In this document: positions 1 to 64,000 of the stretch, in pieces
How the letters are laid out: the number at the start of each line of letters is the position of its first letter
Numbering within the stretch: position 1 is the stretch's first letter
NCBI GenBank assembly: GCA_947627445.1
Contig: CANQWA010000009.1
Span: forward strand, 1-64,000
DNA length: 64,000 nucleotides
From: an uncultured Ruminococcus sp.
Lineage (GTDB): Bacteria > Bacillota > Clostridia > Oscillospirales > Ruminococcaceae
Reading direction: 5' to 3'
Position numbers and translations under genes: made by a program
The notes under the pieces: generated by a model
Database searches by the model: none
Seen by the model: the letters and a program-made list of their open reading frames with translations, nothing else
Told to the model about the DNA's origin: nothing

Positions 1-480
1 TACCGGATGGTGTGACAAGTATTGGCTATATGGCATTTTCTGGCTGTACAAGTCTGACAGAGATCACCATACCGGATGGTGTGACAAGTATTGGCTATAT
101 GGCATTTTCTGGCTGTACAAGTCTGACAGAGATCACCATACCGGATAGTGTGACAAGTATTGGCGAGGTTGCATTTGATGGCTGCACAAGTCTGACAGAG
201 ATCACCATTCCGGATGGTGTCACATATATTAACTGGGGTGCATTTGAAGATTGCACAAGTCTGACAGAGATCACCATTCCGGATGGTGTGACAAGTATTG
301 ACGGCTGGGTATTTTCTGGCTGCACAAGTCTGACAGAGATCAACATTCCGGATGGTGTGACAAGTATTGGCGGCTGGGTATTTTCTGGCTGTACAAGTCT
401 GACAAAGGTCACCATACCGGATAGTGTGACAAGTATTGGCGAGGGTGCATTTGAAGGCTGCACAAGTCTGACAAAAATCA
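1..480 (+). repeat. 69-bp tandem repeats encoding LRR units
   Basis: Each LRR is encoded by a 69-bp unit. Bases 1-69 and 70-138 are identical, and later units differ mainly in the codons after ATTGGC. This DNA-level identity implies recent unit duplication or homogenisation, so copy number may vary between strains. Confidence 0.9.
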
Positions 481-869
481 CCATTCTGAATTCGGCATGT
501 GAGATCGGTGATAACGAGACCACCATTCCAGAGACGGCAGTCATTTATGGCTATACCAATTCTACCGCACAGGATTACGCTGCTGCATACGACCGTGAAA
601 TGATTTTTCTTGACAATGCCCCTGTGACAGTTTCTACCGGCGACTACGATAATGACGGCGAAATTACGATGAAAGATGCCTACCATGTCCTGGTGGCATC
701 CAGTCGGGTTTCCATGGGCATGGGACACGGACTGACAGACGAACAGTTTGCGATCTCGGATATTGACGGCGACGGCACCGTCACCATGAGCGATGCGTAC
801 TGGATTTTGCTGTACAGTTCCTATGTTTCTCTGGGACAAGAAATTACCTGGGAAGAACTGCTGAGCTGA
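3..869 (+). CDS. BspA-type leucine-rich-repeat protein with C-terminal type I dockerin (5' truncated)
   Basis: The frame is open to the left edge, so the true start lies outside the window; the GTG used by the ORF track is internal. About seven LRR_5 units of 23 residues (ITIPDGVTSIG...GCTSLTE pattern) fill the first 160 visible residues. They are followed by a short non-repeat stretch and a dockerin with two calcium-loop motifs, DYDNDGEITMKD and DIDGDGTVTMSD, ending in WEELLS. LRR_5 proteins are typically secreted surface proteins. The dockerin predicts docking to a cohesin of a cellulosome-like scaffold, though no cohesin gene is in the window. The ligand of the LRR part is unknown. Confidence 0.88.
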   Translation, partial: PDGVTSIGYMAFSGCTSLTEITIPDGVTSIGYMAFSGCTSLTEITIPDSVTSIGEVAFDGCTSLTEITIPDGVTYINWGAFEDCTSLTEITIPDGVTSIDGWVFSGCTSLTEINIPDGVTSIGGWVFSGCTSLTKVTIPDSVTSIGEGAFEGCTSLTKITILNSACEIGDNETTIPETAVIYGYTNSTAQDYAAAYDREMIFLDNAPVTVSTGDYDNDGEITMKDAYHVLVASSRVSMGMGHGLTDEQFAISDIDGDGTVTMSDAYWILLYSSYVSLGQEITWEELLS

Positions 870-890
870 GTTTTCATCGGATAACATGTA

Positions 891-923
891 CCCCCGGAAC
901 GATCAAAAACCGTTCCGGGGGTA
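891..923. terminator. Shared hairpin between convergent genes
   Basis: ACCCCCGGAACG and CGTTCCGGGGGT form a 12-bp stem with a 9-nt loop between the LRR-dockerin gene and the convergent permease gene. There is no clear U-tract on either side, so termination is likely but not certain. Confidence 0.6.
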
Positions 924-934
924 CTGTCAGTTTC

Positions 935-1897
935 TCATAGATATCCCAGCGTTTTCAGAAGAAACAGCCATATGGTCAATGTAAAAGCACTGAGCAGAGT
1001 GGTCAGCATCACCGCACAAGCGGTAATGGTTCCCTTGTGATTCAGATTTTTCGACATGACAAAGCAGCTTCCTGTTGTCGCACTGCCCAGCATGATGAGA
1101 ATGGCAATCAGCTTTTCGCCCCGGAATCCCATCCAGATGGCAATGGGGAGGAATATGGCACAGAATAAAACCAGCTTGATACCGGCGATCCCGAAGGACA
1201 GGGGCAGCTTTTCCTTGGCATCGTGCAGCTGGAAGGAAGCCCCCAGTGCGATCAAAGACAAGGGCGTGGCAATGCTGCTGAGATAGGATACGGATTTGGC
1301 GAAAATCGCCGGCTGGGGAATTTTCAGCACCGCCCAGAGAATGCCGGCAAGGATGCCCAGGATGATGGGGTTGGTCAGGACATTCTTTGCCGTGGACAGA
1401 AAGAGTTTTCCGGGGGTGGTCTTTCCCTGTTCCCGGTTGGCTGTGACGGAGAGGATAATGACTGCTGCAACATTGTACAGTGGAACGGTACCGATGATCA
1501 TGAGCGCTGCCATGGTTGCCTGACCGTAAATATTATTGACAAAGGCAACCCCCAGAATGGCGGCGCTGCTCCGGTAGGATGCCTGAATGATCTCGCCTCG
1601 CTCCGCCTTGTCCTTGTGGAGCAGGGAAAGCAGAATGGCAATGGCAATACAGCAAGCCGTTGCGCCGAAGCAGAACAAGACAAATCTGGTGTCCCAGACG
1701 CTCTGGAAATCTGCTGTGGACAGATCCATGAAAAGCAATGCTGGCAGGGGCGCTTTAAAAACAAACTGGTTGAGCTTAGAAGTCGTATGTTCATCCAGCA
1801 GGCGACACTTTTGCAGCCACCAGCCAAATACCATGATGAGGAACACGGGGATCGTGCCGTTGAGACTAAAAATCAGATTGGAAATAAAATCCTGCAT
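935..1897 (-). CDS. AEC-family (auxin efflux carrier-like) permease
   Basis: A protein of about 320 residues made of roughly ten hydrophobic segments, with the two-half layout of the AEC/bile-acid-transporter fold. Segments such as GTIPVFLIMVFGWWLQ and AILIMLGSATTGSCFVM are typical. I prefer the internal Met (MQDFISNL) over the upstream GTG of the ORF track because family members begin just before the first membrane helix. AEC proteins export small carboxylates or amino-acid derivatives; the substrate cannot be told from sequence. It is convergent with the LRR gene and downstream of the Nudix gene on the same strand. Confidence 0.82.
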   Translation of the reverse strand: MQDFISNLIFSLNGTIPVFLIMVFGWWLQKCRLLDEHTTSKLNQFVFKAPLPALLFMDLSTADFQSVWDTRFVLFCFGATACCIAIAILLSLLHKDKAERGEIIQASYRSSAAILGVAFVNNIYGQATMAALMIIGTVPLYNVAAVIILSVTANREQGKTTPGKLFLSTAKNVLTNPIILGILAGILWAVLKIPQPAIFAKSVSYLSSIATPLSLIALGASFQLHDAKEKLPLSFGIAGIKLVLFCAIFLPIAIWMGFRGEKLIAILIMLGSATTGSCFVMSKNLNHKGTITACAVMLTTLLSAFTLTIWLFLLKTLGYL

Positions 1898-2013
1898 CGT
1901 GAGGTCACACTCGATTCTTTTGAAGGATATGATTACGCAGCCGTATTTGGACAGAAACACAAACAGCCCCGGCAGTTTCTCAGGGCTGTTTGTGTTTAGA
2001 ATCTGTCTTTCTA

Positions 2014-2424
2014 TCAGAATTCCTTGATTGCTGCCTTTGCTTTTGATACGATGTTTTTATCGTTTTCATAGGTAAGGATGGTAGAGGCGTAGCCGATATC
2101 CACCCAGCGGATCTCAGCGATCTCCTCTTCTTGGGGGGTAAAATCATAATTTTTGGCGCGTGCAATGAAATAGACAACGGTCTTGAGTGTATCCCGTTTG
2201 GGAAAATAAGAAACCGTTTCCCGGAAAGTGGGGTCAACCATGACTTCGATGGAAGTCTCTTCCCGGATTTCACGGACAGCAGTCTCAATTTCGGTTTCGC
2301 CGACTTCCATGTGCCCTTTGGGAAACGACCAGTGTCCGCTGTTAATATGCTTGATCAGCAGAATTTCGATGTTGCCGTGGGATTTGCGGTAGACGATGGC
2401 ACCGCATGATTTTTCGTGCTGCAT
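2014..2424 (-). CDS. Nudix hydrolase
   Basis: 136 residues with a full Nudix box of the form GX5EX7REUXEEXGU (GHMEVGETEIETAVREIREE, residues about 38-57). The box coordinates Mg2+ for cleavage of nucleoside diphosphates linked to another moiety. The opening KSCGAIVYRK and the PKGH before the box resemble the Ap4A hydrolase/NTP pyrophosphohydrolase branch, but the substrate is not resolved. A gap of about 115 bases separates it from the permease gene downstream on the same strand. Confidence 0.88.
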   Translation of the reverse strand: MQHEKSCGAIVYRKSHGNIEILLIKHINSGHWSFPKGHMEVGETEIETAVREIREETSIEVMVDPTFRETVSYFPKRDTLKTVVYFIARAKNYDFTPQEEEIAEIRWVDIGYASTILTYENDKNIVSKAKAAIKEF

Positions 2425-2529
2425 GGGCTTTCTCCTTGTAGTGATGATTGGTTATATATAGTATATCACATTTTTTTGGTTTTGTCCATCCATTTTTTCA
2501 GACGTATATAAATCTCCGAAATTCCGAAA

Positions 2530-2574
2530 GGCAACACCACACAAAGCCGTCAGCATTCTTTGTGCGGTGTTGCC
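2530..2574. repeat. GCACAAAG-type palindromic hairpin, copy 1
   Basis: GGCAACACC(a)CACAAAG pairs with CTTTGTG(c)GGTGTTGCC, a stem of about 17 bp with an 11-nt loop. No U-tract follows. Related hairpins occur near 35188, 52770 and 61084. It lies between the divergent Nudix and pduL-like genes. Confidence 0.75.
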
Positions 2575-2651
2575 TCAATTGCCGAGGATGCTCCACGCAG
2601 CGTGACGGCGTTTTGACAGGGGGCAAAAAATGATTTCTCTCCAAATTTTAC

Positions 2652-2680
2652 TTGACGAAATCGGAAAAAAGTAGTACAAT
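2652..2680 (+). promoter_or_regulatory. Sigma-A-type promoter of the pduL-like gene
   Basis: TTGACG and TACAAT are separated by 17 bp, 35 bases upstream of the ATG at 2715. An AGGAGG ribosome-binding site precedes the start. Confidence 0.75.
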
Positions 2681-2714
2681 AAAAAGAACAAAGAATACTT
2701 AGGAGGGTTATACC

Positions 2715-3296
2715 ATGTCTGAAAAATTTATTGTCGAAACTTCTGCCAGACACGTCCATCTGACCGCTGAGGCATTTGCCGTCCTCTTCGGTGAAGGCAA
2801 AGAACTTACTGTCAAGAAAATGCTCTCGCAACCGGGACAATTCGCCTGTGAAGAACGCATTACCATCGTAGGCCCGAAAAAAGAACTCCCGGGCGTTTCC
2901 ATTCTCGGTCCGTTTCGCAAGGACAATCAGGTGGAATTGTCAGCTACAGACGCACGTTCCATCGGCATCTCTGCTCCGGTTCGTGAATCCGGTGACGTTG
3001 CCGGTTCCGGTGCGTGTAAACTGGTGGGACCCGCAGGTGAACTGGAGATCTCTGAGGGCGTGATCGTAGCAAAGCGTCACATCCACTTTACACCGGAAGA
3101 TGCTGAAAAATTCGGTGTCAAGGATAAGGACATCGTGTGGGTTCGGGTAGATACAGACGGCAGAAAGGCAATTTTAGGCGATGTTGTCTGTCGTGTATCT
3201 CCCAGTTATGCCACAGCCATGCACATCGACACAGATGAATCCAATGCCATTGGCGCACCCCGTGACCTGATGGGTGAGATCGTCACTGTGGACTAA
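2715..3296 (+). CDS. PduL-type phosphate propanoyltransferase / phosphotransacylase
   Basis: 193 residues, the usual length for free-standing PduL. It has the duplicated fold with two His motifs, ARHVHLT near residue 12 and AKRHIHFT near residue 117, which bind the catalytic zinc ions. The family interconverts acyl-CoA and acyl phosphate. No Pdu microcompartment shell genes or acetate kinase are nearby, so I infer a housekeeping acetyl- or propionyl-CoA role rather than a microcompartment one. It is transcribed alone from its own promoter. A dispersed AGAACCTGTC repeat begins at its stop codon. Confidence 0.88.
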   Translation: MSEKFIVETSARHVHLTAEAFAVLFGEGKELTVKKMLSQPGQFACEERITIVGPKKELPGVSILGPFRKDNQVELSATDARSIGISAPVRESGDVAGSGACKLVGPAGELEISEGVIVAKRHIHFTPEDAEKFGVKDKDIVWVRVDTDGRKAILGDVVCRVSPSYATAMHIDTDESNAIGAPRDLMGEIVTVD

Positions 3297-3315
3297 GAAC
3301 CTGTCTTCATCAGAA
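3296..3315 (+). repeat. AGAACCTGTCT-CATCAGAAA short dispersed repeat
   Basis: AGAACCTGTCTTCATCAGAA matches, with one or two changes, the sequence at 15831 just before the giant prepilin gene and a more diverged copy at 54943. Here it directly abuts the pduL-like stop codon. Confidence 0.6.
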
Positions 3316-3346
3316 ATATGTGCGGAGATGCCTTAAGCATTTCTAT

Positions 3347-3428
3347 GAGAACACAAGGGAAGCACGGATGAAATCTGATGTGCATCAAGCCGTCAAGCGG
3401 GATTTCATCCGTGCTTCCCAAGTTCTAA
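3347..3428. repeat. Palindromic element with perfect 19-bp inverted repeat
   Basis: GGGAAGCACGGATGAAATC (3357-3375) is exactly inverted at 3401-3419, leaving a 25-nt loop that contains GATGTGCATC. The outer flanks (GAGAAC... and ...AAGTTCTA) resemble ends of the MITE-like elements elsewhere. It lies in the leader of the GH5 gene. There is no T-tract, so it is more like a mobile palindrome than an intrinsic terminator. Confidence 0.8.
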
Positions 3429-3518
3429 GAGGCAAGATTTCTGGATTCTTGTCTCTTGCTTTTGATGTTTTAGAACTTGTCTTTACCGGAAAATGCACAT
3501 GGAAAGGAATGGAATGGA

Positions 3519-5633
3519 ATGAAACAATGGAAAAAGGCGGCGGCGCTTTTGCTGGCTGGTATGATGACAGCCGGCATCTTCAGCGGCTGCGGCAAGAATA
3601 CCGGAGAAAGCTCAATAGAAGAATCTTCTACCGAAGCGGTCACCGAAGCAGCTGCCACCGAAGCGGCTGCCACCGAAGCAACCACGACAACTACCGTACA
3701 TGTCAGCCCTACTGAAATGGTTTCCTCTACCCTTGGTACGGAGATCACGGATATTGACGCCATTCTCAATCGGGACACCACCAATACTTATAATGCAAAG
3801 CTCAGCGATTTTATTGAAGAGGGCGATGTGGTACAGTCCTTTACCTTTATTGTGTATTCTGAGGACGGTTCTTCCAGCCTGGGGAATTATAAGGGCGGCT
3901 ATGGTGTTTCCGTGACGGAGGACTGTGCCAGCGCCACAGAAGAGGGTTGGTATCAGGCGGCAGATTTTGAGCAGTCTCAGAACAGTGCCTATGCAGAATT
4001 CACCTGGAATGTTCCTGCCGAGATTCAGTCCAGCATTGACGTGAACGGCGAAGTCATGTTCGGACATTGGTGGAGCGGGGTACAGAGTGTACGGCTCAGC
4101 AGCATTGTCTGCACCTATAGCCGTACCAGAGAAGTGCCGGTGGACGGGACAAATGCAGTGACGCCCGGTCTGTCGCTGGATTACAGCAGCGAATCTGGAA
4201 AAACCGCCAATGTTTCCCTCACAGAATTGATGGGCAGCGAAGATGTGCTGCAAACCGTCACCTTTGATATCAGCAGCAGCGGTTCTCTGGGAAAATTCAC
4301 CGGGGCATTCGGCGTATCTGTAGAGGAGGGCGCAGACTGCGAAACCGATAAGGGCTGGTATCAGACCAGCAATGTCTGTGTTTTCACAGATGCATCCAAC
4401 CTGTCCTTGACATGGATATTGCCGGAGGATGTGAAGGCAGCAGTTTCTGCCGGCGGCGATGTGATGCTGGGCTATTGGTGGAGCGATCAGGCAACCATCA
4501 CCTTGGACAAAGTCAGCATCCGCTACAGCAATTGTACCGGAACTATTACGGAACCGGTTCAATCGGAAAATAACAGCGAAAGGGTAGAAAACAATGCCGG
4601 TGCGATTCCCACCAGCGAAGAAGTCGATGCCATGACCTCGGCACAAATCGTGGAACATATCAATGTGGGCTGGAATCTGGGCAATACCCTGGATAGCTAT
4701 AATACCAAATCCAAGGACACCGAGATCGGCTGGGGCAACCCCAAAACCACCAAGCAGATGATAAAAGCCGTACAGGATGCCGGCTTCAATGCCGTGCGCA
4801 TTCCTGTGACCTGGGGAGAGCATATGTCCGATCAGGGAGACATTGACACAGACTGGATGGCACGTGTCAAAGAAGTGGTGGACTATGCCTATGACTGCGG
4901 TCTGTATGTGATCCTGAACGTACACCACGACGATTATCTCTGGCTGACACCCACCAATGCCAAGCTGGAATCCGACCGGACTGTGCTGTGTCATATCTGG
5001 GAGCAGATCTGCGCAGAATTTCAGGACTACGATCACCGTCTGATCTTCGAGGGCATGAATGAACCTCGTGTGGTAGGCTCTGCCACGGAATGGACAGGCG
5101 GCACAGCAGAGGAACACGAAGTGATCAATCAGCTCTATCAGGCATTTGTGGATACGGTACGTGCTTCCGGCGGAGAAAACCAGGAGCGGACACTGATTGT
5201 CAGCTCTCATGCGCAGTCTATCACAGAAACTGCTGTCAGCGCCGTGAAGGTACCAGACGATTCCCATGTGATTGTTTCCATTCACAGCTATGCGCCCTGG
5301 GATTTCTGCGGCGAAGAATCCTCCCGTTCTGACTGGGGCAGTGATGCAGATCAGGCAGAACTGGACAAAAATTTCCAGTATCTGGATGATATGTTTATCC
5401 GCAAGGGCGTTCCGGTGATTATTGACGAGTTCGGCGCAGTGAACAAAAACAACAACACATCGGCACGTGCGGCATGGTATCGCTATTATATCACCAGTGC
5501 CAAAAAACATGGCATCAAGTGTTTTGCCTGGGACAATGGAATTGCATCCGATGGCTTCGGGCTGCTGGACCGGGAGAATTGCACCTGGTACTATCCGGAG
5601 ATTGTGCAGGCAATGATAGACGCTGCCTCATAA
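3519..5633 (+). CDS. GH5-family endoglucanase-like lipoprotein with two tandem accessory beta domains
   Basis: 704 residues from the ATG at 3519, which follows GGAAAGGAATGG; the ORF-track start 14 codons upstream would place charged residues before the signal. A lipobox-type signal (AGIFSGC) predicts membrane anchoring. A Glu/Ala/Thr-rich linker leads to two similar domains of about 110 residues, each ending in a (G)YWWS/HWWS strand. The C-terminal GH5 domain follows (VGWNLGNTLDSY, RIPVTWGEH). It contains the NEP acid/base Glu (about residue 515) and the IIDEFG nucleophile Glu (about residue 637). GH5 enzymes cut beta-1,4-glucans or mannans. The tandem domains are probably carbohydrate-binding modules; this is inference. 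There is no dockerin, so the enzyme acts at the cell surface rather than in a cellulosome. Confidence 0.88.
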   Translation: MKQWKKAAALLLAGMMTAGIFSGCGKNTGESSIEESSTEAVTEAAATEAAATEATTTTTVHVSPTEMVSSTLGTEITDIDAILNRDTTNTYNAKLSDFIEEGDVVQSFTFIVYSEDGSSSLGNYKGGYGVSVTEDCASATEEGWYQAADFEQSQNSAYAEFTWNVPAEIQSSIDVNGEVMFGHWWSGVQSVRLSSIVCTYSRTREVPVDGTNAVTPGLSLDYSSESGKTANVSLTELMGSEDVLQTVTFDISSSGSLGKFTGAFGVSVEEGADCETDKGWYQTSNVCVFTDASNLSLTWILPEDVKAAVSAGGDVMLGYWWSDQATITLDKVSIRYSNCTGTITEPVQSENNSERVENNAGAIPTSEEVDAMTSAQIVEHINVGWNLGNTLDSYNTKSKDTEIGWGNPKTTKQMIKAVQDAGFNAVRIPVTWGEHMSDQGDIDTDWMARVKEVVDYAYDCGLYVILNVHHDDYLWLTPTNAKLESDRTVLCHIWEQICAEFQDYDHRLIFEGMNEPRVVGSATEWTGGTAEEHEVINQLYQAFVDTVRASGGENQERTLIVSSHAQSITETAVSAVKVPDDSHVIVSIHSYAPWDFCGEESSRSDWGSDADQAELDKNFQYLDDMFIRKGVPVIIDEFGAVNKNNNTSARAAWYRYYITSAKKHGIKCFAWDNGIASDGFGLLDRENCTWYYPEIVQAMIDAAS

Positions 5634-5823
5634 TCCGAACTTGCTGCACGATCCGATTCTTGTTGTGCAAATTGTATAATTCAGCAGGATGCAAACTGGC
5701 GAAAACGTAGAAACTCGTGATTTTTGAAAAAAATTTTCACAAAAACGTGCATTTTTTCGTGAAGTGTGCTATAATGATGGTAGTGATTTTGCTATTTACT
5801 GCAATAAGATTGGAGGCATTTCA

Positions 5824-6444
5824 ATGAGTCATCGAGTGATCACAATTGAAAGAGAATATGCCAGCGGCGGCAGAGAGATCGGAGAGATGGTTTCCCAGCG
5901 TCTGGGCATCCCTTGCTACAACCGGGAGATCTTAGAAATGGCGTCAGAGCGCTGTGGTGTTTCGCCGGAATATCTGGAAACGGCGGAAGAAGCTGCACCG
6001 AAAAGCTTTTTGTATACCCTGATGCTGACATCCAGTCCTACACGTTCGATTGAGGAAAATCTGCCCTTGTCTGACAAGGTGTATATCATTGAGACGAATA
6101 TCATACGGGAATTGGCAGAGCAGGGAGACTGTGTCATCGTAGGCCGCTGTGCCAGCTATATTTTGCGGGATAAGGAAAAGCTGTTCAATGCATTTATCTA
6201 TTCGGACATCCAGTCCCGGTGTGAGCGTGCTGTGAAAGAATATGGTGTTGATGCCAAAAAAGTGGAGGCAATGCTGCGCAAGACGGATAAGCGGCGTGAG
6301 ACGTTTTATAGTATCAATACCGGCGGTAACTGGTATGACAAATCCAATTATCATATTTGCCTGAACAGCGGCATGCTGGGTCTGGAATTATGTGCCGATA
6401 TTATTGTCAGCACCGTCAAGAGTACGATTTATCAGATGATATGA
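5824..6444 (+). CDS. Cytidylate kinase-like family protein
   Basis: 206 residues starting at the ATG after GGAGGCATTTCA. The start MSHRVITIEREYASGGREIG is the P-loop-like phosphate-binding motif of the cytidylate kinase-like family (PF13189), which differs from canonical Cmk. CVIVGRCASYIL and a later Arg/Lys-rich lid (RKTDKRRETFY) also fit. The substrate is unknown; family members are often annotated as cytidylate kinases without biochemical proof. It is transcribed with the pilus genes but separated from pilA by two terminators, so it is not part of that transcript. Confidence 0.8.
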   Translation: MSHRVITIEREYASGGREIGEMVSQRLGIPCYNREILEMASERCGVSPEYLETAEEAAPKSFLYTLMLTSSPTRSIEENLPLSDKVYIIETNIIRELAEQGDCVIVGRCASYILRDKEKLFNAFIYSDIQSRCERAVKEYGVDAKKVEAMLRKTDKRRETFYSINTGGNWYDKSNYHICLNSGMLGLELCADIIVSTVKSTIYQMI

Positions 6445-6460
6445 TGGGTATGAGCAGAAG

Positions 6461-6533
6461 CCAGCTTCGGGATGTGCCGGGGCTGGTTTTTTGTGCCGTG
6501 GGCAAAGCGCGCCGCACGGCATTTTTTTCGCCA
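6461..6533 (+). terminator. Two tandem intrinsic terminators
   Basis: CCAGC...GCTGG followed by TTTTTT (to about 6492), then TGCCGTG...CACGGCA followed by a seven-T run. They insulate the kinase-like gene from the pilin gene. The rest of the 400-base gap holds the pilA operator-like palindrome, promoter and leader. Confidence 0.8.
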
Positions 6534-6619
6534 ATCCCTCCAAAAACGATGCCAAATCACCAAGATTCTGGTCAAACCCCGGGTAATCGCCCTTTCCTTT
6601 GTTAAAATAGCACAAAATG

Positions 6620-6636
6620 GACAAACAAAGTTTGTC
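6620..6636. promoter_or_regulatory. Operator-like palindrome upstream of pilA promoter
   Basis: GACAAAC-AAA-GTTTGTC is a perfect 7-bp inverted repeat centred about 38 bp upstream of the pilA -35 box. The position suits an activator or repressor site; no cognate regulator is identified. Confidence 0.4.
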
Positions 6637-6663
6637 AAAAAAGTAAATTATAAACAAAATCCC

Positions 6664-6692
6664 TTGACGAGAGAAAAAAAGTGTGCTATAAT
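6664..6692 (+). promoter_or_regulatory. Strong sigma-A-type promoter of the major pilin gene
   Basis: TTGACG and TATAAT with exactly 17 bp between them. Transcription is predicted to begin near 6699, giving a 5' untranslated leader of about 147 nt. Confidence 0.85.
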
Positions 6693-6698
6693 AAATTT

Positions 6699-6845
6699 GC
6701 AATCGCGGGAGAGAACGTTGATAAGCCTCCTGCCAAAATCGAGTGCCTTTCCCCTGCGGATGCCGGCTTTGAAGCAGATGGACGGCGGACTCCAAAAAAC
6801 AAATTCAACTGATATTTTTTTATTCTTTGAAAGGTGGAATTACTT
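6699..6845 (+). ncRNA. Structured 5' leader of pilA (unassigned class)
   Basis: CGCGGGAGAG can pair with CTTTCCCCTGCG (with bulges), enclosing a UUGAU/AUCGA hairpin; a GCCG...CGGC hairpin follows, then an A/U-rich stretch and the AAAGGTGG ribosome-binding site. I do not see the conserved motifs of c-di-GMP-I or -II riboswitches. It may simply stabilise an abundant mRNA. Confidence 0.35.
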
Positions 6846-7328
6846 ATGAAGACCCCAAGCATGATGATGAATGAAGTTTTAAAGAAGAGAGCCAAGAAGA
6901 ACAAGAAGGGCTTCTCTCTGGTAGAGTTAATTGTTGTATTGGTTATTATGGCAATTCTGATTGCAGCTCTGGTGCCGTCTCTGGTTGGTTACATCCGTCA
7001 GGCAAGACAGTCTACTGCTAAGGATGAGGCTGCTGCTGCAGTATCTGCCGCTCAGACTATCGCTTCTTCTGCTTATGCCGATCCGAGCAGCACATATCAC
7101 AACAACTCTTCTGCCGGTGATGTTACGATCTCTGATTTTGGTGACACTGCTGAATTTGATGCTACAAGTGAAACTAACTACGTAGATGCGATCAAAGAGT
7201 TGGCTGAAGTAGATGGCACTATTAATGCAGTTAAGTTGACTGGTGGTCGCGTGAGCGACCTTGAATATACAACAACAAATGGTCAGCAAGTTAATTATAA
7301 CGGCAGGACATACACTGTTGCCTCCTAA
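6846..7328 (+). CDS. pilA: Major type IV pilin (prepilin)
   Basis: 160 residues. A basic leader of 22 residues (KKRAKKNKKG) ends in the class III prepilin cleavage site G|FSLVELIVVL with Glu at +5, followed by one hydrophobic helix and an Ala-rich alpha-helix. The remaining ~100 residues are Ser/Thr-rich and have no cysteines, so the usual pilin disulphide loop is absent. The start after GAAAGGTGG is preferred to the ORF-track start four codons earlier. It has its own strong promoter, a long leader and a terminator, which suits the most abundant pilus subunit. Processing by the PilD encoded at 22.4 kb is expected. Confidence 0.9.
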   Translation: MKTPSMMMNEVLKKRAKKNKKGFSLVELIVVLVIMAILIAALVPSLVGYIRQARQSTAKDEAAAAVSAAQTIASSAYADPSSTYHNNSSAGDVTISDFGDTAEFDATSETNYVDAIKELAEVDGTINAVKLTGGRVSDLEYTTTNGQQVNYNGRTYTVAS

Positions 7329-7393
7329 TTGGATACTTTTGTTACTGCCTAATTCTAAAACTAAATTCTGAATCCAAATCATACCGAGTAATG

Positions 7394-7436
7394 CAGAGCA
7401 TTCAGCACTTTGGGTGCTGGATGCTCTGATTTTTTC
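7394..7436 (+). terminator. Intrinsic terminator after pilA
   Basis: CAGAGCATtCAGCAC and GTGCTgGATGCTCTG form a 15-bp stem followed by ATTTTTTC. It separates the pilin transcript from the assembly genes. Confidence 0.9.
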
Positions 7437-7459
7437 AGACATTTTTTGCACATTTTCTC

Positions 7460-7488
7460 TTTACAAATGTCATTTTTGGGTGTATAAT
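7460..7488 (+). promoter_or_regulatory. Sigma-A-type promoter of the pilus assembly operon
   Basis: TTTACA and TATAAT with 17-bp spacing. The predicted leader of about 75 nt contains a GGCGGG-CTGT-CCCGCC hairpin before the pilC start. Confidence 0.85.
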
Positions 7489-7569
7489 AGGTTCTGGAGA
7501 AGCGTCTCCGCTGTTATGCCGGAGGGCGGGCTGTCCCGCCGAAAAACCATCACGGGAGAGTGAGAAAGA

Positions 7570-8814
7570 TTGCCAAAATATAGTTATCGGGCACAGGCAA
7601 TGAGCGGAAAGGTGGTACGCGGCACACAGGCTGCGACCGACCCCGAAGCGCTGCTGACCGCCCTCAAAGAAAAAGACCTGTTTTTGCTGGAGTATAAGCA
7701 GGCGTCTGCCACCGGCTTTGGCTCTAAGCTGAAATCTGCCGAGCTGACGGACTTTTGCCGCCAGCTGGGTACCCTGCTGAATGCCGGCGTATCGGTGATT
7801 CAGGCGTTTAATATCATCTCCAACCGTGAGAGTATATCCAAGTTTGCGAAAAAATGCTTTGCGGAGATCACCACGGACCTGAAACACGGCAAATCTCTGT
7901 CAGAGGCGATGGCAGATCAGGGAAAAGTATTTCCCGAGCTGCTCATCAGCATGGTGCGTTCCGGTGAAGCCAGCGGTAAGATCGGCGACACCTTCCTCTC
8001 CATGGGACAGCATTTCCAAAAGCAGAATCGGATCAAAAAGCAGGTCAAGAGCGCTATGATGTACCCCATTGTGCTGCTGATTCTGCTGATCGGTGTTATC
8101 ATTTTGATGTTTACCTTTATTCTCCCCATGTTCGGCGATATGTTTACGGATATGGAGCTGCCTCTGGTGACACGAATCTTTATGGCAATGAGTAATTCCA
8201 TGACCCATTACTGGTACATCTATATTATTGCAGCGGTAGGTCTTGTGGTAGGTGTGATTTTCCTTCTGCGAACTCCGTCCACCCGGTTTGTCATTGACAG
8301 AATGATCGTCACCATTCCCAAGATCGGTTATCTGGTGCGCATTGTGTATACTGCCAGCTTTTCCCGGACATTGGCTTCCCTGTATACCAGCGGTCTGTCT
8401 ATCGTCAACGCCATTCAGATCTCCCGGGACACGGTGAATAACAAGTATTTGCGTTCCCAGTTTGACAATTGTATCCGAAGCATCCGTACCGGTAACGCCC
8501 TGTCCGATTCCATTCGTGGGATGACGGGATTTGACAGCAAGCTTTCCGATACCATTCGGGTCGGCGAAGAAACCGGTAAGCTGGACGACATGTTGATCTC
8601 TTCCGCAGATGACTATGAATATGAATCCGATTCTGCCATCAAATCTCTGATGTCTGTGATCGAGCCGATTATGATTTGTCTGCTCGGTCTGGTGGTGGCG
8701 ACAGTTATGATCTCCGTACTGGTACCCATGTATTCCATGTACGGCAATATCGATGCAACCTCCGGCGCAATTCTGCCCTTTATCTGGAATTGGATCACAA
8801 GAGGGAGAGTCTGA
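7570..8814 (+). CDS. pilC: PilC/GspF-type inner-membrane platform protein
   Basis: 414 residues, normal for the family. It has two homologous T2SSF domains (about residues 65-190 and 270-390) and membrane segments near residues 165-190, 215-240 and 375-400. The motifs LGTLLNAGVSVIQAF and GEASGKIGDTF (repeated as GEETGKLDDML) are diagnostic. PilC is the platform on which the PilB and PilT motors act. The start is a TTG after GGGAGAG; no ATG fits better. First gene of the assembly operon. Confidence 0.93.
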   Translation: MPKYSYRAQAMSGKVVRGTQAATDPEALLTALKEKDLFLLEYKQASATGFGSKLKSAELTDFCRQLGTLLNAGVSVIQAFNIISNRESISKFAKKCFAEITTDLKHGKSLSEAMADQGKVFPELLISMVRSGEASGKIGDTFLSMGQHFQKQNRIKKQVKSAMMYPIVLLILLIGVIILMFTFILPMFGDMFTDMELPLVTRIFMAMSNSMTHYWYIYIIAAVGLVVGVIFLLRTPSTRFVIDRMIVTIPKIGYLVRIVYTASFSRTLASLYTSGLSIVNAIQISRDTVNNKYLRSQFDNCIRSIRTGNALSDSIRGMTGFDSKLSDTIRVGEETGKLDDMLISSADDYEYESDSAIKSLMSVIEPIMICLLGLVVATVMISVLVPMYSMYGNIDATSGAILPFIWNWITRGRV

Positions 8815-8876
8815 TTTTTCATTATCGCATTCGCCATCCGCAACCGTGACAAACATCATGAAGGAGATAAAACCGT

Positions 8877-9788
8877 ATGAAAACGAAAGGTTACTCGGTT
8901 TGTGTATATATTACGAATAGCAAAATTCAGGTGGTCACAGGCTCGTTTACCAAAAATAAGATTTCGATAAAGAGCTATTGTGAAGAGCCTCTGGATGAGG
9001 GTTGTATGCTCAACGGCATCATCATGAACACCACGAGCGTGCAGGCAACACTGACTGCCATGTGGGAAAAATACAAGCTGCCCACTTCTGGTGTACATCT
9101 GGTGGTCAACGGCAACTCTATCACCGTCAAACAGATGAGGATTCCCCAGACAGCGCCCAATGCAGTTCGCAGTCTGATCCGAACAGAATTTCGTGAGGTG
9201 GAGAATATCCAGAATCTGCTCATTGACTATTCCGTGATCAATCCCCGGAACGCCGACGGCTCGTGCAGTATTCTCGCTGTGCTGTCTACCCGGGAGTTTA
9301 TCATGAATTATGTGAATCTGTTCAAAGAGGCAAAAATTGATATTGATGTGGTTGACCTGATGCAGAATTGCATTATCAAGCTGATGCTCTGGCTGAAATC
9401 CATGCAGAACAAAACGTTTACCGTGTTCATTCTGGACGGAAACATGCTGATGCAGAGTCTGTTTTCGGGCAATGACTTTATTATGACCAGACGAAGCCGT
9501 ATTCTCGCAGATCCGGCTGACCCCGGCTTTGAGCGCGAGATCGGACAGAACATCAACAGTATCATTCAGTTCAACAAGTCGGAGCAGACCGGCGCAGACA
9601 TTACGGATATGTTTTTCTGCGGCTTTCCTCCGGAAGCATTGCCTATCCTGCCCCGTTTTGCAGAAAATTTTGGTGTTACCACACGGGCGTTCCCCGATTA
9701 TCTGCCTACAGAATTGACCATTCCTCAGGGGATGCTTCCCGCAGACTTCATTGTCCTGCTGGGCAGTATGATCCGCTATTCATCTTAA
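8877..9788 (+). CDS. pilM: PilM-like actin-fold assembly protein
   Basis: 303 residues with no signal or membrane segment. Position (after pilC and before two single-pass proteins) and the ribonuclease-H-like start (YSVCVYITNSKIQVVTGSF) match PilM, the cytoplasmic ring that links the PilN/PilO pair to PilB. Typical PilM has about 350 residues, so this one is slightly short and diverged. The start follows GAAGGAGATAAAACC. The call rests on synteny as much as on sequence. Confidence 0.78.
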   Translation: MKTKGYSVCVYITNSKIQVVTGSFTKNKISIKSYCEEPLDEGCMLNGIIMNTTSVQATLTAMWEKYKLPTSGVHLVVNGNSITVKQMRIPQTAPNAVRSLIRTEFREVENIQNLLIDYSVINPRNADGSCSILAVLSTREFIMNYVNLFKEAKIDIDVVDLMQNCIIKLMLWLKSMQNKTFTVFILDGNMLMQSLFSGNDFIMTRRSRILADPADPGFEREIGQNINSIIQFNKSEQTGADITDMFFCGFPPEALPILPRFAENFGVTTRAFPDYLPTELTIPQGMLPADFIVLLGSMIRYSS

Positions 9789-9806
9789 ACGACGGGAGGC
9801 GTACAT

Positions 9807-10529
9807 ATGGCGAAAAAAGCGCCCAAAAAGGACATAAACCTATACCTACTGGTAGCCGGCCCAAAGAAATCCACCATGAAAAAGGGCTTGCTCTTTACGG
9901 TGCTCGGCATTGCCGCTGTGGTACTGATGGCAGTTGGTTTTACTTCCTTGAAGGTATATCAAAGCACACAGGAAAAGCTGGTAGCAGAACTGGAGGAAAA
10001 AACCCAGGATCCAGCGCTTTTGGAAAAGATCGAGCATGTAAACGAGCTGGCAAAGGACATTGCTACCATCCGGACTGCCGGTGATGCCTACGGAGCAGTC
10101 CGCGGAGAGATCGACTATGGCATTCGTTCCAGTTGTGACAATTTCACGCTGGATCTCATTGACAAGCTGATCCATTGTCAGGATTACCGCATCGGGTCGG
10201 AAATGGAGCAGATCGCCGCCATTACGGCAGTCTCTTACGACGGACAGACGCTGCATATCTCGGCAACTTCTCCGGATAGTCAGTATGTTTCTTCCTTTGT
10301 CTATAATCTGACACGTCTGAACATCTTCTCCGATGTCAGCTATTCCAGCTATACCCGTTCCGAAGTGGAAGACGAGAACGGTGAGGTCACGGTTTCTTAT
10401 GCCTACACCATTGATGCTGTATTTGTGACACATGAATACAATGACGCAGAAGAAAATCCAGAAGCCACTGGCGAAGGTGAAACTACCGATGATACAACAA
10501 CGGGCACAGAGGAGGTGGCTGCACAATGA
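9807..10529 (+). CDS. pilN: PilN-like pilus assembly protein
   Basis: 240 residues. The N-terminal KKDINLYLL motif is the PilN segment that docks into PilM; a membrane helix (about residues 28-48), a coiled coil (TQEKLVAELEEKT) and a ferredoxin-like periplasmic-type domain follow. The acidic, Thr-rich tail (EENPEATGEGETT) is unusual. It overlaps the next gene by four bases (ATGA), indicating translational coupling. Confidence 0.83.
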   Translation: MAKKAPKKDINLYLLVAGPKKSTMKKGLLFTVLGIAAVVLMAVGFTSLKVYQSTQEKLVAELEEKTQDPALLEKIEHVNELAKDIATIRTAGDAYGAVRGEIDYGIRSSCDNFTLDLIDKLIHCQDYRIGSEMEQIAAITAVSYDGQTLHISATSPDSQYVSSFVYNLTRLNIFSDVSYSSYTRSEVEDENGEVTVSYAYTIDAVFVTHEYNDAEENPEATGEGETTDDTTTGTEEVAAQ

Positions 10530-11275
10530 CCATGGAAGTCACAAGAAAACAGGCGATTCTCTTAGCGGTACTTGGTGTTGTACTGGTTCTGATCATTTAC
10601 GTACAGCTTCTGATTCGTCCCACATGGAACAAAATCAGCGAAGCAAAGGAACAGGCAGACACCCTGAATCAGCAATATGAAACGCTGCTCCAGCAGGCAG
10701 AAAGCTATGACATGAACCTGCAAGCGCTGGAGGACTGGCGTGTCAAAAACAGCGAAGAGACCAGCAAGCTCTATCCTCTGAGTAAGCCGGAGCGTATTGA
10801 CAATTTCCTAAACTCTGTCATTCACCAATGCGGTGCGACCATTACCGGTCTGGATGTTGCAAAAACACAGCAGTATTACATTGATGCAGAAAATAATCTC
10901 ATACTGGCTGATCCCGATGTGGTAGAAGAAGAAGCCGGAGACGGCTCCATGAACGGCGAAGAAGCCGCAACCTATACGGCGACCGGTGAATACCGGATGG
11001 ATTTGACGTATTCCATGAGCGGAAACTATGAGGATATGTGCCAGCTGATGGATTTTCTGAATAAAGTATCATTTCTCGGTCTGACATCCTATTCTTTTGA
11101 CAGCGTTGAGGACGAAGAAACCCATGAATTTGTCGATGACTATACCTTTACCATGACCATTTCGGCATATATGTATAAGGATCCGCTGAAAACCTTAGAG
11201 ATCGAAGAGACCAGCGATCAATCCCTGGAAGAATCTACCGATGAGGTGCTTGCTAACACCAACACCAACACATAA
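10526..11275 (+). CDS. pilO: PilO-like pilus assembly protein
   Basis: 249 residues: one N-terminal membrane helix (ILLAVLGVVLVLIIYVQLL), a coiled coil of about 50 residues, and a PilO-type domain with a duplicated alpha/beta arrangement (GEYRMDLTYSMSGNYEDMCQ). PilO normally pairs with PilN. No PilP or secretin PilQ follows, as expected for a single-membrane firmicute. The acidic C-terminal tail rich in Glu/Thr/Asn resembles that of the PilN-like protein. Confidence 0.82.
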   Translation: MTMEVTRKQAILLAVLGVVLVLIIYVQLLIRPTWNKISEAKEQADTLNQQYETLLQQAESYDMNLQALEDWRVKNSEETSKLYPLSKPERIDNFLNSVIHQCGATITGLDVAKTQQYYIDAENNLILADPDVVEEEAGDGSMNGEEAATYTATGEYRMDLTYSMSGNYEDMCQLMDFLNKVSFLGLTSYSFDSVEDEETHEFVDDYTFTMTISAYMYKDPLKTLEIEETSDQSLEESTDEVLANTNTNT

Positions 11276-11388
11276 GGAACCGTCAAGAGATCCGTAGATA
11301 CTTTTGTTGGATATCGTGTTGCAAATCAGCTGGTTTTCGTTCCAGAAACTATCATTTTAACTCTTTAAGAACCCTAAGTAGGTGATGG

Positions 11389-11877
11389 ATGATGAAACAA
11401 GCGAAAAACTGCCGCCGCGGATCTGCCATGCTGTGGTCTGTTATGGTGATGCTGATGATCGCCATTATTGTCAGCGGTATCATCATGATCAGCCGGTTGT
11501 ATTTCACGCGGGAGCGTGACGAAAACTATCAGCTTCAGGCACAGCTATATGCGGAGTCTGCGGTAGAGATCATCAGAGATGATATTGTCGGCAATCAGGA
11601 GCTGAGTGCCTATGTCAGCGATAGCAATACCACCAATACTTATACGCTGGAATTTCCGGATGCCAGCAACTGGGATTGTACGGTGACAGTGAGCCATTCT
11701 GTGGTCAATCTTTCATCAGACGAAACCAAAAAGAAGAGCGGTCAGATCTATCTCACCGCACGGGTTATGCGTGAAACCTCTGGCGGCAAAAAACTGGAGA
11801 TGGCAGAGGTCTGTGCGAAGATGCATTTTGATGATGCCACAAACAAATGGGAATTTGATGGTTATTATAACTTGTAA
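11389..11877 (+). CDS. PilX/GspK-like minor pilin
   Basis: 162 residues with a short basic leader ending CRRG|SAMLWSVMVMLMIAI. The cleavage glycine and the hydrophobic helix are present, but Glu at +5 is replaced by Trp, as in GspK/PilX-type subunits that cap the pilus and need no Glu5 partner. A Glu/Asp-rich segment follows (YAESAVEIIRDDI). The start ATG-ATG lies behind GTAGGTGATGG. It sits 113 bases after pilO with no visible terminator between, so it is probably in the same operon. Confidence 0.75.
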   Translation: MMKQAKNCRRGSAMLWSVMVMLMIAIIVSGIIMISRLYFTRERDENYQLQAQLYAESAVEIIRDDIVGNQELSAYVSDSNTTNTYTLEFPDASNWDCTVTVSHSVVNLSSDETKKKSGQIYLTARVMRETSGGKKLEMAEVCAKMHFDDATNKWEFDGYYNL

Positions 11878-11895
11878 TGCAGGAGGCGACTCTCG

Positions 11896-12204
11896 ATGCG
11901 GAAGAAACACAAGGGTACAACAATCGTTGAAGTCGTGGTGTCTTTTGCCTTGATTTCACTTTCACTTGCCATGGGTATGGCAGGCATTTCCTGCGGTGCA
12001 CACTTTATGAACGAGGGCGCGCGGCTGAAAAATGAGGAACGTAAGACGGCTGTGCAGGAGCTGAAAACAGGCACACCTGTGGAAACGCCTGTGAAGATCT
12101 ATATTACCGACAGTGATGACGTGTCAGCCAGAAGAGAAGTGGACGTCACAGAAGTTTCGGCAAATGGCTTCAAGCGGTATGAACTGATCGGAGGCGGTCC
12201 ATGA
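11896..12204 (+). CDS. Minor prepilin-like protein (PilV/GspI-like)
   Basis: 102 residues with a 7-residue leader and cleavage site KG|TTIVEVVVSFALIS; Glu is at +5 and +1 is Thr rather than Phe. The short soluble region (about 65 residues) is highly charged. Size and order (X, V, W) fit the minor pseudopilins that prime pilus assembly. It is preceded by AGGAGGCG and overlaps the next gene by four bases. Confidence 0.78.
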   Translation: MRKKHKGTTIVEVVVSFALISLSLAMGMAGISCGAHFMNEGARLKNEERKTAVQELKTGTPVETPVKIYITDSDDVSARREVDVTEVSANGFKRYELIGGGP

Positions 12205-12788
12205 TGAAAAAGCGGAAAAAGAATCTCAAGGGCTTTACTCTGGCGGAAGAGGTCATCACAGTCATTCTAATCGGCATTTTGATTGTGACTGCCACAGGTA
12301 TTCTCATGAGCGCCATCCGCATCTTTTCACAGAATGTGATCTCTCTGAATGCACAGGCGAGAGGCATAGCGGTCATGGATCAGCTGACAGATAACCTGAC
12401 CTATGCCAAAAAATTGGAGACGGTGAACAGCACCAGCGCATTTTCTACAGATGCCGCCAATCCGTGCTCTTATGAGATGATATTGTATCCGGAAACCACT
12501 GGGGACAATAATTCTCTTAGCAGCAATGTCCGGCTGAAATATGTGTCCGGCAATACATGGCAGACACCGGTACAGAATAAGCTCTGTCAGCTGAATTCCT
12601 ATGAGGTGGAGTATAACATTGAGGCAAACGGCAGCTTTGCTGTTATCAAGCTGGAAGTCAAACGCCATGGCAAAACATGGTATACCGAGCATCGGACGAT
12701 AGAATTGAAAAACGACCCCCTGAACGGCAGTACATTTACCTATACCAGTACAGGCGGGGAATATTTGTATATCGGCAGCTTGGAATAA
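12201..12788 (+). CDS. Minor prepilin-like protein (PilW/GspJ-like)
   Basis: 195 residues with the prepilin site NLKG|FTLAEEVITVILIGILI (Glu at +5 and +6) and a long beta-rich soluble domain, the usual GspJ/PilW build. ATGA overlap with the preceding gene shows coupling. With the PilX-like and PilV-like proteins it probably forms the pilus tip initiation complex. Confidence 0.78.
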   Translation: MMKKRKKNLKGFTLAEEVITVILIGILIVTATGILMSAIRIFSQNVISLNAQARGIAVMDQLTDNLTYAKKLETVNSTSAFSTDAANPCSYEMILYPETTGDNNSLSSNVRLKYVSGNTWQTPVQNKLCQLNSYEVEYNIEANGSFAVIKLEVKRHGKTWYTEHRTIELKNDPLNGSTFTYTSTGGEYLYIGSLE

Positions 12789-13054
12789 TTTGTGATGCGA
12801 TGCAATCCATTCGATAAGAGCCTGTCTGGTATCTGGAGATAATCGGATTTTGAAGCAGATTTTCGTCCTGACTATGAACGTCCGATGCAGGAATCCTGCA
12901 TGTATCTCAAGGAGGACGGGCTGAGTCAAAACAGAAAAATGCCGGAAAACGGCGATGGAAAGAACCGAAACAAGCTCTGAGAACCTGCCGGAAAAACAGG
13001 CGCATGTTCTTGTGCAGACAGGTTCTAAACGCATTTTAAGAAGGGTGAGAGAAA
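12789..13054 (+). other. Intergenic region before pilB
   Basis: 266 bases without a supported gene. Near its end AGAACCTGCC...GACAGGTTCT (12981-13026) forms an imperfect palindrome of the AGAACCTG family seen elsewhere. No promoter of good quality was found, so pilB may be read from the upstream promoter. Confidence 0.5.
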
Positions 13055-14734
13055 TTGCAGAATTTACCAATTGGTGAAGTGCTGAAGGAATACGGCTATA
13101 TTACGCAAGAGCAGATCGAACAGGCACTACAATATCAGAAGTCACAGACCGGCGGCAAAAAAGCACGTCTGGGTACGCTGCTTGTGGAAATGGGCTTTGT
13201 CACTGAGCTGCAAGTATTACAAGCGCTCGGTTTGAAGCTGGATCTTCAAATGGTCAATCTGGAAGAGTACGATGTCGATGTCGATGTCGCTGCAAAAATA
13301 CCGAAGCAGCTTGCAGAAAAGTATAACGTCATTGCCGTTTCTGAGAACGACGGCAGATTGCAGCTGGTCATGTCAGACCCGCTGAACTTCTATGCACAAG
13401 AGGACATCCGGCAGATCGTGGATATGCCTCTGGAAGTCCTGCTGTGTGAGGAGGCGAAGATCCGGAAGGCCATCGAGAACTACTATTCAGAGATCAGTAC
13501 CAAGCAGGCGGCGAAAAAGGCGAATATTTCTGTTGAAGACATCGAAGTGCCTCAGCTGACAGCAGATGATGCAGATGACGACGTACCGATCATCAAGCTG
13601 ATCAACTCTCTGCTGGTACGCGGCTACAGCACCAATACCAGTGATATTCATATTGAGCCGGCGAAGGAATATACCCAGGTTCGTATGCGTATTGACGGTG
13701 AAATGGTCAGCTACCTCACACTGGAAAAATCTCTGCACAATTCCATCGTTGCCCGTATCAAGATCATGAGCAACCTGAATATTGCAGAAAAACGTGTGCC
13801 TCAGGACGGTAACTTCCACGTTGTCCTGGAGGGCATTGAGATTAGTATGCGTGTGTCTGTGCTTCCTACCACACACGGCGAAAAGGTCGTTATGCGTTAT
13901 CTGACCTCGGATACGAAGATCGATCACGCTGGACGGTTCGGTATGAATGAGCATTCTTACAATTTGTTGATGAAAATGATGTCAGCCCCCAACGGCATCA
14001 TTTATATCACAGGACCTACCGGTTCGGGTAAAACCACGACGCTGTACATGGTACTCCAGTATCTGGCACAGCGACCGGTAAACATCTCAACCATCGAGGA
14101 TCCGGTGGAAAAAGATCTGCCGGGCATCACACAAACATCCGTCAACGTTGCCGCAGGGATGACTTTTGCCGTGGGACTTCGTGCGCTGCTTCGTCAGGAT
14201 CCGGATATCATCATGATCGGTGAGACACGTGACGGTGAGACTGCTGAGATCTCCGTACGTTCTGCCATCACCGGACACCTGGTAGTTTCCACACTGCATA
14301 CCAACGATGCAATCTCCTCCATTGTACGTCTGGCAGATATGGGCGTTGCGCCGTATCTGATCTCCAACTCTGTAGTCGGCATTGTGGCACAGCGTCTGGT
14401 GCGTAAGGTCTGCCAGTACTGTAAGTATGAAACCGATGCTACGCCGGAGGACATTGCCATCATCGGAGAAGGCATTCCTAAGATCTGGAGAGGCAAGGGC
14501 TGTAAGGTGTGCAGCAACACAGGATATAAAGGAAGAATCTCCATTCACGAGATGGTTTATATTGACAAACACCTGAAACGAATGATCGCCAATGGTGCTG
14601 ACAGCGAAGAAATGACGAAATATGCAAAAGAGTCCCAGGGAATGCAGTTTCTTCTGGACAGCGCTATTGAACTGGTAAAGGAAGGCGTTACCACGCCGGA
14701 AGAAGTACAGAAGATCGCATATTACTCCGATTAA
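13055..14734 (+). CDS. pilB: PilB/GspE-type pilus extension ATPase
   Basis: 559 residues, full length. Two tandem MshEN-like motifs at the N-terminus (IGEVLKEYGYITQEQIEQAL and RLGTLLVEMGFVTELQVLQAL) precede the N2 domain and the ATPase core. The core has Walker A GPTGSGKTT, Asp box, Walker B (DPDIIMIGETRD) and His box (STLHTNDA). A zinc-binding CxxC...CxxC pair near the C-terminus (CQYC, CKVC) is characteristic of PilB. It powers pilin polymerisation. The start is TTG behind AAGGGTGAG. The tandem N-terminal motifs suggest c-di-GMP control, by family analogy. Confidence 0.95.
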   Translation: MQNLPIGEVLKEYGYITQEQIEQALQYQKSQTGGKKARLGTLLVEMGFVTELQVLQALGLKLDLQMVNLEEYDVDVDVAAKIPKQLAEKYNVIAVSENDGRLQLVMSDPLNFYAQEDIRQIVDMPLEVLLCEEAKIRKAIENYYSEISTKQAAKKANISVEDIEVPQLTADDADDDVPIIKLINSLLVRGYSTNTSDIHIEPAKEYTQVRMRIDGEMVSYLTLEKSLHNSIVARIKIMSNLNIAEKRVPQDGNFHVVLEGIEISMRVSVLPTTHGEKVVMRYLTSDTKIDHAGRFGMNEHSYNLLMKMMSAPNGIIYITGPTGSGKTTTLYMVLQYLAQRPVNISTIEDPVEKDLPGITQTSVNVAAGMTFAVGLRALLRQDPDIIMIGETRDGETAEISVRSAITGHLVVSTLHTNDAISSIVRLADMGVAPYLISNSVVGIVAQRLVRKVCQYCKYETDATPEDIAIIGEGIPKIWRGKGCKVCSNTGYKGRISIHEMVYIDKHLKRMIANGADSEEMTKYAKESQGMQFLLDSAIELVKEGVTTPEEVQKIAYYSD

Positions 14735-14771
14735 CGGAATGAAATGGCATACAGAAAGGTGCGTAATTGTT

Positions 14772-15821
14772 ATGACAATGAATGAATTGATTATGAAGGC
14801 ACGGGAACGGAAATGCTCCGATATTCACATCACCGAGGGAATGCCGGTTTCCTTCCGTATTCACGGACAGCTGGTAGACAGCGGGTTTGCATTTCCGGCA
14901 GAGGAAACCAAGCAAATGATTCTCTCTATGATGAGTCCGGAGCAGATTGCACAACTGGACGGCGGTGACGATGTGGACTTTGCCATTGAGACGCCGGACT
15001 ACTGCCGTCAGCGTGTCAACGTATTCAAACAGATGAAAAAAACAGCAGCCACCATCCGACTGCTGAACAATACGATTCCGACTCTGGAACAGCTGAAAAT
15101 GCCCAAGGTACTGCAAGAAATGGCAGATCAGCCCCGTGGTCTGATTCTGGTAACAGGACCGACCGGCTCGGGTAAATCCACCACATTGTCTGCCATGATC
15201 GACTATATCAACAAAAATCGTGCCGAACATATCATCACCATCGAGGATCCGGTGGAATATGTGTATGAATGCGGCATGTCCGTGATCCATCAGCGTGAGA
15301 TCGGCGTGGATTCCAAGAGCTTTGCCGATTCTCTGCGTTCTTCTCTTCGTGAAGATCCGGATGTGATCCTCGTGGGAGAAATGCGTGACTATGAGACGAT
15401 TTCCGCTGCCATCACGGCGGCAGAAACCGGACACCTGGTCATGTCCACCCTGCATACCACCGGTGCTGCTGCGACCTTGGATCGTATCATCGACAGCTGT
15501 CCGCCCCACGGACAGAATCAGGTGCGGACGCAGCTTTCCACGATTTTGAAGGGTGTTATCACCCAGGCGCTTGTGCCCTTGGCAACCGGCGGCGGACGTG
15601 TGGCAGCCACCGAGATCCTGGTGGGAACAGAAGCCGTAGGAAGTCTGATCCGTGAAAACAAGTGCTTCCAGTTACCTACCGTCATGCAGTCCAGTGCTGC
15701 ACTGGGTATGCATACGCTGAACGCAGACCTGGCAAGACTATTCCGTCAGGGCGTGATCAGCAGAGAAGATGCCATTCGTGTATCCAACAACAAAAATGAA
15801 GTTCTCGACTTGTTGAGTTGA
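14772..15821 (+). CDS. pilT: PilT retraction ATPase
   Basis: 349 residues from the ATG at 14772 (behind GAAAGGTGCG); the ORF-track start 11 codons earlier has no good ribosome-binding site. CSDIHITEGMPV is the PilT N-terminal signature; Walker A GPTGSGKST, Walker B (DPDVILVGEMRD) and the His box (STLHTTGA) are intact. PilT depolymerises the pilus, so this system is expected to retract, giving twitching or pulling of bound substrate. It follows pilB after 37 bases. Confidence 0.95.
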   Translation: MTMNELIMKARERKCSDIHITEGMPVSFRIHGQLVDSGFAFPAEETKQMILSMMSPEQIAQLDGGDDVDFAIETPDYCRQRVNVFKQMKKTAATIRLLNNTIPTLEQLKMPKVLQEMADQPRGLILVTGPTGSGKSTTLSAMIDYINKNRAEHIITIEDPVEYVYECGMSVIHQREIGVDSKSFADSLRSSLREDPDVILVGEMRDYETISAAITAAETGHLVMSTLHTTGAAATLDRIIDSCPPHGQNQVRTQLSTILKGVITQALVPLATGGGRVAATEILVGTEAVGSLIRENKCFQLPTVMQSSAALGMHTLNADLARLFRQGVISREDAIRVSNNKNEVLDLLS

Positions 15822-15830
15822 CGTTTTGTC

Positions 15831-15851
15831 AGAACCTGTCTGCATCAGAAA
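15831..15851 (+). repeat. AGAACCTGTCT-CATCAGAAA short dispersed repeat before the giant prepilin
   Basis: AGAACCTGTCTGCATCAGAA lies between the pilT stop and the giant prepilin start, 18 bases before that ATG, and its 3' end runs into the AAAGGAAAGAGG ribosome-binding site. Confidence 0.6.
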
Positions 15852-15869
15852 GGAAAGAGGTGTGTCCAT

Positions 15870-18800
15870 ATGAAACGACAAAACAAGGGTTTTTCTTTGG
15901 TAGAATTAATCGTTGTTCTGACGATCATGGCGATTGTTGCGGCAGTCTGCACGCCCAGTATTTCAGCATATGTACAGGCGGCAAAGATACAGAATTATCA
16001 GACTGCGTTGAACAACCTGGTGGATGAGGTACAGACACAGCTGCCACAGAGCCGGTATTGGAACTGGGAAGGCGTACAGGAAAATGCAGAGGCGATTCTA
16101 CGTTCGGAGACTGGGCGTGAAGTGACTCTGGATGCGGCAAACAGTACCGCCAATAAAAAGGTCTATCAGATCCAAAACGTCAGCAATGACACCAATGTGG
16201 TGTACCATCTGACGTTGGAATATCCGGCAGATGAGATCGGCACCAAGCAGAATGTGAAGATTTCGGCGACATGTGAGGGATATGACACGGTCAAGGCGGA
16301 TGAGGATTGTGATGTGCTGCTGAAGGCGAATTATACGGATACGAGCGGATATCCGACGCAGAGCATGAGCCAGATCGTCGATCAAGACCAAAGCGGCTGG
16401 AAACCCATGGAAAACATGGGCGGTAGATATGATTATTGGAAAGAATTCAATGCAGAACACCGTGAAAATAATTTTGCTCCGAGTGATAGTAACGGCGTGC
16501 CATATAAGAGTGATGATGCGTTTTATCTGAACCTGACAGATTATCCCTCTGGTACGTGCGAACAAGTTATATTTAAAATGCAAAGATATTACATCGGAGA
16601 ATCTGGTGTAGAATTAGGCTATACGGATAACAATGGAAACTGGGTAACAGTACCGGAGAGTTATAAAGAAGGTGATGAATATACAGCAGAAGAATATTAT
16701 TATATAAATGAAAGCGGAGATAAAATTTATGTCAAATCCTATGTATATTCACAGATGGGATTTGTGAATGATACTGGAGACTGGAAGCTGTATTATTTCG
16801 ACAGCGATGGCACATGGCACTCGTTATTAGATGAAAGTCATACAGCTGGAGAAAAAATCTACGTGAAGCAGCTTTACTATGTTGAAAATGGAGAAAAAAC
16901 CATAATAGATCATGAATACCAAGCACCGAGCGGTAGTGTGGTGAATACAGAGTTTGTAGAGTACACTCTTGAAAATAAGTATTTTACACAATCAGGAGAT
17001 GGAAGTACAGGTACAGTTCAAGAAGTAGAAAAAGATTTACCAAATTACACCATTACAAAAAAGGTTACCTATTATTTTGCGCCGGTATATCCGGTACTGC
17101 AAACACAAGATGCAAAAGGAACTGGCGCACAATATGCAACAAAAAGCGATTTCAGCAATGTAGAAATTTTTGTCGGATATGATGCATATGGAGATGAAAT
17201 ATGGCTGAAATATACAGATATTTTCTATCTGGCAGAGGGTAACTACTGGATGAAGGATACCGAAGAAGCACAGCTTTACAAAGATTATTATAATGATGAT
17301 ATAGACGAAGGCAAAGCAAATGGAGCGGCTAGACTCTGGAATCAAGATGATAACAAGGAAAATATCTACATCAAGTATAAAATTACTGAACTGCCGGCAA
17401 GCACCCGTGGCTGGCTGGCAATTACGGGAATGGTACAAGGATCGAAAACAACAGAGGATGCAATTTCACCCTTGATTGATGAAAATCTGCAGGCGTATAT
17501 CAACTATCACAGAACAGAAGAAGATGGATATGATCCTGATCCAAAGATTTACCATTTTGAAGAGGGTTGGACCACTGATGTATATGTCGATCTTTCAAAA
17601 TGCGGATATGAAGTCGGAAATATCCTGAAAGTTACAGTAACCCATATTAATGCAGATTATATTTTAGAAAATTTAGGTGATTCCGGCATATTCTGGGTTG
17701 AAATGTTGCCATTAGGCGGTACATCAGGCACATTCCAATTCTATAATGAGATATATGATTTTGATGAAATTATTTCAGTTGAAAAAATAGATTCCGACAG
17801 CATTTTGATCAGTATTTTGATGAAATGGGACACTTATCCTTATTTCAAGTTTCTTTTCCGAGGCACACAAGAAGGCTTCGATATGAATATGGATATCTCC
17901 ATGGAATGGGATACAGGTGACAGTAAAACATCCACCGAAACTACCGAAGTCTACACCCCCATGCTCACCATCAACGGTGACGAGAGCTATACCAATATTA
18001 CCGTGGACTGGTCCAAGTGCGATTTGACAAAGCTGACAAAGGGCGGCAGTACGGCATTGCAGCCGTCGGATATCGGGATTAAATTCAAAAAATATCCACC
18101 AAATTTGAAATACATCGTCTACAATCAGGATTACAGTCAGAGTTCACCTGAGCAGACGCTTACCACTTATCTTGTACAAAATTTGCCGGCTGCACTGAAA
18201 TCCTCTATCACCAATGATATGAAAATGCATCTGTATTGCAAGGGCGTCAGCGCAAATGATATCGAATGCGAGATCATGCCGGATAATATTATGGTAAAGG
18301 AAGAGGATGATGGTGAGATCAAACTCGATCCGGATAAGACATATCATACGGTTACAATTGTTGGCGAAGACGGCGTACTGGTCAACGCAGAGGGCAGTAT
18401 TGGCTTTAACGTTGAGGATGGCTATGACTTTGCATTCCAGCTGAAAGCAGCAAAAGGCTATGATATTAGTGGAGCAGTTGTAACTGTTACGGATCAGGCA
18501 GGTAATGAGATTACCGGTATCACACAAGAAGGAAACCGCTATACCATTCCGTCTGTTACAGAAGATGTTACTGTTACTGTCACCGGCGTAGTACCGCTGA
18601 CTTATGTGGTATCTTTGCCGGAGGAATATGAGGGCTATACAATCCTGAAACCGGAAAATATAGATCTGTCTGCTGTTCCGTACGGTACAACGCTGGTATT
18701 TGGCGTTACAGTAGAACCGGGCTATCAGGAGGGCTTCAAGTTCCAGGCAAACGGTTCGACAATTCCATTGAAAGAAGGCGTCTATTCTGTCACTGTCAAG

Positions 18801-21800
18801 GGCGATACAGAGATCACCTTGACCGAAACAGCTCCCATCATCTACAAGCTGTCCCTCAACGGCAATGGCAACGGCTATACCAGCCAAATCGAAGTTGGCG
18901 AGGCACGCTATGGCGAGAGCTTCATCTTCACCGTTGAAAAGCAGCTGGAGAATATGCAGCTGATCGTAATGGACGGCGACGCTGTGATTGAGCCTAACGC
19001 AAAAGGAAAGTACGTCATCGAAAATGTAGACAGAGATCATACGGTCAGCATCACTGTGACAAAGGAAACACAGACCGTCACATGGACCGGTGCGGATGGC
19101 TATAGCATCACACCGGAAGCAGGCTATGATCCCTATGGTGACGATCGAAACAAGGTGGAGGTCAAGACAGGCAGTAAGTTTACATTCACCGTGGATACAG
19201 AAGAGGACTATAAGCAGCCCACTGTGAAGGTGAACGGTCAGACGCTGGCACCTAATGCAGACGGTTCGTACACCGTTCCGGCTGTGACAGAAGATACGGC
19301 CATCACTTTAGAGAATACCGGTCTGGAGACATACCAGATTCAGCTGCCGGCGCAGGAGGATCGCATCGGCTATACGTTCTACGGAGATGCGATCCAGTAT
19401 GTAGAATATGGCAAGGACTTCCGTGTTCAGATCTGGGCAGATCAGGGCAACGAAATCATCGTTAAGGATAACGGCACGTTGATCCAGCCGGATGAATACA
19501 ATAACTACACCATACCCAACGTCAAGGAAGATCACGAGATTACCGTTACAGTAGAAGGTGCAAAGCTGACAGTGACTTTTGAGAAGCAGGATGGCTATAC
19601 CTTTATGGTAGACGGTGAGGAAGTGGATCAGGCAATCGTGAATTACGGGGAGTCACTGACCTTCCAGATCACAGTAGATGAGGGATATTCCGATAGCTAC
19701 AGTGTGTACAGGGACAGCTGGTCGCTGGTGGAGCCTGCATCCGACGGCACGTATACCGTGGATTCCGTGACGCAGAATAGTACGATCTCGCTCCAGAATG
19801 CAGGAAAGCAGCAGTTTAAGATCATCTTATCCGATTTCTGGAATCATCCGGGTTTGGATTATAGCAGTCAATCGGGAGGTCAAGAGGATTCAGTCGGATA
19901 TGGTGAGGACTACAGCATTTCTGTTAAGAGTTTGCAAGACGGTTATGATGTATATGCAGTAGATAATGGCGAGGAATTTAAGATTCCGGATGATGGTGTA
20001 TATACCATACCCAATGTCCGGAAAAATCACACCCTGACCTTTACCCTGAAGGAAAAGCCGGGATATGCTGTCAAATATCGGGCTGTTGCCGGTTATACGG
20101 TTGATCTGAAGGGCGGCGAATGGGTAGAACCCGACGCAGGATCGTACATCTTCACCGTTACCTGGAATCCGGATGCGATGGAAACGCCTACAGTCAAGAC
20201 GGACGGCGGTGTATTGGAACCCACCAGCACCACAGAACAGGACGGCATGACAGTTGCAGAATATACGATTGAGAAGATCACCAGTAACACCACCATTCAT
20301 GTAAGCGGCAAGAAAATCGGCGGCGGTGATGATGAAAATACAGTTACCGGACCCATAGACGATTCCAGCACGACAATTGCATTGGATGCAAGCAGAGAAA
20401 TTGTCAGCATGGATATTGAATTTGACATGAGTTCATTAGGTGCAAGCAACTGGTTGCAGAATTTCTATCAATTTGATGACTGGCAGATGTCTACCTATAT
20501 CTGGATGAATCCTACAGAGAATTCAAGTGGATTTAACCAATTATACGGAGATTATTTTGACATGGATAATACGAAAATTGATGGAAATGTCGTACATTTC
20601 GTATTCAAAGAGGGATTCCATGCAAGTCAGTTACAAATAACAGGTAGTCCGATTTTGGCGGGAGACTACACCATCACTTATGCAGACTCTGCCTCTGCTA
20701 TCTCCATCAGCTCCGTAACCAACCGCATTTTCTCAATCTCTGACATTCTCACCGGTAAGGCACAGAATAAGCCTGCTGGGTCAAAACCCGCAGCAACCAC
20801 CACCATCACCACAACCACCAAGACCACAACCACTACTACCGCCGCAACCACAACTACCACGGAAATGACCACCGATTCACCATCACCGGCAGTACCCACC
20901 TATGCAGTGGCACTGGATGAGGAGAGCGCAGCATATTGCGATCTGGAAGTTGTATCCGGCGACGGCACAACAGGGTCGACCTATCAGTTCCGTGTGGTTC
21001 CTAAGACAGGATATGAGGCTGGCGATGTATCTGTCACCGCAAACGGCTTCCCGTGCTGGAGTTCCGGCAATGGTATCTGGAATTTGACGATTCCAGGTGC
21101 AGACTGCATCATCCACGTGATTGGAATTACGCCTGGTACATCAGCTGAAACTACTGCGGCAGAGACGACTGTCCAAACGACCACTGCTGAGGCTGAGAGC
21201 ACCACAGCGGACGAGACCGACAAAACCACGGCTGAGATCGTGACAACTGAGGCAACCACAGAAGAATCCACCGAAGCTGCTGCAACTGCTGCTGAAACCT
21301 ATGCAGTCGCTCTGGACGAGGAGAGTGCCGGCTTTTGCGAACTGGAAGTCGTTTCCGGCGACGGCACAAAGGGTTCGACCTATCAGTTCCGCATCGCAGC
21401 AAAGGACGGCTTTGAACTGAGCAACATTGCTGTTACCGCAAATGGTTTTCCGTGCTGGATTTCCGGTACCGATATCTGGAATCTGACCATTCCGGGTGCG
21501 GATTGTGTGATCCACGTGACGGCAAATCTGACACAGATTGTGACAACAACCACAACCGTGACAACCACAACCACGACCACAACCACCATCATGACTTCTA
21601 CCACAACTGTGGCAGCAGTTGTGACGACGATTCCTCAGGCTGGAGAAACGCCGGAGAAGATCACAGCGGCGCTGCAGCAGCTGTCCGGCAGAAAGACGTT
21701 GCTTGGCATGATGCTTTTGTCCCTGGACGGCACGCCAAGTCAGGCTTCCACCACACAGACCACATCGACGACAACCACAACGACTGCATCTGCTTTACAA

Positions 21801-22238
21801 GGTTTAGAGCCAAAAACAAAAGACATCAATCATTTTACCTTTGAAACACCTTATGACATCTCCGAATTCATTTATAAGAAGGAGGAAGAGGAACTTCTGC
21901 CGACACGAATTCAGTTTAAGCTGATGCAGGCGGCAGGAAACAGTGGGTATTGGTTCAATTGCTATATGGAAGGCAGCTATTCTGTTGACAGCAAAGATGG
22001 CAGCGGAACGATTTTCAGCTTCTTGAATGTCAGCAGCAGCGGCGATGCCAAGATGAGCGATGACATTCGGATACAGGACAATGCGGACGGATCGACGACT
22101 GTGACGCTGGAACTGAATGGCGAGAAGCTGGAAGCGATGTCCGTGTTGAGAAATGTATCTCTGCGGTTCAGTAATTACTGGGCATCGGGCAATTGGAATC
22201 AGATCGAAGTGGAATCTGTGACATTCCTGTATGATTAA
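15870..22238 (+). CDS. Giant type IV prepilin-adhesin fusion (2122 residues)
   Basis: Residues 1-30 are a perfect class III prepilin start (KG|FSLVELIVVLTIMAIVAA, Glu at +5). About 140 residues of pilin-like region follow, then about 650 Tyr/Asp-rich beta residues of unknown family. Residues about 820-1485 hold roughly eight divergent InlB-B-like repeats of about 75-80 residues (VEYGKDF...YTIPNVKEDHEITVTVEG). Residues about 1495-1610 are another aromatic-rich beta domain. Poly-Thr linkers then separate two duplicated modules (about 1677-1753 and 1810-1887, both with TANGFPCW and NLTIPGADC). The C-terminal domain (about 1978-2122) ends in NYWASGNWNQIEVESVTFLY, resembling the YWWS strands of the upstream GH5 protein. 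Normal pilins have 130-200 residues. I infer a tip or shaft adhesin for plant polysaccharide. It is the last gene of the pilus operon. Confidence 0.85.
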   Translation: MKRQNKGFSLVELIVVLTIMAIVAAVCTPSISAYVQAAKIQNYQTALNNLVDEVQTQLPQSRYWNWEGVQENAEAILRSETGREVTLDAANSTANKKVYQIQNVSNDTNVVYHLTLEYPADEIGTKQNVKISATCEGYDTVKADEDCDVLLKANYTDTSGYPTQSMSQIVDQDQSGWKPMENMGGRYDYWKEFNAEHRENNFAPSDSNGVPYKSDDAFYLNLTDYPSGTCEQVIFKMQRYYIGESGVELGYTDNNGNWVTVPESYKEGDEYTAEEYYYINESGDKIYVKSYVYSQMGFVNDTGDWKLYYFDSDGTWHSLLDESHTAGEKIYVKQLYYVENGEKTIIDHEYQAPSGSVVNTEFVEYTLENKYFTQSGDGSTGTVQEVEKDLPNYTITKKVTYYFAPVYPVLQTQDAKGTGAQYATKSDFSNVEIFVGYDAYGDEIWLKYTDIFYLAEGNYWMKDTEEAQLYKDYYNDDIDEGKANGAARLWNQDDNKENIYIKYKITELPASTRGWLAITGMVQGSKTTEDAISPLIDENLQAYINYHRTEEDGYDPDPKIYHFEEGWTTDVYVDLSKCGYEVGNILKVTVTHINADYILENLGDSGIFWVEMLPLGGTSGTFQFYNEIYDFDEIISVEKIDSDSILISILMKWDTYPYFKFLFRGTQEGFDMNMDISMEWDTGDSKTSTETTEVYTPMLTINGDESYTNITVDWSKCDLTKLTKGGSTALQPSDIGIKFKKYPPNLKYIVYNQDYSQSSPEQTLTTYLVQNLPAALKSSITNDMKMHLYCKGVSANDIECEIMPDNIMVKEEDDGEIKLDPDKTYHTVTIVGEDGVLVNAEGSIGFNVEDGYDFAFQLKAAKGYDISGAVVTVTDQAGNEITGITQEGNRYTIPSVTEDVTVTVTGVVPLTYVVSLPEEYEGYTILKPENIDLSAVPYGTTLVFGVTVEPGYQEGFKFQANGSTIPLKEGVYSVTVKGDTEITLTETAPIIYKLSLNGNGNGYTSQIEVGEARYGESFIFTVEKQLENMQLIVMDGDAVIEPNAKGKYVIENVDRDHTVSITVTKETQTVTWTGADGYSITPEAGYDPYGDDRNKVEVKTGSKFTFTVDTEEDYKQPTVKVNGQTLAPNADGSYTVPAVTEDTAITLENTGLETYQIQLPAQEDRIGYTFYGDAIQYVEYGKDFRVQIWADQGNEIIVKDNGTLIQPDEYNNYTIPNVKEDHEITVTVEGAKLTVTFEKQDGYTFMVDGEEVDQAIVNYGESLTFQITVDEGYSDSYSVYRDSWSLVEPASDGTYTVDSVTQNSTISLQNAGKQQFKIILSDFWNHPGLDYSSQSGGQEDSVGYGEDYSISVKSLQDGYDVYAVDNGEEFKIPDDGVYTIPNVRKNHTLTFTLKEKPGYAVKYRAVAGYTVDLKGGEWVEPDAGSYIFTVTWNPDAMETPTVKTDGGVLEPTSTTEQDGMTVAEYTIEKITSNTTIHVSGKKIGGGDDENTVTGPIDDSSTTIALDASREIVSMDIEFDMSSLGASNWLQNFYQFDDWQMSTYIWMNPTENSSGFNQLYGDYFDMDNTKIDGNVVHFVFKEGFHASQLQITGSPILAGDYTITYADSASAISISSVTNRIFSISDILTGKAQNKPAGSKPAATTTITTTTKTTTTTTAATTTTTEMTTDSPSPAVPTYAVALDEESAAYCDLEVVSGDGTTGSTYQFRVVPKTGYEAGDVSVTANGFPCWSSGNGIWNLTIPGADCIIHVIGITPGTSAETTAAETTVQTTTAEAESTTADETDKTTAEIVTTEATTEESTEAAATAAETYAVALDEESAGFCELEVVSGDGTKGSTYQFRIAAKDGFELSNIAVTANGFPCWISGTDIWNLTIPGADCVIHVTANLTQIVTTTTTVTTTTTTTTTIMTSTTTVAAVVTTIPQAGETPEKITAALQQLSGRKTLLGMMLLSLDGTPSQASTTQTTSTTTTTTASALQGLEPKTKDINHFTFETPYDISEFIYKKEEEELLPTRIQFKLMQAAGNSGYWFNCYMEGSYSVDSKDGSGTIFSFLNVSSSGDAKMSDDIRIQDNADGSTTVTLELNGEKLEAMSVLRNVSLRFSNYWASGNWNQIEVESVTFLYD

Positions 22239-22288
22239 GGCTGTTTTGCAGTGGAATCCAAAAAGGAATCCTTGCATCAACCAGCGAT

Positions 22289-22335
22289 AAAAAATCCCCG
22301 GGTATCGGCATATGCCGGATATCCGGGGATTTTTA
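22289..22335. terminator. Bidirectional terminator between the giant prepilin and pilD
   Basis: AAAAATCCCCGG and CCGGGGATTTTT pair around a GTATCGGCATATGCCGGATAT loop, with T-runs on both strands. It serves both convergent operons. Confidence 0.88.
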
Positions 22336-22425
22336 TGTCTGACATGGCTTTGGAATCAAGCCGCTGCTCCAATGCACAGGCTGAGCATGTTTTCAAGTGG
22401 ATGGACGACAGGTACAACGACTCCA

Positions 22426-23208
22426 TCAGAATCCACATACATGTAAATACAGATCTGAAATGGGCACACCCACAAACACCGATGCCGCTACACCCAGCGA
22501 CAAATACGGTCCAAACGCAAACTGAGAATCTCCCGTGCGCTTCTTATGGATTAACCCAAAAATACTGCCGACCACCAAGCCAATAAACAGCGCCGGAACA
22601 ATGCGTTTCACCCCGACAAACAACCCGGCAGCAAACATCAGATAAGCATCGCCTCTGCCCATCGCACGTTCACCGGAAAAAATCACAATCAGGATTAAGG
22701 GCACAGACGCAGCAAAAGCCCCGATGATATGAGAAAGCAGCGTGTCATTTCCGGTAATCACGTCCACCACTGTCATGCCGATTCCCAGCAGCGTGATAAA
22801 CCCGATCACATACATGCTGATAAGCTGCGTGTCCAGATCCATAAAGAACACGACCAACAGCGCAGAAAACAGCAGGCAAACCAGTGCAGCCTGAATGGGC
22901 TGATCAAAAAAGCCAAAATAAGCAAATACCCCGACATAAAGCAAAGCGTTCAATCCCTCTACCAGCGTATACCGGAAGGAAATCTTCGCCCCGCAGCTGC
23001 GGCATTTTCCTTTCAACAAGCACCAGCTCACAATGGGAATCAGGTCACGCTTTAGAATCTGCGTGCCGCAGGTCATACAATGAGAATGGTTCCGCCAAAG
23101 GGATTCTTCCTTTGGCAGCCGGTAAATGCACACATTTAAAAAGCTGCCGATCGCTGCACCGAATGCCAATGCAAAAAAGAATAAAAACGCATAGCAATAA
23201 TATAACAT
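22426..23208 (-). CDS. pilD: Prepilin peptidase
   Basis: 260 residues from the ATG behind AGGAGTACAAGGA; the ORF-track start is six codons earlier. The N-terminal part has the two CxxC pairs (CMTC, CRSC) of the zinc-binding methyltransferase-like domain. The two catalytic aspartates of the A24 peptidase are visible in FFMDLDTQLI and the GRGD motif. About seven membrane segments. It should cleave and N-methylate all five prepilins encoded next door. It is the last gene of a minus-strand operon with hemW, 14 bases after it. Confidence 0.93.
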   Translation of the reverse strand: MLYYCYAFLFFFALAFGAAIGSFLNVCIYRLPKEESLWRNHSHCMTCGTQILKRDLIPIVSWCLLKGKCRSCGAKISFRYTLVEGLNALLYVGVFAYFGFFDQPIQAALVCLLFSALLVVFFMDLDTQLISMYVIGFITLLGIGMTVVDVITGNDTLLSHIIGAFAASVPLILIVIFSGERAMGRGDAYLMFAAGLFVGVKRIVPALFIGLVVGSIFGLIHKKRTGDSQFAFGPYLSLGVAASVFVGVPISDLYLHVCGF

Positions 23209-23222
23209 TCCTTGTACTCCTC

Positions 23223-24296
23223 TCAAAAAAATTCTGCCAGTATCGTATTTGAAACCAAAAAGCCCTTTGGTGTAAAGGCGACACGTCCGTTGAAAAGCTC
23301 CAGATAACCCAACCGGTTAAGCCGATGGATCAGCGGCATTTGATCTGAGAGCCACTCTGCCGGAACGCCTTCTCGCAGCCGCATTCCCAGCATGATCCGT
23401 TCTTCCATGGAACAGGGCGTCTCGTCCTCTGTTTCTGTTTGCTGTACAGATGCATGCAGAAAGCCTTCCACTGACGATGGCACAGAGAACCGTTTTCCAT
23501 GCCAGCAGGAATGCGCAGATGGTCCGATGCCGAGATAAGGAAGGCATTTCCAGTATTTGCAGTTGTGACGGCTCTGAAACCCGGGTTTTGCAAAGTTGGA
23601 GATCTCATATTGGACAAAGCCGGCACTTGCCAGGCATTCCACCGTTTGTAAATAGAGATCCGCTGCCGCATCCTCATTGGGGCACTGCTCCGTCATATGC
23701 ATTTGTGCAAAGGGTGTGCCCGATTCCACTTTCAGCAAATAGGCTGAGATATGCTGGATGGGCAATGCCGTCATCTGTTTGAGTGTCTCTTCCAGTTCTT
23801 CCGCAGTTTGTCCCGGCAGAGCCAGCATCAAGTCACAGGAGATATTTTCAAATCCCACAGAGACCGCCCGGAGAACGATCTCCAATGCTTCCTGGGAAGT
23901 GTGCAGGCGGCCAAGCCGTTTGAGTTGCACATCACAGAAGGACTGCACGCCGATAGAAAGCCGATTGATCCCAAGCCGGAACAGCTCATGCAGATCTTCT
24001 TGGGATACGGTAGCAGGATTACATTCCAGTGTGATCTCGGTATCTGATGCCAAAGGAAAGGCTTTTTTTGCTGTCGTTAGGATTTGTTCGATTTGTCGGG
24101 GCAGCAGAAGAGAAGGCGTACCGCCGCCGAAATAGATCGAATCCATGGCAATGTTTTCGCTGTAAGCCAAGAGATTCCGGCAGACAGTTTTTGTATACGC
24201 TTCTGTCAGTTCCGGAAAAGCCGGGATGGAGTAGAAGTTGCAATAGGGGCATTTCCGGCGGCAGAAGGGGACGTGGATATAAAGTCCTGCGCTCAT
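23223..24296 (-). CDS. hemW: HemW-like radical SAM protein (coproporphyrinogen III oxidase-like)
   Basis: 357 residues starting IHVPFCRRKCPYCNF, with the radical SAM CxxxCxxC cluster motif, and carrying the HemW-type HNCKYW motif in the middle, plus a C-terminal winged-helix region. HemW proteins bind haem and act in haem trafficking; they often are misannotated as HemN. The start overlaps the upstream gene's stop by four bases. Confidence 0.9.
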   Translation of the reverse strand: MSAGLYIHVPFCRRKCPYCNFYSIPAFPELTEAYTKTVCRNLLAYSENIAMDSIYFGGGTPSLLLPRQIEQILTTAKKAFPLASDTEITLECNPATVSQEDLHELFRLGINRLSIGVQSFCDVQLKRLGRLHTSQEALEIVLRAVSVGFENISCDLMLALPGQTAEELEETLKQMTALPIQHISAYLLKVESGTPFAQMHMTEQCPNEDAAADLYLQTVECLASAGFVQYEISNFAKPGFQSRHNCKYWKCLPYLGIGPSAHSCWHGKRFSVPSSVEGFLHASVQQTETEDETPCSMEERIMLGMRLREGVPAEWLSDQMPLIHRLNRLGYLELFNGRVAFTPKGFLVSNTILAEFF

Positions 24297-24610
24297 GAAT
24301 TCAGGACATCATTGCGAATGGGCTTTACCAGAGGAGCGATAAAGGCGTCAAACAGGCGGCAGAGGACATATGCCACAGCAACACATGCCAATCCCCAGAT
24401 GGAATTGCCCTTGAAGTAGATGTAAAGCACCATGATCAGAGCGGCAATGTATACGACAGCGCTAAAGATCATAGAGGGCGTACCGTTGACGCAGTGATGA
24501 CCGCAGTTTTTGCATGCCTTTCCACGGGTGTGAAGACCGCCGGCAAAGGCTTTCGTGATGGGATTAAAGGATTTTTCGCCGCAGTGCGGACAGGTATAGA
24601 TGGATTTCAT
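24293..24610 (-). CDS. Small zinc-ribbon membrane protein
   Basis: 105 residues from the ATG behind GAAAGGACG; the longer ORF-track start adds 30 unsupported residues. An N-terminal CPHC...CKNC zinc ribbon (residues 6-35) is followed by two hydrophobic helices (SAVVYIAALIMVLYIYF and GLACVAVAYVLCRLF). No family recognised. It heads the operon with hemW and pilD. Confidence 0.7.
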   Translation of the reverse strand: MKSIYTCPHCGEKSFNPITKAFAGGLHTRGKACKNCGHHCVNGTPSMIFSAVVYIAALIMVLYIYFKGNSIWGLACVAVAYVLCRLFDAFIAPLVKPIRNDVLNS

Positions 24611-24632
24611 AGAAAACGTCCTTTCGTGATAG

Positions 24633-24723
24633 AAACCTGTCCGCACAGAGCCGCGTGTGTTTTTCATGTCCTCGTCAAAACGAAGCCGGTCCATTCGCAC
24701 ACTGCTCCTTTGCGGACAGGTTT
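24633..24723. repeat. 91-bp element with perfect 13-bp inverted ends
   Basis: AAACCTGTCCGCA at 24633 is exactly inverted at 24711-24723 (TGCGGACAGGTTT). Inside is TCCTCGTCAAAA, also found in the MITE-like element at 49582. It lies immediately upstream of the zinc-ribbon-hemW-pilD operon. Confidence 0.7.
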
Positions 24724-24725
24724 GA

Positions 24726-24758
24726 AAAGAACCGCCCGTACAGACAGGCGGTTTCTTT
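24726..24758 (-). terminator. Intrinsic terminator after ridA
   Basis: On the minus strand GAAACCGCC...GGCGGTTC is followed by TTTTC, about 110 bases after the ridA stop. Confidence 0.7.
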
Positions 24759-24868
24759 CATGATCAGAGCCTGTTTCGGTTCTTTCAATCATCGTCTTTT
24801 CGGTATTGCCTAAAGCAGTAAAACGGACTGGAAAATCAGGTGAGATTTTGAAAATGGATTTTTGGGAA

Positions 24869-25249
24869 TCAATCCAGTACCGCAATAACCTCCACCTCGA
24901 CCAGAACGCCCTTGGGCAGTTCTGCAACGCCCACGCAGCTTCTGGCTGGCTTTGCATCGCCCAGAGCCTCGGCATAAACCGCATTAAACGCTCCGAAATC
25001 CTTTGCTACATCTTTGAGGAAGCAAGTGGTTTTGACAACCTTGTCAAAACCGATACCTGCCGCTTCCAGAACTGCTTTCAGATTTGCCATGACCTGCTTG
25101 GACTGTCCGACGATGTCCGTAGCTTCTACTGTGCCGGTCGCCGGGTTAATGGCAATCTGACCGGAGGTGTACAGCATATTCCCGATCTGAATTGCCTGGG
25201 AATACGGTCCGATGGCATCCGGTGCATTTTTTGTGTAAATGATTTCCAT
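24869..25249 (-). CDS. ridA: RidA family enamine/imine deaminase
   Basis: 126 residues, canonical length. It carries the family signature RSCVGVAELPKGVLVEVEVIA near the C-terminus, including the Arg that binds substrate carboxylate. RidA hydrolyses the reactive enamine/imine intermediates released by PLP enzymes such as threonine dehydratase. It lies 22 bases after ilvA in the same operon, which fits this damage-control role. The start follows GAAAGGAAG. Confidence 0.95.
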   Translation of the reverse strand: MEIIYTKNAPDAIGPYSQAIQIGNMLYTSGQIAINPATGTVEATDIVGQSKQVMANLKAVLEAAGIGFDKVVKTTCFLKDVAKDFGAFNAVYAEALGDAKPARSCVGVAELPKGVLVEVEVIAVLD

Positions 25250-25270
25250 AAGAATTCTTCCTTTCGTAAT

Positions 25271-26467
25271 TTAATTCACCAAATGAAATCCTGCTGACGT
25301 TAGTGCATGACGAATTTGTTCAATGTGCGGATAATCTCTTGTTTCCATAGTGATCCGCAGGAAACAGCCATTGACATCACTGCCCTCATTGGCACGCTCA
25401 TGATGGATGGAAATGACATTGCCGCCCAACTCTGCAATGATACGGGACACATCCCGAAGCTGACCGGGCTTGTCTACCAGTTCAATATTCAGCATACAGG
25501 AACGTCCGGACATGAGCAGTCCACGCTTGATAACACGGGACAGAATCGTCACGTCAATGTTACCGCCGGAAACCAGACAAACCGTTTTCTTGCCCTGAAT
25601 CGGAACTTTCCGGAACATGGCAGCAGCAACCGCTGCTGCGCCTGCGCCTTCGGCAATTAACTTTTGTTTTTCGATCAATGCCAGAATTGCCGCTGAGATT
25701 TCATCGTCCGTTACTGTGACGATCTCATCCACATACTTGGATACATATTCAAAGGTATGTGTTCCCGGCTCTTTGACCGCAATGCCATCGGCAATGGTGG
25801 AAACATTTTCTAAACAGGTGATCTTTCCGTCCTGAATGGAGTTAAACATGCTGGGCGCACCGGCTGCCTGTACACCGTAAACCTGGATCGCCGGATTCAG
25901 TTGCTTGATGGCAAATGCCACACCGGAGATCAGTCCGCCTCCGCCCACGGGAACGATCACGGCTTCGACATCCGGAAACTGGTCGAGGATCTCCAGACCG
26001 ATGGTGCCCTGTCCGGCAATGACGTTTTCATCGTCAAAGGGGTGGACAAAGGTGTAGTTGTGAGCCCTTTGCAGTTCCACTGCTTTGGCGTAGGCATCAT
26101 CGTAGACACCCTCCACCATGCAGACCTCTGCGCCATAGCTTTTGGTTGCCTCCACCTTGGAGATGGGTGCGCCGTCCGGAAGGCAGATGAGGGCTTTCAT
26201 GTTGTTTTTGGATGCGGCAAGAGCTACGCCCTGGGCATGGTTTCCGGCAGAACAGGCGATCACGCCTCGTTGTTTTTCCTCCGGTGTGAGCTGGGACATC
26301 ATGTAGTATGCACCTCGTACTTTGAAGGAACCGGTCACTTGAAGGTTTTCGGTTTTGAGGTACAGATCCACATCGGGGCAGAGATTTGGTGCGTGAATCA
26401 GATCCGTTTTGCGGATGACGCTGCGCAGCACATGATTTGCCTGATAGATTTTATCTAAAGTCAGCAT
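25271..26467 (-). CDS. ilvA: Threonine ammonia-lyase (threonine dehydratase) with ACT domain
   Basis: 398 residues from the ATG at 26467; the ORF-track TTG is two codons upstream. The PLP lysine motif GSFKVRGAY (residue about 50), the Gly-rich phosphate loop (VPVGGGGL) and SGGNIDV are present. A single C-terminal ACT domain (from about residue 320) makes it the 400-residue form, between biodegradative TdcB and biosynthetic IlvA with two ACT domains. It converts threonine to 2-oxobutyrate and ammonia. Whether it is biosynthetic is uncertain, though leuB is nearby. Confidence 0.92.
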   Translation of the reverse strand: MLTLDKIYQANHVLRSVIRKTDLIHAPNLCPDVDLYLKTENLQVTGSFKVRGAYYMMSQLTPEEKQRGVIACSAGNHAQGVALAASKNNMKALICLPDGAPISKVEATKSYGAEVCMVEGVYDDAYAKAVELQRAHNYTFVHPFDDENVIAGQGTIGLEILDQFPDVEAVIVPVGGGGLISGVAFAIKQLNPAIQVYGVQAAGAPSMFNSIQDGKITCLENVSTIADGIAVKEPGTHTFEYVSKYVDEIVTVTDDEISAAILALIEKQKLIAEGAGAAAVAAAMFRKVPIQGKKTVCLVSGGNIDVTILSRVIKRGLLMSGRSCMLNIELVDKPGQLRDVSRIIAELGGNVISIHHERANEGSDVNGCFLRITMETRDYPHIEQIRHALTSAGFHLVN

Positions 26468-26785
26468 TGCCAATCAATCCTTTCGTGGTAAAATACCAAT
26501 CCTGCAAACGCAAGGACTTGGAAAATTTTCAAGCGTGCTTGAAAATTCGAGGAGCAAACGAACAAGGTCGTTTCCCCTGTAAAAGCAGAGCAGCAAAAGC
26601 AAATATACTTGCCTCTATTGCCAATCGTCCATACCGGACGGCAGAAATTCCGCTTGCCTGCGGCATCGTCCGCACATACGTCAGGATACTTTTGACCTTT
26701 TCTGGGACAAATGGAATTTCTGCTTGCCGCCTACCGGGCGTTGAGCGGCAGTATCAACACATCCTATAACTGATTCAAGGTTACA
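26468..26785. other. 318-base gene-free gap with two inverted repeats
   Basis: AATTTTCAAGC-GT-GCTTGAAAATT (26524-26547) is a tight hairpin in the ilvA leader. GCAGAAATTCC (26641-26651) is inverted at 26713-26723, framing a 60-bp core. No T-box motif, promoter of good quality or reading frame with a ribosome-binding site was recognised. Confidence 0.6.
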
Positions 26786-27970
26786 CTACTGCTGTACCAA
26801 CAGCTGATCAATCAGCTGCCGAGCCGCACGAGCGCTCCTGCCGCATTTCTGCAAAGCAAAACGCTCTGCCTCTGCCTCCAGTTCTTCCGGAGACATTTTC
26901 AAACCGGCTTGCTCTGCCAGTGCATGAACGATCTCCAAATACAGTTTCTTTGGGGGACGGCTGAACGTCACGGTGATGCCAAACCGCTCTGACAAGGAGA
27001 TCCGCTCCTGAATGGTATCATTCTGATGTTTGTCGCTGCCGTCGTCAAAGGTCTCCTTCACCAAATGGCGGCGGTTACTTGTGGCATAGATCACGGTGTT
27101 TTTCATCCGCGCGGCAACACTGCCTTCCAGAATCGCTTTCAGCATGCCGAAATCCGGGTCATTCTCTGAAAATGTCAGATCATCAATGAACAAAATAAAT
27201 TTCAGGGGATTTCCGGATAATTTCTCCATCAGCCGGGGAATGTGACAAAGCTGGTTTTTGTTCAGCTCAATGAGCCGCAGCCCTTCTTTCCGGAATGCAT
27301 TGGCAATTGCCTTGACGGTTGCAGATTTTCCTGTACCGGCATCTCCGGACAGCAGCACATTAGAAGCAACTTTGCCCCGGAGCAATGCCTTGGTATTGTC
27401 AATGACAACCTGACGTTCCCGTGTATATCCTGCCAGATCTTCCAGTGTAATGGGGTCAGGACAGGTGACAGGCAACAGTTCTCCGGCTTGTCCCAGTGTG
27501 AACATATGCCACCGAGCATAAATGCCGTAGCCGTGACAATGAATCTGTGACAGGCGTTCCTGATATAATACCGTCAAATCAACCTCATGTGTGTTCCAAC
27601 CCGGCAGAGGAACGCAGAATGGCATTTCTGCCTGAAGCTGTGCCGGTGTCAGGGATGCCACACGTGTCAAGAGCTTTAATTCGGTGAAAAGGCACTGCAT
27701 CATATGCGCCGGAATCGGTTGACCTGCCCCTGAACGTCGGACACAGACATTCTCATGGGTTAGCACAAGCTGTTCCATATAGGTTGTCAGGTCGTCGCCG
27801 TGACAGTACAATGCCGCCGCCATTTCACTGTAACAGCGTATTCCAGAGAGGGTGTTCTGAGAATCGGTTTGACAGAACTGCATCAGTGCGTGGATCAACG
27901 GATCGTCCCGGAGACTGCGGAATATTACCAGCGCTTCTAATCCGCAGCCAATCTCTTCCCGAAGTCTCAT
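26786..27970 (-). CDS. DUF815-family AAA ATPase
   Basis: 394 residues from an ATG that overlaps the leuB stop (ATGA). The C-terminal half has Walker [10 protein letters not shown], Walker [10 protein letters not shown] and a sensor segment [10 protein letters not shown], all typical of DUF815 proteins; the N-terminal 170 residues are helical and specific to the family. The function of DUF815 ATPases is not established. Coupling to leuB is probably positional rather than functional. Confidence 0.85.
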
Positions 27971-29052
27971 GCCAGCAGACCGATGATCTTTTCGGTGCAC
28001 TCGGTGCAGGAGAGGGGTGTCACGCCTTCTCCTGCAATATCAGCGGTACGATAGCCTGCTTCTAAGAACTGGTCAACGGCATCTTCCATTGCCTGTGCCT
28101 CCTCCATGAGATCCAAGGAATACCGCAGCATCATTGCCGCAGACAGAATGGTCGCAATGGGGTTTGCTTTGTTCTGACCGGCAATGTCTGGTGCAGAGCC
28201 ATGGATGGGTTCGTACATGCCCCGCTTGCCAGCGCCGAGAGAGGCGGAGGGGAGCATGCCGATAGAACCGGTGATCTGTGACGATTCGTCGGAGAGAATG
28301 TCGCCGAACATGTTGGAAGTGACTACCACATCGAATTGGCGGGGATTTTTCACCAGCTGCATCGCTGCGTTATCCACCAGCATATCGGTCAGTGTCACAT
28401 CCGGATACTCCTTGCTCACTTCGTGAACTACTTCACGCCACAGACGGGAGCTTTCCAGGACATTTGCCTTGTCGATGCTGATGACGTTTTTGCTGCGCTT
28501 ACGTGCAGTCTCAAAGGCGACACGGGCAATGCGCTGGATCTCCATTTTGCTGTAGCATTCGGTGTCATAGGCTTCTTCGCCGTATTTTCCTTCCCGGCGG
28601 CCGCGTTCGCCGAAGTAAATACCGCCGGTCAGTTCACGCACCATCATGATGTCAAAGCCCTGTGCCACGATGTCTGCACGCAGAGGGCAGGAATCCTTCA
28701 GCGCCGGATACAGTTTTGCTGGGCGAAGATTGGTGAACAGACCCAGAGCTTCACGGATGCCCAGAAGGGCTTTTTCCGGGCGGAGGTGGGGAGGCATGGA
28801 ATCCCATTTGTTGTTGCCCACAGCGCCGCCGACTGCACCCAAGAGAACGCTGTCGCTTGCCAGGCAGCCGTCAATGGTTTCCGGAGGGAGCGGCACGCCG
28901 GTTTCATCGATGGCACAGCCGCCGATGAGGTAGGGGATGCAGTTGAAGGTGTGACCGAATTTTTTGCCGATTTGCTTCAAAACGGCTACGGCGCTGTCTA
29001 CAATTTCGGGACCGATGCCGTCGCCGCGAAGGAGAGCGATGCGATAATTCAT
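27967..29052 (-). CDS. leuB: 3-isopropylmalate dehydrogenase
   Basis: 361 residues from the ATG behind AAAGGAG; the ORF-track start is 11 codons earlier. [12 protein letters not shown] and the metal/NAD signature [22 protein letters not shown] identify IPMDH. It oxidatively decarboxylates 3-isopropylmalate in leucine synthesis. No leuA, leuC or leuD is in the window, so leuB is detached from the rest of the pathway here. It is transcribed from its own promoter. Confidence 0.95.
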
Positions 29053-29093
29053 GAGAAAAACTCCTTTTTGTAGATTTTCTTGCATACTTTATT

Positions 29094-29122
29094 ATTATAC
29101 ATCATCTGGGAAGAAAAAACAA
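29094..29122 (-). promoter_or_regulatory. Promoter of leuB
   Basis: On the minus strand TTGTTT and TATAAT are separated by 17 bp, about 42 bases upstream of the leuB start. Confidence 0.65.
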
Positions 29123-29260
29123 GTGGTTTTTCTGAATAATGCACAGTTTCTGCAAAAATTTCGGCATCCGAGTTTGCAACCGGCAGTGTTTTTTGGACTG
29201 CCGCATATGACGAAAACCCACAGATCCGTCTGCTTTCAGACAGATCCATGGGTAAAGTCC

Positions 29261-29509
29261 TCATCTAAACACCAAACAAAGCACCGCAGTCAAAACGCAG
29301 CTGAATAGCATCATCGCCCCCGTCACCAACCAGGAATGCCCCTTCGGCTTGGCGGGAGAAGCCTCCTGTATCAGCGCATGAGCATCACTATGGGACAATT
29401 GCTGAGGCAGCTGCGTAATACCCGGCTTGAGATAAAACACCGCCCGTTCAAAATACAAACTATCCGGATGATTGATCTCAATGATCTTTTTGTTGACACC
29501 CTTTACCAT
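29261..29509 (-). CDS. Small single-pass membrane protein
   Basis: 82 residues from an ATG behind GGGAGG; the longer ORF-track start has no such site. A charged N-terminal domain of about 55 residues (NKKIIEINHPDSLYFERAVFYLKPG) precedes one C-terminal helix (LVTGAMMLFSCVLTAVLCLVF), a tail-anchored layout. No family recognised. A GATCcGTCTG-CTTT-CAGACaGATC hairpin at 29223-29246 may end its transcript. Confidence 0.65.
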   Translation of the reverse strand: MVKGVNKKIIEINHPDSLYFERAVFYLKPGITQLPQQLSHSDAHALIQEASPAKPKGHSWLVTGAMMLFSCVLTAVLCLVFR

Positions 29510-29559
29510 GGTCAAAACCTCCCAAGAAAAATATGTCATGGTAAAATTATGGACAATTT

Positions 29560-29790
29560 CCGGCAGGTTCAAACAATGCAGAGGGCTTTTTCCAGAATTT
29601 TTCTCACGCATGCTTTGTCAGCTCGGCATATATACTTCCCTTTATTGCCTTCGGGCAAAATACCGGCATCCTGCGTCAGTTTCCCTTGCCTTGCGTCAGC
29701 AAGGCTGCGGCAAACTTCCTTGTCTGACAAAATTTTGCCTCGAAATCTATGGCGCACTTTGCCATAGCGGAAAGTATCACACATCGCCGA
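29560..29790. repeat. Diverged copy of the MITE-like element (tentative)
   Basis: GACAAAATTTTGCCTCGAAATCTATGGC at about 29727 aligns with GTCAAAATGTTACTCGAAAATCCATGGTC of the 49582 element at about 70 percent identity. A TTTTTCTCACGCA block precedes it in similar order. Without alignment tools this is only suggestive; otherwise the gap holds nothing recognised. Confidence 0.35.
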
Positions 29791-29791
29791 C

Positions 29792-30079
29792 CTATGCGCC
29801 ATTGCAAAGCTCTGCCTTTCGGTCAAGGGCTCGGTTACGAAAATACACCAGAAAATTCATGCCTACCATCAGCAGATTGATGGCATACGCAGTTAGGACA
29901 AAATTAATGTTGTGGGTGATCAGCTTAGCGCTGATACCGGCAATATAACCTGCGATCAGCAGCAGAATAAAAGGCAGGCTCATACCCTTGGCGCTTCTGC
30001 ACCGATAGTTCTTTACCAGATTCATGGGCCAGCTGCATCCAAAGCATACCAGCATGACCATTTCTAACATTTCACTCAT
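29792..30079 (-). CDS. SemiSWEET-like PQ-loop transporter
   Basis: 95 residues from the ATG behind AGAGG. Three membrane helices with a PQ-loop-like motif (SWPMNLVKNYRCRSAKGMS) match SemiSWEET proteins, which dimerise to pass sugars or other small solutes. The usual Pro-Gln is Pro-Met here. It is divergent from the LysR gene, which may control it. Confidence 0.75.
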   Translation of the reverse strand: MSEMLEMVMLVCFGCSWPMNLVKNYRCRSAKGMSLPFILLLIAGYIAGISAKLITHNINFVLTAYAINLLMVGMNFLVYFRNRALDRKAELCNGA

Positions 30080-30146
30080 ACCAATAACCTCTTTTCTCCA
30101 ATTTCCCAAAATCTCTTGTCTGGTTGTTGTTTTTCTTTCTGTTATC

Positions 30147-30175
30147 ATTATACCATGGAATTATTCATATGTCTA
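30147..30175 (-). promoter_or_regulatory. Promoter of the SemiSWEET-like gene in the divergent intergenic region
   Basis: On the minus strand TAGACA and TATAAT lie 17 bp apart. The adjacent AT-rich dyad (TAATATATAATTATATAA) between the two divergent genes is a plausible LysR-regulator site. Confidence 0.6.
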
Positions 30176-30253
30176 ATATATAATTATATAAAAAACAATA
30201 GCTTTCAGCCTATGAATATGAATAGATGACCCAAAAAAACAGGAGGAAATGGT

Positions 30254-31174
30254 ATGGAATTGCTGCAATTGGAATATTTTTATGCGGTGGCACAAAACCA
30301 GCATGTGAGCCGGACAGCAGAACAGCTGCATGTTGCCCAGCCGACGCTGACCCAGAGCATTCGCAGGTTGGAAAAGGAACTGGGCGTGCCTTTGTTTCGG
30401 CACAGCGGCAGAAACATTGTGCTGACAGAATACGGGGAATATCTGCAGGACACCTTAACGCCGATTCTGAAAAAATTGCACCAAATCCCGCAAGCGATCC
30501 AGGAATTGGGAAAGATTCGGCAGCGGACGGTGCGGCTGAATGTTCTGGCAGCGTCATCATTGGTGACACATGCGCTGATCTCCTATCAGCAGCAGCATGA
30601 CGGGGCAAATTTCAAATTGATTCAGAATTCTCAGTGTGAGGATTCGGACATCACGATTTTCACCCGGGCTTCTTTTCAGCAGCCTCCGGAGAACAAGGGA
30701 CGCTGGCAAATATTTACGGAGCGGATCTTTTTGGCTGTGCCCTTGAGTTCTCCCTATGCGGAGCGGGACAGTGTACTGCTGAAGGATTTTGCCCATGAAG
30801 ATTTTATCAGTCTGTCCGGCTCACGAAGCATTCGCAGTATTTGCGATAAGTATTGTCTTCGGGCAGGATTTGTGCCGAATATTATATATGAAAGTGACAG
30901 CCCTGATACGGTGAAAAATCTGATTGCCGGGGGACTTGGTGTGGGATTCTGGCCGCATTATACCTGGGGACAGGGGGATATGGAGCAGATTCATTTGTTG
31001 CCTATTGCAGAACCGGCATGTCAGCGTGATATTATCATACAGCTGCATCAGCATGCCTTGGAACATGCGGAATCTGTAAGCTTTTATGCGTTTCTGGGAC
31101 AGTATCTGCGGCAGTTGAAATGCAGGTTATCCCTTGCGTCCGCATCCCCGGAACCCGGCACTTCTCTCTCATGA
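30254..31174 (+). CDS. LysR-type transcriptional regulator
   Basis: 306 residues, typical. The N-terminal helix-turn-helix (YFYAVAQNQHVSRTAEQL...QPTLTQSIRRLEKELG) is canonical and is followed by a periplasmic-binding-protein-like effector domain. The start is preceded by AGGAGGAAATGGT. LysR regulators usually act on the divergent gene, here the SemiSWEET-like transporter. The effector is unknown. Confidence 0.9.
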   Translation: MELLQLEYFYAVAQNQHVSRTAEQLHVAQPTLTQSIRRLEKELGVPLFRHSGRNIVLTEYGEYLQDTLTPILKKLHQIPQAIQELGKIRQRTVRLNVLAASSLVTHALISYQQQHDGANFKLIQNSQCEDSDITIFTRASFQQPPENKGRWQIFTERIFLAVPLSSPYAERDSVLLKDFAHEDFISLSGSRSIRSICDKYCLRAGFVPNIIYESDSPDTVKNLIAGGLGVGFWPHYTWGQGDMEQIHLLPIAEPACQRDIIIQLHQHALEHAESVSFYAFLGQYLRQLKCRLSLASASPEPGTSLS

Positions 31175-31178
31175 AAAA

Positions 31179-31207
31179 GGACGCTTCACCATTTCGTGAA
31201 AGCGTCC
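31179..31207 (-). terminator. Intrinsic terminator after the sialate O-acetylesterase gene
   Basis: GGACGCTTCAC and GTGAAGCGTCC pair (one bulge), followed on the minus strand by TTTTTC. It may also stop the convergent LysR transcript. Confidence 0.75.
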
Positions 31208-31217
31208 ATTCGTTTGA

Positions 31218-32750
31218 TTATTCAGCCGTCAGCGGCATGATCTGCTCTGCCGTTCGGAAGGGAGAAGCCGGAATGCCATTTTTCCCGAACAGTGTAACCG
31301 GACCGTAATTTACCCATGCGTACCGTCCGGCAACAGGCTTTTTTACTGCCTTGCTGGTGAGTAGAATCGAATGGTTTCGGATGACAGCCTTCGCCGGATG
31401 CCATACACCGTCTGTGCCGGCAAGCTCAAAGCCTTCCGGCTCACCGTGCCATTCCAGTCCGTCATCTGCATAATCGAAGCAAACGGTCATTTCACTTCCC
31501 TGGACAAAAGCACTGCGGTACAGCGGTGCAAACGCAGCCAGATGTTCGGCACCATAGACCAGTCTGCGTGCCAGTAAAGCCAGCCGATGTCCTACTGGCT
31601 GTTTGTCCGTGGGATGGATATTGCCGTATTCGCCGCAATCCAGGATCACCGCCAGACCGGTATTTTTTACCGTGCGGAAAACCTTGAGCTGTGCCTCCCG
31701 CAGCTTGCTCCACTGCTCCTTTTCCTCCATATCTGCAAGAGTATACATCGGAAGCTGCACCAGCAGAAAGGGCAGGGAATCATCTTCAAAATCTTGCCGC
31801 CACCGTGCGATCATGACGCTGAGCAGCGTGGCGTATGTATCCGGACGGTGATCGTCGTTTTCTCCTTGATAGTAGAAAACCCCCCGGAGTGTATAAGGGA
31901 CGATTGTTTTCAGCATGGTATGATACATCCCGGCAGGGCGATAGGGGCTCTTGATGCCCATAGGTCCCGGCCATCTGTTTTCACCGCAGCGGCGGATGAT
32001 TTCCTCCCAGGGTGTCTGTGGGTTTTCCTGATAACATGCGGCAGCCATTTTTTCCCAGGCGGTGTGGTAGATCACATAGGCATCGTATGCGGCAATCATT
32101 TCCTCGTTGGTTTTTTTCTCCGTGGCTTTCCGGTAATCTTCCAGGTAAGGGTGTCCTGCCTGATGTACAGCAAGATCTTTTTCCGGCATCCAGCAGCTCA
32201 CGGAAGAGCCGCCGTAATTGCAGCCGATGATCCCGACAGGAACGCTTGTTTGTTCTGCCAGTTCTTTTGCGGCAAAATAGGCAACTGCGGACCATGTGCC
32301 CGATGTTTCCGGAGAGGCAGTCTGCCATCGGGCGGCTGCCATGTCCTGGTGATACTGCTCGTCGATAAAGGTGTTTCGGGGAACCTGGTAGCATCTCACG
32401 TTGGAATCGGCACACACTTTCAGTTCTTTTGCGCCGTTTTTGGCTTGGCTCAGGAACAGTTCCATATTGGATTGTCCGCCGGCAAGCCAGACCTCGCCGA
32501 ATGCTACGTCAGAGAAGGTGATGGTTTCATGGTCGCTTTGTACGGTGAGGGTGCAGTCTGTCCCGGCTTGTATGGGAGGAAATGTGATGCGCCAGTTTCC
32601 GTCCGGCGGAACGATCTCCTCGGCAGTCAGATGCAGGGGGGCGATGGAAACGGTAACGGATTTGCCGGGTGTGCCTGTGCCGAAGATGGTGAGAGGCTTT
32701 TCCCGTTGCAGTATCATGTGGTCGGAGAAGATGGAGGGTAATTTGAACAT
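31218..32750 (-). CDS. Sialate O-acetylesterase / SGNH-type carbohydrate esterase
   Basis: 510 residues with the SASA-family start (LPSIFSDHMILQRE) and catalytic Ser motif GGQSNME (about residue 95). The later GENDDH and GNIHPTDKQPVGHRLA blocks contain the probable Asp/His of the triad. There is no signal peptide, so it is likely cytoplasmic. The family removes acetyl groups from sialic acid or from xylan-type oligosaccharides; in a fibre degrader the latter is equally possible. It lies 90 bases after the amidohydrolase gene. Confidence 0.88.
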   Translation of the reverse strand: MFKLPSIFSDHMILQREKPLTIFGTGTPGKSVTVSIAPLHLTAEEIVPPDGNWRITFPPIQAGTDCTLTVQSDHETITFSDVAFGEVWLAGGQSNMELFLSQAKNGAKELKVCADSNVRCYQVPRNTFIDEQYHQDMAAARWQTASPETSGTWSAVAYFAAKELAEQTSVPVGIIGCNYGGSSVSCWMPEKDLAVHQAGHPYLEDYRKATEKKTNEEMIAAYDAYVIYHTAWEKMAAACYQENPQTPWEEIIRRCGENRWPGPMGIKSPYRPAGMYHTMLKTIVPYTLRGVFYYQGENDDHRPDTYATLLSVMIARWRQDFEDDSLPFLLVQLPMYTLADMEEKEQWSKLREAQLKVFRTVKNTGLAVILDCGEYGNIHPTDKQPVGHRLALLARRLVYGAEHLAAFAPLYRSAFVQGSEMTVCFDYADDGLEWHGEPEGFELAGTDGVWHPAKAVIRNHSILLTSKAVKKPVAGRYAWVNYGPVTLFGKNGIPASPFRTAEQIMPLTAE

Positions 32751-32840
32751 AACATCATACCTCTCGTTTGGTATTGGTTCTCGGTAAATGGCTTCTCGGT
32801 CAGTTTAAGGCGTGCGGGCACGCCCTAACTTGGTGTTTTC

Positions 32841-33986
32841 TCAGACTTTCTTTCCGTTGATCAGAACCAGCCAGGGATCGCACAGCAGATCCAGTGGATC
32901 TCCGTCGTACAACTGCACATCCGCATCCATTCCCGGTGCAATACTTCCCACATGCTTTTCCACACCCAGGATTTCAGCGGCACCGGCAGTGATGGCATAC
33001 AACGCCTCTTCTCGGCGCATACCGCCTTTCACTGCCAATCGTGCCGCAGTGGAAAGATACTGTATCGGGATCACCGGATGATCGGTGCAGAGTGCGATCC
33101 GCACCCCGGCATGCTTCAACTCTGCTGGATTGGTAATCGTCAATGCCCGCATTTCCGGCTTACAACGATCACACAGCATCGGACCAGCGATCACCGGCAC
33201 ATCCTGTTCCGCCAGTACATCGGCAATTTGATATCCCTCTGTTCCGTGTACGATCACATAGTCCAGATGAAATTCCTCTGCGATCCGGATTGCCGTGCAG
33301 ATATCATCCGCACGGTGACAGTGAAAATGCGCCTTAATATCCCGTTCCAGCAGCGGTAAAAGGGCTTCACATCTGGCGTCAAAATCCGGCATATGCTCGT
33401 CCGGATCGCTTTCCGCAAAGGCAAGCTCCTGCTGATACCGCTTTGCCTTCGCCAGGCCTTCTCGGATGATGGCAGCCGTTGCCATCCGTGTTACCGGCGT
33501 TTCATCTCGGTCGTTGTAAACGCTTTTTGGATTTTCACCCAGTGCGAATTTCAACCCCGTGCCGATTTGCATCCGATCTGCCACACAGCCGGCAGTCTTG
33601 AACACCGCCATGATACCGCCGCAGGCATTGGCGCTGCCCGGAGAAACCATGACAGTCGTCACACCGGCGGCTCTGGCTTCTTCAAAGCAGCGATCCAGCG
33701 GATTCACCCCATCAATTACCCGGAGATGGGGTGTAAAGGGATCAGTGGATTCGTTGCAGTCATCGCCCTCAAAGTCAATGCCGTTTTCGATGATGCCCAG
33801 ATGGGTGTGTGCATCCACAAAGCCCGGCAGCAGCAGCGAACCCTTTGCATCCACATCCCCGGGAGAAAGCTGCTCCGGCGTACCGGCTTTTACGGCAGTG
33901 ATTTTTTCGTTTTCGATAGAAATATAACCATTTTCAATGACGCCGGTATTTGTCATGGTCAGTATTTTGGCATTCCAGATGATCAT
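32841..33986 (-). CDS. Amidohydrolase (imidazolonepropionase-like)
   Basis: 381 residues of the metal-dependent amidohydrolase superfamily. It has the first metal motif DAHTHLG (residue about 60), later metal His in HFHCHRAD and VHGTEGY, and the final catalytic Asp in CTDHPV. The substrate is unknown. Three bases separate it from yebC, so it is co-transcribed with the obg-mrnC-yebC set. Confidence 0.85.
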   Translation of the reverse strand: MIIWNAKILTMTNTGVIENGYISIENEKITAVKAGTPEQLSPGDVDAKGSLLLPGFVDAHTHLGIIENGIDFEGDDCNESTDPFTPHLRVIDGVNPLDRCFEEARAAGVTTVMVSPGSANACGGIMAVFKTAGCVADRMQIGTGLKFALGENPKSVYNDRDETPVTRMATAAIIREGLAKAKRYQQELAFAESDPDEHMPDFDARCEALLPLLERDIKAHFHCHRADDICTAIRIAEEFHLDYVIVHGTEGYQIADVLAEQDVPVIAGPMLCDRCKPEMRALTITNPAELKHAGVRIALCTDHPVIPIQYLSTAARLAVKGGMRREEALYAITAGAAEILGVEKHVGSIAPGMDADVQLYDGDPLDLLCDPWLVLINGKKV

Positions 33987-33989
33987 TGG

Positions 33990-34727
33990 TCAGTCTTCCT
34001 CTGGCATGTTCCAGTTGTGGTAAACATTTTGCACGTCATCGTTATCCTCCAGATGCTCCAGCAGAAGATGCATCTTCTTGATGGATTCTTCCTCTTCCAG
34101 CGTGGTATAGGTTGCCGGAAGCTGCATCACCTCAGCAGAAAGCACATGATAGCCCTTTTCCGTCAGACCCTCCCGGAGACCGCTCAGGGCAGCCGGTGCG
34201 CAGGAAACCTCAATCACCTCTTCATCATCCGCTGTCATATCGTCTGCATCCAGTTCAAAGCAATCCTCCAGTACCTGATCCTCGTCCAGACCGGTGTTTT
34301 CCAGCACCAGAATGCCTTTTTCACGGAACAGAAAGGAAACGCAGCCCGGTGTGCCTAAGTTTCCGCCATATTTGTCGAAATAGTGGCGGACATCCGCAGC
34401 AGTACGGTTCTTGTTATCCGTCAGGCACTCCACGATGACTGCCACACCGTTGGGACCATAGCCCTCGTAGACAATGGTTTCGTAGTTGTTCTTGTCGCCC
34501 TCGCCGGCTGCCTTTTTGATGACACGGTCAATGTTGTCATTGGGCACATTGTTGGATTTTGCCTTGGCAATGAGATCGCGCAGCTTGGCATTGCTGCTGG
34601 GGTCGGGACCGCCCTCTTTGACACAGACGGTAATCTCTCTGCCGATCTTGGTGAAGATTTTTGCCTTGACGGCATCCGTTGCTTCTTTTTTTCGTTTGAT
34701 ATTATTCCATTTTGAATGTCCTGACAT
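33990..34727 (-). CDS. yebC: YebC/TACO1-family protein
   Basis: 245 residues, normal length, starting MSGHSKWNNIKRKKEA, the YebC signature. The family includes DNA-binding regulators (PmpR) and, more recently recognised, factors that help ribosomes through difficult sequences. The start follows AAGGAG. It sits 12 bases after mrnC. Confidence 0.95.
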   Translation of the reverse strand: MSGHSKWNNIKRKKEATDAVKAKIFTKIGREITVCVKEGGPDPSSNAKLRDLIAKAKSNNVPNDNIDRVIKKAAGEGDKNNYETIVYEGYGPNGVAVIVECLTDNKNRTAADVRHYFDKYGGNLGTPGCVSFLFREKGILVLENTGLDEDQVLEDCFELDADDMTADDEEVIEVSCAPAALSGLREGLTEKGYHVLSAEVMQLPATYTTLEEEESIKKMHLLLEHLEDNDDVQNVYHNWNMPEED

Positions 34728-34739
34728 CTCAAAAACTCC

Positions 34740-35114
34740 TTACTTGATTTCTGTATAGATCAAGGCAAACAGTTCGCTCAGACGCTGTTGTTCTCCCTTG
34801 AGATGAAGATAGCCGAACAGCGCTTCCAGTCCGGTTGCCTTGTGATAATCCTTTGCTGTTGTGTGCCGCGGCACGGTATTGTGGGCATTTCTGCCCCGCT
34901 TATAGACAGCCAGTTCTTCCTCTGTCAGCAGAGAAAGCAGCAGATCAGCTGCCTTTGCCTGTGCTTCTGCGCAAACCAGCCGGATTTTTTTGTCGTGCAG
35001 TTTCGCTGCCTGCTGGTTGGCTTCTTGTAAAAGCTGCTGGCGTACCATGAGATCATAAACCCCATCACCGAGAAACGCCAGCGCCAGAGGACTGTATTCC
35101 TGCAGGGATTGCAT
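34740..35114 (-). CDS. mrnC: Mini-ribonuclease III
   Basis: 124 residues with the RNase III catalytic core (LALAFLGDGVYDLMVRQ) but no double-stranded-RNA-binding domain, the definition of Mini-III. It matures 23S rRNA ends in Firmicutes. Start behind AAAGGAGG. Confidence 0.92.
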   Translation of the reverse strand: MQSLQEYSPLALAFLGDGVYDLMVRQQLLQEANQQAAKLHDKKIRLVCAEAQAKAADLLLSLLTEEELAVYKRGRNAHNTVPRHTTAKDYHKATGLEALFGYLHLKGEQQRLSELFALIYTEIK

Positions 35115-35183
35115 CGACTGTTTCCTCCTTTCACAGACAAAAATATCCGAAGGTAAGAGACAAGAAAAGGCGAGGATTTACCT

Positions 35184-35223
35184 GGGGCAACACCGCACAA
35201 TCTTTGTGCGGTGTTGGTTGCCC
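35184..35223. repeat. GCACAAAG-type palindromic hairpin, copy 2
   Basis: CAACACCGCACAA-TCT-TTGTGCGGTGTTG is a perfect 13-bp stem (35188-35217) between obg and mrnC, without a T-run on either strand. Confidence 0.75.
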
Positions 35224-35266
35224 TGGACAAAATGCTTGCTTCTTGCCTCTGTATTTCCTGCTTCTA

Positions 35267-36752
<1,486 letters not shown>

Positions 36753-36757
36753 CTTAC

Positions 36758-37039
36758 TTACTGTGCAGCGTATACGCTGACCTTCTTGCGATCACGGCCG
36801 ACACGCTCAAACTTGACAGTACCGTCAACCATGGCAAACAGGGTGTCGTCAGAACCAATGCCGACGCCTGTGCCCGGGTGAATGTGAGTACCTCTCTGGC
36901 GAACCAGAATGTTGCCTGCCTTTACGAATTGACCGTCCGCACGCTTTACGCCCAGACGCTTGGATTCGGAGTCACGGCCGTTCTTGGTAGAACCAGAACC
37001 CTTTTTATGTGCGAAAAACTGCATGCTAAGATTCATCAT
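36758..37039 (-). CDS. rpmA: Ribosomal protein bL27 with N-terminal extension
   Basis: 93 residues. The N-terminus [12 protein letters not shown] matches the Firmicutes bL27 extension that is cut before the AHKKG segment by the Prp protease, here encoded directly upstream. The remainder is standard L27 ([18 protein letters not shown]). Start behind GGAGG. Confidence 0.97.
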
Positions 37040-37044
37040 GATCG

Positions 37045-37371
37045 TTACACCTCCATGTGTATCAATTGGATATGTGCAGGATAAGCCTTTGCGATCAACT
37101 GCAATTGAAGTTCAAGCCCTTGGAAAAGCTTTTGTGCATCCTCTGAAAATGCCGAATCGGTCAGCCGGAGAGTCACAGCGGCTATTTCGGCGTTTTCTTC
37201 TGCTGCAATGGAGAGCTGATAGATCTCTGTCATGAGATTTGCCACTGTCTGCACCGCAGATGTGACGGCTGCACAGACAATATCAGCGCCTGCTTCTGCA
37301 TAGCCGGAATGCCCTTCTACAGAGCAGCCCATGCACTGGTTACCTGCAAAGTAAAACCGTGCAGTGGTCAT
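37045..37371 (-). CDS. prp: Ribosomal-processing cysteine protease Prp
   Basis: 108 residues between rplU and rpmA, the conserved Firmicutes location. The catalytic His and Cys lie in [18 protein letters not shown]. It removes the bL27 N-terminal extension. The start codon overlaps the rplU stop by one base (TAATG). Confidence 0.94.
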
Positions 37372-37682
37372 TATGCCTCAATGGCTTCGATCTGCACCTG
37401 GGTATACGGCTGTCTGTGACCCTGCTTTTTCTTTTCGCCCTTCTTTGGCTTATAGGTCATAACCGTAATCTTCTTTGCCTTGCCGTTCTTGATGACTTTG
37501 GCACGGACAGAAGCACCGTTGACATAAGGTGACCCGATCTTCAGACCGTCCTCACCGCCTACTGCGATCACCTTGTCGAAAACAATGTTTTCTTCTGCTT
37601 CGACGTTCAGCTTTTCAATAAAGAGCGTATCGTTTGCCTTTACCTGATACTGCTTTCCGCCGGTTTCGATTACTGCGTACAT
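37371..37682 (-). CDS. rplU: Ribosomal protein bL21
   Basis: 103 residues starting [14 protein letters not shown], the L21 signature, with the C-terminal [15 protein letters not shown] block. First gene of rplU-prp-rpmA. Confidence 0.97.
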
Positions 37683-37760
37683 ATTCTGGCACCTGCCTTT
37701 TTACAAAAACTCGCTGCTTCAGGTACACAGGAGTGTTTTCTGACCTGACACATGCGGCTT
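37683..37760 (-). ncRNA. Candidate L21 leader RNA
   Basis: The leader of about 75 nt contains a hairpin TCAGGT...ACAC-TCCT-GTGT-ACCTGA (37719-37748) and, next to the start, GGCAGGTGCC overlapping the ribosome-binding region. Firmicutes rplU operons often carry an autoregulatory L21 leader. Assignment is by position and hairpin only. Confidence 0.5.
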
Positions 37761-37764
37761 TTTT

Positions 37765-37793
37765 ATTTTACCACATTTTTGGTAGCTTGTCAA
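37765..37793 (-). promoter_or_regulatory. Promoter of rplU-prp-rpmA
   Basis: On the minus strand TTGACA and TAAAAT with 17-bp spacing. The rest of the gap to 38021 shows no gene or strong signal. Confidence 0.85.
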
Positions 37794-38021
37794 TGGCTTT
37801 TTTCAAAAAAATGGGGAGCTTCAAACAGATTTTCCCGAATTTTTGCGATTTCTTACCAATTTTATGGGCAAAAAAGCCGTGACAAATCGCCAAAAATATG
37901 GTATCGCACGGGAATCCAGTATTTCTCTGCCGATCACCTTTGTTTGGCGAAACGATACAAAGGACACCAGACGAGTGATGTCCGGTGTCCTGGTAGTTTT
38001 TGTATGGGCTTTGGGCGTGAT

Positions 38022-39149
38022 TCAGCTTTCCAGAATCTCCGTCCAGGAAGCCTCTGTGCCAAGAGCTTCATAAGAAGTATATTTCAAAATGCGGTAAGCG
38101 TCTGAGGCAGAAACAGCACCGTCACCGTCAGTATCAGCGGCTTGCTGTCCCCGGTCGGAAAGCACCGGCGTTTCGCCCATGGATGCAGCGGAATTGCACA
38201 GCAGCGCCTGATAGGCGTCCTGCATGGTGATACTTCCGTCACGGTCGCAGTCGCCGCGGGTGAGAAACTGGACAAAACCTTCACCCTTTGAAGGATCACC
38301 GGCAAATCCAGGTTCATCGCAGCTCACCTTCAAATCTACATCTTCAACGCCGTCCACAGTCTGTATTTTTTTGATGAGATTCAGCATTTGTGCAGGCTGA
38401 ATACCGGTTTCGGCATAGGCAGATGTATCAAATTCCAGCCAATACTCGTTTGTTTCCAGTTCTACGTCAGGGCGTTCTATGTCATAAACCTTTGTCACAT
38501 CGATGATGCCGCATTCTGGCGGAAAATCGGATGCTTTTAGAGTGACGCCATCTTTGACATCAATGGTGAGCAGCTGGGCAGATTGGGCACCGATCGGAAA
38601 ATATCCCGCATAAATCCCGTTCAGCAGATCTGAAGCAGAATAACCGAGGATTTCTTTTTTTACCGATACAAAAGCCGGATTTTGCTGCAAATATTGCAGC
38701 AGTTTTTCTTCGTCTGGCTGGTGGGGAAAACAGGATGTCGTTCCTTGACAAACCAGCAGATATTTTCCGTTTCCGCAATCCTGCAGATATACGCTGTTTT
38801 TCATTTCCGACTGCACATCTTTTGTCTGCATTTCATTTGACCAATATTCAGATTTGATGATCTGCTTTAGTTCATCTACCGAACTCTGCGGCATCACGGC
38901 GTTGTCTAACTGAATCTCATAAGAAAGTTTGGTGATGTGTGCCAGATAGAACATGTCTTCCGATAAATATTGGAAAGACGAGACATCATGCTTAAAATAG
39001 CTGTCTGTGTCCGCCTCCATTTCCTCAAAGACAAGTGCAAGGGGCTGCTCGTCAACGTACAGGGGGAAGGCGGCAGCAGGCAGACTGATTGTGCCGGTTA
39101 AAACAGCCGCTGCCAGTGAGAATGCGATACATTTCTTCATATTTTTCAT
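38022..39149 (-). CDS. Secreted dockerin-containing protein, paralogue 1
   Basis: 375 residues with a signal peptide (KKCIAFSLAAAVLTGTISLPAAA). About 270 residues of unrecognised sequence follow, with LSEDMFYLAHITKLSYEIQLD and TRGDCD blocks shared with the neighbour. The C-terminal type I dockerin has loops DCDRDGSITMQD and DTDGDGAVSASD and ends SWTEILES. The second Met is chosen because AAAGG abuts the first. A dockerin predicts cellulosome attachment; the N-terminal domain could be a non-enzymatic module or a new enzyme, and I cannot tell which. Confidence 0.83.
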   Translation of the reverse strand: MKNMKKCIAFSLAAAVLTGTISLPAAAFPLYVDEQPLALVFEEMEADTDSYFKHDVSSFQYLSEDMFYLAHITKLSYEIQLDNAVMPQSSVDELKQIIKSEYWSNEMQTKDVQSEMKNSVYLQDCGNGKYLLVCQGTTSCFPHQPDEEKLLQYLQQNPAFVSVKKEILGYSASDLLNGIYAGYFPIGAQSAQLLTIDVKDGVTLKASDFPPECGIIDVTKVYDIERPDVELETNEYWLEFDTSAYAETGIQPAQMLNLIKKIQTVDGVEDVDLKVSCDEPGFAGDPSKGEGFVQFLTRGDCDRDGSITMQDAYQALLCNSAASMGETPVLSDRGQQAADTDGDGAVSASDAYRILKYTSYEALGTEASWTEILES

Positions 39150-39256
39150 AAAAATCATCCTTTCTAAGATTGCATATACTTAAATCATATCATCATGTTT
39201 TCCAGTTGTCAACCTTTTTATTTTGCGTGAAGAACCTCTGGGTTTTCAGGACTTAT

Positions 39257-40423
39257 TCAGCTTTCCAGAATCTCCGTCCAGGAAGCCTCTGTGCCAAGAG
39301 CTTCATAAGAAGTATATTTCAAAATGCGGTAAGCGTCCGAGGCAGAAACAGCACCGTCACCGTCAGTATCAGCGGCTTGCTGTCCTCGGTCGGAAAGTGT
39401 CGGCGTTTTGTCCATGGATGCAGCGGAATTGCACAGCAGCGCCTGATAGGCGTCCTGCATGGTGATACTGCCGTCATGGTCGCAGTCGCCGCGGGTGAGG
39501 AGGGTGTATGCGCCGTTGTCGATGAGGTAAGGCGTCGGATCTACAATGTTTTCCGGTACGAAACCGCCTCCGGTACTCACATTTTTCACCTTGTCCAGAG
39601 CAGCCACTTCTTGGAGAATGGGATAGATCACATCCGGAGAGATATAATCGCCGTATGTCTCTGTATCCAGATAGATTGTATAGATTCTTTTCCAGCATTC
39701 CGGATGTTCTCCTGTCGTATTTTGCACCCTTTTGATGGAAATATCTGCCGGCAGATCAGAACGTGTCAATTCTACACCGTCATCGACTTCGGCATAAATA
39801 TATACATCCGTATATACAGCGTGCTGAACCTTATTATAATTAAAGCCCACTGCGTTCTTATCCAAGGATAAAAAAGACGGCATTTGACGCAGAGCATCGA
39901 TGAAAACATCTTCATAAAAATAAAGGGGGCAAAGAAAAGGAACCCAGGACAATGAATAGCTTCCGTCTGCATTTTTTTGTAATGTAATACCATACGTTTC
40001 ATCCGTTTCATCGGTTTCATCCGTATTATTCGTATTATCTGTTTTCTCCGTATTATCCGTTTCGTCCGTTTTCTCTGTGTAAAGAGGAAGGACATAATCC
40101 GGGTCCCAAGGCATGCGGAATGCTTTTCTTAACGCTTGTATTTCTGCATCAGAAAGTACAGCGCCTTTATCCAAGTGAATGTCATACTGGATTTTTGTCA
40201 ATGCAAAGCGTTCATGCACATCTTCACTTAGATAAGACCCGCCGCCGTCGGTTTCTTGCCAGTAGAAGATGTTTTCATCTGTCCGCATTTTTTCCAGCAT
40301 ATATGCTAAGGGTTCGGTATACTCTTTTTCGTCCGATGTCTCGGCAGCTGAGACGGACATCGGAAGCAATCCTGTCAAAATTGTCATAGCAGTAATGGCG
40401 GCAACGGCTTTTTTGGTTTTCAT
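39257..40423 (-). CDS. Secreted dockerin-containing protein, paralogue 2
   Basis: 388 residues with a signal peptide (KAVAAITAMTILTGLLPMSVSAA) and the same plan as its downstream neighbour. The N-terminal regions are clearly diverged but share spacing and short blocks (YLSEDVHERFALTKIQYDIHLD). A run of NTD/DET repeats (EKTDETDNTEKTDNT) interrupts the middle. The dockerin is nearly identical to that of paralogue 1 even at DNA level. Start ATG one codon inside the ORF-track TTG, behind AAAGGATGA. Confidence 0.82.
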   Translation of the reverse strand: MKTKKAVAAITAMTILTGLLPMSVSAAETSDEKEYTEPLAYMLEKMRTDENIFYWQETDGGGSYLSEDVHERFALTKIQYDIHLDKGAVLSDAEIQALRKAFRMPWDPDYVLPLYTEKTDETDNTEKTDNTNNTDETDETDETYGITLQKNADGSYSLSWVPFLCPLYFYEDVFIDALRQMPSFLSLDKNAVGFNYNKVQHAVYTDVYIYAEVDDGVELTRSDLPADISIKRVQNTTGEHPECWKRIYTIYLDTETYGDYISPDVIYPILQEVAALDKVKNVSTGGGFVPENIVDPTPYLIDNGAYTLLTRGDCDHDGSITMQDAYQALLCNSAASMDKTPTLSDRGQQAADTDGDGAVSASDAYRILKYTSYEALGTEASWTEILES

Positions 40424-40586
40424 CAAAAATCATCCTTTCTTCTAATGTCAAAAGTCAACTCCCAAACGATTGGAATTACTTATAATTATTGTTACGGAAG
40501 AATTGCAGTTCTCTTGCGGTTATGCGTACATCTCCATACAGATTGTCCATACAGATTGTAAGTAGAACGGATAATATCATATCCTT

Positions 40587-40615
40587 ATTATATTATAATA
40601 TTATCCACTTGTCAA
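40587..40615 (-). promoter_or_regulatory. Promoter of the dockerin paralogue genes
   Basis: On the minus strand TTGACA and TATAAT with 17 bp between them, giving a leader of about 155 nt before the paralogue 2 start. Confidence 0.75.
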
Positions 40616-40706
40616 CATGTTTTTTTGTAAAATTTATAAAAATTTTTTTCCAAAATTATCCCCAAACAATTTTCTAACCCTATAGGGGTCTGAAAGGCAT
40701 CATGCC

Positions 40707-42062
40707 TCACAAAGGCGTATTGCTGGATTCGATCTTCTCCAGCCGTTTATGGATCTTTTTCGTCCTCGCACCAACCAACTCGTCCAGATCCTTTTCCACC
40801 AGCATAATATGCTTCTGCGCCTTTTCCAGCACCTCATTGAACTTATTGAATTCCATCTTGACTGCCCCCAGAATCTCCCATACCTCACTGCTTCGCTTCT
40901 GGATGGCAAGAGTCTGAAATCCCATCTGCATCGAATTCAGCATCGCTGCCATAGTAGAAGGTCCTGTGATACTGACATGATAATCCCTCTGCAAAACCTC
41001 TACCAGACCGCTGTTTATCACCTCTGCATAAAGCCCCTCAAAGGGCAGAAACATGATACCAAAATTCGTGGTATACGGCGGTGAAACATACTTTTCCCGA
41101 ATGTCCTTGGCGCATTTTTTGACTGCCGTTTCTAATGTTTTTCTGGCGGCTTCTATGGTTTCCTTGTTTCCGGCATCATAGGCATTCTGCAAAGCATTAT
41201 ATGTATCCCCCGGAAACTTGGAGTCGATGGGCAGCCAGATATGCTCGTTCTCTGTCTGCCCTGGAAGCTTGACCGCAAATTCCACACGGTTTGTGCTACC
41301 CGGAATGGTGGGAATTTCTTTTTCGTATTGCTCCGGTGCAAGGATCTCCTCCAGAATGCTTCCCAACTGGATTTCTCCCAGAATCCCCCGTGTTTTGACG
41401 TTTGTCAGAACCTTTTTCAGATCGCCCACACCGGCTGCAATGGTCTGCATTTCGCCCAGGCTGGTATAGACCTTTTCCAGCCTTTCGCTTACGATGCTGA
41501 AGGATTTTCTCAGCTGTTCATCCAGCTTTTCGTTGACGGTATTCTGGATGGTGTCCAGCTTTTTCTGGTTGTCCTCTTGGATCTCGATGAGCCTTCTGGA
41601 AATGGTCAGCCGCATATTTTCCAGATTGTTGCTGTTTGTCTGCTCCAGAGTCCGGAAACGATTTTCCAGATTTTTCAGGGTTTCATTGACCATTTTTCCG
41701 GATTCCGCCTGCTTTTCAGAGATGGAGGTATTCATGTACAGCAGATTCTGATTGAGCTTTGCGTCCATATCCGAGAGCTTTTGGTTCAGAGCGGCACGGA
41801 TTTCCGTCAGCTGAACCGATTGGCTTTCGCCTAGGTTTTTCTGGATGGTTTCGATGCTGTCGCCCATGGCTTTGATGTTGGATTGGATATTGCTGGTGAG
41901 TTCCTGGCGTAACTCCCGGTTGGATGTGTTCAGACTTTGCCGGGTCATTTCAGTGAGTTGGGTGATGTCGGTTTTTTTCTGCTTCTGGAGAAACAGCTTG
42001 ATGGTGATGATCAGAAGAAAGACGAAGATGATGCCTTCCAGTATAACGGTCAGAATTTCCAT
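40707..42062 (-). CDS. rmuC: RmuC-family DNA recombination protein
   Basis: 451 residues from the ATG behind AAAGGAG. One N-terminal membrane helix (ILEGIIFVFLLIITIKLF), about 200 residues of coiled coil, then the PD-(D/E)XK-like RmuC nuclease domain (RGILGEIQLGSILEEIL, PIDSKFPGDTY, IMFLPFEGLYAEV). RmuC limits DNA inversion and recombination; the exact activity is not established. Confidence 0.93.
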   Translation of the reverse strand: MEILTVILEGIIFVFLLIITIKLFLQKQKKTDITQLTEMTRQSLNTSNRELRQELTSNIQSNIKAMGDSIETIQKNLGESQSVQLTEIRAALNQKLSDMDAKLNQNLLYMNTSISEKQAESGKMVNETLKNLENRFRTLEQTNSNNLENMRLTISRRLIEIQEDNQKKLDTIQNTVNEKLDEQLRKSFSIVSERLEKVYTSLGEMQTIAAGVGDLKKVLTNVKTRGILGEIQLGSILEEILAPEQYEKEIPTIPGSTNRVEFAVKLPGQTENEHIWLPIDSKFPGDTYNALQNAYDAGNKETIEAARKTLETAVKKCAKDIREKYVSPPYTTNFGIMFLPFEGLYAEVINSGLVEVLQRDYHVSITGPSTMAAMLNSMQMGFQTLAIQKRSSEVWEILGAVKMEFNKFNEVLEKAQKHIMLVEKDLDELVGARTKKIHKRLEKIESSNTPL

Positions 42063-42129
42063 GAAAATGCTCCTTTGGGTAGAGTTGCTGCCATGATACA
42101 AGTATCTATTGTGCCATAGATATGGATAT

Positions 42130-42159
42130 ATTATAGCAGGAAATTTGTGGATTTGTCAA
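42130..42159 (-). promoter_or_regulatory. Promoter of rmuC
   Basis: On the minus strand TTGACA and TATAAT with 18-bp spacing, about 70 bases upstream of the rmuC start. Confidence 0.7.
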
Positions 42160-42229
42160 GTTTTCGACTTCTTGCTTCCGGCGGCATCCAAAATAGAACC
42201 TGTTCCCGCAGAAGCTATGGGCGGCATCA

Positions 42230-42272
42230 AACTTTTGAGAAAAAATCTGCGCCTTTTGAGAAAAAATCTGCG
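42230..42272 (+). repeat. 21-bp tandem duplication
   Basis: CTTTTGAGAAAAAATCTGCGC occurs twice in tandem just upstream of the promoter at 42280. It contributes poly-A tracts that might act as an UP element. The remainder of this 364-base gap holds two promoters and an AATCTGCCGGAAAGAC motif at 42348. Confidence 0.7.
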
Positions 42273-42279
42273 CCAGAAC

Positions 42280-42308
42280 TTGAAAAAAAAATCTTTTTGT
42301 GTTATAAT
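42280..42308 (+). promoter_or_regulatory. Promoter of the RING/zinc-ribbon gene
   Basis: TTGAAA and TATAAT with 17-bp spacing, about 118 bases upstream of the ATG at 42427. Confidence 0.75.
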
Positions 42309-42426
42309 AAAAAGACCATCTGCAACCCGAACTTTTCTTTGCTGGAATCTGCCGGAAAGACAGATGCATTTTCTGGCAAAGACAAGTCTTTATCACACCC
42401 CATGTACGAAAGAGAGGGAGCAACCT

Positions 42427-43443
42427 ATGGCAAGACATACCGGACAGCCATGCTTTTTGTGCGGTAAAATTTTCATAGAATCTGACGATGTTGTCGTATG
42501 CCCGGACTGCGGCACACCCTATCACCGGGAATGCTGGAAAAAGAACAATTGCTGCGTGAACACCGGACTTCATGCCTCCGGCGGCACATACCAGCCGGTA
42601 TCTACGCCGGAAACTGCGCCGGAAGAGATCGTCTGCGGCAACTGTGGTATGCACAATCCCCCGGATGCAGACCGCTGCGGCAATTGCGGCAAAATGCTGT
42701 CAGAATCAGTCCTTCAACCGGAATCGGAACAGCCGGAAATGACCGGCTTTGAACAATTTCAGGAAGCTGCGAAACAGGCTGCCATGGGTGATGCCTGCTG
42801 CGGCATGGATCCGGAGGATACCCTGGGCGGGGAAAAGGTAGGGGATGTGGCAGATTTTGTCTGCCGCAATACGCTGTACTATCTGCCGAAATTCCGGCGG
42901 TTTCACTTGAGCGGCAGAAAAATTTCCCTGAATTTTCCTTGCCTGTTTTTCCCCCATCTCTATTTTGCCAATCGGAAAATGTGGCTGTTTTCCATGTTGC
43001 TCACCTTTGTGTTGGCGCTTCTGAATCTGCCCCAGGCGGCACTGTCCTTTCAAGAAGTGCTGCCGGATATGATCGCCGCTGCACAGGAGCCTGCGGACGA
43101 CCTCTTCTTCGCCATGTATCCCAATATGGCAGAAATGCTCCAGAATATGCTGGATAAGCTAAACATTTGGGAAAATGTCTTTTACAATGCCTGGGTCATC
43201 TGTAATTACACCGAGTTGATCCTATCCATCTGCCTGGGAGTGCTGGGAAATTATATCTACTACCGCTATGTGCTGAAACGTGTCCGCCATATCCGCCAGA
43301 ACCATCTGCCGGATATCATGCGAAAGGCACAGCTGCAGATGCAGGGCGGCACAAACGGCTGGCTGATGCTGGGGATGCTGGTGTTGCAATACTTTTTGTC
43401 CCTGGTGATGGCGACCGTTTTGGTGGCATTTCTCATGCTATGA
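42427..43443 (+). CDS. Prokaryotic RING-finger/zinc-ribbon membrane protein
   Basis: 338 residues from the ATG behind AGAGGGAG; the ORF-track start 106 codons upstream is not supported. The N-terminal region has CFLC...CPDC...YHREC, a RING-like treble-clef (Prok-RING family 1), then a second zinc ribbon (CGNCGMHNPPDADRCGNCG). Three hydrophobic segments occupy the C-terminal half (around LFSMLLTFVLALL, LILSICLGVLGNYIYY and WLMLGMLVLQYFLSLVM). Similar proteins are common in Ruminococcaceae but their function is unknown. Confidence 0.8.
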   Translation: MARHTGQPCFLCGKIFIESDDVVVCPDCGTPYHRECWKKNNCCVNTGLHASGGTYQPVSTPETAPEEIVCGNCGMHNPPDADRCGNCGKMLSESVLQPESEQPEMTGFEQFQEAAKQAAMGDACCGMDPEDTLGGEKVGDVADFVCRNTLYYLPKFRRFHLSGRKISLNFPCLFFPHLYFANRKMWLFSMLLTFVLALLNLPQAALSFQEVLPDMIAAAQEPADDLFFAMYPNMAEMLQNMLDKLNIWENVFYNAWVICNYTELILSICLGVLGNYIYYRYVLKRVRHIRQNHLPDIMRKAQLQMQGGTNGWLMLGMLVLQYFLSLVMATVLVAFLML

Positions 43444-43559
43444 ATGCGTATGGGAAAATCCGCATGAAAAATGAAAATGGTTTTTCTTTGGTGAAAAAAT
43501 GGTATCATGGATAGAAGCTAGAAAGAATTTTGTATTTTACAGAGAAGGAATATCCGTTT

Positions 43560-44555
43560 ATGGCAGAAAAAATCATTCCTATACAGAACAACAGCCAGTT
43601 TCAGGAGATCTGCGGCAGCTTTGATGAAAACATTCGTCTGTTGGAACAACGCTATCATGTTTCCATTGTCTGCCGTGGTGAGGAAATTCGTATACACGGC
43701 AGCGATGCCGGGACTGAACTGGCAGCAGGGGCGTTGCAGGCACTGATGCAGTTTGCCGGCAAGGGGCAGACCATCACGACTCAGTCCATTCACTATGTGG
43801 CAGAAATGATAGAAGCTGGTGCTGCTGGGCAGCTCTCCGAGATAGCAGATGACGACACCGTCTGTCTAACGGCTGCCGGAAAGCCGGTGCATACCCGTAC
43901 TGTGGGGCAGCGGCGTTATATCCGTGCCATCCAGAACAACATCATTGTATTCGGCATCGGTCCTGCGGGAACGGGAAAGACATATCTGGCAGTCGCTATG
44001 GCAGTGCGGGCGTTCCGCCGGCACGAGGTCAGTCGGATCATTCTCACCCGTCCTGCGGTGGAGGCAGGCGAAAAGCTGGGCTTTCTGCCTGGCGATCTAC
44101 AGGATAAGGTGGATCCATACCTTCGTCCACTGTACGACGGTTTGTTTGAACTGCTGGGAGCGGAAGCCTTTCAGCGGCATCTGGAACGAGGCTCCATCGA
44201 GGTTGCCCCTCTGGCGTATATGCGCGGCAGGACGCTGGACAATGCATTCATCATTTTGGATGAAGCACAGAATACCACCAGCGAACAGATGAAAATGTTT
44301 CTCACACGGCTGGGAGACGGCAGCCGCATGGTGATTACCGGGGATATTACCCAGATCGATCTGCCGGACAAGAAAAAAAGCGGACTGCTGGTGGCATCCC
44401 GGATTTTGCAGAAGGTAAAGGACATTGCTGTCTGTGAATTCAGCAACCGGGATGTGGTACGGCACAAGTTGGTGCAGGATATTATTCGTGCATACGAGAA
44501 GTTGTCCCATGAGGGGACAGAAAAATTGGACATGAAACAGAAAACCCAATCATAG
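43560..44555 (+). CDS. phoH: PhoH-family ATPase
   Basis: 331 residues. Walker A GPAGTGKTYLAVAMAV and Walker B FIILDEAQN place it in the PhoH/PhoL group; the N-terminal KH-like region (residues about 10-90) is usual. PhoH is an RNA-helicase-type ATPase commonly next to ybeY, suggesting a role in RNA metabolism. The start at 43560 is chosen because family proteins begin there; the ribosome-binding site GAAGG is 11 bases away. Confidence 0.93.
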   Translation: MAEKIIPIQNNSQFQEICGSFDENIRLLEQRYHVSIVCRGEEIRIHGSDAGTELAAGALQALMQFAGKGQTITTQSIHYVAEMIEAGAAGQLSEIADDDTVCLTAAGKPVHTRTVGQRRYIRAIQNNIIVFGIGPAGTGKTYLAVAMAVRAFRRHEVSRIILTRPAVEAGEKLGFLPGDLQDKVDPYLRPLYDGLFELLGAEAFQRHLERGSIEVAPLAYMRGRTLDNAFIILDEAQNTTSEQMKMFLTRLGDGSRMVITGDITQIDLPDKKKSGLLVASRILQKVKDIAVCEFSNRDVVRHKLVQDIIRAYEKLSHEGTEKLDMKQKTQS

Positions 44556-44572
44556 AAAGGAGCGCATCCATC

Positions 44573-45082
44573 ATGCCAAAAGTAAAAGTTATGGTCAAAA
44601 ACAATCAGAATGAGATCCGTGTTCCCGTGGGAATCCGGATGCTGATCCGCCGCTGCTGTCAGGCAGTGCTGGTGGAAGAAAAATTTCAGCAGGACGCAGA
44701 AGTAAGCGTTTCCTTTGTGAGCAACGATGAGATCCGGCGGCTGAACAAGATCTACCGGAACAAGGATCGTGTCACAGATGTGCTGTCCTTTCCGCTGGGA
44801 GAGAATGGCCATTTTGACAGCAACAAGGAGACCGGATGCGCATTGCTGGGAGATGTGGTAATTTCGCTGGAAACTGCCATGAGGCAGGCGAATATGTACG
44901 GGCATTCTCTGGAACGGGAAATCGGCTTTCTGACCGTACATTCGATGCTCCATCTCCTGGGTTATGACCACGAGACAAGTCCCTTGGAGGAGCGGCAGAT
45001 GCGTGAAAAAGAAGAGGCAGTTCTCACAGAACTGGGCATTTCCAGAGAAGCCACATTTACCGATCCGGAGGACAATGCATGA
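44573..45082 (+). CDS. ybeY: Endoribonuclease YbeY
   Basis: 169 residues with the zinc-binding HxxxHxxxxxH motif (HSMLHLLGYDHE). YbeY takes part in 16S rRNA 3' end maturation and ribosome quality control. Start behind GAAAGGAG, 17 bases after phoH. It overlaps era by four bases. Confidence 0.96.
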   Translation: MPKVKVMVKNNQNEIRVPVGIRMLIRRCCQAVLVEEKFQQDAEVSVSFVSNDEIRRLNKIYRNKDRVTDVLSFPLGENGHFDSNKETGCALLGDVVISLETAMRQANMYGHSLEREIGFLTVHSMLHLLGYDHETSPLEERQMREKEEAVLTELGISREATFTDPEDNA

Positions 45083-45975
45083 CAAAATCGGTTTTTGTGA
45101 CCCTTGCCGGGCATACCAATGCAGGAAAATCCTCGCTGCTCAATGCCATGATCGGTGAAAAGATCGCATCTGTCAGCGCAAAGCCCCAGACCACCCGGAC
45201 ACGCATTACGGGCATCAAAACAGTGGGGGAGACCCAGATGGTGTTTATGGATACACCGGGACTGCATAAACCCAATACCAAGCTCAGTGACCACATGTTG
45301 AAAGCCGTAAAGGATGCTGTGACGGATATTGATGCAGTGCTGTTTGTGCAGGACTGTACACGAGAGCTTTCCTCTCAGGAGGAGGAACTTCTGACTTCAC
45401 TGGAACGGACAAAAACGCCCACCATACTGGTGCTGAACAAAATTGATCTGTGTCCGGAAAAGGCAAAGCTGATGGCGGTCATTGCCAGGCTGAATGCCAG
45501 GTATTTATTTGCAGCGACCATTCCCGTGAGTGTGAAGGAAAACGACGGTGTAGAGATCGTGGAGCAAGAGGTGATGGCGCTGGCACAGCCTTCGCCCCAT
45601 TATTTTGCGGATGATAAATTCACCGACCAGCCGGAACGTGTGCTGGCTGCAGAGATGATTCGGGAGAAGATTCTGAACCTCCTCCGGGACGAAGTGCCTC
45701 ATGGCATTGCGGTTTCCATTGAGAGGATGTGCGAACGGGAGAATAAGGATCTCTTGGATATTGATGCCACCATCTACTGTGAAAGAGAATCCCACAAGGG
45801 GATCCTCATTGGTAAGCACGGGACAATGCTGCGGAAGATCGCCACACTGGCACGGCAGGATCTGGAGCGATTCTTTTACATTCAGGTAAATTTGCAGTGT
45901 TGGGTGAAAGTCCAGGAGGATTGGCGCAATAAAGAAGGGCTGATCCGAAATTTCGGACTGGGAAATCAGGACTGA
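45079..45975 (+). CDS. era: GTPase Era
   Basis: 298 residues: G domain with DTPGLH and LNKIDL, then a C-terminal KH domain (GILIGKHGTMLRKI). The P-loop reads GHTNAGKSS, where GRPNVGKST is usual; the essential GxxxxGKS pattern is retained. Era binds the 3' end of 16S rRNA, consistent with coupling to ybeY. Confidence 0.96.
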   Translation: MTKSVFVTLAGHTNAGKSSLLNAMIGEKIASVSAKPQTTRTRITGIKTVGETQMVFMDTPGLHKPNTKLSDHMLKAVKDAVTDIDAVLFVQDCTRELSSQEEELLTSLERTKTPTILVLNKIDLCPEKAKLMAVIARLNARYLFAATIPVSVKENDGVEIVEQEVMALAQPSPHYFADDKFTDQPERVLAAEMIREKILNLLRDEVPHGIAVSIERMCERENKDLLDIDATIYCERESHKGILIGKHGTMLRKIATLARQDLERFFYIQVNLQCWVKVQEDWRNKEGLIRNFGLGNQD

Positions 45976-46085
45976 CATATTGTATTTGTTGACAGAAGCG
46001 GTGTGCATTTCCAGCCATAATTTCATGCGGTTGTCAAAGACTAATGGTACAGAAAGTTTCATTTCTGATAAGGAGGTATTTGACA

Positions 46086-46280
46086 ATGGATGCATGGGAT
46101 AGCTTTTGCCAGACAGGGCGCATCAGCGATTATCTGCAATATAAACAGCAGCAGGACAGAAACAAGACAGTCAACAGCGCAGAAAGCGCAGCGGAGATTA
46201 GGGAGCAGATGCTGTATGGAGATGTTCCAGGGACTGGTCGTGGCAGAGCGAAACGCCGGCGACCGCGGAAAATTTATTGA
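46086..46280 (+). CDS. yqzL: YqzL-like small protein
   Basis: 64 residues. The opening MDAWDSFCQTGRISDYLQYK matches the pattern of the short YqzL protein that lies between era and recO in Bacillus. It has a strong AAGGAGG site seven bases before the ATG. The last 21 codons overlap recO in another frame, so the C-terminal basic tail (RGRAKRRRPRK) is dictated by recO sequence. Function unknown. Confidence 0.65.
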   Translation: MDAWDSFCQTGRISDYLQYKQQQDRNKTVNSAESAAEIREQMLYGDVPGTGRGRAKRRRPRKIY

Positions 46281-47034
46281 TATTTTCACCGACAGAAATA
46301 CGGTGCAGGAGGTGTATGTCCGGGGGGCAAAAAAAATGAGCTCTGCCGGAACATCCACCACCCAGCAGTTTTCTTACGCCCGCTTCAGCGTAAATCGGCG
46401 GCAAGAACGGCTGTATCTGGACAGTGCTGAACCTGTCCGGTTGTTTTACCGGCTGCGGGAATCTCTTTCTCGGCTGAGCCTGGCGATGTATTTTGCTGAA
46501 CTGATACGGCTTTCTGTCCGAGAGTATCAGAATCCTGGAGAGCAATGTGAGGCGCTGCGGCTGATGCTGAATACCCTGCATTTTCTGGAAAACGGAGAGC
46601 GGGATGAAGCGATGCTCAAGCCCTTGTTTGAACTGCGGCTGATGACGGAATTGGGCATGATGCCTGATCTGCTGGCTTGCCGCAGCTGCGGAGAATTTTT
46701 ACCAGAACGGCTCTGCTTCTCTGTGGAAGAGGGCTGTTTTTATTGTGCATCCTGCCGAAAATCCCAGATGAAAAATTCCATTCTGCTCCGAGCGCCGGCA
46801 TTACAGGCAATGCGGCATATGGTGTTTGCAGAATATGATCGGCTGTTCCATTTTCATCTGGGAGCAAATCATCTGGCGGCTGTTTCGATGTGTACCGAAC
46901 GGTTTGTGCAATATCATCTGGGGCTTCGCATAAAAGCGCTGGATTTTTATTATCATATTCAAGCAGCATCGCCTACATCATCACAGAAAGGAGAATCACA
47001 TGAACCCACATCATCAGACGCTGGAATTTCATAA
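46216..47034 (+). CDS. recO: DNA repair protein RecO
   Basis: 272 residues from the ATG at 46216 (MEMFQGLVVAERNAGD...IDIFT, the OB-fold start); the ORF-track start 42 codons earlier lies within yqzL. A four-cysteine zinc site is present (CRSC...CASC). RecO loads RecA with RecR. Both ends overlap neighbours (yqzL by 65 bases, mutS2 by 35). Confidence 0.93.
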   Translation: MEMFQGLVVAERNAGDRGKFIDIFTDRNTVQEVYVRGAKKMSSAGTSTTQQFSYARFSVNRRQERLYLDSAEPVRLFYRLRESLSRLSLAMYFAELIRLSVREYQNPGEQCEALRLMLNTLHFLENGERDEAMLKPLFELRLMTELGMMPDLLACRSCGEFLPERLCFSVEEGCFYCASCRKSQMKNSILLRAPALQAMRHMVFAEYDRLFHFHLGANHLAAVSMCTERFVQYHLGLRIKALDFYYHIQAASPTSSQKGESHEPTSSDAGIS

Positions 47035-49390
47035 AATCCTGGATATGCTGGCAAATCTGTCCGCCAACCAGATCACACGGGATAAAGTACAGGCACTGAC
47101 GCCCACATCCGATCTGGCAGAGGCACGGGCAGAGTTGGAAAAAACCAATGACGCCCTGCGCTTGTCCATACAGTTCGGCGCACCGCCTTTCCATGCCTTT
47201 CAGGATATGCGTATGGGGCTTCGGCGTGCCAGATCCGGTGCAAGACTTTCCTTGAAAGATCTCATGGAGGTCGCTACGGTGCTGCGGCAAGTACAGTCTC
47301 TCAGCGATTGGTATGATCGATGCAGCGAGGTAGAATCTGCACTGGATGACCTGTTCACCCGGCTTGCGCCTGTCCCCTTTCTGCTGGAAAAACTGGATCG
47401 ATCCATTCTCTCGGAGGAAGAATTGGCAGACGCTGCCAGTCCTGCCCTGGCGGATATTCGGAAGAAGATCGCCCGTTCCCGGCAGAAGCTCCGGGATACC
47501 CTGGACAGCATGATGCGGCGGCAGGAGATACAGGAATGCTTACAGGACAGCCGTGTCACCATGCGTGACGGCAGATTTGTATTGCCGGTGCGTGCAGAAC
47601 ACCGGGGAAAAATTGCAGGGCTGGTACATGATACTTCTGCTACAGGGCAGACCATTTTTATTGAGCCGATCTCTGTGGTAGAGGCGAACAATGACATCCG
47701 TCTGCTGGAGATGCAGGAGGCAGAGGAAATAGAACGCATTGTGGAAGAACTGTGTGCGGATTGCGGCACATGGTCGGATGCCATCATTCAGGATCACGAG
47801 GTTTGTGCAGAGCTGAATCTCTATTTTGCCAAGGCACGTCTGGCAGAACAGATGCACGCTTTTGCGCCTGTACTGACAGATGACGGCGTGATCCGGCTGA
47901 AAAAGGCACGGCATCCTCTGATTCCTTATGAAAAGGCTGTTCCCATTACATTCACGTTGGGGGATGAGCACCGTGCGCTGATCATTACCGGTCCCAATAC
48001 CGGCGGTAAGACAGTGGCGCTGAAAACTGCCGGTTTGCTGACTTTGATGGCGATGAGCGGATTGCTGATTCCGGCGGCAGAGGGCAGTCAGATCTCGGTG
48101 TTCCGGCATGTACTGGCGGATATCGGTGATACCCAGAGCATTGAACAGAATCTCTCCACCTTTTCTGCCCATATGCAGGGGGTAATCCGTATCCTGGAAG
48201 AAGCAGACGAAAGCTCGCTGGTGCTGCTGGATGAGCTTGGCTCGGGAACGGACCCGGTAGAGGGTGCTGCTTTGGCGGAAGCCATTATTGACCGGCTGAA
48301 AGCAAAGGGCGCTAAGCTGATGGTTTCCACCCATTATCCGGAATTAAAGCTGTATGCTATAGAACAGCCGGATGTGGAAAATGCCTCCTGCGAATTTGAT
48401 ATAGAGACTTTCCGTCCTACCTATCGTCTGATCATTGGTTCTCCTGGAAAGTCTAACGCCTTTGCCATCAGTGCAGGACTTGGCGTGGGGAAGGATATCA
48501 TTGCCCGTGCGGAAGCCTTGGTCAGTTCGGAGAATCTCCGGTTTGAGCAGGCGGTGACGAAGCTGGAGGAAGCCAGACGGAAACTGGAGGCAGATCGGGA
48601 AGCGCTGCGGACTGCTGTCCAGCAGGCGGAGCAGAATGCGGAAAAGCTTCGGGAGGAACTCAGCCGCACCCAGAGGGATAAGGAAAATATCATGGAGCAA
48701 GCCAGACTGGAAGCCATGCGGATCGTAGAGACGACGAAGGCGCAGTCCAATGCGCTTTTGACCGAGCTGGAGCAGATTCGGAAAGAAAAGGAAAAAGCTT
48801 CTTTTGCAGAGGATGTGACCCGTGCCAAAGGCGATGCCAAACGTGGTTTTCGGAAGATGTATGAGACGGCGAATCCGGTGAGCGATATTCCTCAGGAGGA
48901 ATATGCACTGCCTCGGGAACTGCAGGTCGGGGATACAGTTTTGCTGGTGGATACCCAGCAGAAGGCTGTGGTTGCCGGAAAGCCGGATCGCAGCGGTATG
49001 GTGTTCCTGCAAATGGGAGCTATGCGTACCAAGGCGAATGTTGGGCGGCTGCGGCTGGTTGCCGGTGCAGAAGAGAAGCAGAAAAGTCAGGCGAAGCAGC
49101 AAAAGGGAAAAACTGCCGGGCGGGTTTCTGCCAAGACAGCGCAGCGCGGCAGTATGGAACTGGATATTCGCGGAAGTACCTGTGATGAGGGTGTTTATGA
49201 AATGGAGGCGTTTCTGGATCGTGCGGTAATCTCCCATATTTCGGTAGTGACCATTATTCACGGAAAGGGAACAGGGCTTTTGCGGAAGGCGTGTCATCAG
49301 CGGCTCAAGCAACTCAAATATGTGAAGTCCTTCCGGCTTGGTTCATTCGGGGAAGGTGAGGATGGCGTGACCATTGTTTCGCTGGAGTGA
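47000..49390 (+). CDS. mutS2: Endonuclease MutS2 / ribosome collision-splitting ATPase
   Basis: 796 residues, full length. It has the MutS core and Walker A GPNTGGKTVALK, then LLDELGSGTDP, a long coiled coil (residues about 520-640), a KOW-like segment and a C-terminal Smr domain (DIRGSTCDEG, HGKGTGLLR). MutS2 of Firmicutes rescues collided ribosomes and suppresses recombination. Start behind AAAGGAG. Confidence 0.96.
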   Translation: MNPHHQTLEFHKILDMLANLSANQITRDKVQALTPTSDLAEARAELEKTNDALRLSIQFGAPPFHAFQDMRMGLRRARSGARLSLKDLMEVATVLRQVQSLSDWYDRCSEVESALDDLFTRLAPVPFLLEKLDRSILSEEELADAASPALADIRKKIARSRQKLRDTLDSMMRRQEIQECLQDSRVTMRDGRFVLPVRAEHRGKIAGLVHDTSATGQTIFIEPISVVEANNDIRLLEMQEAEEIERIVEELCADCGTWSDAIIQDHEVCAELNLYFAKARLAEQMHAFAPVLTDDGVIRLKKARHPLIPYEKAVPITFTLGDEHRALIITGPNTGGKTVALKTAGLLTLMAMSGLLIPAAEGSQISVFRHVLADIGDTQSIEQNLSTFSAHMQGVIRILEEADESSLVLLDELGSGTDPVEGAALAEAIIDRLKAKGAKLMVSTHYPELKLYAIEQPDVENASCEFDIETFRPTYRLIIGSPGKSNAFAISAGLGVGKDIIARAEALVSSENLRFEQAVTKLEEARRKLEADREALRTAVQQAEQNAEKLREELSRTQRDKENIMEQARLEAMRIVETTKAQSNALLTELEQIRKEKEKASFAEDVTRAKGDAKRGFRKMYETANPVSDIPQEEYALPRELQVGDTVLLVDTQQKAVVAGKPDRSGMVFLQMGAMRTKANVGRLRLVAGAEEKQKSQAKQQKGKTAGRVSAKTAQRGSMELDIRGSTCDEGVYEMEAFLDRAVISHISVVTIIHGKGTGLLRKACHQRLKQLKYVKSFRLGSFGEGEDGVTIVSLE

Positions 49391-49407
49391 TTCTATTTGG
49401 ACAAACA

Positions 49408-49446
49408 TGAAAACAGCCGCAAGCGTTATGCCTGCGGCTGTTTTCA
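49408..49446. terminator. Bidirectional terminator after mutS2
   Basis: TGAAAACAGCCGCA and TGCGGCTGTTTTCA form a 14-bp stem with an 11-nt loop and T-rich 3' arms on both strands. Confidence 0.88.
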
Positions 49447-49581
49447 GTCCAATTCAATTTCTGACAAATGTTCCTGCATTTACCGGAATTCGTACCCATT
49501 TCGGAAACGCCGTCCGATTTATCAGTATTTACAAGCAGAGCCGAAGGATTTTCAAACAACCCTGCCTGTCATATACCGCTC

Positions 49582-49750
49582 TTAGAACTGGTTCTCATCG
49601 GATATTGCACCTGTCTTTTCGGCAAATTTTGCCGATTGCTGCGTGAAAAAAGCGCATCATACGGCAAGGTTGCTTTCGCTTTTTCGCCTTGCCCTCGTCA
49701 AAATGTTACTCGAAAATCCATGGTCAAATCCGATGAGAACAAGTTCTTAA
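49582..49750. mobile_element. MITE-like element with 22-bp terminal inverted repeats, copy 1
   Basis: The left end TTAGAACTGGTTCTCATCGGAT is inverted at the right end as ATCCGATGAGAACAAGTTCTTAA. The interior has CGGCAAAATTTGCCG and GGCAAGG...CCTTGCC dyads and no open frame with a start site. A related truncated copy lies at 63600. The right end supplies the stop codon of the CAP-dockerin gene. No transposase is present, so it would be non-autonomous. Confidence 0.7.
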
Positions 49751-50568
49751 CCTTTTACCGGAATTGCAGATGTATCACCAAGAATGTACTGCATCAATAC
49801 TGCTGCATCTTTTTGATTGATAACACCATCCTGATAACAATCCATCTGTGTAATCTGCTGTTCATTCGGTGTGATCTGCTCAAGCAACACCTGCTGAAGC
49901 ATTACCACATCAACTACCGAAACTTCGCCGTCTTCGTTGTAATCTCCTGGAAGGGCTGCTTTTGCATTGGCCACTGCGATTTCGGAATCCACTGTGTTCT
50001 CTGCTGTGAACAGATCCTCAGTTTCGCCGGGCGTCCATGCGCCTTCTGGTGGCACTTCTGCGGAAATCAGAATGAGATCCCAGTAGCTGAAGTAGTAGTT
50101 GGGGTCATCTGCCAGATACGTCACACTGACGCCGATGTACTGATAGTATTCACCAAGCATGGCAGCGCGATGGCTGGGAGAATTCTTCCACCCTTCTACA
50201 ACAGCTTCCGGTGTTTCAAAACCGGCAGCGATGTTTTCAGCGGCATAACAATTGGGGTCTAATTTAGTCTCTTCTACAGCGGTAAACCAATCTGTCCCAT
50301 CAGGACGAGAATGGCTATAGAGCGCTGTCAGTTCTTGTGAACGGACAGAAGCCACATCCAACAGAACCGGTGCCAATTGAACAGGCTGCAAACCGTTTTC
50401 CGCACGGAATTCGTTGATCAGAACTCCCACTTCTTCGGCATAAGCCAGTTCATCTGCCGTAGACACCTGGTCATTTGCAAACGCTGTTACTGCAAATTGC
50501 GGTAATGTCAGCATCATGCAGGCTGTCAGCAGCCAAGTTAAACAAATTTGCATTCTCTTTTTCATCAT
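49747..50568 (-). CDS. Secreted CAP-domain protein with C-terminal dockerin
   Basis: 273 residues with a signal peptide (ICLTWLLTACMMLTLPQFAVTAFA). The CAP/SCP domain (residues about 45-180) shows the family His/Glu motifs (YSHSRPDG, AENIAAG, SPSHRAAML). The dockerin has loops DYNEDGEVSVVD and DCYQDGVINQKD, a more classical type than the other dockerins here. CAP domains in bacteria have no agreed function; the dockerin suggests cell-surface complex attachment. Start behind GGGAGGCG. Its stop lies in the end of the MITE-like element. Confidence 0.87.
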   Translation of the reverse strand: MMKKRMQICLTWLLTACMMLTLPQFAVTAFANDQVSTADELAYAEEVGVLINEFRAENGLQPVQLAPVLLDVASVRSQELTALYSHSRPDGTDWFTAVEETKLDPNCYAAENIAAGFETPEAVVEGWKNSPSHRAAMLGEYYQYIGVSVTYLADDPNYYFSYWDLILISAEVPPEGAWTPGETEDLFTAENTVDSEIAVANAKAALPGDYNEDGEVSVVDVVMLQQVLLEQITPNEQQITQMDCYQDGVINQKDAAVLMQYILGDTSAIPVKG

Positions 50569-50723
50569 GAACGCCTCCCTGTGGAATGCCGTGAATTTTT
50601 GTCTCATCGGCTGGTGTGTTTTCCTCTGTCATGCTTATAGTTTATCACACTTCAAAAGGCAAAAAAACGGTAAAAAACAGATATAATCCATGAAAAATCA
50701 GGCATAAAAAGAAGGCTCTGGAA

Positions 50724-50760
50724 ACAAAAAAACACCGTGCACAATATCATTGCACGGTGC
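50724..50760 (-). terminator. Intrinsic terminator after the acyl-CoA synthetase gene
   Basis: CACCGTGCA and TGCACGGTG with a 9-nt loop, followed on the minus strand by a seven-T run. Confidence 0.88.
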
Positions 50761-50773
50761 CAAAAAAAATTGT

Positions 50774-52444
50774 TTATTTTGACTTTATTGCATCTTCCTT
50801 CCGGATCTGTGCCCGCTTGATTTTGCCTCCCAGTGTCTTGGGAAGTTCATCTACATATTCGATAATGCGAGGATATTTGTAGGGTGCAGTGGTATGCTTG
50901 ACGTGATCCTGCAATTCCTTGGTCAGTGCATCGCTGGGTCGATATCCCTTTGTCAGCACGACAGTTGCTTTGACCACCTGACCACGAATGGGATCAGGTG
51001 CTGCTGTGATCGCACATTCCAAAACAGCCGGATGCTCGATCAGTGCGCTTTCTACCTCGAAGGGTCCGATACGATAGCCAGAGCACTTGATGACATCGTC
51101 ATTTCTGCCGACAAACCAGTAGTAACCGTCTTCGTCTGTTTCAAAGACATCGTGGGGACAATAGCTGCCGCCGCCCAGAATTTCCTCCGTCATTTCCGGA
51201 TTCTGATAATAACCGGTAAACAGACCGATGGGATAAGCGGTTTTTAGGTTCTGGATCACCAGTGCGCCGTGTTCCCGGATGCCTGATTCTGTACCGTCAT
51301 CCTTGCGGAGAACAATATCATACAGAGGAGAGGGCTTTCCGGTAGAGCCGGGCTTTGGTGTGATCCAAGGGAAATTTGCCACCAGAACAGGACCTTCTGA
51401 CTGACCGAATCCCTCCCGGATCTCCTTTCCGGTCAGTTCTTGCCAACGGTAGTACACCTCCGGATTCAAAGGCTCGCCGGCAGTGGCAAATGTCGCAACG
51501 CTGGAAAGATCATAAGAAGCTACATCCTCCTGAAGCATAAAGCGATACATGGTAGGCGGCGCACAGAAGGTGGTGACTTTATACTGCTGGAGTTTTTCCA
51601 ACAGTCTGGTGGGGATGAATTTGTCCATATCATAGGCAAAGATCACAGCGCCGCAGATCCACTGACCGTAGATTTTGCCCCAGCCGAATTTTGCCCAGCC
51701 GGAATCAGATACGCTCATGTGCAGTTTGTTCTCTTGCACCTGCTGCCAGTATTTCGCCGTAATGATGTGTCCCAGGGGATGGATATGATTGTGGACGACC
51801 ATCTTCGGATCACCAGTGGTGCCGGATGTGAAATAGACTAAAAATGTTTCCATAGCGGACGTTGCATCCTCGCCTGTGGGACGGGGGAATTCTTCAGAAT
51901 ATGCGGAGAATTCTTCTGCAAAGTTGTGCCAGCCGTCACGTTTGCCGCCCACCAGAATCTTATGCTGGATGCTGGGGACAGAGGGCTGTGCATTTTCTAC
52001 CTGTTGGATGACATAGCTGTCATCTACGCAGACCAGTGTGTGGATTTTGGCGCTGTTGCCCCGGTAGATCAGATCTTTTTTGGAAAGCTGAAGCGAGCCG
52101 GGGATGAGGATGGCGCCGATCTTATGTAATGCCACAGCGCATACCCAGTATTCCCAGCGGCGCCGCAGGATAAGCATGACAACAGTGCCTTTTTTGACGC
52201 CCAAGCTTTTGAAGTAATTGGCAGCCTGATTGGACAAGCGGGAAATGTCGGTGAAGGTGAATGTCCGTTCTTCGTCATGGTCATTGCACCAGACCAGCGC
52301 CTTTTTTTCCGGCTCTTGCTTTGCCCATTCGTCCACAATGTCAAATCCGAAGTTGAAGTTGTCGGGATAAGTAATACGAAAGTTTGATTTGAAGTCCTCG
52401 TAGCTGTCAAATTCGATACGAGGCAGGTATTTGTCTAGTAACAT
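50774..52444 (-). CDS. AMP-forming acyl-CoA synthetase (medium-chain type)
   Basis: 556 residues of the ANL superfamily. It has the P-loop YFTSGTTGDPKMVVH, the AMP motif (GFGQSEG), the hinge FVGRNDDVIKCSGYRIGPFEVE and the catalytic Lys in LPKTLGGKIKR. The WEYWVCAVALHKIGAI region resembles ACSM/butyrate-CoA ligases more than acetyl-CoA synthetase. Substrate chain length is not certain. Start behind GAAAGGGCG. Confidence 0.9.
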   Translation of the reverse strand: MLLDKYLPRIEFDSYEDFKSNFRITYPDNFNFGFDIVDEWAKQEPEKKALVWCNDHDEERTFTFTDISRLSNQAANYFKSLGVKKGTVVMLILRRRWEYWVCAVALHKIGAILIPGSLQLSKKDLIYRGNSAKIHTLVCVDDSYVIQQVENAQPSVPSIQHKILVGGKRDGWHNFAEEFSAYSEEFPRPTGEDATSAMETFLVYFTSGTTGDPKMVVHNHIHPLGHIITAKYWQQVQENKLHMSVSDSGWAKFGWGKIYGQWICGAVIFAYDMDKFIPTRLLEKLQQYKVTTFCAPPTMYRFMLQEDVASYDLSSVATFATAGEPLNPEVYYRWQELTGKEIREGFGQSEGPVLVANFPWITPKPGSTGKPSPLYDIVLRKDDGTESGIREHGALVIQNLKTAYPIGLFTGYYQNPEMTEEILGGGSYCPHDVFETDEDGYYWFVGRNDDVIKCSGYRIGPFEVESALIEHPAVLECAITAAPDPIRGQVVKATVVLTKGYRPSDALTKELQDHVKHTTAPYKYPRIIEYVDELPKTLGGKIKRAQIRKEDAIKSK

Positions 52445-52683
52445 CTGTTATGCGCCCTTTCTGTTATATACGGAATTCTCAGGTAAAACGCAGCGGTCTG
52501 ACGGAAAATTTTCCGCAGTTCTGCGTTAACGTTCTTGCCATACGTCGGTATTTCTGCGAATGCTTTTTGCATCTGCGAAAGATATTCTCGTCATTGATTT
52601 TGCGTTTTGCATGAAAGTTCCGTATCGCATGGAATCTGTTATCCGGACTGTTGGAAAATTGGATGATTGTCCGGACGTAACCA
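52445..52683 (-). ncRNA. Long structured 5' leader of the acyl-CoA synthetase gene
   Basis: About 240 nt separate the promoter from the start. Candidate structures are GTCCGGAC...GTCCGGAT near the 5' end, ATGC-AAAAA-GCAT, and AACGCAG...CTGCGTTTT enclosing CGGAAAATTTTCCG close to the gene. No known riboswitch was recognised. Confidence 0.35.
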
Positions 52684-52688
52684 TTCAC

Positions 52689-52717
52689 ATTATACTATAT
52701 TTTGGAGTGGTTGTCAA
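52689..52717 (-). promoter_or_regulatory. Promoter of the acyl-CoA synthetase gene
   Basis: On the minus strand TTGACA and TATAAT with 17-bp spacing. The -35 box lies inside the first copy of the 38-bp tandem duplication. Confidence 0.8.
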
Positions 52718-52772
52718 GGAATTTTAAAGACAAAATATTTTGGAGTGGTTGTCAAGGAATTTTAAAGACAAA
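52697..52772. repeat. Exact 38-bp tandem duplication
   Basis: ATATTTTGGAGTGGTTGTCA... is present twice without mismatch (52697-52734, 52735-52772). Each copy carries the TTGACA -35 hexamer on the minus strand, but only the first has a TATAAT at proper distance. Confidence 0.95.
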
Positions 52773-52809
52773 CCCGCACAAAGAGCGCCTAACGGCTTTG
52801 TACGGGTTT
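52770..52809. repeat. GCACAAAG-type palindromic hairpin, copy 3
   Basis: AAACCCG(c)ACAAAG pairs with CTTTGT(a)CGGGTTT; loop of 12 nt; followed by TGCCTTAGAG, not a U-tract. An isolated GAGAACAAGTTCT lies just after it at 52824-52836. Confidence 0.7.
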
Positions 52810-52965
52810 GCCTTAGAGATAATGAGAACAAGTTCTGATTTCTGAAAATGGCATTCCGTGGAAACAGCTATGTTGGGATTTGACTTTTTTTTGAAGATGT
52901 GTTATAATAAGAATACCTATGGAAATGAGAAAAAATTCCCCGAACGAATATGGAGGTGCGCTGGC

Positions 52966-54117
52966 ATGAGTAATCATCAGAACAGACGTCCGCAGCCCCA
53001 ACAGAAGGGCAAAAAAACGAGACAGAAGGTACAGCCAAGAGCTCCGAGAGGATCCGGCGCAAAAAGAGCAGCCGATGTGATCGTTTCACTGGCACTGGTA
53101 GCTGTTGTTGGCGCTGGAGGTTGGAGATTCTATCAGAACATGCAGCCCATTGCTCAGGAAGGCGATCATCTTGCCGTTGGTCTGGTGACAGAACCCCTTA
53201 CCGAAGCCCCCACAGAGCCCTCGGTGATCTATCAGAATATCGCCGTCAGCAATGACGATATCCACAAGGGCAGCCTGATTCTGGTGAATTACGATACGGC
53301 TTATGAAGAATTTGATGCAGCTGAGATTGTCAGCATCTATGAGCATAAAACCGAAAACTACCACGTCAGCGGCACGGAAACAAGCATCCGCCAGCCGGCA
53401 ATGGATGCCCTAAATGAAATGCTGGATGCATTTTATGTGGCAACCGGACACAGCGATATTATTGTGATCAGCGGCTATCGCACCAAAGAGCAGCAGCAGG
53501 CGCTGTATGATGAGGATCTGGAACAGACCGGAGCATCCTCTTCGACACGTGTGGCACTTCCGGGACATAGTGAACATGAATCGGGATATTCTCTGGACGT
53601 TTCTCTTTATGAGGACGGGGTGCAATATGACTATGACGGCACAGGGGAATACGCCTGGATCGACAAAAACTGTGCCAACTACGGCTATATTCTCCGCTAC
53701 ACCGAGGATAAGACCGATGTGACAGAGATCCAGGCAGAGCCGTGGCATTACCGGTATGTAGGCGAGCCTCATGCTTCCTACATCATGAGCAACAATGTTT
53801 GTCTGGAAGAATATCTGACACTTTTGAAAAATTATGATAATGAAACACCCCTGCGGATCATCAACTGGGACGGTGAGATCTACGAGGTATACTATGTACC
53901 GGCAGACGGTGCTTCGGATACCACTTATGTGCTGGTGCCGCCGGATAAGGAATACACCATTTCCGGCAATAACAGCGATGGGTTTATTGTGACGGTAGAT
54001 ACAGGAGAGATTCAGAAATTTGAAGAGACACAGGAGGAGTCCTCTGAGGAAGAACCGGCTGATACGGACAAGCCGGAGGAAAATACGGACAACGCCGGAC
54101 AAGATACCGGTGCATAA
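52966..54117 (+). CDS. VanY-type D-alanyl-D-alanine carboxypeptidase
   Basis: 383 residues from the ATG behind TGGAGGTG. A basic cytoplasmic N-terminus and one membrane helix (VIVSLALVAVVGAGGW) are followed by the peptidase domain. The zinc motif is GHSEHESGYSLDV, close to SxHxxGxAxD, and the second site is EPWHYRYVG. An acidic tail rich in Glu/Asp ends the protein. It trims peptidoglycan stem peptides. No vancomycin-resistance genes adjoin it, so a housekeeping wall role is likely. Confidence 0.88.
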   Translation: MSNHQNRRPQPQQKGKKTRQKVQPRAPRGSGAKRAADVIVSLALVAVVGAGGWRFYQNMQPIAQEGDHLAVGLVTEPLTEAPTEPSVIYQNIAVSNDDIHKGSLILVNYDTAYEEFDAAEIVSIYEHKTENYHVSGTETSIRQPAMDALNEMLDAFYVATGHSDIIVISGYRTKEQQQALYDEDLEQTGASSSTRVALPGHSEHESGYSLDVSLYEDGVQYDYDGTGEYAWIDKNCANYGYILRYTEDKTDVTEIQAEPWHYRYVGEPHASYIMSNNVCLEEYLTLLKNYDNETPLRIINWDGEIYEVYYVPADGASDTTYVLVPPDKEYTISGNNSDGFIVTVDTGEIQKFEETQEESSEEEPADTDKPEENTDNAGQDTGA

Positions 54118-54139
54118 AAACTGGTTTGCATAGGAAGAA

Positions 54140-54214
54140 TGGTCGGATTTTCGAGCACGTTTTGGTGAGGACAAGAAAAAAGCCCCGGGCGGTCTGCCGT
54201 CCGGCAAGGCTTTT
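54140..54214 (+). terminator. Terminator after the VanY-type gene, with a MITE-related flank
   Basis: AAAAGCC...GGCTTTT (54177-54214) encloses GGCGG-TCTG-CCGTCC. The preceding GGATTTTCGAGCACGTTTTGG resembles the end region of the 49582 element. The gap to mscL also has an isolated ATCTGCCGGAAAGACATGC motif at 54233. Confidence 0.6.
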
Positions 54215-54359
54215 GACGCTGTGCGCACCAAGATCTGCCGGAAAGACATGCATGAGTTTCTATGTGCATCCATTTTAAATCACAGCAGCGCCGGGAATGT
54301 TTTGCCGCAGAATTTGTGCGGCATGATTCCCCATCACTGCGGAAAAGAGGTACATCATT

Positions 54360-54836
54360 ATGGCAAACGAAAATCAAACCCAGCAGGCACAGCAGCCTGC
54401 GCAGCAGCCGGAGCAGCCAAAAAAGCCCAACCAGTTTGCAGCCATTCTGACGGAGTTCAAGGAATTTATTTCCAAGGGCAATGTACTGGATATGGCAGTC
54501 GGTCTGATCGTTGGTTCTGCATTCACAGCCATCGTGACTTCTCTGGTAGATGACATCCTGATGCCTTTTATCGGGATGATGTTGGCTGGTATCAACTTTA
54601 GTACGATGGGAATCACCATTCCCTGGGGCAATCATCCCTTTATCGCGATCGGCAGCTTTCTCAATACATGTATTACCTTCCTGATGACGGCGGCTTGTGT
54701 GTTTATTGTGGTGAAGATGATCAATCTCTTCCGCCGTAAGAAAGAAGAAAAGCCAGCTGAACCGCCGAAGCCTACCAAGGAAGAGGAGTTGCTGACAGAA
54801 ATCCGCGACCTGCTGGCAGCGCAGAAGAAGGACTGA
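54360..54836 (+). CDS. mscL: Large-conductance mechanosensitive channel
   Basis: 158 residues. The core FKEFISKGNVLDMAVGLIVGSAFTAIV and the second membrane helix (FLMTAACVFIVVKMI) are canonical MscL. A Gln/Pro-rich N-terminal extension of about 25 residues (QTQQAQQPAQQPEQPKK) is unusual, as MscL normally starts near the FKEF helix. It releases solutes under osmotic downshock. Start behind AAGAGG. Confidence 0.94.
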   Translation: MANENQTQQAQQPAQQPEQPKKPNQFAAILTEFKEFISKGNVLDMAVGLIVGSAFTAIVTSLVDDILMPFIGMMLAGINFSTMGITIPWGNHPFIAIGSFLNTCITFLMTAACVFIVVKMINLFRRKKEEKPAEPPKPTKEEELLTEIRDLLAAQKKD

Positions 54837-55134
54837 TTTTTTTTGACCGGAAATTGTCGAATTTTGTGGATTTTAGGGCGTGTTGACACAATCTGAAATG
54901 TTCGGATGGTAAGCAGACGATTTGAAAGGTATTTGAAAATCAGAACCTGTCACCACCAGAAAATGCATCCACCTTTCCGGCAGATTCCGGCGAGAACTTC
55001 GCCGAAACCCGCACAAAGCCATATCCGAGCAATCCGGGTATGGCTTTTGCATATCTGATTACCCAAATCCATTTTCCATATGGTGCTGAATGCCGCCGCC
55101 CCCAGAAGACACCCGCAAATATGAAATTCGCCCC
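54837..55134. other. Gene-free stretch upstream of the glmS promoter
   Basis: Holds an AGAACCTGTCACCACCAGAAA repeat at 54943, a TTTCCGGCAGATTCC motif at 54970, and a hairpin AAAGCCATA...TATGGCTTTT (55014-55050) preceded by AACCCGCAC, which is related to the GCACAAAG hairpin family. No gene seen. Confidence 0.6.
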
Positions 55135-55163
55135 TTGCATTCCCCACGGTTCTATGATATAAT
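55135..55163 (+). promoter_or_regulatory. Promoter of glmS
   Basis: TTGCAT and TATAAT with 17-bp spacing, giving a leader of about 140 nt. Confidence 0.75.
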
Positions 55164-55200
55164 AAATGCAAGGCATTTATTCCATTGATTTGAAAGTCCT

Positions 55201-55275
55201 TGCAGATCCGCAAATCTATGATTTGCTCCCTGCATATCGGACAATTCTATCATAAAATCTTTTATTTTATGATAG
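55201..55275 (+). ncRNA. Two hairpins in the glmS leader (not a glmS ribozyme)
   Basis: TGCAG..GCAAATC-TAT-GATTTGC..CTGCA (55201-55234) and CTATCATAAAAT-CTTTT-ATTTTATGATAG (55247-55275, 12-bp stem). The second ends about 24 bases before the AGGAGG site. The conserved core of the glmS ribozyme is not visible. Confidence 0.5.
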
Positions 55276-55310
55276 GATAGGAAATATATATGAATTAGGA
55301 GGCAATATCT

Positions 55311-57134
55311 ATGTGTGGAATTGTTGGATACATCGGCAGCCGTGACTGCACCGAAGTCCTGCTCAACGGTTTGACCAAGTTAGAATACCGGGGCTATGAC
55401 TCCGCCGGTATCGCCGTATTCCAGAACGGCAAGATCTCCGTGGCAAAGTCCAAGGGACGTCTGAAAAACCTGGAAGAAAAAATGGAACAAGAAAACTCCC
55501 GGCCATTCGGTCATGTGGGCATTGGTCACACCCGATGGGCGACACACGGCGAACCTTCTGATGTCAACTCTCACCCCCACAGCGGCGGCAGAGTGACGAT
55601 TGTCCATAACGGCATCATTGAGAATTACAAGGAACTGAAAGATTACCTCATCTCCCAAGGCGTCACTTTTGACAGCGATACCGATACGGAGATCGTGGCA
55701 AAACTGTTGGATTACCGCTATAACGGCAGTCCGATTCAGACCATTTCTGCCACCGTCCGTGATCTGGAAGGCTCTTACGCCCTGGGCATCATCTTTGCGG
55801 ATCACCCCGATCAGGTCTATGCCGTCCGCTGCGAAAGCCCTCTTATCGTGGGCGTAGGCGAAAACGAAAGCTTTATCGCCTCCGATGTCCCGGCGATCAT
55901 CGAATATACCCGTGACTACTATCTGCTGGAGCATGAGGAGATCGCCGTGCTCAGCGGTGACGGTGTGCAGATCTTCGACAGTTTCGGCACACCCATCCAG
56001 AAAGAATTGAAGACAGCTGACTGGGATGTAGAAGCCATTGGCAAAGGCGGCTATGCCCACTTTATGCTAAAGGAGATTCACGAACAGCCCACGGCCATCC
56101 GGAACACCATCTCCCCCCGTATTCAGGACGGTCTGCCCAATCTGGAAGAATGCGGCATTACGCCAGAAGTTCTGCGCAGATTTCGCCATATTCAGGTGGT
56201 TGCCTGCGGAACTGCCATGCATGCCGGCACTGTGGGAAAATACGTTATCGAAAAGCTGGCAAAAATTCCCGTCACTGTAGATATCGCCTCGGAATTCCGC
56301 TATCGTGATCCTTTGGTGGGAGAGGGTGATCTGGTCATTATCATTTCCCAATCGGGCGAAACAGCAGACAGTCTGGCTGCTATGCGGCTGGCGAAATCCC
56401 TGGGTGCGAAAACCCTTGCCATTGTTAATGCCATGGGCAGTTCCATCGCCCGTGAAGCCGATATGCTGATCTATACCCACGCCGGTCCGGAGATCGCTGT
56501 GGCTTCTACCAAGGCGTATATGGTGCAGATCGCTGTCATGTATCTCTTTTCCTTTGAACTGGCATTTGCATTGGGTCAGATCGACGAAGCAGAATGCCGC
56601 CGTCTGATTCGTCTGTTACAGCAGACGCCGGATGCCATTCAAAGTATTTTGGAACACAAGGAAAAAACACAGTACATTGCCGCTTCGCTGATCAATGCAG
56701 ACAGCCTTTTGTATATCGGCAGGGGTTTGGATTACGCTCTGAGTATGGAGGGTTCACTGAAGCTGAAAGAGATCTCCTATATCCACTCGGAATCCTATGC
56801 TGCCGGTGAGCTGAAGCATGGCACGATCTCTCTCATCACCGACAATATGCCGGTGATCGCTGTTGCGACACAAAAGGCACTGATGGAAAAGACCATCAGT
56901 AACATCAAGGAAGTGAAAGCCCGGGGTGCAAAGGTGATTATGATCTGCCGCAGCAGTGATGATATAGATGCTGAGGCGGTAGATCTGATGTTTGGGCTGC
57001 CGGATTTTGAGGATATTCTCATGCCCATGATCGCTGTTGTGCCGCTTCAACTCATTGCGTATTATACGTCGGTATTGAAGGGCAATGATGTGGATAAACC
57101 GAGAAATCTCGCCAAATCCGTTACGGTAGAGTAA
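55311..57134 (+). CDS. glmS: Glutamine-fructose-6-phosphate aminotransferase (isomerising)
   Basis: 607 residues, full length. The N-terminal nucleophile Cys is in MCGIVGYIG, LEYRGYDSAG follows, and the two SIS domains are intact (SQSGETADSLAAMRLAK; C-terminal PRNLAKSVTVE). It makes glucosamine-6-phosphate, the first step to cell-wall amino sugars. Own promoter; monocistronic or followed by the LRR genes. Confidence 0.97.
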   Translation: MCGIVGYIGSRDCTEVLLNGLTKLEYRGYDSAGIAVFQNGKISVAKSKGRLKNLEEKMEQENSRPFGHVGIGHTRWATHGEPSDVNSHPHSGGRVTIVHNGIIENYKELKDYLISQGVTFDSDTDTEIVAKLLDYRYNGSPIQTISATVRDLEGSYALGIIFADHPDQVYAVRCESPLIVGVGENESFIASDVPAIIEYTRDYYLLEHEEIAVLSGDGVQIFDSFGTPIQKELKTADWDVEAIGKGGYAHFMLKEIHEQPTAIRNTISPRIQDGLPNLEECGITPEVLRRFRHIQVVACGTAMHAGTVGKYVIEKLAKIPVTVDIASEFRYRDPLVGEGDLVIIISQSGETADSLAAMRLAKSLGAKTLAIVNAMGSSIAREADMLIYTHAGPEIAVASTKAYMVQIAVMYLFSFELAFALGQIDEAECRRLIRLLQQTPDAIQSILEHKEKTQYIAASLINADSLLYIGRGLDYALSMEGSLKLKEISYIHSESYAAGELKHGTISLITDNMPVIAVATQKALMEKTISNIKEVKARGAKVIMICRSSDDIDAEAVDLMFGLPDFEDILMPMIAVVPLQLIAYYTSVLKGNDVDKPRNLAKSVTVE

Positions 57135-57155
57135 CCGCCAGAAATCCGTATTGAC

Positions 57156-57202
57156 AGAATCTGCCGGAAAGACGTGCGCCGCTTCTTGTGATAACAGATT
57201 CT
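57156..57202. repeat. Short palindromic repeat AGAATCTG...CAGATTCT
   Basis: 8-bp inverted ends flank CCGGAAAGACGTGC. A similar copy lies at 60285-60331. Confidence 0.6.
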
Positions 57203-57227
57203 CAAAAACCAAAAAAGAGGAAGTATC

Positions 57228-58517
57228 ATGAAAAATATCAAACCTATCTTTCTGCTGCTCACCGCAGCAATTTCTATGACGGTCGTATGTTCCCTGACTG
57301 GATTTGCTGAAGAGGAGTCCTCCACAGCAGAGACTTTCACCTCGGGGGACTACGAATACATCTTGAATGACGACGGCAGCGCCACTCTGACCAAATATCT
57401 GGGCAGCGATGCAGAGATCGTGGTTCCCGATCAAGTCGATGATTATGACGTCACGGTTCTGGGCGGCGGCATCTTTGCCAACAAGGACTACATCACCTCC
57501 ATTGCCCTGCCGGAAACACTGACAGAATTAAAGGATTCCTGCTTTTACTGCTGCTCATCTCTGGAGACCTTCACCGTTGCCGACGGAAACAGTCAGTTTC
57601 AGGTGAAGGACGATGTGCTGTTCTCCGCAGACGGCACCTATCTCTACTGCTATCCCCTGGCAAAGAAAGGAGATTCCTACACGATTCCCGATGGCGTCGT
57701 GGAAATCTGGTCCTCTGCCTTTGCAAAAGCATCTCTGACGGATATCCAATTTCCCGACGGGCTGTTATACATTGACGACTGGACATTTTCCTATACCCAG
57801 CTGTCAGAGCTGCATTTGCCGGATTCCGTGACAGAGATCGGCGGCTATGCATTTGCCTACTGCAACAACCTGACAGAGATCGACTTTCCGGCAGATCTGG
57901 AGATCATTGATGCAGCTGCTTTTTGCAGCAACGAAAATCTCACTGCCATCCATTTGCCAGACGGTCTGCAAACCATACAAATGGCAGCTTTTGCTGGTAC
58001 TGGCATGAAGGACGTCACGATTCCCGCCAGCGTGACCTATATTGGCTTCTGCGCCTTTGGCTATGAAGCGGATATGGAAACAACTGTCCCCAATTTTACC
58101 GTTTACGGCGAGGTTGGCTCACAGGCAGAAATCTACTGCACAGACACCGACGAAGAAAACAGCTATGAAAATCATTTCAACTTTGCCAGCGTACTGTCAT
58201 CCGATGATGAATCTTCTGACGGCGAATCCCCTGTAAAGATAGAGACAAAGAAAACCACATCTACGGGAAAATGGTTCCTGATAGGCGCCGGCGTGCTGGT
58301 GTTGCTCATCGGCGGTCTGGTGCTGATACTGAGCGGCAGAAAGAAAGATGCTTCCGATGCAGGCAAAAAGCCCAGAAAATCCCATAAAACTGACAAAGAA
58401 GCCAAGGCAAAGCTCCATGCCGAAGAAGCGGAAATAGAAGAAGAACCAGCAGAACTGGATGCAACAAAATCGGATGTGGCAGAAGATCCCACAGACCCTG
58501 CCGACAACGAATCCTGA
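57228..58517 (+). CDS. Surface LRR (BspA-type) membrane protein 1
   Basis: 429 residues: signal peptide (PIFLLLTAAISMTVVCSLTGFA), about six LRR_5 units, one membrane helix near residue 350 (WFLIGAGVLVLLIGGLVLIL), and a cytoplasmic tail rich in Lys then Glu/Asp. It is anchored by the helix rather than a sortase motif and lacks a dockerin. The ligand is unknown. Start behind AGAGGAAG. Confidence 0.83.
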   Translation: MKNIKPIFLLLTAAISMTVVCSLTGFAEEESSTAETFTSGDYEYILNDDGSATLTKYLGSDAEIVVPDQVDDYDVTVLGGGIFANKDYITSIALPETLTELKDSCFYCCSSLETFTVADGNSQFQVKDDVLFSADGTYLYCYPLAKKGDSYTIPDGVVEIWSSAFAKASLTDIQFPDGLLYIDDWTFSYTQLSELHLPDSVTEIGGYAFAYCNNLTEIDFPADLEIIDAAAFCSNENLTAIHLPDGLQTIQMAAFAGTGMKDVTIPASVTYIGFCAFGYEADMETTVPNFTVYGEVGSQAEIYCTDTDEENSYENHFNFASVLSSDDESSDGESPVKIETKKTTSTGKWFLIGAGVLVLLIGGLVLILSGRKKDASDAGKKPRKSHKTDKEAKAKLHAEEAEIEEEPAELDATKSDVAEDPTDPADNES

Positions 58518-58547
58518 ACGGACTGCTCCTGAGGAAAGGAAGTTTTC

Positions 58548-60161
58548 ATGAAACTATTACACCATCTGAGCGGCTGTCTTGCGGCTGCGGCTGTCTTGTT
58601 ATGCATGACTGTATTTCCTGTCGGCGCTTCTGCCGAAGAAGAGGACAGCAATACCTTTGATGACGGCGTACTGACTTATACCAAGCTGGATAGTTCTACC
58701 GTATCCGTCACCGGCTGTGATACATCCGCCAGCTATGTCAGCATTATGCCCAAAATCGACGGCTATGACGTAGTCTCCATCGGTGAAGAAGCCTTTGCCA
58801 ATTGTAACAGACTGGTATCTGTTGCCATTCCTGTCTCCGTCACTACAATCGGCAGCGCCGCATTTTACGGCTGTACAGCGCTGGAACGGGTCGAGCTTCC
58901 GGACAGCGTGACTGTTATCGAGGACGGGACATTTTTCAACTGTGGGGCATTGCAGGAGATCACACTGGGCGATCAGGTTACTGCCATCGGGGATATGGCT
59001 TTCGGCTACTGTACAGCACTGACCACCATCAAACTGCCCGATACCACAGAAACCCTGGGAGATCAGCTGTTCTACTATTGTACGTCTCTGGAATCCATAG
59101 AGATTCCGGAAAATGTCACAGAGCTTGGTGCCTATACCTTTTATGCCTGCCTGTCTCTGGAAGATTTTACCATCCCGGCACAGTTAGAGAATATCGGCGC
59201 TATGAGCTTTCTGGGCTGTCAGAGCTTGGCGCAGATTCAGGTGGAAGAGGGAAACCAGAATTATTCTGTCATAGACAATGTGCTGTATGATACAAAAGAA
59301 AGCATTCTATATTTGTATCCGGCAGGAAGAACCGATACCTCTTTCGTTCTGCCGGACAGTGTGTTGGTCGTCTATGCCGGCGCATTTTTCTCTGCATCCG
59401 ATTTGCAGCAGGTCACACTCAACGATAAATTGCAGTACATCGGTGAAATGGCGTTTGATTTCTGTTCCAGTATCACGTCCCTGACCATTCCGGAAAATGT
59501 CACCACCATCGGAACCACAGCATTTTCCGACTGCACTTCTCTGACCTCTGTCACCTTTGCAGGTACGGACAGCGAGGACGGCGGCGATGGCGCTGCGCTG
59601 GATATCGGAGACTATGCTTTTTTCTGCTGTGACAATCTAAAAGAAGTCACACTGCCCAAGCGTGTTGCTTCCATCGGAGAATATGCTTTCGGCTGTACTT
59701 CTTCCACAGACGACAATACAGATCCCACCAAAGAAGAGTCCCTTACAGTGGAAGCACTGGATGGCTTTTTGCTCATTGGCTATACCGGTGCAGCTTCGGA
59801 TTATGTGAAGAGTTGTCGTGTCGATCTGAACTTCAAGTCCGTGAATTTCAATTGGACGGCTCTGGTTTTCTGGGTCATCGCTGCGGCGGCGGCTCTGGTG
59901 ATCGTGTTCTTTGCTGTGGGCATCATCCGCCGGAATATGATGACTGCCGAGGAAAAGGAAGCCTTGCGTGCAGCAAAGCAAAACCCGAAAGCGCCTCTTT
60001 CTCAAAAGAATGAAGCTGAGGAAGAGGAAGATTATCAGAGCATCCTGGATGATGACGAAGAGGATGAACCAGAAGAGATTCTCTCTTACGAGGAAACCAT
60101 TTCTCATGGTCATACCCATCACTTTGACCATTCGGATCAGATAGATCCAGATGAGGAATGA
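58548..60161 (+). CDS. Surface LRR (BspA-type) membrane protein 2
   Basis: 537 residues with the same plan as its neighbour: signal peptide (CLAAAAVLLCMTVFPVGASA), about twelve LRR_5-like units, membrane helix near residue 445 (ALVFWVIAAAAALVIVFFAVGII), acidic cytoplasmic tail ending HGHTHHFDHSDQIDPDEE. The 30-base gap and shared plan indicate tandem duplication and co-transcription. The large cytoplasmic tails suggest contact with cytoplasmic partners; none is known. Confidence 0.83.
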   Translation: MKLLHHLSGCLAAAAVLLCMTVFPVGASAEEEDSNTFDDGVLTYTKLDSSTVSVTGCDTSASYVSIMPKIDGYDVVSIGEEAFANCNRLVSVAIPVSVTTIGSAAFYGCTALERVELPDSVTVIEDGTFFNCGALQEITLGDQVTAIGDMAFGYCTALTTIKLPDTTETLGDQLFYYCTSLESIEIPENVTELGAYTFYACLSLEDFTIPAQLENIGAMSFLGCQSLAQIQVEEGNQNYSVIDNVLYDTKESILYLYPAGRTDTSFVLPDSVLVVYAGAFFSASDLQQVTLNDKLQYIGEMAFDFCSSITSLTIPENVTTIGTTAFSDCTSLTSVTFAGTDSEDGGDGAALDIGDYAFFCCDNLKEVTLPKRVASIGEYAFGCTSSTDDNTDPTKEESLTVEALDGFLLIGYTGAASDYVKSCRVDLNFKSVNFNWTALVFWVIAAAAALVIVFFAVGIIRRNMMTAEEKEALRAAKQNPKAPLSQKNEAEEEEDYQSILDDDEEDEPEEILSYEETISHGHTHHFDHSDQIDPDEE

Positions 60162-60215
60162 TTCCGGGCTTGTTCTCAGAGACTATTCCCTATCCCGGAA
60201 CAGACTCTGAGTAAA

Positions 60216-60262
60216 AACAGCACCTGACGTTCCAAAGGAACATCGGGTGCTGTTTTGTTTTT
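60216..60262 (+). terminator. Intrinsic terminator after the LRR pair
   Basis: AACAGCACCTGA pairs with TCGGGTGCTGTT, followed by TTGTTTTT. Confidence 0.85.
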
Positions 60263-60284
60263 CTGTGGAAGAGGAAAAAAGCGC

Positions 60285-60331
60285 AGAATCTGTCTCCACA
60301 AAAAGATACAGACATCTTTCCGGCAGATTCT
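60285..60331. repeat. Short palindromic repeat AGAATCTG...CAGATTCT, copy 2
   Basis: 8-bp inverted ends enclose CATCTTTCCGG, the complement-related core of the 57156 copy. The right end touches the stop codon of the acidic Cys-rich gene. Confidence 0.6.
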
Positions 60332-60675
60332 TATGCTTCTCCAGTTTCAGATTTTTCCTCAGTATCCGCTTCTGTCTCCGGCAGTTTTACCTCAGCCGGC
60401 TCGTCAGAAGCCTCTTCGGCAGTTGCGCAGGCGCTGTCTTTACAGCAGCACTCTGCCGCAGATTCTTCTGCATCCTTTTCTGCCGGAGTATCCGCATCCT
60501 CTGCCTCATCGTCCTCGCTGTCATCACAATCACAGAATGCATCGGTCAGGTCATAATCTGACGCATCACATTCGCATGCGGTCTTTTTGTCGTGTGCTTT
60601 TTTCAGTGCAACAATGGTTGCCGCAGAAGCAGCCGCAGCTGCCAGGAGCATGGCAGCAATGGTACTACCCTTCAT
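60331..60675 (-). CDS. Small acidic cysteine-rich protein with N-terminal membrane segment
   Basis: 114 residues from the ATG behind GAGG; the ORF-track start is 16 codons earlier. A hydrophobic helix (STIAAMLLAAAAASAATIVAL) is followed by a strongly acidic region with clustered cysteines (CECD, CDCDD, CCCKDSAC). No family recognised. The Cys/Asp clusters could bind metal, which fits the two CobW-type genes downstream on the other strand, but this is inference; many acidic low-complexity proteins have no such role. Confidence 0.6.
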   Translation of the reverse strand: MKGSTIAAMLLAAAAASAATIVALKKAHDKKTACECDASDYDLTDAFCDCDDSEDDEAEDADTPAEKDAEESAAECCCKDSACATAEEASDEPAEVKLPETEADTEEKSETGEA

Positions 60676-60798
60676 AGTCAAAACCTCATTTCTCCGAAAC
60701 ACCTCAGAGCCTATCTGCATCATCCACTAGGGGGGACAGGTTCCTGAATTTTCCGGCGCTGTTGTTTCGGTGAACAGCGCTTTCATCTTACAACAGAT

Positions 60799-60827
60799 AG
60801 TATACCATATTTTTGCAAAAAATTCAA
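60799..60827 (-). promoter_or_regulatory. Promoter of the acidic Cys-rich gene
   Basis: On the minus strand TTGAAT and TATACT with 17-bp spacing. Confidence 0.6.
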
Positions 60828-60875
60828 GCCCTTTTGCAAAATTTCCTGAAGATGCAAAAATTCCAGATCATGCCC

Positions 60876-60912
60876 GCACGCTTTGCCGGTTTCTGCGGAA
60901 GCGTGCTTTTTT
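60876..60912 (+). terminator. Orphan intrinsic terminator
   Basis: GCACGCTT...AAGCGTGC followed by TTTTTT on the plus strand. No plus-strand gene ends within 700 bases upstream, so it may end read-through or an unseen small RNA. The rest of the 473-base gap holds two promoters and the hairpin below. Confidence 0.75.
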
Positions 60913-61051
60913 CGGGGGAGGGTTCTCCTGGATGGCATTGTACCAGACTGCTCCAAAAAGTGATTTGTCATACAAATGGTCTTTTTACATGAATTCTGTA
61001 ACCTCTTGGCATTTATTCAAAAAAATTCCATCTAATTATAGAGAAAACTGC

Positions 61052-61080
61052 TTGCAAATCTCTGCCATATATGATATACT
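61052..61080 (+). promoter_or_regulatory. Promoter of the His-rich CobW-family gene
   Basis: TTGCAA and TATACT with 17-bp spacing. The predicted transcript starts inside or at the edge of the following hairpin. Confidence 0.65.
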
Positions 61081-61083
61081 AAA

Positions 61084-61116
61084 GGCAAACTCGCACAATC
61101 TTTGTGCGGGTTTGCC
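61084..61116 (+). repeat. GCACAAAG-type palindromic hairpin, copy 4, at the transcript 5' end
   Basis: GGCAAAC(t)CGCACAA-TCT-TTGTGCG(g)GTTTGCC, a stem of about 15 bp placed at the predicted +1 of the CobW-family mRNA. Confidence 0.75.
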
Positions 61117-61148
61117 TAAAGAAAAAATGAGAAAGAAGAGCGTTTGAT

Positions 61149-62258
61149 ATGACAAAGATTACCATATTTTCCGGCTTTTTGGGCGCTGGAAAAACAACCC
61201 TCATCAAAAAACTGATTGCTGAGGGTTATACCGGTGAAAAGCTGGTGTTGATCGAAAACGAATTCGGCGAGATTGGCATAGACGGTGGATTTTTACAGGA
61301 TGCCGGTGTGGAGATCACAGAGATGAATTCCGGCTGCATCTGCTGTAGTCTGGTGGGCGATTTTGGAAAGGCTCTGGCACAGGTGCTGGAGCAGTATCAT
61401 CCGGATCGCATTATCATTGAGCCTTCTGGTGTGGGCAAACTCAGCGATGTGATCCGTGCAGTACAGAATTTGCATGCATCGGATGTGGAACTGGACGGCT
61501 TTACCACAGTGGTGGATGCCAAGAAATGTAAGATGTATCAGAAAAACTTCGGCGAGTTTTTCAACAACCAGATCACCTATGCCAGCTGCCTGATCCTAAG
61601 CCATACCGCTGGGTTGGCGCAAGAAAAGCTGGATGATTGCATTCGCCGGCTGCGCACCTGCAATGATAGTGCGCCCATTGTGACAACAGATTGGGAACAA
61701 CTCACCGGTGAACAGATTGTGGAAGCAATGACCCGGAAGAATACACTGGATGATGAACTGGCACAGCTTCTGGCAGAACAGGAAGCGCATCACCATCACC
61801 ACCATCATGACCACGAACACGAGCATCACCATGATCACGACCATGAGCACGGAGAGGATTGCACCTGCGGCTGCCACGACCATGCGCATGAGCATCAACA
61901 CGATCACGACCATGCACACGGAGAGGATTGCACCTGCGGCTGTCACGACCACGACCATGACCAACATCACCATCATGCAGATGATGTATTCACCAGTTGG
62001 GGTGTGGAATCCCCTCAGACTTATACCGCAGAGGAGATCACTGCTGCACTCAAAGCGCTGAACGATGCAGATACCTACGGCATGGTGCTTCGTGCTAAAG
62101 GTATTGTACCGGCAAAGGATGGCAGCTGGATTCACTTTGACTATGTACCGGGCACGCCGGATGTACGTACCGGAAGCGCAGGCACAACCGGTCGGCTTTG
62201 CGTCATTGGGGCTGGCATTCAGGAAAAAGCACTGGCTGCGCTGTTTCGGGCGGAATAA
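61149..62258 (+). CDS. CobW/COG0523 metallochaperone GTPase with long His-rich metal-binding insert
   Basis: 369 residues. P-loop GFLGAGKTT at the N-terminus, IENEFGEIGIDG, and the metal-binding CICC (C-x-C-C) motif near residue 60 identify a G3E-family metallochaperone. Between residues about 215 and 280 lies a stretch of His/Asp/Glu with two copies of GEDCTCGCHDH. The C-terminal CobW domain follows. Such proteins deliver zinc, cobalt or nickel; the metal is not determined. The His-rich insert is unusually long and contains extra cysteines. Confidence 0.9.
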   Translation: MTKITIFSGFLGAGKTTLIKKLIAEGYTGEKLVLIENEFGEIGIDGGFLQDAGVEITEMNSGCICCSLVGDFGKALAQVLEQYHPDRIIIEPSGVGKLSDVIRAVQNLHASDVELDGFTTVVDAKKCKMYQKNFGEFFNNQITYASCLILSHTAGLAQEKLDDCIRRLRTCNDSAPIVTTDWEQLTGEQIVEAMTRKNTLDDELAQLLAEQEAHHHHHHHDHEHEHHHDHDHEHGEDCTCGCHDHAHEHQHDHDHAHGEDCTCGCHDHDHDQHHHHADDVFTSWGVESPQTYTAEEITAALKALNDADTYGMVLRAKGIVPAKDGSWIHFDYVPGTPDVRTGSAGTTGRLCVIGAGIQEKALAALFRAE

Positions 62259-62276
62259 GCAAGCTGCCAAAATATA

Positions 62277-62313
62277 GAATTTGTTCTCACAGAAGTCCTA
62301 TGAGAACGAATTC
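62277..62313. repeat. Inverted-repeat remnant GAATTTGTTCTCA...TGAGAACGAATTC
   Basis: 13-base arms (one mismatch) around CAGAAGTCCTA; the arms match the ends of the MITE-like element, so this may be two fused ends without a core. Confidence 0.6.
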
Positions 62314-62332
62314 ATAAAATCCCGGAACTGGC

Positions 62333-62361
62333 TTGACATTTTCGGAAAAATCGTGTATAAT
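62333..62361 (+). promoter_or_regulatory. Promoter upstream of a leader/sRNA candidate
   Basis: TTGACA and TATAAT with 17-bp spacing, about 270 bases upstream of the second CobW-family gene. Confidence 0.82.
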
Positions 62362-62368
62362 CGGATGT

Positions 62369-62465
62369 AGAAAGAGAGCACACCGGCAGCGGTGGTTTCC
62401 AATTCGATCAGGTCAGAAATAGCCGTCTCCAATTGTCACGCTGGGACGGTTATTTCCTTTTATGA
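62369..62465 (+). ncRNA. Candidate small RNA or attenuator ending in an intrinsic terminator
   Basis: From the predicted +1 the RNA has a CACCG-GCAG-CGGTG hairpin and a terminator GAAATAGCCGTC...GACGGTTATTTC followed by CTTTT. It contains no credible open frame. It could be an independent sRNA or a premature-termination element for the CobW-DUF1980 gene. No known class recognised. Confidence 0.45.
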
Positions 62466-62558
62466 AAAATGAGAACAAGTTCTAAAATCGTTGCGTTTTA
62501 TACCAATCCCCTTCATTCCGATAGATGGATCGATCGGATTTTGGAGGAGTAGTATTCC

Positions 62559-62609
62559 ATGAGAGTTTCGTATAACAAGTTGCGACAGAATTGTCGCATC
62601 AAAACATGA
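62559..62609 (+). pseudogene. 16-codon frame MRVSYNKL..., possible remnant of an XRE-type regulator or upstream ORF
   Basis: A TTGGAGGAG site precedes ATG and 16 codons. The first eight residues, MRVSYNKL, match the usual start of small XRE-family regulators in Firmicutes, but a stop follows after a TTGCGACA-GA-ATTGTCGCA dyad. It ends 25 bases before the CobW-DUF1980 gene. It may instead act as a leader peptide. Confidence 0.35.
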
Positions 62610-62634
62610 GAAAAACACGAAAGGAAGATCGGTC

Positions 62635-63588
62635 ATGGCAGAAAATCAGGATATTCCGGTATATCTGTTCACAGGCTTTCTGGAGGCAGGAAAAACCAAA
62701 TTCATCCAGGAGACTCTGATGGACAAGCGGTTCAATACCGGAGAGAATACACTGCTGCTTCTCTGTGAGGAGGGCGAGGAGGAATACGATGTTTCCGTGA
62801 TGCCCAGTCCAAACATCTTTATCCGGACGCTGGAAGAACCGGAAGAGGTGAATCCGGAAAATTTGTCCAGGCTTCTGAAAGAATGCAACGCCACCAGAGT
62901 GGTGCTGGAATATAACGGCATGTGGCAGCTGGGATTATTGTTCCAAAATCTGCCGGAAAGCTGGACGGTGTATCAGGAGATGTTCTTTGTGGATTCCACC
63001 ACGTTTTTACCGTATAATGCCAACATGCGCAGCCTTGTGGTGGATAAATTGAACACCTGTGAACTGGTGATCTTCAATCGTTTTGAGAAAAGCATGGATA
63101 AGATGGAATTCCACAAGATCGTCCGGGGTGTCAGTCGACGGGCGGATATTGCCTATGAATATGCAAACGGTCAGGTAGAATATGATGATATTGAAGATCC
63201 ACTGCCTTTCGATGTGAATGCGCCGGTGATCCACCTGGCAGATACCGACTATGCGCTGTGGTATCGGGATATCATGGAAGAACCGAAGAAATATGACGGA
63301 AAGGTGATTTCTTTCCGTGGGATCGTGGCAGTAGATAAGAGCTTTCCGCCCAGGACGTTTGCGGTGGGAAGACATGTGATGACCTGCTGTGTGGATGATA
63401 TTGCCTATAGCTGTGTTGTAGCGGAATGGGATAAAGCCGGAATGTTACAGCAGCGGCAATGGATTCAGATCACGGGAAAGATCCATGTACAGAAGCACAA
63501 GCTGTATCGGGGAAAAGGTCCTGTGCTTGAGGTGCAGGATGTGATCATGACTGGTCCGCCGGAGCAGGAAATTGCAACATTTTATTAA
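62635..63588 (+). CDS. Divergent CobW-like GTPase fused to a DUF1980-type domain
   Basis: 317 residues. N-terminal P-loop GFLEAGKTKF and overall G3E order are present, but the C-x-C-C metal motif is absent and the NKxD base motif reads NRFE. The C-terminal ~110 residues (GKVISFRGIVAV, VGRHVMTCCVDD, WIQITGKI) resemble the DUF1980 domain usually attached to YcgQ membrane proteins. The two Cys of MTCC may bind metal. I infer metal homeostasis together with the adjacent His-rich CobW protein. Start behind GAAAGGAAG. Confidence 0.78.
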   Translation: MAENQDIPVYLFTGFLEAGKTKFIQETLMDKRFNTGENTLLLLCEEGEEEYDVSVMPSPNIFIRTLEEPEEVNPENLSRLLKECNATRVVLEYNGMWQLGLLFQNLPESWTVYQEMFFVDSTTFLPYNANMRSLVVDKLNTCELVIFNRFEKSMDKMEFHKIVRGVSRRADIAYEYANGQVEYDDIEDPLPFDVNAPVIHLADTDYALWYRDIMEEPKKYDGKVISFRGIVAVDKSFPPRTFAVGRHVMTCCVDDIAYSCVVAEWDKAGMLQQRQWIQITGKIHVQKHKLYRGKGPVLEVQDVIMTGPPEQEIATFY

Positions 63589-63599
63589 GGCAGCACCGA

Positions 63600-63718
63600 T
63601 TGACGGGGGCAAGGCGAAAAAGCGAAAACAACCTGCTGTATGGTGCGCTTTTTCCACGCAACAATCGGCAAAATTTGCCGAAAAGACAGGTGCAATATCC
63701 GATGAGAACAAGTTCTTA
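63600..63718. mobile_element. MITE-like element, copy 2 (truncated at one end)
   Basis: TTGACGGGGGCAAGGCGAAA through ATCCGATGAGAACAAGTTCTTA aligns in inverted orientation with the 49582 element, differing at a few positions. The first ~45 bases of the full element are missing. It begins 12 bases after the CobW-DUF1980 stop. Confidence 0.7.
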
Positions 63719-63766
63719 GTGTCAACATGCTCGAATACCGGAACATTCTGCGCACCATAGAGATCC

Positions 63767-63811
63767 AAACAACCGCCTGAGCTGTACAAGCCACAGGCGG
63801 TTGTTTTGTCC
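63767..63811 (+). terminator. Intrinsic terminator after the CobW-DUF1980 gene
   Basis: AACAACCGCCTG pairs with CAGGCGGTTGTT, followed by TTGTCC. A-rich 5' side also suits the minus strand. Confidence 0.8.
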
Positions 63812-63859
63812 CTTGCCTGCCAAAAAAGCTGCACACGTCCTTTCGGCAGATTTTGGCAG

Positions 63860-63894
63860 CAGAAAAGCACTGCCGAAAAAACAGTGCTTTTCTG
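63860..63894 (-). terminator. Hairpin after the minus-strand glycogen synthase-like gene
   Basis: CAGAAAAGCACTG and CAGTGCTTTTCTG, a perfect 13-bp inverted repeat with a 9-nt loop, 34 bases beyond the stop codon. The T-rich arms support termination. Confidence 0.65.
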
Positions 63895-63927
63895 TGATTG
63901 AGAAAGATGGATAAATAAGAGGTCATA

Positions 63928-63999
63928 CTAATCCTGCATACCGCGCAGGATCCAATCATACATTCCCTGATACTGGAGAGCAGAACTGCCCCAGGAGAA
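63928..63999 (-). CDS. 3' end of a probable glycogen/starch synthase-like glycosyltransferase
   Basis: The last 23 codons of a minus-strand gene that enters from beyond the right edge; FSWGSSALQYQGMYDWIL before the stop resembles the C-terminal helix of GlgA-type glycogen synthases (W..SA..Y..MY). It is too short for the ORF track and the assignment rests on this short match only. Confidence 0.45.
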   Translation of the reverse strand, partial: FSWGSSALQYQGMYDWILRGMQD

Positions 64000-64000
64000 A

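Follow-up and report, generated by a model that had tools for sequence, protein, structure and literature searches.

Short hairpins in the window are very probably deletion derivatives of a transposable element

In our view it is very likely that the short hairpins dispersed over the window, i.e., the complete stretch of 64,000 nucleotides from an uncultured Ruminococcus sp. analyzed here, are deletion derivatives of a non-autonomous transposon (MITE) mobilized in trans, that the core of this element is shared with other MITE families, and that one of its folded strands is under selection. Four hairpins had been described in an earlier reading of the letters alone (sequence-only reading), and direct reading located them within a few bases of the positions given there. 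The terminal sequence said to be common to all four and to one single arm was found in each of them. A fifth related sequence does exist at position 55008; it is an arm without partner and not a hairpin. The following features were assigned:

2530..2574, + strand: GGCAA-TIR MITE, 46-type short form, 45 bp; left TIR fused with the right-end loop CCGTCAG...
35186..35222, - strand: 33-type short form, 37 bp; extra 4-bp GTTG duplication in the right arm (direct reading)
52767..52812, - strand: 46-type short form, 46 bp, CAAACCC/GGGTTTG subfamily
61084..61116, - strand: 33-type short form, 33 bp; target duplication TAAA/TAAA at the flanks
55008..55018, + strand: single degenerate arm (end of ...AACCCGCACAAAG), no partner arm

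A target duplication is kept in two of the four hairpins, at 61084 and at 35186 (CTGG/CTGG at the flanks); the copies at 2530 and 52767 show no clean 4-bp duplication. All four have retained the ends alone, without the folded core described below. With 6 occurrences in the window versus 2.95 expected, the 8-mer by itself shows hardly any enrichment. A 38-bp unit (ATATTTTGGAGTGGTTGTCAAGGAATTTTAAAGACAAA) is present in two perfect tandem copies at window positions 52697-52772; this repeat extends into the left arm of the hairpin at 52767.

For the analysis of the element, sequence stretches around the genomic matches were used as material. With up to three mismatches allowed, the 17-nt arm occurred 261 times (138 + 123) in the 2.58-Mb draft genome, compared to five occurrences (3 + 2) of the reversed pattern that served as control, and up to 272 + 276 arms were counted in another genome of the genus. 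Named organisms carrying the arm were mostly Ruminococcus (R. callidus, R. flavefaciens, and many MAGs). Arms were paired at preferred spacings of 33, 46, 119, and 172 bp. The full-length element of 172 bp, which is too short for a transposase gene, has a 17-nt TIR at both ends, with the terminal repeats reading GGCAA(C/T)ACC-GCACAAAG.

Identical 4-mers were present at both flanks of 89 out of 158 two-armed elements (shuffles: mean 17, maximum 25), and duplications of 2, 3, or 6-9 bp showed no enrichment in this set. In the source genome, the 4-bp signal held separately for the 33-bp, the 46-bp, and the full forms. Since the flanking 4-mers vary between copies (TTAA, TTTA, TAAA, TCAA, TATC, CCTG, and others), they are target duplications rather than part of the element. 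An empty site was also found: a 172-bp copy with TTTA on either side lies within a second MITE, and a sister copy of the latter on another contig of the same MAG contains a single TTTA, the join showing 98% identity.

L125:4792-4963: MITE nested in another core-bearing MITE; the sister copy without insert is L193:199-360

With TIRs, a target duplication of fixed length (4 bp), and a short, non-coding, multicopy sequence, the 172-bp element is a non-autonomous transposon (MITE). TIR, 4-bp target duplication, and empty site identify the window hairpins as transposon termini, an origin that the sequence-only reading had not foreseen.

REP-like hairpins moved by a Y1 transposase of the RAYT/IS200-IS605 type, which acts on single-stranded hairpins, would resemble these elements in outline, as both the strand-specific fold and the GCAG tetranucleotide adjoining the hairpin recall REP/IS605 substrates. 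Y1 transposition does not create matched target duplications, however, and the variable duplications matched on both sides (e.g., TCAA/TCAA, TATC/TATC, CCTG/CCTG) indicate a staggered double-strand cut instead of insertion without duplication. We therefore give a Y1-type origin almost no credence.

The 46-bp consensus consists of the first 17 and the last 29 nt of the 172-mer and the 33-bp consensus of its first 26 and last 7 nt; in the 119-bp form only the apex is lost. Each of the three short forms corresponds to the full element with its middle removed. The breakpoints of the 46-bp and 33-bp forms fall in direct repeats of 5-7 bp (CAAAG; TGTGCGG), and both forms are themselves flanked by target duplications. 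Judged from these junctions, the 46-bp and 33-bp hairpins are end-only internal-deletion remnants of the Ruminococcus MITE, and slippage between the short direct repeats might have generated them.

Search for the mobilizing transposase and occurrence in other hosts

The search for an autonomous partner yielded host genes only, both for ORFs located between TIR pairs 0.3-3 kb apart and for recurring ORFs adjoining single TIRs, where no transposase was encountered. None of the DDE transposases found in the genus by matches to PF01609, PF13586, and PF13751 was associated with the element's TIR, although a partner from another transposase family or in repeats collapsed at contig ends may have escaped detection, and a plasmid collection searched with the element gave no match. 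As no transposase with matching ends was found, we infer mobilization in trans: a DDE-type transposase supplied from elsewhere would recognize the ends and cut with a 4-bp stagger.

Matches to supposed phages proved to be unannotated fecal contigs. Since their relatives share the element alone, no empty site could be derived from them. The contigs L354-L357 (MT835572, MT836531, MT835885, MT835489), deposited as fecal bacteriophage contigs, carry elements and may be either bacterial contigs or Ruminococcus phages. Perfect GGCAAYACCGCACAAAG arms were also seen in MAGs labeled as distant taxa, namely L141 (Alistipes), L215 (Euryarchaeota), and L206 (Clostridium), which is likely due to mis-binning.

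Genomic context of the elements

The elements are mostly intergenic, with divergent, convergent, or tandem neighbors, and their strand showed no significant bias relative to the genes (37 same versus 53 opposite). In the window, the 2530..2574 hairpin sits between divergent NUDIX and PduL-like genes, and the 61084 hairpin precedes a CobW-domain gene by about 33 bp. In agreement with the sequence-only reading, the sequence 3′ of each of the four window hairpins contains no U-tract; rho-independent terminators were ruled out on this basis, and nothing points to termination.

The intergenic position of most copies, the strong folding, and the copy close to the CobW-domain gene would fit mRNA-stabilizing or attenuating RNA elements that were fixed at useful sites near genes. 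This explanation is very unlikely: the copies occur in all gene arrangements without orientation bias, target duplications and the empty site are signs of transposition, and U-tracts are missing. Given every gene orientation and the lack of strand bias, a cis-acting RNA role for host genes is improbable in general.

Covariation and strand-specific folding of the full-length element

The arms had been proposed to change together between copies, CAACACC pairing with GGTGTTG and CAAACCC with GGGTTTG. In the source genome, this was borne out for the 46-bp forms, where both arms were identical at the variable positions in 20 of 31 copies (shuffles: mean 10.2, maximum 18). The 33-bp forms, by comparison, remained within chance (11 of 26; shuffles: mean 7.2, maximum 13). 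The two arm types, CAACACC and CAAACCC, represent two variants of the terminal repeat.

The strongest covariation lies inside the full-length form. The common fold of the 61 full elements is a single rod bearing a side hairpin, and RNAalifold calculated an energy of -106.6 for the strand called canonical versus -84.5 for the other strand, with a large covariance term. To account for phylogeny, we wrote our own variant of the R-scape test, based on a FastTree tree and on alignments simulated so that the substitutions per branch were preserved. With one reconstruction and 50 simulations, 7 of the 61 structure pairs showed significant covariation against this tree-based null, compared to none of 14,135 other column pairs, and structure pairs also took the top five places among all column pairs of the alignment. 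Covariation among full-length copies thus exceeds what phylogeny accounts for, contrary to the outcome that would have refuted the sequence-only reading. It was also detected in the apical core, for which shuffle and slide controls were run. Near the apex there is a conserved internal loop, GCAG/CAAGG, and the stem-loop also has features resembling tandem G-A mismatches.

The motif strand had the lower minimum free energy in 58 of the 61 full elements. When the count was confined to pairs that the predictions for both strands had in common, Watson-Crick pairs turned into G-U (about 90 events) more often than into A-C (about 56; p = 0.006), and did so on one strand only. This excess stems in part from a small number of positions where nearly all copies, or the ancestral element, have G-U; the corresponding base changes in unpaired columns, which served as control, numbered 74 and 81.

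The sequence-only reading had left the choice between selection on the folded form and palindromic replication. The latter corresponds to the assumption that the elements are ordinary palindromic MITEs in which template switching or hairpin-mediated correction at the DNA level copies one arm onto the other, without any selection on a folded strand, and that the core common to several families goes back to a shared ancestor followed by exchange of ends. Long palindromes undergo such quasipalindrome correction, many of the apparent double changes map to a single branch, and the strand difference appears with DNA energy parameters as well. Correction of this kind would, however, erase the internal loop GCAG/CAAGG, which is conserved, and it should be strand-neutral, yet G-U exceeds A-C on one strand. 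In addition, most double changes affect one pair by itself: 54 runs comprised a single pair and 7 comprised two. We regard this explanation as rather unlikely, although it deserves more weight than the two alternatives discussed above. Because of the G-U over A-C asymmetry and the conserved unpaired nucleotides, a folded single strand is favored over strand-symmetric correction.

The alignment thus points to selection acting on one folded strand of the full-length element. This strand, either as transcribed RNA or as single-stranded DNA during replication or transposition, would be recognized by some factor, and the selection would serve the elements' own life cycle rather than the cis-regulation of neighboring host genes.

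A folded core shared by MITE families with unrelated ends

When the apical hairpin (GCAG, stem, loop, stem, CAAGG) was searched for, it turned up in repeats with other ends as well. A covariance model (R1) was built from 62 positions of 43 sequences, 33 or 34 of which belong to the GGCAA family and the rest, about ten, to other repeats, so that matches to these non-GGCAA training copies are not independent. In the source genome, R1 gave 55 matches at E ≤ 1. The best 30 of these 55 comprised 10 located between two GGCAA ends, 4 adjoining one such end, and 16 scored as "other", although the latter include L365 and L372, which start at a contig end and were read at a wrong offset, L365 being a degenerate GGCAA copy. 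Three core-bearing repeats lie in the window, the last of them about 190 bp from the 52767 hairpin:

29666..29727, - strand: apical core in a different repeat without GGCAA TIR; R1 43.6 bits, E 2.9e-8 in the window
12868..12930, + strand: apical core in a repeat beside a AGAACCTG...CAGGTTCT repeat; R1 36.0 bits, copy in the training set
52515..52576, - strand: apical core in another palindromic repeat with weak outer stem; R1 32.4 bits, copy in the training set

The outer ends of the non-GGCAA families were read by eye. One core-bearing family has the ends GGGCGTGTTGACACTAA with TA at the flanks, and its apical stem CGGGC/GCCCG replaces CATAC/GTATG. The core also occurs in a family with the ends TATTGCTCC, in repeats ending CCTCTATTGC, and in others; further ends in relatives are GGTCGCATCTAAAAACC, GAGCCTGTTCAATATC, AGAACCTGTCCACATAG, and TACTAATCTCTGATCA. 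One further member is inserted in a transposase gene:

L273:1167-1327: core-bearing 161-bp MITE, ends GAGCTTGTG, TTA/TTA flanks, interrupting a DDE transposase gene (PF01609) in genome G003

When the interrupted frame was joined without the 161-bp insert, it aligned to the insert-free homologue of genome G001 (L272) with about 80% identity and with frameshifts. As the target duplications differ between the core-bearing families, different transposases are presumably involved.

In a survey of 60 genomes, R1 found the core in 14 of the 35 further genomes from the genus (9 of 15) and the family (5 of 20), mostly with several copies, among them genomes in which GGCAA arms or perfect GGCAA hairpins are scarce or absent. 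At the order level, a single match was obtained in 1 of 24 genomes, and this match has GGCAA-like ends. For 26 of 28 non-GGCAA elements, the motif strand had the more stable fold of the two strands, with RNA as well as DNA parameters, so that folding does not separate RNA from single-stranded DNA. The cross-family alignment was too divergent for a covariance model of the whole rod.

These results suggest that evolution preserves the folded core as such across elements with unrelated ends. We put forward, tentatively and at somewhat less than even odds, that a superfamily of mini-transposons in Ruminococcaceae has as its conserved unit a strand-specific core of about 100 nt with the conserved apical loop GCAG/CAAGG, that this core has been joined to different ends and hence moved by different transposases (with 4-bp duplications for one family and TTA or TA for the rest), and that a trans-acting factor for the folded RNA or single-stranded DNA, rather than the transposase alone, conserves it.

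Comparison with known systems

Bacterial MITEs such as RUP of Streptococcus and Correia/NEMIS of Neisseria are likewise small and non-coding, with TIRs, target duplications, many intergenic copies, and internal-deletion variants. Here, in contrast, families with unrelated ends and target duplications of different length share one strand-specific folded core. We know of no other case of this kind, and searches of an open-access literature collection yielded no description of these elements or of a core common to MITE families with unrelated ends. Compared by features rather than by sequence, ERIC/IRU elements of Enterobacteria are similar in being imperfect palindromes of about 100-200 bp, intergenic, foldable as RNA, and present in both orientations, whereas the elements described here have clear 4-bp target duplications and modular ends. 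REP/BIME with RAYT, IS200/IS605, and integron attC sites also have a strand-specific folded hairpin as functional unit; the present elements differ by TIRs and matched target duplications and show no Y1 or integron integrase signature. Covarying stems and conserved internal-loop nucleotides are typical of Rfam structured RNA families, but in the window all families stayed below their cut-offs, and for two full-length copies the matches did not rise above chance level.

MITEs are usually viewed as passive ends for the transposase of a parent element, with dispensable interiors. Here the interior is the part common to different genera and unrelated ends, and it has RNA-like covariation and conserved loops. 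If the proposal is correct, several transposition systems carry a folded nucleic acid that has a recognition partner of its own, which could then be sought with the help of the covariance model. At the minimum, a large part of the repetitive hairpins in Ruminococcus is accounted for, which calls for caution against reading them as regulatory RNAs.

Further repeats in the window

A second dispersed repeat (AGAACCTGCCGGAAAGAC...CAGGTTCT; families D8-D16) has eight sites in the window:

12980-13029
36694-36735
42344-42393
49583-49629
54941-54987
57156-57205
60284-60330
63670-63719

These repeats are probably short deletion forms of another core-bearing MITE, with the ends AGAACCTGTCC (compare L408). 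Finally, window positions 3-560 contain 69-bp tandem repeats coding for a leucine-rich-repeat protein of the BspA type that matches dockerin weakly.
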